Source of the DNA: Streptomyces katrae
Lineage (GTDB): Bacteria; Actinomycetota; Actinomycetes; Streptomycetales; Streptomycetaceae
Reading direction: 5' to 3'
Assembly: GCF_000966975.1 (NCBI RefSeq)
Contig: NZ_JZWV01000105.1
Location: 1 to 26,843, forward strand
DNA: 26,843 bases
The notes beneath the pieces were generated by a model, which was not told the DNA's origin, searched no databases, and saw only the letters and a program-made list of their open reading frames with translations. Shown here one piece after another: positions 1 to 26,843 of the stretch (positions are counted from its first letter, which is position 1; each line of letters starts with the position of its first letter). The position numbers and the translations under genes were made by a program.

Positions 1-1
1 G

Positions 2-2257
2 GCCCGTACGGTCACCTCCCGCTCCGGGCGCGTCTTCCCGTACGACGTCCTCGTCCTGGCCACCGGCAGCTACCCCTTCGTCCCGCCCGTCCCCGGCAAG
101 GACGCCCCGGGCTGCTTCGTCTACCGCACCATCGAGGACCTCCGCGCCATCGAGGAGTACGCCAGGACCTGCACGACCGGCGCCGTCGTCGGCGGCGGCC
201 TCCTCGGGCTGGAGGCGGCCGGCGCCCTCCAGGGGCTCGGACTGTCCACGCACATCGTGGAGTTCGCGCCCCGGCTGATGCCCGTCCAGGTGGACGAGGG
301 CGGCGGCGCGGCCCTGCTGCGCACCATCGAGGGCATGGGCCTGACCGTGCACACGGGCGTCGGCACGCAGGCGGTGCTGACCGGCGACGACGGCTCCGTC
401 ACCGGGATGAGCCTCTCGGACGGATCGGCGCTCGACACCGAACTCGTCGTCTTCTCCGCCGGGGTCCGCCCCCGCGACCAGCTCGCCCGCGAGTGCGGCC
501 TGGCCGTCGGCGAACGCGGGGGGATCTCCGTCGACGCCCGCTGCCGCACCTCCGACCCCCGCGTGTACGCCATCGGCGAGTGCGCGCAGGCCGTCGACGG
601 CCGGGTCTACGGCCTGGTCGGGCCCGGCTACGAGATGGCCGGGACCGCCGCCGAGGACCTGCTGGGCCGCGAGCGGGAGTTCACCGGGGCCGACCTGTCC
701 ACCAAGCTGAAGCTGCTCGGCGTGGACGTGGCCTCCTTCGGCGACGCGCACGGCACGGCCGAGGGCAGCCTGGACGTGGTCTGGTCCGACTCCCGCTCCG
801 GGATCTACAAGAAGCTCGTCATGTCCGCCGAGGGCGTCCTGCTCGGCGGGGTGCTGGTCGGCGACGCCGAGGCGTACGGGCTGCTGCGCCCGCTCACCGG
901 CAGCGTCCCGCCGGTCGCCCCGGAGCAGCTGGTGCTGCCCGCCGGGCTGGGCCCCGCCACGCAGCCGGGCCCGTCCGCGCTGCCCGACACGGCGGTGATC
1001 TGCTCCTGCCACAACGTCACCAAGAAGGCCGTCACCGCCTGCTCCACCCTGCCCGAGGTCAAGAAGCGCACCAAGGCCGGGACCGGCTGCGGCGGCTGCC
1101 TCAAGGTGATCGGCCAGCTCCTGCCGCCCGCCGCCGACCCGGGCCTGTGCGGCTGTTTCGCGTACACCCGGGCGGAGCTGTACGAGATCGTCCGCACCCG
1201 GCGGCTCGCCTCGTACCGGGAGCTCCTCGACGGGCACGGCCGGCCGGAGGCCCGGGGCGGCGAGGGCTGCGAGGTCTGCAAGCCCGCCGTGGGCTCGATC
1301 ATCGCCTCCCTCGCCCCCGCCGTGGGCGCCAGCGGCTACGTCCTCGACGGGGAGCAGGCCGCCCTCCAGGACACCAACGACCACTTTCTGGCGAACCTGC
1401 AGCGCAACGGCTCGTACTCGGTCGTCCCGCGCATCCCGGGCGGCGAGATCACCCCGGAGAAGCTGATCGTGATCGGTGAGGTGGCCCGCGACTTCGGCCT
1501 CTACACGAAGATCACCGGCGGCCAGCGCATCGACCTGTTCGGGGCGAGCGTGGACCAGCTGCCCGCGATCTGGGCCCGGCTGGTCGACGCCGGCTTCGAG
1601 TCGGGGCACGCGTACGGGAAGGCCCTGCGGACGGTGAAGTCCTGCGTGGGGCAGACCTGGTGCCGCTACGGGGTCCAGGACAGCGTGCGGATGGCCATCG
1701 ACCTGGAGCTGCGCTACCGGGGCCTGCGCGCCCCGCACAAGCTGAAGTCGGCGGTGTCCGGCTGCACCCGCGAGTGCGCGGAGGCGCAGAGCAAGGACTT
1801 CGGGGTCATCGCGACGGCCAACGGCTGGAACCTCTACGTCGGCGGCAACGGCGGGGCCGTCCCGCGCCACGCGGACCTGCTCGCGCAGGACCTGTCGGAG
1901 GCCGAACTCGTCCGCCTCATCGACCGGTTCCTGATGTTCTACATCCGCACCGCCGACCGGCTGGAGCGGACCTCCGTGTGGCTGGAGCGGCTGGAGGGGG
2001 GCCTGGACCACCTGCGGGACGTGGTGGTGCACGACTCGCTCGGGCTGTGCGCGGAGCTGGAGTCGCTGATGGCCGAGCACGTGGCGCACTACCGCGACGA
2101 GTGGGCGGAGACGCTGCGGGACCCGGAGCGGCTGCGGCGGTTCGTGTCCTTCGTGAACGCGCCCGGCGCCCCCGACCCGACCGTGAGGTTCGTGCCCGAG
2201 CGCGGCCAGGTCAAGCCCGACCTGGCGGTCCTGACCATGGGAGGTCCTGTCCGATGA
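2..2257 (+). CDS. nirB: Nitrite reductase [NAD(P)H] large subunit, 5' end missing
   Basis: This is the catalytic subunit of cytoplasmic assimilatory nitrite reductase, which reduces nitrite to ammonium with NAD(P)H through FAD, Fe-S clusters and siroheme. The window opens inside the gene; 751 residues are visible, so roughly the first 100 are missing. The visible part begins in the FAD/NAD-binding domain (a VVGGGLLGLEAA dinucleotide fold near visible residue 61, and a second FAD motif YAIGECAQ). A BFD-like [2Fe-2S] domain follows, with C334-x-C336 and C363-x2-C366, then the nitrite/sulfite reductase domains. The siroheme/[4Fe-4S] ligands are present as C548-x5-C554 and C588-x3-C592. The stop codon overlaps the nirD start (ATGA), which indicates translational coupling. 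All expected ligands are present, so the enzyme looks intact apart from the window edge. Confidence 0.96.
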   Translation, partial: ARTVTSRSGRVFPYDVLVLATGSYPFVPPVPGKDAPGCFVYRTIEDLRAIEEYARTCTTGAVVGGGLLGLEAAGALQGLGLSTHIVEFAPRLMPVQVDEGGGAALLRTIEGMGLTVHTGVGTQAVLTGDDGSVTGMSLSDGSALDTELVVFSAGVRPRDQLARECGLAVGERGGISVDARCRTSDPRVYAIGECAQAVDGRVYGLVGPGYEMAGTAAEDLLGREREFTGADLSTKLKLLGVDVASFGDAHGTAEGSLDVVWSDSRSGIYKKLVMSAEGVLLGGVLVGDAEAYGLLRPLTGSVPPVAPEQLVLPAGLGPATQPGPSALPDTAVICSCHNVTKKAVTACSTLPEVKKRTKAGTGCGGCLKVIGQLLPPAADPGLCGCFAYTRAELYEIVRTRRLASYRELLDGHGRPEARGGEGCEVCKPAVGSIIASLAPAVGASGYVLDGEQAALQDTNDHFLANLQRNGSYSVVPRIPGGEITPEKLIVIGEVARDFGLYTKITGGQRIDLFGASVDQLPAIWARLVDAGFESGHAYGKALRTVKSCVGQTWCRYGVQDSVRMAIDLELRYRGLRAPHKLKSAVSGCTRECAEAQSKDFGVIATANGWNLYVGGNGGAVPRHADLLAQDLSEAELVRLIDRFLMFYIRTADRLERTSVWLERLEGGLDHLRDVVVHDSLGLCAELESLMAEHVAHYRDEWAETLRDPERLRRFVSFVNAPGAPDPTVRFVPERGQVKPDLAVLTMGGPVR

Positions 2258-2586
2258 CCGTCGAACTGCGGGTGGCGGAAGGCTGGCTGACGGTGTGCGA
2301 GCTGTCGTCCCTCGTCCCCGGGCGCGGGGTGGCGGCGCTGCTCCCGGACGGGTCCCAGGCGGCGGTGTTCGTCGACCGGGCGGGGCGCCCCTACGCGATC
2401 GGCAACCAGGACCCCTTCACCGGCGCGCAGGTGCTCTCGCGCGGGCTGGTGGGCTGGGCGGCGGGGCGGGCGTTCGTGGCGTCGCCGCTGCTGAAGCAGC
2501 GCTTCGACCTGGAGTCGGGACGCTGCCTGGACGACGAGGAGGTGGCGGTCCGGACGTACCCGGTGCGGACCGCCACGGCCTCGTAG
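2254..2586 (+). CDS. nirD: Nitrite reductase small subunit
   Basis: NirD is the small, Rieske-fold partner of NirB in assimilatory nitrite reductase. The protein has 110 residues, the usual size. It carries the family core NQDPFTGAQVLSRGLVG and ASPLLKQRFDLESGRCLD. As is normal for bacterial NirD, it lacks the Cys/His ligands of a true Rieske cluster, so it keeps the fold without the [2Fe-2S] centre. The ATG overlaps the nirB TGA by four bases, with GGAGG of the nirB 3' end lying about eight bases upstream as the ribosome binding site. The gene ends only eight bases from the convergent VOC gene, and I see no clear hairpin in that gap. Confidence 0.95.
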   Translation: MTVELRVAEGWLTVCELSSLVPGRGVAALLPDGSQAAVFVDRAGRPYAIGNQDPFTGAQVLSRGLVGWAAGRAFVASPLLKQRFDLESGRCLDDEEVAVRTYPVRTATAS

Positions 2587-2594
2587 GCGGACGG

Positions 2595-3002
2595 TCAGCC
2601 CTGGACCATGGCCGGGTCCATCCACATGATCTCCCAGGTGTGGCCGTCGAGGTCGTCGAAGGCGCGGCCGTACATGACGCCGTGGTCCTGGGCGGGACGG
2701 GGCTCCGTGGCCCCGGCCGCCAGGGCCCCGTCGACCAGCTCGTCCACCGCGGCGCGGCTCTCGGCGCTGAGGCAGAGCAGCACCTCGGAGGTGGTCCGCG
2801 CGTCAGCGATGGCCTTGTGGGTGAAGTCCTTGTAGCGGGCCTCGGTCAGGAACATCGCGACGATGCTGTCGCTGATGGGCATGGCGGCGCAGTTCTCGTC
2901 GGTGAACTGGGCATTGAAGGAGTAGCCCAGCTTGCCCCAGAACGCCTTGGTGGCCTCCAGGTCGCTGACGGGCAGGTTGACGAAGATCATGGTGGAGGAC
3001 AT
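2595..3002 (-). CDS. VOC family (glyoxalase/dioxygenase fold) protein
   Basis: A 135-residue protein of the vicinal oxygen chelate superfamily. It begins with the typical beta strand MIFVNLPVSDLEATKAFW and ends with DLDGHTWEIMWMDP, where the glutamate would sit at the metal site of metal-dependent members. The sequence resembles the large, uncharacterised actinobacterial group annotated as glyoxalase or extradiol dioxygenase; the substrate cannot be read from the sequence. The start chosen is the ATG at 3002, preceded by the purine-rich AGAGAAGAG; a second ATG four codons inside is possible. It lies downstream of a winged-helix regulator on the same strand, but a strong hairpin separates them, so it probably has its own promoter in 3003-3166. 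Confidence 0.85.
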   Translation of the reverse strand: MSSTMIFVNLPVSDLEATKAFWGKLGYSFNAQFTDENCAAMPISDSIVAMFLTEARYKDFTHKAIADARTTSEVLLCLSAESRAAVDELVDGALAAGATEPRPAQDHGVMYGRAFDDLDGHTWEIMWMDPAMVQG

Positions 3003-3166
3003 CCCGGTGTCTCTTCTCTCTGCTGGGGCGTGACGCGCGGCGCGCCTGCTCCGTTCGTTGCTGTCGAGGGGTAGACCGGGGCCGCGGCGCGAACTCATCG
3101 GCCCGCGCGGGATTTTCTTCAACTTTTTTCCACGGACCGCGAAACCGCAGGTCGGAGCCGGTTCCG

Positions 3167-3193
3167 GGGCGGCGGCCGGAGGGGCCGCCGCCC
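3167..3193 (-). terminator. Hairpin terminator after the winged-helix regulator
   Basis: A perfect 11-bp GC-only stem (arms 3167-3177 and 3183-3193) with a 5-nt loop lies 15 bases past the regulator's stop codon. There is no adjacent U-tract, which is common for Streptomyces terminators. Confidence 0.7.
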
Positions 3194-3208
3194 TGGTGAA
3201 CCGATCCT

Positions 3209-4234
3209 TCAGGAGACCACCGCGCCGCCCTTGAGGAGGGCCGCGCCCAGCGGGGTGACCGTGTGCAGGACCGCGTTGCCGTGGCGCAGGGTGGTCACCA
3301 GGCCCGCCTCGCGCATCACGCAGGCGTGCTGGCTCGCCGAGGCCAGGGAGACCCCGGCGCGGCGGGCCAGTTCGCTGGTGGTGGCCCCGTCGCCGATGGC
3401 GCGCAGCACGACGGAGCGGGTGTGGCCCACCAGCTTGCCCAGGGTGCGCTGGCGCTGCTCCTCCGGCCGGGCGGCCTCCCCGCCGGCGCCGGCCGGGGCC
3501 AGCTGGGCGGCGGCCGGGTAGACGAGCACGGGCGGCAGCTCCGGGTCGTGGAGGGTCACCGCGGTGCGCCGGCAGAAGAACGACGGCTGGAGCAGCAGCC
3601 CGCGCCCCCGCAGCCGTACGTCCCGGTCCACCGGGTACTCGCACTCCAGCACCGGGGCCCGCCAGCGCAGCATCGGCGGCAGGGAGGCCAGCAGCTCGTC
3701 CGCGCCCCCGTCGAGGAGGGCGCGGCCGCGTGCGGCCCGCTCGGCCTCGATCTGGGCCTGGATGTGGGTCCAGTAGGGCTCCACGGCCGCCCGGTGGTAG
3801 CCGCGCAGCTCGCCCAGCAGCCGGGGCAGGTGCTTGGTGCCGCCGTCCATGAACTCCCGCAGCCGGGCCGGCGGCGGGGTCCCGAAGGCCGCGCCGAAGC
3901 CCGCGCCGGCGCCCGCGCCCACGAGGGAGAGCTCGTGGCGCAGCCGGTCCGCGGAGAGCGCGCGCAGGGCGTCGAGGCCGACGTCCCACCCGTACTGGCC
4001 CTCGGAGGGGGTCAGGAAATCGGGGAAATAGCCGCGAGCCGGTATGAGCGCGCTCAGCAGCCTTGTTTCACCATTCAACCGGCTCCGGGCTTCCGTACGC
4101 CATTCGCCGAACAGCCGGGCGTCACGCCGGTCTCTTAAGCGATGAAAACTAAGAATCGTTTCCCACAACGCATCGGGACGCCCTGCCATCCGTACGCGTG
4201 CCAGGTCCACTCCAGTGAAATGGATACGAAGCAC
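3209..4234 (-). CDS. Winged helix-turn-helix (ArsR-like) transcriptional regulator
   Basis: A 341-residue protein of a regulator family that is abundant in Streptomyces. The C-terminal quarter is an ArsR-type winged helix: VVLRAIGDGATTSELARRAGVSLASASQHACVMREAGLV, followed by a wing around TTLRHGNAVLHTVTPLG. The long N-terminal region (residues 1 to about 250) begins LRIHFTGVDLARVRMAG and has no cysteine metal site that I can see, so it probably senses something other than a thiol-bound metal. The GTG at 4234 was chosen because family members start at (M/V)LRIHFTG and GGTGGGGG lies upstream; an in-frame start at 4291 would add an unlikely Cys-rich stretch. The target is unknown. A palindrome in its own promoter region suggests autoregulation. 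Confidence 0.88.
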   Translation of the reverse strand: MLRIHFTGVDLARVRMAGRPDALWETILSFHRLRDRRDARLFGEWRTEARSRLNGETRLLSALIPARGYFPDFLTPSEGQYGWDVGLDALRALSADRLRHELSLVGAGAGAGFGAAFGTPPPARLREFMDGGTKHLPRLLGELRGYHRAAVEPYWTHIQAQIEAERAARGRALLDGGADELLASLPPMLRWRAPVLECEYPVDRDVRLRGRGLLLQPSFFCRRTAVTLHDPELPPVLVYPAAAQLAPAGAGGEAARPEEQRQRTLGKLVGHTRSVVLRAIGDGATTSELARRAGVSLASASQHACVMREAGLVTTLRHGNAVLHTVTPLGAALLKGGAVVS

Positions 4235-4274
4235 CGAACCCCCACCTGTGCAACCGCAATCCCCCCGCCCCATG

Positions 4275-4305
4275 AGTATGCATGCCGTCACACGTGGTCA
4301 CCACG
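4275..4305 (-). promoter_or_regulatory. Candidate promoter with overlapping palindromic operator of the winged-helix regulator
   Basis: On the minus strand a -10-like CATACT (4280-4275) lies 16 bp from a -35-like GGTGAC (4302-4297). The -35 falls inside a 13-bp palindrome, CGTGGT-c-ACCACG (4293-4305), about 60 bp upstream of the GTG start. The placement suits repression by a dimeric DNA-binding protein, perhaps the gene's own product. This is inference from position and symmetry. Confidence 0.4.
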
Positions 4306-4477
4306 CCCTTTCGGCCACAGTTGAAACCCCTTTCGGCAGGGGCGTGACAAGCGAAATCCTGTACTCCGCCAGGCACACTCCGGCGCGACCGAAACGCTCC
4401 GTGAAGGCCGTGGGGGGCTTTGCGGGGCCTGGCGGTCGGTCGCACCGGGAAGCGCCGACGTGCCTGGTGATAGGCGG

Positions 4478-4513
4478 CAGGCGGCGGACGGGTGGGGATC
4501 CGTCCGCCGCCTG
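4478..4513 (-). terminator. Second strong hairpin downstream of ppdK
   Basis: Perfect 13-bp arms (4478-4490 and 4501-4513) enclose a 10-nt loop, and one more loop pair is possible. It lies about 90 bases beyond the first ppdK terminator and could be a back-up terminator. It could also belong to an unrecognised transcript. Confidence 0.45.
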
Positions 4514-4601
4514 GCGCCGTAATGACTTCGTTGAATATGAGAGAAACCCGGCCGGTGTTGGGCCTGAGGGGCTCGGGCCCGGGGCTTCCGAATAGTGGGA
4601 A

Positions 4602-4640
4602 GCGCCCGCCCCCGGCAGTCAGGGAACCGGGGGCGGGCGC
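4602..4640 (-). terminator. Terminator of ppdK
   Basis: A perfect 14-bp GC-rich stem (4602-4615 pairing with 4627-4640) with an 11-nt loop, 16 bases past the ppdK stop codon. On the minus strand the stem is followed by TTCCC rather than a long U-run. Confidence 0.85.
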
Positions 4641-4656
4641 TGTCGGGGGGCCGGGC

Positions 4657-7365
<2,709 letters not shown>

Positions 7366-7596
7366 GGGTCTCGACTCCTCGAGGACTCGGGTGGCTGCCC
7401 TGACGGCCAGGAACATACCCAGATCGAAGGCTTATCGGTACGTCCACTTGGCGGTCATAGGGCTGTAACCACCCGTGCGCCACCGTATCGAAAGTAACCG
7501 GTCGGTAATGAGAACCTACGAAGTGCGTTCACATCCCGAAGGGTGAGGGCCCCAGAGAGGCTTGATCCCGCTCGGATGAGCGATCATCGATACATT
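7366..7596 (-). other. Upstream region of ppdK
   Basis: This region has no credible gene. It holds the ppdK ribosome binding site (GAGGAG, 7380-7375) and presumably its promoter, which I cannot place with confidence. A copy of TGCGTTCA at 7524-7531 repeats the half-site of the palindrome at 7597-7617, about 73 bp away, close to seven helical turns. Confidence 0.5.
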
Positions 7597-7617
7597 TGCG
7601 TTCAAGTCTTGAACGCA
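7597..7617. promoter_or_regulatory. 21-bp perfect palindrome between dusB and ppdK, candidate operator
   Basis: The arms TGCGTTCAAG and CTTGAACGCA flank a single central T. The site is AT-richer than its surroundings and abuts the dusB terminator at 7618. It lies about 230 bp upstream of the ppdK start. The symmetry suggests a dimeric regulator's binding site; I do not recognise the motif. Confidence 0.5.
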
Positions 7618-7646
7618 CAAAGGGTGGCACCCAGTGCCACCCTTTG
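7618..7646 (-). terminator. Terminator of dusB
   Basis: A perfect 13-bp stem (CAAAGGGTGGCAC, 7618-7630, with 7634-7646) closed by a 3-nt loop, about 85 bases past the dusB stop. The outer A/T pairs make it work in either direction. Confidence 0.8.
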
Positions 7647-7731
7647 AAAGTCTTACCCGTGACTTACGCGCTCATCTGAGCGAAACCTCTCCCATGCGTG
7701 GCGTATATCACGCACCGCGGAGGGCGATTTG

Positions 7732-8874
7732 TCAGCCTCCGGACGTGTCCAGCTCGGCGTCCTCGCTCACACCGGCGCAGTCGTACGGATCCTTCAGCCA
7801 GCCGTCCGGCAGGACAACCCGGTTGTTTCCGGACGTCCGGCCGCGCGGTCCGTCCGCACTCTCGGGCCACGCCTGGTCCAGGTCGAGCTCGCTCAGATGA
7901 GCGTCCAGTTCGGCCAGGGAGGAGACGACCGCCAGCTTCCCGCGCATCTCGGACCCGACGGAGAACCCCTTGAGGTACCAGGCGACGTGCTTACGGAAGT
8001 CGATCACCCCGCGCGCCTCGTCCCCGATCCACTCCCCCAGCAGCTGGGCGTGGCGCAGCATGGTGCGCTTGACCTCGCGCAGCGTGGGCTTGTGGAAGTC
8101 CTCGGGGCGGCCCTCGAAGGCCGCCACCAGGTCGTTGAAGAGCCACGGACGGCCCAGGCAGCCACGTCCGACGACCACGCCGTCGCAGCCGGTCTCGCGG
8201 ACCATGCGGAGCGCGTCCTCGGCGCACCAGATGTCGCCGTTGCCGAGCACCGGGATCTCCGGCACGTGCTCCTTGAGGCGGGCGATGGCCTCCCAGTCGG
8301 CGGTGCCGCCGTAGTGCTGGGCGGTGGTGCGGCCGTGCAGGGCGATGGCGGTGACCCCCTCCTCGACGGCGATCCGGCCGGCGTCGAGGTAGGTGAGGTG
8401 GTCGTCGTCGATGCCCTTGCGCATCTTCATGGTCACCGGCAGGTCGCCGGCGCCCGCGACGGCCTCGCGGAGGATGGCGCGCAGCAGGTGGCGCTTGTAG
8501 GGCAGGGCCGAGCCGCCGCCCTTGCGGGTGACCTTGGGGACCGGGCAGCCGAAGTTGAGGTCGATGTGGTCGGCGCGGTCCTCCTCGACGATCATGCGGA
8601 CCGCCTTGCCGACCGTCACGGGGTCCACCCCGTACAGCTGAATCGACCGCGGCTTTTCGGTCTCGTCGAAGTGGATCAGCTGCATGGTCTTCTCGTTGCG
8701 CTCGACCAGGGCGCGGGTCGTGATCATCTCGCTGACGAACAGCCCCTTGCCGCCCGAGAACTCGCGGCAGAGGGTCCGGAAGGGGGCATTGGTGATGCCG
8801 GCCATGGGCGCGAGCACCACCGGGGGCTGCACGGTGTGCGGGCCGATCGCGAGGGGGGCGGGAAGCGTGGTCAT
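7732..8874 (-). CDS. dusB: tRNA-dihydrouridine synthase
   Basis: An FMN- and NADPH-dependent enzyme that reduces uridines in tRNA to dihydrouridine. The 380-residue protein has the family landmarks: VVLAPMAGITNAPFR near residue 20, DLNFGCPVPKVTRKGGG with the catalytic Cys110, MKMRKGIDDDHLTY, ALHGRTTAQHYGG, VLGNGDIW and VVVGRGCLGRPWLF at the FMN phosphate site. It is the NifR3/DusB type common in actinobacteria; the exact tRNA position cannot be read from sequence. The ATG at 8874 gives the usual N-terminus (MTTLPAPLAIGPHTV) and has a run of six G directly before it, so the ribosome binding site is unusually close. The gene is divergent from the exporter at 8926 with only 51 bases between. Confidence 0.94.
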   Translation of the reverse strand: MTTLPAPLAIGPHTVQPPVVLAPMAGITNAPFRTLCREFSGGKGLFVSEMITTRALVERNEKTMQLIHFDETEKPRSIQLYGVDPVTVGKAVRMIVEEDRADHIDLNFGCPVPKVTRKGGGSALPYKRHLLRAILREAVAGAGDLPVTMKMRKGIDDDHLTYLDAGRIAVEEGVTAIALHGRTTAQHYGGTADWEAIARLKEHVPEIPVLGNGDIWCAEDALRMVRETGCDGVVVGRGCLGRPWLFNDLVAAFEGRPEDFHKPTLREVKRTMLRHAQLLGEWIGDEARGVIDFRKHVAWYLKGFSVGSEMRGKLAVVSSLAELDAHLSELDLDQAWPESADGPRGRTSGNNRVVLPDGWLKDPYDCAGVSEDAELDTSGG

Positions 8875-8925
8875 CCCCCCATTGTCCCGCAGCACCGTTC
8901 CCCGCTTGTTCGTACGATCGGCGGT

Positions 8926-10471
8926 ATGCATCACATGAGTGGCGTGGATCACGGGAGCCGTCGGCACCGCCTGCTCGTCCTGGGCATCTGCTGCCTGAGC
9001 CTGCTGATCGTCAGCCTGGACAACACCGTCCTGAACGTGGCCCTGCCCGCGATGCGCCGCGAGTTCCACGCGTCGGTCTCGGGGATGCAGTGGACCATCG
9101 ACGCGTACACCCTGGTCATCGCCTCGCTGCTGATACTGGCCGGGTCCACGGGGGACCGGATCGGGCGGCGGAAGGTCTTCGCCTGGGGGCTGGTGCTGTT
9201 CACGGCGGGATCGGTGCTGTGCTCCCTGGCACCCGGGCTGCACTGGCTGATCGCCTTCCGGATGGTCCAGGCCGTCGGCGGGGCCATGCTCAACCCCGTC
9301 GCCATGTCGATCATCACCAACACGTTCACCGACCCGAAGGAGCGCGCCCGCGCCATCGGCGTCTGGGGGGCGGTGGTCGGCATCTCCATGGCCGCCGGAC
9401 CGCTGATCGGCGGGCTGCTGGTGGACTCGGTGGGCTGGCGGTCCATCTTCTGGGTCAACCTGCCGGTCGGACTCGTCGCCCTCGCGCTGACCCTGCGGTT
9501 CGTGCCGGAGTCCCGATCCGACCGGCCGCGCCGGCCGGACCCGGTGGGCCAGCTGCTGGTCGTGGTGCTGCTGGGCGGGGTGACGTACGCGATCATCGAG
9601 GCCCCGGCCGAGGGCTGGAACTCCCCGCCGATCCTGGCGTGCGCGCTGGGCGCGGCGGCCGCGCTGGGCGGGCTGCTGTTCTACGAGTCCCGGCGGACCG
9701 ACCCGCTGATCGACCCCCGGTTCTTCCGCAGCGCCCCGTTCAGCGGGGCCACCGTGATCGCCGTGAGCACCTTCGCCTCGCTCTCCGGGTTCCTCTTCCT
9801 GACCACCCTGTACCTCCAGGAGGTGCGGGGGCTGAACGCGCTGGACGCGGGGCTGCACATGCTGCCGATGGCCGCGATGGCCTTCCTGTGCGCGCCGGTC
9901 TCCGGGCGGCTGGTCGCCAGCCACGGGCCGCGGCCCTCGCTGCTGGTGTCGGGGGTGGCCATGGGGGCGAGCGGACTGCTGTTCGCGGCGTTCTCGGCGG
10001 AGACGTCCACTCCGCTGATGTTCACCGGGTACGTGCTCTTCGGCATCGGCTTCGGCCTGGTCAACGCCCCGATCACCAATACGGCGCTGTCGGGGATGCC
10101 CCGCTCCCAGGCGGGGGTGGCGGCCGCGGTGGCCTCCACCAGCCGGCAGAAGCCGGCAGACCGGCGGGGCGCTGGGCGTCGCGGTGATAGGGGCGGTGCT
10201 CGCGGCCGGGACCTCGGGCGGCGCGGACTTCGCGACGGCGACCCGGCCCGCCTGGTGGATCATCACCGGCTGCGCGCTCCTGGTCCTGGTCCTCGGGGCC
10301 GTCACCACCGGCCCGTGGGCGCACGCCACCGCGCTGCGGACGGCGCGGGCCCTGGAGCCTTCGCCGGCCGCCGCCCCCTCCGCCCCGCCCGCCTCCCCGC
10401 CGGGGCAGGCTCCCGGCCACCGGACGGACGGCGGGCTGCCCCCGGCTCCCGGGCCGGCGCCGGCGGGCTGA
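8926..10471 (+). pseudogene. MFS drug exporter (DHA2/EmrB-QacA type), frameshifted
   Basis: This encodes a 14-helix major facilitator of the drug:H+ antiporter-2 family. Visible motifs are SLDNTVLNVALPAM in helix 1, motif A GSTGDRIGRRK, and the antiporter motif C region VGISMAAGPLIGG. The reading frame is intact for 408 residues to 10149. A tandem 10-bp duplication (10141-10160) then shifts it by one base. Removing one copy restores ...TSRQTGGALGVAVIGAVLA... and a complete 511-residue protein ending at 10471, which shows that the two parts were one gene. As it stands, the last two helices (including WWIITGCALLVLVLGAV) are lost, and translation would run on in the wrong frame to 12129. The start ATG has a TACGAT box at 8912-8917, so a leaderless transcript is likely. 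It could be a recent pseudogene, a reversible variant, or an assembly error. Confidence 0.85.
10141..10160 (+). repeat. 10-bp tandem duplication causing the exporter frameshift
   Basis: AGCCGGCAGA occurs twice back to back (10141-10150 and 10151-10160). A 10-bp insertion is not a multiple of three and moves the exporter from one frame to the next. Confidence 0.95.
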
Positions 10472-10526
10472 CGCCCCCGGGCCGGCCGCCCCTCCCGCAG
10501 CGCCGTTCCGTACCTCCGCCACCCCT

Positions 10527-10569
10527 ACGGCTGACAGATATTGAAATCTGTCAGCCGTCATGCCATTGT
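10527..10569 (+). promoter_or_regulatory. 32-bp palindromic operator over a leaderless promoter of the aldo/keto reductase
   Basis: The arms ACGGCTGACAGAT (10527-10539) and ATCTGTCAGCCGT (10546-10558) are perfect inverted repeats around ATTGAA. A -35-like TTGAAA (10541-10546) lies at its centre, and CATTGT (10564-10569) follows at 17 bp as a -10. That places the transcription start at or next to the ATG at 10577, where no Shine-Dalgarno sequence exists. The length and AT-rich core are typical of TetR-family operators, and a TetR gene follows the reductase. It might also act as a terminator for the exporter gene. Confidence 0.65.
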
Positions 10570-10576
10570 TGTTTCC

Positions 10577-11605
10577 ATGACGACGAACGAGAACACCTCC
10601 GCGCCCGCCACCATCCCCGCCGCACGCCGACTCGGCGCCACCGGCCCGTCGGTCTTCCCCCTGGGACTGGGCTGCATGGGCATGTCCGCCCTCTACGGCG
10701 AGGCCGACCGGAGCGAGTCCCTGGCGACGATCCACGCCTTCCTGGAGGCGGCCCCCGAGGGGATGAACACGCTCCTGGACACCGGCGACTTCTACGGCAT
10801 GGGCCACAACGAGCTGCTGATCAACGAGGCCCTGCGCACCGCCCCCACCGCCGCCCGCGAGCAGGCGCTGACCAGCGTCAAGTTCGGCGCCCTGCGCACC
10901 GTCGAGGGCGGGTTCACCGGGTACGACGGGCGGCCCGAGGCCGTGAAGAACTTCCTGGCCTACTCGCTCCAGCGGCTCGGCCGGGACCACATCGACATCT
11001 ACCGGATCGCCCGCGTCGACCCGGACGTCCCGATCGAGGAGACCGTCGGCGCCATCGCCGAGGCCGTGCAGGCGGGGCACGTCCGGCACATCGGCCTCTC
11101 CGAGGTCGGCGCGGACACCCTGCGCCGGGCCGCGGCGGTGGCCCCGATCTCGGACCTCCAGATCGAGTACTCGCTGATCTCGCGCGGCATCGAGGACCGG
11201 ATCCTGCCGACCGCCCGCGAGCTCGGCATAGGCGTGACGGCATACGGGGTGCTGTCCCGGGGGCTGATCATGTCCCGGGGGCTGATCAGCGGGCACTTCA
11301 GCCGGGACCGCGCCCTCGCCCCCGGGGACTTCCGCGGGATGAGCCCCCGCTTCCAGGGCGAGAACCTGGCCCGCAACCTCGACCTGGTCGAGGCCCTGCG
11401 CAAGGTCGCCGCCGAGCAGGGCGTGAGCGTCGCCCAGACCGCGATCGCCTGGGTGCTCGCCCAGGGGCCGCGCCACGGCGTCGACATACGGGTCGAGCTG
11501 AGCGAGGCCGACCTGGCCGCCATCGAGGCGGCGGTCCCGGCCGGGGCCGCCTCCGGCGACCGCTATCCGGCCGCGCAGATGGCCCACCTCGACAGCGAGC
11601 ACTGA
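10577..11605 (+). CDS. Aldo/keto reductase lacking the usual catalytic histidine
   Basis: A 342-residue TIM-barrel oxidoreductase of the aldo/keto reductase superfamily, probably NADPH dependent. It has the N-terminal LGLGCMGMSALYG and the catalytic residues Asp68 and Tyr73 (LLDTGDFYGMGHNE) and Lys102 (TSVKFG). The fourth tetrad position differs: where relatives read YYQHRVDP, this protein reads YRIARVDP, so alanine 145 stands at the place of the histidine. This is a recurrent variant in actinobacteria as far as I recall, so it may be a subfamily rather than a dead enzyme. The ATG at 10577 was chosen from the promoter geometry and the MTTNENTSAP start; an upstream frame from 10541 would run through the operator. 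It is probably induced through that operator. The substrate is unknown. Confidence 0.88.
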   Translation: MTTNENTSAPATIPAARRLGATGPSVFPLGLGCMGMSALYGEADRSESLATIHAFLEAAPEGMNTLLDTGDFYGMGHNELLINEALRTAPTAAREQALTSVKFGALRTVEGGFTGYDGRPEAVKNFLAYSLQRLGRDHIDIYRIARVDPDVPIEETVGAIAEAVQAGHVRHIGLSEVGADTLRRAAAVAPISDLQIEYSLISRGIEDRILPTARELGIGVTAYGVLSRGLIMSRGLISGHFSRDRALAPGDFRGMSPRFQGENLARNLDLVEALRKVAAEQGVSVAQTAIAWVLAQGPRHGVDIRVELSEADLAAIEAAVPAGAASGDRYPAAQMAHLDSEH

Positions 11606-11611
11606 GCTGGC

Positions 11612-11625
11612 GGTACGGTCGTACC
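11612..11625 (+). promoter_or_regulatory. Promoter/operator of the TetR gene
   Basis: A palindrome GGTACG-gt-CGTACC ends one base before the ATG and contains TACGGT (11614-11619) as a -10 box, seven bases before the start codon. This predicts a leaderless mRNA, with the palindrome able to bind a dimeric repressor. Confidence 0.45.
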
Positions 11626-11626
11626 C

Positions 11627-12220
11627 ATGCCCTCCGCTGCTGCCGAGCCCCTGACCCCCGAGCGCATCCTCGAGACCACCGAGGAAGTGCTGCGCCGCTT
11701 CGGCCCCACCAAGGCGACCGTGGTGGATGTGGCGCGCGCCCTGGGCGTCAGCCACGGCAGCGTCTACCGGCACTTCCCCTCGAAGGCGGCGCTGCGCGAG
11801 GCCGTCACCGACCGCTGGCTCGCCAAGAGCGTGGTCATGCTGGAAGGGATCGCCTCGGCCCCGGGCGAGGCAGCCCCCTCCAAGCTGGAGTCCTGGCTGG
11901 AGGCCCTCTTCGAGGCCAAGCGCCACAAGGCGGGCGACGACCCGGAGCTGTTCGCGACCTACACGGTGCTGCTGGCCGAGAACAGCGGGGTGGTCGACAC
12001 CCACCTGACGGAGCTGATCGACCAGCTGACCCGGATCATCGCCGAGGGCGTCGCCGCCGGCACCCTGGCCGCGCCCGACGTGCCGGCCGCCGCGCGCGCC
12101 GTCTTCGACGCCACCGGCCGGTTCCATGACCCGCAGTACGTGGCGGAGTGGTTCTCCCCCACGATCACCACGGAGTTCGAGGCCGTCGTCGCGCTCGTCA
12201 TCAGGGGTCTTCGCGCCTGA
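11627..12220 (+). CDS. TetR-family transcriptional regulator
   Basis: A 197-residue one-component repressor. The N-terminal helix-turn-helix is clear: ILETTEEVLRRFGPTKATVVDVARALGVSHGSVYRHFPSKAALREAV (about residues 14-60). The C-terminal helices form the ligand and dimer domain (FDATGRFHDPQYVAEW and surrounding helices). It follows the aldo/keto reductase by 21 bases on the same strand, and a 32-bp TetR-like operator stands before the reductase, so the natural inference is that it represses the reductase. The inducer is unknown. No Shine-Dalgarno sequence is seen; the start sits just after a -10-like box. Confidence 0.93.
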   Translation: MPSAAAEPLTPERILETTEEVLRRFGPTKATVVDVARALGVSHGSVYRHFPSKAALREAVTDRWLAKSVVMLEGIASAPGEAAPSKLESWLEALFEAKRHKAGDDPELFATYTVLLAENSGVVDTHLTELIDQLTRIIAEGVAAGTLAAPDVPAAARAVFDATGRFHDPQYVAEWFSPTITTEFEAVVALVIRGLRA

Positions 12221-12297
12221 ACTGGCCCGGCTACCTGCCTCGTTGTGCGGAATCAGGCACTCCGCACCACTTGGTGATCATTTTGAGCCGTGTCGTC

Positions 12298-12327
12298 TTG
12301 TACATGCCATCGACAGTTCCTTACGGT
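12298..12327 (+). promoter_or_regulatory. Candidate promoter of the VC0807-family gene
   Basis: TTGTAC (12298-12303) and TACGGT (12322-12327) are separated by 18 bp in the 145-base gap after the TetR gene, 39 bases before the TTG start. This is a good match to the housekeeping sigma factor pattern. Confidence 0.5.
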
Positions 12328-12365
12328 CCCCTTACCGCACTACTCAGGCAATTCCAGGGGGAACC

Positions 12366-13079
12366 TTGTCCACGGCAGCAGTACAGCCTTCACCTCCCGC
12401 ACGCTCCGGCGGAGCCGCCGCCATCGGCTTGATCCTGACGATCGCCCTCAGCATCGTCGCTCCGATCGTCACCTACAACACGCTCGTCGACGACCACGGC
12501 TGGAGCGAGGCCTCGGCCCTGCTCGTCAGTGGCGTCTGGCCGGTCCTCGACAGCGCCATCATGGTGGCCTGGCGGCGCAAGCTGGACGAGTTCGCCATCG
12601 TCACCCTGGTGTTCCTGGCGATCACCGCCGCCGTCTCCCTCGTCGGCGCCAACTCCACCCGGGCCCTTCTGGTCAAGGACTCCGCCGTCACGGGGCTGTT
12701 CGGGCTCCTGTGCCTGGCCACGCTGCTCGCCCCGCGTCCGCTGATGTTCTACTTCGGCCGGAAGTTCGGCACGGACGGCACCCCGGCGGGCGTGGCCTAC
12801 TACAACGCCCTGTGGCGGTTCGAGGGCTTCCGCAATGCCCAGCGCCGGATGACACTGGTCTGGGGCGTGGTCTACCTGATCGAGGCGGCGGTACGGATCG
12901 TGCTGTCGTACGTCCTGGCCACCTCCACCATGGTGAGCATCAGCCCGTTCATGATCTACGGGACGCTCGGCGGCCTGGCCCTGTGGACGGTCAAGTTCGT
13001 CAAGCGCACCAAGGCCGAGGGCGAGAAGCGGGCTGCCGCTGCCGCCGCAGCCGAACAGGCCGGGAGCTCCGCGGCCTGA
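12366..13079 (+). CDS. VC0807 family membrane protein
   Basis: A 237-residue integral membrane protein of unknown function. Predicted helices cover AIGLILTIALSIVAPIVTY, the SGVWPVLDSAIMVAW segment, FAIVTLVFLAITAAVSLVGA, VTGLFGLLCLATLLA, the LVWGVVYLIEAAVRIVLSYVLA region and the SISPFMIYGTLGGLALW region. The family signatures are SGVWPVLDS, WRRKLDEFAI and APRPLMFYFGRKF. The C-terminus is a Lys/Ala-rich cytoplasmic tail. The start is taken at TTG 12366 after AGGGGG; in-frame extension upstream would enter the TetR gene, and no ATG or GTG fits better. It stands alone, ending at a strong bidirectional terminator. No function is proposed. Confidence 0.82.
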   Translation: MSTAAVQPSPPARSGGAAAIGLILTIALSIVAPIVTYNTLVDDHGWSEASALLVSGVWPVLDSAIMVAWRRKLDEFAIVTLVFLAITAAVSLVGANSTRALLVKDSAVTGLFGLLCLATLLAPRPLMFYFGRKFGTDGTPAGVAYYNALWRFEGFRNAQRRMTLVWGVVYLIEAAVRIVLSYVLATSTMVSISPFMIYGTLGGLALWTVKFVKRTKAEGEKRAAAAAAAEQAGSSAA

Positions 13080-13094
13080 CCCGCCGGCGCTGCG

Positions 13095-13145
13095 AAAAGA
13101 CCGGTGGCCCGGTGCGCGATCCGCGCACCGGGCCACCGGTCTTTT
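13095..13145. terminator. Bidirectional terminator between the VC0807-family gene and glyS
   Basis: A perfect 24-bp stem (13095-13118 with 13122-13145) with a 3-nt loop. It starts with AAAA and ends with TTTT, so each strand has a U-run after the hairpin. It lies 15 bases after the VC0807 stop and 10 bases after the glyS stop. Confidence 0.95.
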
Positions 13146-13155
13146 CCCGCAGGTC

Positions 13156-14538
13156 CTAGCAGCCCAGCAGACGGCTGCCGAGGTAGGCCTGGATCTGGTC
13201 CAGGGAGACGCGCTCCTGCTTCATGGTGTCGCGCTCGCGCACGGTCACCGCGTTGTCCTCGAGGGTGTCGAAGTCGACGGTGACGCAGAACGGCGTACCG
13301 ATCTCGTCCTGGCGGCGGTAGCGGCGGCCGATGGCGCCCGCGTCGTCGAACTCGATGTTCCAGTTCTTGCGCAGGTCGGCGGCCAGGCCCTTGGCCTTCG
13401 GCGACAGCTGCGCGTTGCGGGACAGCGGCAGGACGGCGACCTTGACCGGGGCCAGGCGCGGGTCGAAGCGCATCACGGTGCGCTTCTCCATGGCGCCCTT
13501 GGCGTTCGGGGCCTCGTCCTCGACGTACGCGTCGATCATGAACGCGAACATGGCGCGGTTGACGCCGGCCGCCGGCTCGATGACGTACGGGGTGTACTTC
13601 TCCTTCGACTCCTGGTCGAAGTAGACGAGGTCCTGGCCGGAGGCGGCGGAGTGGGCCTTGAGGTCGTAGTCGGTGCGGTTGGCGACACCCTCGAGCTCGG
13701 AGAACTCGTTGCCACCGAAGTTGAAGCGGTACTCGATGTCGGCGGTGCGCTTCGAGTAGTGGGACAGCTTCTCCTTCGGGTGCTCGTACCAGCGCATGTT
13801 CTCCTCGCGCATGCCCAGGCCGCGGTACCAGTTCCACCGCTCCTGCATCCAGTACTCCTGCCACTGCTCGTCCTCGCCCGGCTTGACGAAGAACTCCATC
13901 TCCATCTGCTCGAACTCGCGCGTGCGGAAGATGAAGTTGCCCGGCGTGATCTCGTTGCGGAAGGACTTGCCCATCTGCGCGATGCCGAACGGCGGCTTCT
14001 TGCGCGAAGAGGTCTGCACGAGGGCGAAGTTGGTGAAGATGCCCTGGGCGGTCTCGGGGCGCAGGTACGCCTTGGAACCGGTGTCCTGGGTCGGGCCGAG
14101 GTGGGTCTCCAGCATGCCGGAGAACTGCTTCGGCTCGGTGAACTGGCCCTTCACACCACAGTTGGGGCAGTTGACGTCGGCCAGGCCGTTCTCGGGGAGG
14201 CGGCCGTGCTTGGCCTCGTAGGCCTCCTCCAGGTGGTCGGCGCGGTGGCGCTTGTGGCAGGAGGTGCACTCGGTCAGCGGGTCCGAGAAGGTCGCGACGT
14301 GACCGGAGGCCACCCAGACCTCGGGGGCCAGGATCACGGAGGAGTCGATGCCGACGATGTCCTCACGCCCGGTGACCATGGCCTTCCACCACTGGCGCTT
14401 GATGTTCTCCTTGAGCTCCACACCCAGCGGACCGTAGTCCCAGGCAGCCCTGGAGCCGCCGTAGATCTCACTGCAGGGGTAGACGAAGCCACGGCGCTTG
14501 CTCAGGCTGACGAGGGTTTCGATCTTGTCGGCGGCCAC
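13156..14538 (-). CDS. glyS: Glycyl-tRNA synthetase (alpha2 type)
   Basis: A class II synthetase that charges tRNA-Gly in the cytoplasm. The 460-residue protein is the homodimeric, eukaryote-like form. It begins with [23 protein letters not shown] and carries motif 2 around [28 protein letters not shown] and motif 3 near [10 protein letters not shown] onward in the C-terminal anticodon domain. A zinc-finger insertion has C91-x2-C94 and C124-x2-C127. The GTG at 14538 follows GAAGAGAG. It is transcribed away from the zinc-uptake operon, and the two share a 156-base control region. No T-box leader is visible. Confidence 0.96.
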
Positions 14539-14577
14539 GGTGCTCTCTTCATTACGAGGACGAACGGCGAAGGCTTT

Positions 14578-14608
14578 AGGTTACCGGCGCCCGCACCCTC
14601 CACTTCAA
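14578..14608 (-). promoter_or_regulatory. Candidate glyS promoter
   Basis: On the minus strand TTGAAG (14608-14603) and TAACCT (14583-14578) are spaced by 19 bp, slightly long, about 40 bases upstream of the glyS GTG. Confidence 0.4.
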
Positions 14609-14657
14609 GTCGGTACCCCCCTTCCAGCATGCTCCTCCGGGCCCTCCACCTGGCTTT

Positions 14658-14695
14658 TTGACAACGGTTTCCATCTTTGATGAAAATGGATGTCA
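14658..14695 (+). promoter_or_regulatory. Two Zur boxes over a leaderless znuA promoter
   Basis: Box 1 is TGACAACGGTTTCCA (14659-14673) and box 2 is TGAAAATGGATGTCA (14681-14695). They match the Streptomyces Zur consensus as I remember it (TGAAAATGATTTTCA) at 11 and 12 of 15 positions. The box starts are 22 bp apart, two helical turns. TTGACA (14658-14663) and GAAAAT (14682-14687) form -35 and -10 elements with 18 bp spacing, which puts the start of transcription on the A of the znuA ATG (14695). The boxes cover both promoter elements, so zinc-loaded Zur would block RNA polymerase. Confidence 0.82.
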
Positions 14696-15666
14696 TGAAC
14701 GTACGACGCCTCATACCCACCGCCGCTCTCGCCGGTGCCGTCGCCCTCGCCGGGACGGCCCTCACCGCCTGTTCGGAAGCGGGAGCGGCGGGCGCGGACA
14801 AGGACGGCGGGCTGAGCGTTACGGCGTCGTTCTACCCCCTGCAGTTCCTCGCCGAGCAGGTCGGCGGGGACCACGTGAAGGTCGACACCCTGACCAAGCC
14901 GGGCGTCGAACCGCACGACCTGGAGATCACCCCGAAGCAGACCGGCCGGCTGGGCGAGTCGAACGTGGTCCTCTACCTCAAGGGCCTGCAGCCCGCCGTC
15001 GACAAGGCCGTGGCCCAGTCCGGCGTGAAGAACATCGTGGACGCGGCCACCCTCACCAAGCTCGAGGTCCACGGCACCTCCGGCGAGGAGGACCACGACC
15101 ACGCCGCCGAGGGACACGACCACGGCCACGACCACGGCGAGAACGCCGAGGACCCGCACGTCTGGCTCGACCCGGTCAAGTACGCGGAGATCGCCAAGGG
15201 CTTCGGCGCCGCCATGGAGAAGGCCGACCCGGAGCACGCGGCCGACTACCGGAAGAACACCGACGGGCTCGTGGCCAAGCTGGGCGCGCTGGACACCGAG
15301 TTCAGGGAAGGCCTGAAGAACTCGGCCTCCAAGACCTTCATCACCACCCATTCCGCTTTCGGCTACTTCGCCGAGCGCTACGGCCTCGACCAGGAGGGCA
15401 TCTCCGGCGTCGACCCCGAGTCCGAGCCCAGCCCGGCCCGGATGAAGGAGCTCCAGGCCGTCGCGAAGAAGGACAATGTGACGACCGTGTTCTTCGAGGC
15501 CCTGGCCAGCGACAAGACGGCCAAGACCCTCGCCCGGGACACGGGTCTGCGGACCGACGTCCTCGACCCCCTCGAGGGGATCACCGACAAGTCGCAGGGC
15601 GCCGACTACTTCGAGGTCATGCGGTCCAACCTGAAGAACCTCCAGAAGGCCCTCGGAGCCAAGTGA
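14695..15666 (+). CDS. znuA: Zinc ABC transporter substrate-binding lipoprotein
   Basis: This is the extracytoplasmic zinc receptor of the ZnuABC importer. The 323-residue protein has a signal peptide ending in the lipobox LTAC (Cys at about residue 27), so it is anchored to the membrane by lipid. The cluster A-I metal-binding fold is clear: SFYPLQFLAEQVGGD, GVEPHDLEITPKQ with its metal His, DPHVWLDPV, TTHSAFGYFAERYGL and the C-terminal DPLEGITD. A His/Asp/Glu-rich loop (EEDHDHAAEGHDHGHDHGE), typical of zinc rather than manganese receptors, precedes DPHVWLDP. The ATG at 14695 is favoured over an ATG at 14677 because the promoter places the transcript start there. It is the first gene of znuACB. 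Confidence 0.95.
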   Translation: MNVRRLIPTAALAGAVALAGTALTACSEAGAAGADKDGGLSVTASFYPLQFLAEQVGGDHVKVDTLTKPGVEPHDLEITPKQTGRLGESNVVLYLKGLQPAVDKAVAQSGVKNIVDAATLTKLEVHGTSGEEDHDHAAEGHDHGHDHGENAEDPHVWLDPVKYAEIAKGFGAAMEKADPEHAADYRKNTDGLVAKLGALDTEFREGLKNSASKTFITTHSAFGYFAERYGLDQEGISGVDPESEPSPARMKELQAVAKKDNVTTVFFEALASDKTAKTLARDTGLRTDVLDPLEGITDKSQGADYFEVMRSNLKNLQKALGAK

Positions 15667-15692
15667 TGACAGCAGCAACGGAGGCGCGAGCC

Positions 15693-16487
15693 ATGCAGTC
15701 AACGCCCCGACCGGCGGACGAAGACCAGCCCGTCATATCCCTGCGCGGGGCCACGGCCTCGCTCGGCTCCCGCCCCGTGCTGCGCGGGGTCGACCTCACC
15801 GTCCGCCGGGGGGAGGTCGTCGCCCTGCTCGGCGCCAACGGCTCCGGCAAGTCCACGGCCGTCCGCGCCGTGGTCGGCCAGGTGCCGCTCACCGACGGCG
15901 CCCTCTCCCTCTTCGGCACCGACTTCCGGCGCTTCCGCCAGTGGTCGCGCATCGGGTACGTCCCCCAGCGCACCACCGCCGCCAGCGGCGTCCCCGCCAC
16001 CGTCCGGGAGGTCGTCTCCTCCGGCCGGCTCGCCCGCTCCCGCTTCGGGATCTTGCGGGGGGCCGACAGGGCCGCCGTCGAGCGGGCCCTGGCCCTCGTC
16101 GACATGGACGGCTACGCCGACGCCTCGGTCAACGCCCTCTCCGGCGGACAGCACCAGCGCGTGCTCATAGCCCGGGCGCTGGCCGTCGAACCCGAGCTGC
16201 TGATCATGGACGAGCCCATGGCCGGCGTGGACCTGGCCAACCAGGAGGTCCTCGCGAACGCCCTGCGCGAGCAGGTCGCCGCCGGCACCACCGTCCTGCT
16301 CGTCCTGCACGAGCTGGGCCCGCTGGAGCCCCTGATCGGCCGTGCCGTCGTCCTGCGCGACGGCTGCGTCGTCCACGACGGCCCGCCGCCCGAGGCCGTC
16401 GGGCAGCACGCCCTCCCCGGCCACGACCACGTACACCCCCACGCGGCGCACGACGCCGAGCCCCTGCGGACGGGACTGCTGAGCTGA
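15693..16487 (+). CDS. znuC: Zinc ABC transporter ATP-binding protein
   Basis: The cytoplasmic ATPase of the zinc importer. In order it shows Walker A GANGSGKST, a Q-loop YVPQRTT, the signature LSGGQHQRVLIARAL, Walker B LLIMDEP and an H-loop histidine in VLLVLHELG. The ATG at 15693 has GGAGG eight bases upstream and gives 264 residues; an ATG at 15666 overlapping the znuA stop would add nine residues and cannot be excluded. The C-terminus carries an unusual histidine-rich tail (GQHALPGHDHVHPHAAHD), which may bind zinc on the cytoplasmic side. The stop overlaps the znuB ATG by one base. Confidence 0.94.
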   Translation: MQSTPRPADEDQPVISLRGATASLGSRPVLRGVDLTVRRGEVVALLGANGSGKSTAVRAVVGQVPLTDGALSLFGTDFRRFRQWSRIGYVPQRTTAASGVPATVREVVSSGRLARSRFGILRGADRAAVERALALVDMDGYADASVNALSGGQHQRVLIARALAVEPELLIMDEPMAGVDLANQEVLANALREQVAAGTTVLLVLHELGPLEPLIGRAVVLRDGCVVHDGPPPEAVGQHALPGHDHVHPHAAHDAEPLRTGLLS

Positions 16488-17353
16488 TGGAACTCCTGCA
16501 CTTCGCCTTCATGCAGCGGGCGCTGCTCGCCGCCGCCCTGGTCGGCATCACCGCGCCCGCGATCGGCACGTACCTGGTCCAGCGCCGCCAGGCGGTCATG
16601 GGCGACGGCATCGGCCACGTCGCCATGACCGGCGTCGCCCTCGGCTTCCTGCTCAACACCAGCCCGGTCTGGATGGCCACCCTGGTCGCGGTCGTCGGCG
16701 CGGTCGGCATGGAGCTGATCCGCTCCCGCGGCAAGACCAGCGGCGACATCGCGCTCGCCATGCTCTTCTACGGCGGCCTCGCCGGCGGCGTCATGATCAT
16801 CAATCTGTCGCCGGGCGGCTCCACCGCCAACCTGAGCAGCTACCTCTTCGGCTCGATCACCACCGTCTCGGCCGAGGACATCACCGCCGTGGTGATCCTC
16901 GCGGCCTTCGTCATCGCCGTCACCCTCGGCCTGCGCCGCCAGCTGTTCGCGATCAGCCAGGACGAGGAGTTCGCCCGCGTCACCGGCCTGCCTGTGCGCG
17001 CGCTGAACCTGCTGATGGCCGTCACGGCGGCCGTCACCGTCACCGTGGCCATGCGCATCGTGGGCCTGCTGCTGGTCAGCGCCATGATGGTGATCCCCGT
17101 CGCGGCCGCCCAGCGGGTCACGCGCGGCTTCGCCGCGACCCTGTCGCTGGCGATGGGGATCGGCGTGGTGGTCTCACTGAGCGGTACGGCCGTCACGTAT
17201 TACATCGACGCGCCGTCGGGCGCCACGATCGTGCTGCTGGCGATCGCCGTCTTCGTGGCCACCACGGCCCTGTCCACGCCCTTGGCGCGGCGCCGCGCGA
17301 AGGCCGCCCGGGCCGCCGAGGAGGTCTGCACCCGGGACGACGTGAAGGTCTAG
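16487..17353 (+). CDS. znuB: Zinc ABC transporter permease
   Basis: The membrane subunit of the zinc importer, ABC-3 family, 288 residues with about eight to nine hydrophobic helices. Typical segments are MQRALLAAALVGITAPAIGTYLVQRRQAVMGDGIGHVAMTGVALG near the N-terminus and LLLVSAMMVIPVAAAQR near the C-terminus. The first base of its ATG is the last base of the znuC stop, so translation is coupled. The short Arg/Lys-rich tail lies in the cytoplasm. Confidence 0.95.
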   Translation: MELLHFAFMQRALLAAALVGITAPAIGTYLVQRRQAVMGDGIGHVAMTGVALGFLLNTSPVWMATLVAVVGAVGMELIRSRGKTSGDIALAMLFYGGLAGGVMIINLSPGGSTANLSSYLFGSITTVSAEDITAVVILAAFVIAVTLGLRRQLFAISQDEEFARVTGLPVRALNLLMAVTAAVTVTVAMRIVGLLLVSAMMVIPVAAAQRVTRGFAATLSLAMGIGVVVSLSGTAVTYYIDAPSGATIVLLAIAVFVATTALSTPLARRRAKAARAAEEVCTRDDVKV

Positions 17354-17404
17354 GAGGACCGGCCGCCTGGCACAATGAGGCGAGGCCGAAACGAGGAGGA
17401 ACCG

Positions 17405-17833
17405 GTGGCGACTGCGCCTGGCGAGACGAATACCGCGCCAGTACGAGGACGGTCCACCCGGCAGCGGGCCGCCGTCGCGGCGGCGCTGGACGAGGTGGAC
17501 GAGTTCCGCAGCGCCCAGGAGCTGCACGACATGCTCAAGCACCGCGGCGACTCCGTGGGCCTGACCACCGTGTACCGCACCCTGCAGTCCCTGGCGGACG
17601 CCGGTGAGGTGGACGTGCTGCGCACCAGCGACGGCGAATCCGTCTACCGCCGCTGCTCCACGGGCGATCACCACCACCACCTGGTCTGCCGCAAGTGCGG
17701 AAAGGCCGTCGAGGTGGAGGGGCCCGCGGTGGAGAAGTGGGCGGAGGCCGTCGCCGCCGAGCACGGCTACGTGAACGTGGCCCACACCGTCGAGATCTTC
17801 GGCACCTGCGCGGACTGCGCGGCCGCAGGCTAG
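17405..17833 (+). CDS. zur: Zinc uptake regulator, Fur family
   Basis: A zinc-dependent repressor of the Fur family, 142 residues, which is the usual Streptomyces length. The winged helix is TRQRAAVAAALDEVDEFRSAQELHDMLKHRGDSVGLTTVYRTLQSL. The regulatory zinc site region holds C84 and DHHHH (88-92), and the structural site has C95-x2-C98 and C135-x2-C138. The GTG at 17405 is preceded by GAGGAGGA at five bases and gives the normal N-terminus. It lies 51 bases after znuB. A CACAAT box at 17371-17376 could be its own -10, and read-through from znuACB would allow autoregulation. Confidence 0.95.
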   Translation: MATAPGETNTAPVRGRSTRQRAAVAAALDEVDEFRSAQELHDMLKHRGDSVGLTTVYRTLQSLADAGEVDVLRTSDGESVYRRCSTGDHHHHLVCRKCGKAVEVEGPAVEKWAEAVAAEHGYVNVAHTVEIFGTCADCAAAG

Positions 17834-17844
17834 TCCGAAAGGGT

Positions 17845-17875
17845 CGGATTCCGGTCTGATACCGAGCGGAATCCG
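17845..17875 (+). terminator. Terminator of zur
   Basis: A 9-bp perfect stem CGGATTCCG/CGGAATCCG (17845-17853, 17867-17875) with a 13-nt loop, 11 bases after the zur stop. Confidence 0.6.
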
Positions 17876-17890
17876 GTCGATGTCATGCGT

Positions 17891-17928
17891 GCTCCGCCGC
17901 CGCGCCCCGAGGGGCCCGGCGGCGGAGC
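17891..17928 (-). terminator. Terminator of uppS
   Basis: A perfect 12-bp stem (17891-17902 with 17917-17928), with further pairing of CCCC and GGGG inside the loop, 12 bases beyond the uppS stop. Confidence 0.8.
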
Positions 17929-17940
17929 CGCATCCGAGGG

Positions 17941-18762
17941 TCAGCTCTGGGTGCCCTCGGGCTGGTTCGGGACCGCGCCGCCGAAGCGGCGGTCGCGCTT
18001 GGCGTACTCCAGGCAGGCGTCCCACAGGTGGAGCCGGTCGAAGTCCGGCCACAGGACGTCCTGGAAGACCATCTCGGCGTAGGCGCTCTGCCAGATCAGG
18101 TAGTTGGACGTGCGCTGCTCGCCGCTGGGGCGCAGGAACAGGTCCACGTCCGGCATGTCCGGGTAGTAGAGGTACTTGGCGAGGGTCTTCTCGTTGACCT
18201 TCGACGGGTCCAGCCGGCCGGCCTTCACGTCCTCGGCGAGGGCCTGGGCGGCGTCGGCGATCTCGGCGCGGCCGCCGTAGTTCATGCAGAAGTACAGCGT
18301 GAGCTTGTCGTTGTCCTTGGTCTGCTCCTGGGCGACCTGGAGCTCCTTGGCCACGGACTTCCACAGCTTGGGCATGCGGCCCACCCAGCGCACCCGGATG
18401 CCGAGGGCGTCGAGCTGGTCGCGGGTCTTGCGGATGAAGTCCCGGTTGAAGTTCATCAGGAAGCGCACCTCGTCGGGCGAGCGCTTCCAGTTCTCGGTGG
18501 AGAAGGCGTACAGGGAGATGTTCTTGACGCCCATCTCGATCGCGCCCTGGAGCACGTCGAGGACGCGCTCGGCGCCGACCTTGTGGCCCTCGGTGCGCGG
18601 CAGGCCCCGCTCCTTGGCCCAGCGGCCGTTGCCGTCCATCACGATCGCCACGTGCTCCGGCACGAGCTCGCCCGGGATCTTCGGCGGGCGGGCGCCGGTC
18701 GGGTGCGGTTCGGGGATCGTGTACTCACGGCGGGAGAGTCCCAGGAATCCGCGTACTGCCAT
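17941..18762 (-). CDS. uppS: Isoprenyl transferase (undecaprenyl-diphosphate synthase family)
   Basis: A cis-prenyltransferase that elongates farnesyl or geranyl diphosphate with isopentenyl diphosphate to make the lipid carrier for cell-wall synthesis; the product chain length cannot be read from sequence. The 273-residue protein carries all five conserved regions: [17 protein letters not shown] with catalytic Asp43, [19 protein letters not shown], the [11 protein letters not shown] region, and [24 protein letters not shown]. Family members begin MAVRG, so the ATG at 18762 is preferred; a GTG at 18789 overlapping the recO stop (GTGA) would add nine residues. It is cotranscribed with recO. 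Confidence 0.95.
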
Positions 18763-18785
18763 GGCGCTTCGGTCTCCGATCTCGG

Positions 18786-19532
18786 TCACTTCTCTACGTA
18801 ACGCAGGGAACGCAGTCCGCGTTCCAGATGCCAGTGCAGATAGGCGGAGACGAGTCCGCTCCCCTCGCGCACGTGCCGCGGCTCCGCCGCGTCGGCTGTC
18901 GGCCAGTCCCCCGTCAGCAGGGCGCTGAGCAGCCCGATGGCCTCAGCAGATGGTACGACGCTTCCGGGGACCCGGCAGTCGCCGCATATGACCCCGCCGG
19001 CGGCGACGGAAAAGTGCCGGTTGGGGCCGTGGATGCCGCATTTCGCGCAGTCCTCGAAGCTGGGCGCGTAGCCGTTGACGGCCAGGGAGCGCAGCAGGAA
19101 GGCGTCGAGGATCAGATGCGGTTCGTGCTCGCCGCGCGAGAGCGTGCGCAGGGCGCCGACCAGCAGCAGGTACTGCTGCACGGCGGGTTCGCCCTCGTTC
19201 TCGGTGAACCGCTCGGCGGTCTCCAGCATGGCGGTGCCGGCGGTGTAGCGGGCGTAGTCGGTGACGATGCCGTTGCCGTAGGGGGCGATGATCTCGGTCT
19301 GGGTGCACAGCGGCAGGCTGCGGCCGACCAGCTCGCTGCCCCGGGCGAAGAACTGCACGTCGGCGTGGGAGAAAGGTTCCAGCCGGGCACCGAACTTGGA
19401 CTTGGTGCGGCGTACTCCGCGGGCGACGGCCCGTACGCGGCCGTGGCCGCGGGTGAGCAGCGTGATGATGCGGTCCGCCTCGCCCAGCTTCTGGGTGCGC
19501 AGCACGATGCCGTCGTCGCGGAACAGACTCAT
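18786..19532 (-). CDS. recO: DNA repair protein RecO
   Basis: A 248-residue RecF-pathway mediator that helps load RecA on single-stranded DNA and anneals complementary strands. The N-terminal OB fold is [43 protein letters not shown] four-cysteine zinc motif, C162-x2-C165 and C183-x2-C186, lies in the C-terminal part, as expected for this family. The ATG at 19532 gives the standard start; no strong ribosome binding site is visible. uppS follows immediately downstream, the common actinobacterial arrangement. Confidence 0.95.
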
Positions 19533-19565
19533 GCGCCCATTGTCCCCTGTGCGCGGACAGCACCG

Positions 19566-19598
19566 GCCCCCGTCCGGCAGCGGTATCCGGACGGGGGC
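19566..19598 (-). terminator. Terminator of the NCS2 permease gene
   Basis: A perfect 12-bp stem GCCCCCGTCCGG/CCGGACGGGGGC with a 9-nt loop, 31 bases beyond the permease stop. Confidence 0.85.
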
Positions 19599-19629
19599 GG
19601 CACCCCTTGGGAGGATCTGGGGGCGGCTG

Positions 19630-21342
19630 TCAGACGGCGGGCGCTCCCGCCTCGTCGGCCTCCTCGGCCGCGGCCTCAGCCGCGCCGTCCTTCACGGAGC
19701 CGTCCTTGGCGGAGCCGTCCTTGGCGGAGCCGTCCTTGGCGGAGCCGTCCTTGGCGGAGCCGTCCTTGGCGGCACTGTCCTTGGCGGCACTGTCCTTCGC
19801 CGCGCCGTCCTCCGCCGCGCCGTCCTTCACCGTGTCCGCCTTCGCCGTGTCCGCCTTCGCGGAGCCGGCCTTCTCGGCGGCCGCGGGGGCGGTCGTCGGC
19901 TGGGCGGGCAGCTCGGCGTGCCCGGTCAGGTTCTCGGCCAGCGTCTCGGCCAGGGCCTCGGCCGCGGGGACGTTCTGCGCGTCGTCCTTGGCCAGGCCGT
20001 TGAAGACCAGGTTCAGGATGATGGCGGCGCTGGCACCGAGGGTCACACCGCTGTTGAGGAGCGAGGACAGGTCCGCGCCCATGTGCTTGTCGAAGTAGGC
20101 CGGAACCGTGGCGGGGAAGAGCGCGAAGGCCAGCGAGACGCCGACGATCAGGGCGTTCTTCTCCTCCTTGAGGTCCACCTTGGCCAGGGTCTGGATGCCG
20201 GCGAGGGCGACCATGCCGAACATCACGGTGGCGGCGCCGCCGAGGACGCCCGGCGGGACGGAGGCGACGATCGCGGCGGCCTTGGGGAGCAGACCGAGCA
20301 CGATCATGATGGCGCCGGCCGCCACGACCACGAAGCGGCTCTTGACCTTGGTCATCCGCACCAGGCCGACGTTCTCGGCGAAGGCGACGTACGGGAAGGA
20401 GTTGAGGATGCCGCCGAGGGCGGTGGCGGCGCCGTCGGCGCGCAGGGCGCGGGCGACGGTCTCGCTGTCGACCTCCTTGCCGACGATGTCTCCGACGGCG
20501 TAGGTGTCACCGGTCGTCTCGACCATGGTGATCAGCATGACGATCAGCATGAGGAGGATCGGGAACCATTCGAACTTCGGGGCGCCGAAGTGGAAGGGGG
20601 TGGTGACGCCGATCCAGTCGGACTTGCCGACGTCGCCGAACTCGGCGTCGCCGAGCAGGAAGGCGGCGGCCGTGCCGCCGACCAGGCCGAGCAGGATGGC
20701 GATGCTGCGCAGGAAGGGTCCGCCGAACTTCATCAGGACGAGGATGAAGAGCATCGTGCCGCCGGCGTAGGCCAGCTGCGTCGGGACTCCGCCGTCGGCG
20801 ATGGTGGGGGCGCCGCCGGCCGCGTCCTTGAGGCCGACCGGGACCAGGACGATGCCGAGGACCGTGATGACGGTGCCGGTGACGACCGGCGGGAAGAGCC
20901 TCATGACCGCGCGGAAGGCCTTGGGGGGCAGCCAGGCGAAGGCGAAGGTCGCGAGACCGGCCGTGATGACGGCGCCGTAGATGACCAGCAGGGCGGCCGC
21001 TCCGCCGCCGGCGCCGAGGCCGATGGCGATCATCGGGGAGACCGCGGTGAAGGTCACGCCCTGGATCAGCGGGAGCCGGGCGCCGACGCGGCCGACGCCG
21101 AAGGCCTGGATGATCGAGGCGATACCGCAGGTGAAGAGGTCCGCGTTGATCAGGTAGACCAGCTGTTCAGGGCTCAGCTTCAGCGCACTGCCGACGATGA
21201 TCGGGACGATCACCGCGCCGGCGTAGAAGGCGAGTACGTGCTGGAAGCCGTACAGCGCGAGCTTGGGGAGGGGGAGCACCTCGTCGACCGGGTGCGAGCT
21301 CTGCTCTCCGCTTGCGGAAAGCCGGGCGGCGACACGTGCCAT
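19630..21342 (-). CDS. NCS2 family nucleobase (uracil/xanthine) permease with repetitive C-terminal tail
   Basis: A proton- or sodium-coupled purine/pyrimidine transporter of the nucleobase:cation symporter-2 family in the cytoplasmic membrane. Residues 1 to about 455 form the 14-helix transport core, with the family motifs GFQHVLAFYAGAVIVP (Q34-H35), VETTGDTYAVGD (E275) and AENVGLVRMTKVKSR (E323-N324) in the substrate-site signature. The substrate is not certain; xanthine, uric acid or uracil are the family choices. The last 115 residues are outside the family: an Ala/Lys/Asp-rich tail, with residues 491-555 built from 13 five-residue units such as AKDGS. This tail is hydrophilic and probably disordered in the cytoplasm. 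The ATG at 21342 follows AAGGCAGAG; a TTG at 21360 is less likely. The gene is monocistronic. Confidence 0.92.
   Translation of the reverse strand: MARVAARLSASGEQSSHPVDEVLPLPKLALYGFQHVLAFYAGAVIVPIIVGSALKLSPEQLVYLINADLFTCGIASIIQAFGVGRVGARLPLIQGVTFTAVSPMIAIGLGAGGGAAALLVIYGAVITAGLATFAFAWLPPKAFRAVMRLFPPVVTGTVITVLGIVLVPVGLKDAAGGAPTIADGGVPTQLAYAGGTMLFILVLMKFGGPFLRSIAILLGLVGGTAAAFLLGDAEFGDVGKSDWIGVTTPFHFGAPKFEWFPILLMLIVMLITMVETTGDTYAVGDIVGKEVDSETVARALRADGAATALGGILNSFPYVAFAENVGLVRMTKVKSRFVVVAAGAIMIVLGLLPKAAAIVASVPPGVLGGAATVMFGMVALAGIQTLAKVDLKEEKNALIVGVSLAFALFPATVPAYFDKHMGADLSSLLNSGVTLGASAAIILNLVFNGLAKDDAQNVPAAEALAETLAENLTGHAELPAQPTTAPAAAEKAGSAKADTAKADTVKDGAAEDGAAKDSAAKDSAAKDGSAKDGSAKDGSAKDGSAKDGSVKDGAAEAAAEEADEAGAPAV
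19681..19875 (-). repeat. Thirteen tandem 15-bp repeats in the permease tail
   Basis: The unit GGAGCCGTCCTTGGC (plus strand) occurs five times without change at 19696-19770. It is flanked by one and seven diverged 15-bp units. The unit length is a multiple of three, so copy-number change would keep the frame and alter only the length of the tail. Confidence 0.93.
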
Positions 21343-21848
21343 CTCTGCCTTGCCCTTCAAGGAGGTAGGTAATTGAGAGGAATCTGGTTATCCCCCGGGC
21401 CGGAGTGGGTCGTTAGCCCGTTGGTCCGCCGGGGGTTGTCAGTGGGAACACGCGATCTCGTCGTGTGACCGGAATTGAACGCCTGTGGAAGTACTCACAG
21501 ATATCGGAGACTGCTACAAAGAGTCGACCTTCCGGGACGCCGTCTCTGGAGCTTCCTCCAATGGCGGCGGCCCGTGTACACGGGTATGGGAGCCAGGTCT
21601 TCCGCAGTGCCGTTCCCCCTGCACACCTGCGAAGTTTCCAGTCCTGACAGGGGATTTACGGGTTCGCAAGCCTTCTGCCACGCAAATCAGAGGAGGCAAT
21701 TCCGGCCGTCCGGAATGCGGAAATTTTGTACGGAATCAGGGACTCCACCCCTTGCGGGGACATCAGGGAACTCCGTTTCCGGCCGGTACGGCCCAATCGT
21801 TACCTCCCGGACGCCCACATGCCGGGATTTCGCCTCCTGAAACGCGTG
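21343..21848. other. Long AT-richer non-coding region upstream of the NCS2 permease
   Basis: About 500 bases without a credible gene. Base composition is visibly less GC-rich than the neighbours, and the short open frames lack ribosome binding sites and codon bias. It must hold the permease promoter, which I could not place. An 18-bp inverted repeat ATTCCGG-ccgt-CCGGAAT occurs at 21699-21716. The purine-rich AAGGAGGT at 21359-21366 is on the plus strand, not the permease strand. Confidence 0.55.
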
Positions 21849-21879
21849 CGGGCCCGGCGGAAAACCTCCGCCGGGCCCG
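21849..21879 (-). terminator. Terminator of the TerB-like gene
   Basis: A perfect 13-bp stem (21849-21861 with 21867-21879) with a 5-nt loop, 24 bases beyond the stop codon at 21904. Confidence 0.85.
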
Positions 21880-21903
21880 GATCCGCGTACGTGCGGACGG
21901 CTT

Positions 21904-22599
21904 CTAGGGCGCGCGCACCGCCGACAGCAGTCCGGCCACCTCGTCCGAACCCATCCGCAGCGCGGCGCCCACGGTGGCGAGCACCTCGCGCTCGGCCGGG
22001 GTGTAGGGCCCGTCCGCGAGGGCGATGCGGGCACCCTGCAGCAGGATCGATTCGCGGCCGGGGGCGGCCAGGTGCGCCGCGAGCGGTTCCAGCGCCTCGT
22101 GGAGCTCGATCGACAGCGCCGCCCCGCAGCATTCGGGCCCCTCGTACAGCCCCAGCCGGCCCTCGTCGGTGGCCAGCGCCTCCACGAGGGACTCCAGCTG
22201 TTCCTCCGTGCAGTCCGTGAACCCGGCGCCGCGTACGGCGGACACGGCGGCCTCCAGGGCGCTCTGCGAGGCGGTCCCGCCCGCGGCGAGCACGGCGAGC
22301 GTCACGGTGTGCACGGCGTCCCGCAGGAGTGAGGAGAAGCGGGTGGTGGTGAGGTGGTCCAGCACCTCGGTGCCGAAGCGCTCCCGGCAGGCCTGGCACT
22401 CGACGACCGGGCCGGCCTGTCCGCGCGGCAGCAGCGGCAGTCCGAGCACGGTGAACCGGCGGCGCCCGGTGCGCCGGCGGTAGTTGCGGTCACCGCCGCA
22501 GCCGGGGCAGAAGAACTCCCCGTCGCCCACGGTGTTCCAGCTGGTACGGATGCCCCAGAGCGTCAGCTTCCGGCCGTCCCCACCCCGAACTGGCAGCAC
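21904..22599 (-). CDS. Zinc-ribbon protein with TerB-like C-terminal domain
   Basis: A 231-residue cytoplasmic protein. The N-terminal third contains a zinc-ribbon pattern: FFCPGCGGDRNYRRRTGRRRFTVLGLPL, followed about 40 residues later by VECQACRERFG, giving two CxxC pairs. The C-terminal half is helical and resembles the TerB (tellurite-resistance) family, ending QGARIALADGPYTPAEREVLATVGAALRM, which is the TerB acidic/PYT region. A role in tellurite resistance is not implied, because no other ter genes are near. The GTG at 22599 has GGAGG six bases upstream; a TTG at 22626 would add nine residues without support. Confidence 0.8.
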   Translation of the reverse strand: MLPVRGGDGRKLTLWGIRTSWNTVGDGEFFCPGCGGDRNYRRRTGRRRFTVLGLPLLPRGQAGPVVECQACRERFGTEVLDHLTTTRFSSLLRDAVHTVTLAVLAAGGTASQSALEAAVSAVRGAGFTDCTEEQLESLVEALATDEGRLGLYEGPECCGAALSIELHEALEPLAAHLAAPGRESILLQGARIALADGPYTPAEREVLATVGAALRMGSDEVAGLLSAVRAP

Positions 22600-22697
22600 G
22601 TCGCACCTCCGTAACTCCCCGGGCAACGACGCCGGGTTGGCGTGATGTTAGCCACATCGGTGAGTGTGCGTCAGTCGTGCGACAAGACAACATGGGC

Positions 22698-22730
22698 CCG
22701 GGGGCGCACTTGGCCGATCTGCGCCCCCGG
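22698..22730 (-). terminator. Strong hairpin in the leuA to TerB-like gap
   Basis: A perfect 11-bp stem CCGGGGGCGCA/TGCGCCCCCGG with an 11-nt loop. It lies about 45 bases beyond the leuA terminator and may be a back-up terminator; it could also shape the leader of the TerB-like gene. Confidence 0.5.
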
Positions 22731-22773
22731 CCGACGGCCCGCCGAGGCCCTGTCGACGGCCCCGGACGCACGG

Positions 22774-22812
22774 CGGAGCCCCGCCCCTCCGGGTGGAGGG
22801 AACGGGGCTCCG
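22774..22812 (-). terminator. Terminator of leuA
   Basis: A 10-bp outer stem CGGAGCCCCG/CGGGGCTCCG (22774-22783, 22803-22812) continues into an inner CCCTCC/GGAGGG stem with a GGGT loop, 11 bases past the leuA stop. Confidence 0.85.
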
Positions 22813-22823
22813 TCAGGGGTGGT

Positions 22824-24689
<1,866 letters not shown>

Positions 24690-24708
<19 letters not shown>

Positions 24709-24737
24709 CAGCTAAGGAGAAGCAGCCCGAAACGCAT
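24690..24737 (-). CDS. leuA leader peptide with four consecutive leucine codons
   Basis: A 15-codon open frame, MRFGLLLLSCRGEGL, ends about 100 bases before leuA on the same strand. Its codons 5-8 are all leucine (CTG CTT CTC CTT), using codons that are rare in this genome such as CTT twice. Such peptides before leuA sense charged leucyl-tRNA by ribosome stalling; leucine leader peptides upstream of actinobacterial leuA are an established pattern. Its 3' end forms one arm of the leader hairpin. No strong Shine-Dalgarno sequence precedes it; a TAGGCT box 9 bases upstream might even make it leaderless. Confidence 0.78.
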
Positions 24738-24785
24738 GATGGGCCGAGCCTAACCGAGCCGCGCCGTGTCGCGAGGACCTGTTTC

Positions 24786-24815
24786 AGTATGCAAGACCGG
24801 CGCGTCCGTTTTGCA
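24786..24815 (-). promoter_or_regulatory. Candidate leuA promoter
   Basis: On the minus strand TGCAAA (24815-24810) and CATACT (24791-24786) are spaced by 18 bp. A transcript starting near 24779 would have a leader of about 190 nt containing the peptide. The -35 match is weak. Confidence 0.4.
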
Positions 24816-24916
24816 CCCTTTGTGACCCAGAACTCCATTCCTCCCGCGAGGTCCGGCGGATCCGTCAACATGGCGCGACGTCTTTGAGACAACCGAATGA
24901 ATCATGCTCGCCGGTA

Positions 24917-24932
24917 GTGACACAGAGGTCAC
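24917..24932 (+). promoter_or_regulatory. Inverted repeat upstream of the M4 protease gene
   Basis: GTGAC-acagag-GTCAC lies 20 bases before the ATG at 24953. It could be an operator or part of the promoter; only the symmetry is seen. Confidence 0.3.
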
Positions 24933-24952
24933 CCACTGCCACATTTCCGGGC

Positions 24953-26032
24953 ATGGATGCCTTCCTTCCCCACGGACACGCCCCCCACCACCCCGTCTTC
25001 TGCACCGTGGTGCCGCCGCACCTGCTGGACAAGGCCGCCCGGTCCGCCGACACCGCCCGTGCCGACGCCGCGCAGCGCACCCTGGAGACCGACGCCCTCC
25101 TGCGCACCCGGCGCCGGATCAGCACCGTCCGGGGGATCGTCCCGGCCGAGGCCGACGCCTCCGCCCCCGAGGGGCCGCGGCGCACGATCTACGACGCCCA
25201 GCACCACACCCGGCTGCCCGGGAAGAAGGTCCGCGCGGAGGGCGCCGACGCCGCCAAGGACGCCACCGTGAACCGCGCGTACGCCGGCCTCGGGGCCACG
25301 TACGAACTCTTCCTCAAGGGCTACGGCCGCCGCTCGATCGACGGCTCCGGCCTGCCGCTGGACGCGAGCGTGCACTACGGCGAGGACTACAACAACGCCT
25401 TTTGGGACGGGCAGCAGATGGTCTTCGGCGACGGGGACGGGGACCTGTTCCTGGACTTCACCGTCTCGGTGGACGTCATCGGGCACGAGCTGACCCACGG
25501 CGTCACCCAGTACACCGCCAACCTCGACTATCACGGCCAGTCCGGCGCCCTCAACGAGTCCATGTCGGACGTCTTCGGCTCGCTGATCAAGCAGTACTCG
25601 CTCGGCCAGACCGCCGACCAGGCGGACTGGCTGATCGGAGCCGGGCTGCTCGGCCCCAACGTCACCGGGGTCGCGCTGCGCTCGATGAAGGCGCCGGGGA
25701 CCGCGTACGACGACGACGAGCTCGGCAAGGACCCGCAGCCGGCGACGATGGACGGCTACGTGACCACCTCGCGCGACAACGGGGGCGTCCACATCAACTC
25801 CGGCATCCCCAATCACGCCTTCTACATCGTGGCGACCGAACTGGGCGGCAAGGCCTGGGAGCGGGCCGGACAGATCTGGTACGACACCCTGACCGGCGGG
25901 CAGCTGGAGTCCCGGGCGGACTTCAGGGACTTCGCCCGGCTGTCGGTCGCGGCGGCCGTCGCCCGGTACGGGGAGGGCGGCGCCGAGCACCAGGCGCTCC
26001 AGAAGGCCTGGGCGGCCGTCGGCCTGGCGTAG
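24953..26032 (+). CDS. Protealysin-like M4 family metalloprotease
   Basis: A zinc endopeptidase of the thermolysin family. The 359-residue protein has the zinc motif H178-E-L-T-H182 in VDVIGHELTHGVTQYTA, the third ligand E202 (GALNESMSDVFG) exactly 20 residues after H182 as in thermolysin, and the catalytic-site histidine H280 in DNGGVHINSGIPNHAFY. There is no signal peptide and no long FTP/PepSY propeptide. Instead the N-terminus has a short protealysin-type propeptide (about residues 1-75) with the VFCTVVPPHLL motif, so the enzyme is probably made and kept inside the cell in latent form. The ATG at 24953 was chosen since extension to 24884 has no support. The gene is followed after 22 bases by the emfourin gene, a likely operon. 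It is divergent from leuA. Confidence 0.93.
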   Translation: MDAFLPHGHAPHHPVFCTVVPPHLLDKAARSADTARADAAQRTLETDALLRTRRRISTVRGIVPAEADASAPEGPRRTIYDAQHHTRLPGKKVRAEGADAAKDATVNRAYAGLGATYELFLKGYGRRSIDGSGLPLDASVHYGEDYNNAFWDGQQMVFGDGDGDLFLDFTVSVDVIGHELTHGVTQYTANLDYHGQSGALNESMSDVFGSLIKQYSLGQTADQADWLIGAGLLGPNVTGVALRSMKAPGTAYDDDELGKDPQPATMDGYVTTSRDNGGVHINSGIPNHAFYIVATELGGKAWERAGQIWYDTLTGGQLESRADFRDFARLSVAAAVARYGEGGAEHQALQKAWAAVGLA

Positions 26033-26054
26033 GAATGCGGGTAGGAATGCCGGC

Positions 26055-26327
26055 ATGAAGATCGAAGTGGTACGGACGGGCGGATTCGCGGGGATCGAGC
26101 GCCGGGCCGAGGTGGACACCTCGGGCCGGCCCGACGAACGGGAGTGGCAGGCCCTGGCCCAGCTGGCCCTGCACCCCCACCCCCGGGCCGCCGAGGGCCC
26201 CGGCCGCGTCCGGGACGGCTTCGCGTACCGCATCACGGTGGACGGACGGACGGTGTCCTGCCACGACCCCCACCTCACGGACGCCCAGCGCAACCTGATC
26301 ACCCGGGTGCTGAAGGAAGGCGCGTAG
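26055..26327 (+). CDS. Emfourin-like inhibitor of the M4 protease
   Basis: A 90-residue protein beginning MKIEVVRTGGFAGIERRAEVDTSG and ending DAQRNLITRVLKEGA. I recognise this as the protealysin-associated small protein family whose Serratia member, emfourin, is a slow-tight inhibitor of protealysin. No signal peptide is present, consistent with an inhibitor that works in the cytoplasm on the neighbouring enzyme. The start ATG at 26055 follows TAGGAATG, a weak ribosome binding site, so translation may depend on coupling to the protease gene. Family assignment is from recalled similarity and from the M4 neighbour. Confidence 0.85.
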   Translation: MKIEVVRTGGFAGIERRAEVDTSGRPDEREWQALAQLALHPHPRAAEGPGRVRDGFAYRITVDGRTVSCHDPHLTDAQRNLITRVLKEGA

Positions 26328-26341
26328 CGGCGGGCCCCCGC

Positions 26342-26375
26342 CCGGCCCGGCCCGGAATACGGGTGCCCGGGCCGG
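26342..26375 (+). terminator. Terminator of the protease-inhibitor operon
   Basis: An outer 9-bp stem CCGGCCCGG/CCGGGCCGG (26342-26350, 26367-26375) with an inner CCCG/CGGG stem, 14 bases after the emfourin stop. Confidence 0.75.
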
Positions 26376-26397
26376 ACGGTCCTGCTTGGATGACCGG

Positions 26398-26843
26398 GTG
26401 ACCGAAAAGATCTTGGACGTCCTGGAGCAGTACTACGACACCGTGCCCCGCCGGGGCGGCGCCCGGGCTGAGGACTTCGGCCCGCTGACCCTGTTCGTAC
26501 AGGAGGGGAACGGCTGGTCCTACTACGCGCGGCCCTCGCTCGGGGGCGCCGACGCCACCCCGGCGGATGTACGGAAGGTGCTGGAGAGGCAGAGGGAGCT
26601 GGAGGTGCCCGAGGCCTTCGAATGGGTGGCCGAAACCAGTCCCTCCCTGCGGGCCGCCGTGGAAGCGGCGGGGCTGCCCGTCCACGCGCATCCGCTGATG
26701 GTGCTGGACGCCGCTGCCGAGCCGCTCGCCCCGCATCCTGAGGTACGCGCCCTCGGCGCCGAGGACCCGCTGCTCGCGGCCGCCGTGACGGTGGCGGGGA
26801 TGGCCTTCCGCGAGCCGGGCACGGGCCTCGGGCAGGCCGGGCC
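26398..26843 (+). CDS. GNAT family acetyltransferase, 3' end beyond the window
   Basis: The frame from GTG 26398 (VTEKILDVLEQYYDTVPRRGG) stays open to the window end, 148 codons. The sequence resembles actinobacterial two-domain GNAT proteins: an N-terminal half with GWSYYARPSL, FEWVAETSPSLRAAVEAAGLPVHAHPLMVL, and the beginning of the catalytic domain near VAGMAFREPG. The acetyl-CoA motif would lie outside the window, so the acetyltransferase call rests on N-terminal likeness. An ATG at 26390 is out of frame and stops at once (ATGACCGGGTGA), with its TGA overlapping this GTG. Confidence 0.72.
   Translation, partial: MTEKILDVLEQYYDTVPRRGGARAEDFGPLTLFVQEGNGWSYYARPSLGGADATPADVRKVLERQRELEVPEAFEWVAETSPSLRAAVEAAGLPVHAHPLMVLDAAAEPLAPHPEVRALGAEDPLLAAAVTVAGMAFREPGTGLGQAG

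What the first reader, a model, noticed from the sequence alone, without database searches (positions are those of the whole stretch)
10141..10160. A 10-bp tandem duplication breaks a drug-exporter gene
AGCCGGCAGA is present twice in a row. Deleting one copy restores a 511-residue DHA2 exporter whose C-terminal third is otherwise coded in a different frame. The downstream segment has kept its coding sense (helix 14 intact), so the event is recent, reversible, or an artefact. Slippage or recombination between copies could restore the gene, giving an on/off switch.
Basis: partly seen in the sequence, partly recalled or inferred. Interest (0 to 1): 0.75.

Follow-up and report, generated by a model that had tools for sequence, protein, structure and literature searches.

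The report
Private 10-base repeat breaks exporter gene
In this draft Streptomyces genome a 10-base stretch occurs twice in a row and throws a drug-exporter-type gene out of frame; the relatives examined have one copy and an intact gene, so this is most likely an ordinary recent gene break or an assembly mistake, with no evidence of a switch.

Summary
Observation confirmed: AGCCGGCAGA lies twice head to tail at 10141-10160. The first 405 codons (8926-10140) of a DHA2/EmrB-type MFS exporter gene are in one frame, its last part (10163-10471) in another. The sister genome G386 (95% DNA identity over the gene) has one copy in near-identical flanks and an open 510-codon gene. Of 114 orthologue loci inspected none has this tandem; 113 have both parts in one frame, 1 gave no match for the C part. 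A pattern scan of 392 Streptomyces genomes found it at this site only here. The downstream part still looks like a constrained transporter end, so the change is recent or not real. The neighbouring aldo/keto-reductase gene carries two more private changes. The assembly has 1873 contigs and more candidate frame breaks than the relatives sampled, though a second sample of contigs did not show this significantly; an assembly error remains a serious rival and no reads were available. A reversible switch has no support. Verdict: ordinary private loss of function (about 0.55) or artefact (about 0.38).

The parts
8926..10140 (+). 5' part of the DHA2/EmrB-type MFS exporter gene, 405 codons in frame
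   Evidence: TIGR00711 274.4 bits (cut-off 230.2) and MFS_1 for window:8929-10185; start codon as in relatives; 97.5% aa identity to G386
10141..10150 (+). first copy of AGCCGGCAGA
   Evidence: G386 has one copy only
10151..10160 (+). second copy of AGCCGGCAGA
   Evidence: 77 of 80 bases from here on identical to G386
10163..10471 (+). 3' part of the exporter gene (last two hydrophobic segments and tail, stop included), coded in another frame than the 5' part
   Evidence: 90% aa identity to G386 with one single-codon gap, no stop inside; HMM frame change at 10156/10157; last two hydrophobic segments of the intact relative P0001 lie beyond residue 405
10577..11605 (+). aldo/keto reductase gene with two further changes private to this genome
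   Evidence: PF00248; 18-base tandem duplication and 57-base in-frame deletion against G386; 0 of 40 and 0 of 36 loci of relatives covering the places have them
11253..11288 (+). perfect 18-base tandem duplication TGTCCCGGGGGCTGATCA in the aldo/keto reductase gene
   Evidence: (D8); one copy in G386
11485..11509 (+). place (approximate) of the 57-base deletion in the aldo/keto reductase gene: 19 residues, among them a stretch kept with small changes in all 36 loci covering it
10527..10558 (.). perfect inverted repeat (13-base arms) between exporter and reductase; probable operator of the reductase/TetR unit (inference), which suggests separate transcription units
   Evidence: core TGACAGATATTGAAATCTGTCA found before the reductase gene in 7 of 15 relatives examined, G386 included
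11627..12220 (+). intact TetR-family regulator gene
   Evidence: TetR_N and TetR_C_27; dN/dS 0.09 against G386

Best explanation
A recent 10-base tandem duplication, private to this strain or its close kin, has shifted the reading frame of a DHA2-type exporter gene after codon 405. The predicted product lacks the last two hydrophobic segments and runs on for some 660 out-of-frame residues, so it is most likely dead: a fresh pseudogene. Shown: the insertion, the frame change, the intact relatives, the retained coding sense downstream. Inferred: that it exists in the living strain, that it arose by slippage at a small GC-rich hairpin (GCCGG-CAGA-CCGGC in the one-copy form), and that the product is inactive.
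For: G386 (95% DNA identity over the gene, 3 contigs) is collinear with the window over 26840 bases and differs inside this gene by this 10-base insertion and one 3-base indel. Of 23 G386 coding segments aligned to the window, only this one is frame-broken. 0 of 114 orthologue loci carry the tandem and 113 have both parts in one frame. The downstream core is still transporter-like: dN/dS 0.18 over 61 codons (7 synonymous, 3 other changes) against 0.12 for the upstream part; 1 of 61 residues is specific to this genome against G386, P0001 and P0002. The neighbouring reductase has two further private changes, one removing a stretch kept in 36 of 36 loci, which would fit relaxed selection on this stretch. 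Matched genes show no flood of frame breaks: 2 further events in G000 against 1 in G386 over 39364 aligned residues, overlaps included.
Against: No reads were available. The assembly is a 1873-contig draft, and the HMM scan gives 19 frame-jump candidates in 512 kb of coding sequence (16 in 365 kb, then 3 in 147 kb) against 9 in 1041 kb of relatives, so an error is quite possible. The reductase is not pseudogene-like over longer time (dN/dS 0.17). The one-copy hairpin is not more stable than shuffled sequence (z -0.12). The two copies share no extra terminal homology, which classical slippage usually uses (recalled).
Confidence: 0.55

Rival explanations
1. Assembly or library artefact: the strain has one copy and an intact exporter; the second copy was added when a low-coverage, GC-rich stretch was assembled, for example at a badly merged overlap.
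For: 1873 contigs for 8.05 Mb. Excess of HMM frame-jump candidates in the first set of contigs (16 in 365 kb against 9 in 1041 kb of relatives, p 7e-5). Tandem duplications of at least 10 bases and not a multiple of three: 3 of 7 coding cases in that set lie at a frame jump (the finding included), 0 of 4 in the relatives. Three private indels crowd in 1.4 kb. Cooley and Wright report that many putative pseudogenes in public genomes are assembly errors, with assembler, platform and coverage as likely causes; for frameshifts only coverage was a possible cause, with low confidence (PMC11017572, abstract and passages).
Against: Neither excess was significant in the 40 further contigs (3 frame jumps in 147 kb, p 0.18; 1 coding tandem case, p 0.48, none at a frame jump). 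In matched genes the draft has 2 broken genes besides the finding, against 1 in G386. The two private changes in the reductase keep its frame (18 and 57 bases), which random error would not favour. The rest of the window aligns as one piece.
Confidence: 0.38
2. Reversible on/off switch: loss and gain of one copy turns the exporter on and off in the population.
For: Two perfect adjacent copies, a frame-changing 10-base unit, downstream coding sense intact.
Against: 0 of 114 orthologue loci carry the tandem and only the own genome of 392 scanned has it at this site, so the tract is not a kept feature. Two copies are a poor substrate compared with the long tracts of known phase-variable genes (recalled). 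In Xenorhabdus lrp, tandem duplications of 26-116 bp were among the inactivating mutations, and none of the phenotypic reversions seen in eight tested isolates was a genetic reversion; the passages do not say whether a duplication mutant was among the eight (PMC6786866, passages).
Confidence: 0.05
3. The gene still works although split: ribosomes change frame at the duplication, or the last two helices are made separately from the GTG at 10184.
For: Downstream part conserved and open, with a GTG at 10184.
Against: The relatives inspected need neither device (113 of 114 loci in one frame); no slippery site or clear ribosome-binding site was seen by eye at 10140-10190 (no test); starting at 10184 would lose part of the next-to-last helix.
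Confidence: 0.02

Closest known systems
DHA2 (EmrB/QacA-type) MFS exporters, TIGR00711
   Same: The first part passes the family's curated cut-off; intact relatives of 510-513 residues.
   Different: In this genome the last part is in another frame, so no complete exporter is coded.
Frameshift pseudogenes, true or made by assembly (PMC11017572)
   Same: Single frame-breaking indel, orthologues intact, draft genome.
   Different: The indel is a 10-base tandem duplication; no reads to decide.
Loss of function by short tandem duplication (Xenorhabdus lrp, PMC6786866)
   Same: A head-to-tail copy of a short piece of the gene inactivates it.
   Different: There 26-116 bp, found in variant isolates of that study; here 10 bp, found in a deposited genome.
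Reversible frameshift silencing (M. tuberculosis, ScarTrek, PMC8339072)
   Same: Frame-breaking indel that a second change could undo.
   Different: No scar, second allele or reversal was seen here; the words tandem and duplication do not occur in that paper's main text.

Membership tests
DHA2/EmrB MFS exporter | scores above the TIGR00711 cut-off | tested here: met
   274.4 bits against 230.2 for window:8929-10185, profile positions 2-394 of 485
DHA2/EmrB MFS exporter | fourteen membrane helices in one chain | tested here: inconclusive
   simple hydropathy on the intact relative P0001 gave 20 overlapping segments, not a clean count; in the window the last part is in another frame
phase-variable (contingency) gene | unstable repeat tract kept or varying among relatives | tested here: not met
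   0 of 114 loci with this tandem (one, L036, has an unrelated 7-base repeat nearby); at this site only the own genome of 392 scanned for near-identical forms
phase-variable (contingency) gene | mixed population or measured switching | not testable with these tools
   no reads, no cultures
pseudogene | frame-breaking change against intact orthologues | tested here: met
pseudogene | change present in the organism, not only in the assembly | not testable with these tools
   no reads held
pseudogene | relaxed constraint downstream of the break | tested here: not met
   1 of 61 residues specific to this genome in the downstream core, no stop; the break is therefore recent if real

The most novel reading that the evidence does not exclude
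This lineage forms short (10-18 base) tandem duplications in GC-rich coding sequence unusually often, and the exporter is one of several genes that are silenced this way and could be regained by loss of one copy: a genome-wide, low-rate, reversible silencing.
Probability: 0.04. Interest if true: 0.6.

Novelty: new member of a known kind. Interest (0 to 1): 0.17.

Why it matters
It warns that an exporter gene annotated from this draft may be missing or chimeric (the open frame runs on to 12129), and that the next gene is altered as well. If the duplication is real, the strain is a natural loss-of-function variant, useful for asking what this widespread Streptomyces exporter does. If it is an error, it is one more false pseudogene.

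Tried and rejected
Chance repeat: rejected, because the repeat coincides with the frame change and is an insertion against the relatives inspected, although a unit-10 tandem alone would occur 0.16 times per window by chance.

Genome-wide excess of tandem duplications as proof of artefact: first set of G000 contigs 7 coding cases (unit at least 10, not a multiple of three) in 365 kb against 4 in 1041 kb of relatives (p 0.009), 3 against 0 at frame jumps (p 0.018; the finding itself is included in both); the 40 further contigs did not repeat it (1 case, p 0.48, 0 at frame jumps). Suggestive only. The relatives' set is not matched: 80 of its loci are the same chromosomal place, and some G386 loci overlap. 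Over all unit lengths from 7 the density of tandems was not raised in G000 (295 per Mb in other contigs, 437 in named relatives).

Second example: L136, 14-base tandem at 10572-10601 at an HMM frame jump; the upstream piece matches a ketoacyl-synthase domain (5.2e-06), the downstream piece matched no family, so the break there is likely but not proven. L184 16-base case: HMM only.

Transposon footprint (10-base target duplication): considered, not tested.

Count of broken exporters across the genus with an intact relative as query: failed twice, so not known. The genomes with a match (266 of 392) were not inspected one by one; only the loci counted were, and the pattern scan would miss forms with more than two differences.

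Errors of mine, set aside: one search used penalties that missed the finding itself; rows for the two ABC genes and the M4 protease were read in a wrong frame and are not used; the second stretch (L178:1201-1260) is not the site, replaced; one search was off by one residue for the first part, replaced; one search held a meaningless third row; one search skipped the loci lying on the other strand, replaced.

Literature: from the listings (titles and starts of abstracts) nothing evident on a switch by short tandem duplication in Streptomyces or on this exporter; listings on assembly-made frameshifts gave PMC11017572.

Full report
What is there. The window is one whole contig (C308, 26843 bases) of an unnamed draft genome, 8.05 Mb in 1873 contigs, 99.94% complete. 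At 10141-10160 AGCCGGCAGA stands twice head to tail, perfect, with no further match between the copies. Upstream, 8926-10140 codes the first 405 residues of a DHA2/EmrB-type MFS exporter (TIGR00711, 274.4 bits against a cut-off of 230.2 for 8929-10185). Downstream, 10163-10471 codes the end of the transporter in another frame; the last two hydrophobic segments of the intact relative P0001 lie there. As written, the upstream frame runs on to a stop ending at 12129. A three-periodic coding model trained on this and two related genomes changes frame at 10156/10157, inside the repeat.

Relatives. A protein search found intact relatives of 513 residues (P0001, 96% identity, Streptomyces sp. NPDC001594, 8 member sequences) and 511 residues (P0002, 94%, NPDC000075, 53 member sequences). 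Among 392 genomes of the genus searched with the gene's DNA, G386 is closest at 95%. G386 is collinear with the window over 26840 bases at 94%. At the site it has one copy: 57 of 60 bases before and 77 of 80 bases from the second copy on are identical, and its gene is open for 510 codons. Of 114 orthologue loci (29 and 5 from whole-genome searches, 80 named; some may be the same species), 113 have both parts in one frame, 1 (L036) gave no match for the C part, and none has this tandem; L036 has an unrelated 7-base repeat nearby. The exact pattern with up to two mismatches was found in 2 of 392 genomes, the own one and a place in G400 without the exporter. Not all 266 genomes that matched were inspected at the site.

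How old. Against G386 the upstream part has dN/dS 0.12 over 404 codons, the downstream core 0.18 over 61 codons, the whole downstream part 0.23 over 101 codons; correctly framed other genes of the window range from 0.02 to 0.37. Compared with G386, P0001 and P0002 together, this genome has 4 private residues in 405 upstream and 1 in 61 downstream, a V to L. There is no stop inside the downstream part. So the break, if real, is young.

The neighbour. The next gene, an aldo/keto reductase (PF00248), carries a perfect 18-base tandem duplication (11253-11288) and a 57-base deletion, both in frame and both absent from G386. None of 40 loci that cover the first place and none of 36 that cover the second share them (G062 is in both counts twice). 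The deleted stretch holds a motif kept with small changes in all 36. A further 33-base in-frame difference lies near the start of the gene; its direction is not known. Between exporter and reductase lies a perfect inverted repeat, 10527-10558; its core TGACAGATATTGAAATCTGTCA is also found upstream of the reductase gene in 7 of 15 relatives examined, G386 included. I infer a TetR operator and hence separate transcription units. The TetR gene itself is intact (dN/dS 0.09).

Real or artefact. Two tests. First, G386 coding segments against G000 DNA in the window and five stretches of 19-20 kb: 39364 aligned residues (loci overlap), 3 distinct frame breaks in G000 (this one; a 7-base deletion in L119; one near a gene start in L133) and 1 in G386. 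This is no strong sign of a bad assembly. Second, the coding model over more sequence without alignment: 16 candidate breaks in 365 kb coding in the first set of G000 contigs (p 7e-5) and 3 in 147 kb in 40 further contigs (p 0.18), against 9 in 1041 kb of relatives; this suggests more breaks in the draft, but the relatives' set is not matched and the candidates are unverified. Coding tandem duplications of at least 10 bases and not a multiple of three: 7 against 4, with 3 against 0 at a frame jump, in the first set; 1 and 0 in the further set. Cooley and Wright report that many putative pseudogenes in public genomes come from assembly and that high coverage is needed to avoid them (PMC11017572, abstract and passages). 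Without reads I cannot decide, and put 0.55 on a real private lesion and 0.38 on an artefact.

How it may have arisen. The one-copy form can fold as a small hairpin (stem GCCGG/CCGGC, loop CAGA), which is not exceptional among shuffled sequences (z -0.12). With two copies the fold is stronger (z -2.08). Polymerases can slip at hairpins flanked by direct repeats (PMC4134008, passages; the product described there is a deletion). Slippage is therefore a reasonable guess, no more.

The switch idea. It needs a tract that changes often. Here there are two copies in one genome and one copy in the relatives inspected. Precise loss of a copy is possible for any tandem duplication, but in the one comparable study read in passages, lrp of Xenorhabdus with tandem duplications of 26-116 bp among its mutations, none of the phenotypic reversions seen in eight tested isolates was a genetic one; whether a duplication mutant was among the eight is not said there (PMC6786866). 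I rate a switch at 0.05.

Conclusion. It is an ordinary finding.

Noticed in passing
window 11253-11288 and about 11485-11509: Aldo/keto reductase gene with a private perfect 18-base tandem duplication and a private 57-base in-frame deletion of a conserved stretch.
   Followed up: yes
window 10532-10553: Palindrome TGACAGATATTGAAATCTGTCA before the reductase/TetR unit, with the same core in 7 of 15 relatives examined: a likely conserved TetR operator.
   Followed up: partly
window 26027-26038: 12-base insertion against G386 at the end of a protease-like gene (name by eye) that nearly repeats the next 12 bases and lies over the stop codon.
   Followed up: no
window 19695-19860: 15-base tandem repeats in the C-terminal tail of a permease-like gene (name by eye), very different from G386.
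   Followed up: no
L136:10572-10601: 14-base tandem duplication at an HMM frame jump in a ketoacyl-synthase-like gene of the same genome; the contig has no close match in G386 (best 68-88% over short pieces).
   Followed up: partly
L184:8542-8576: 16-base tandem duplication at an HMM frame jump in the same genome.
   Followed up: no
L119:1-2165: 2165 bases given as 100% identical to G386 while the surroundings are 95-97% identical; conserved RNA genes or recent exchange, not examined.
   Followed up: no
P0040: 634-residue MFS relative in which a segment of roughly 150 residues seems, by eye, to be present twice.
   Followed up: no
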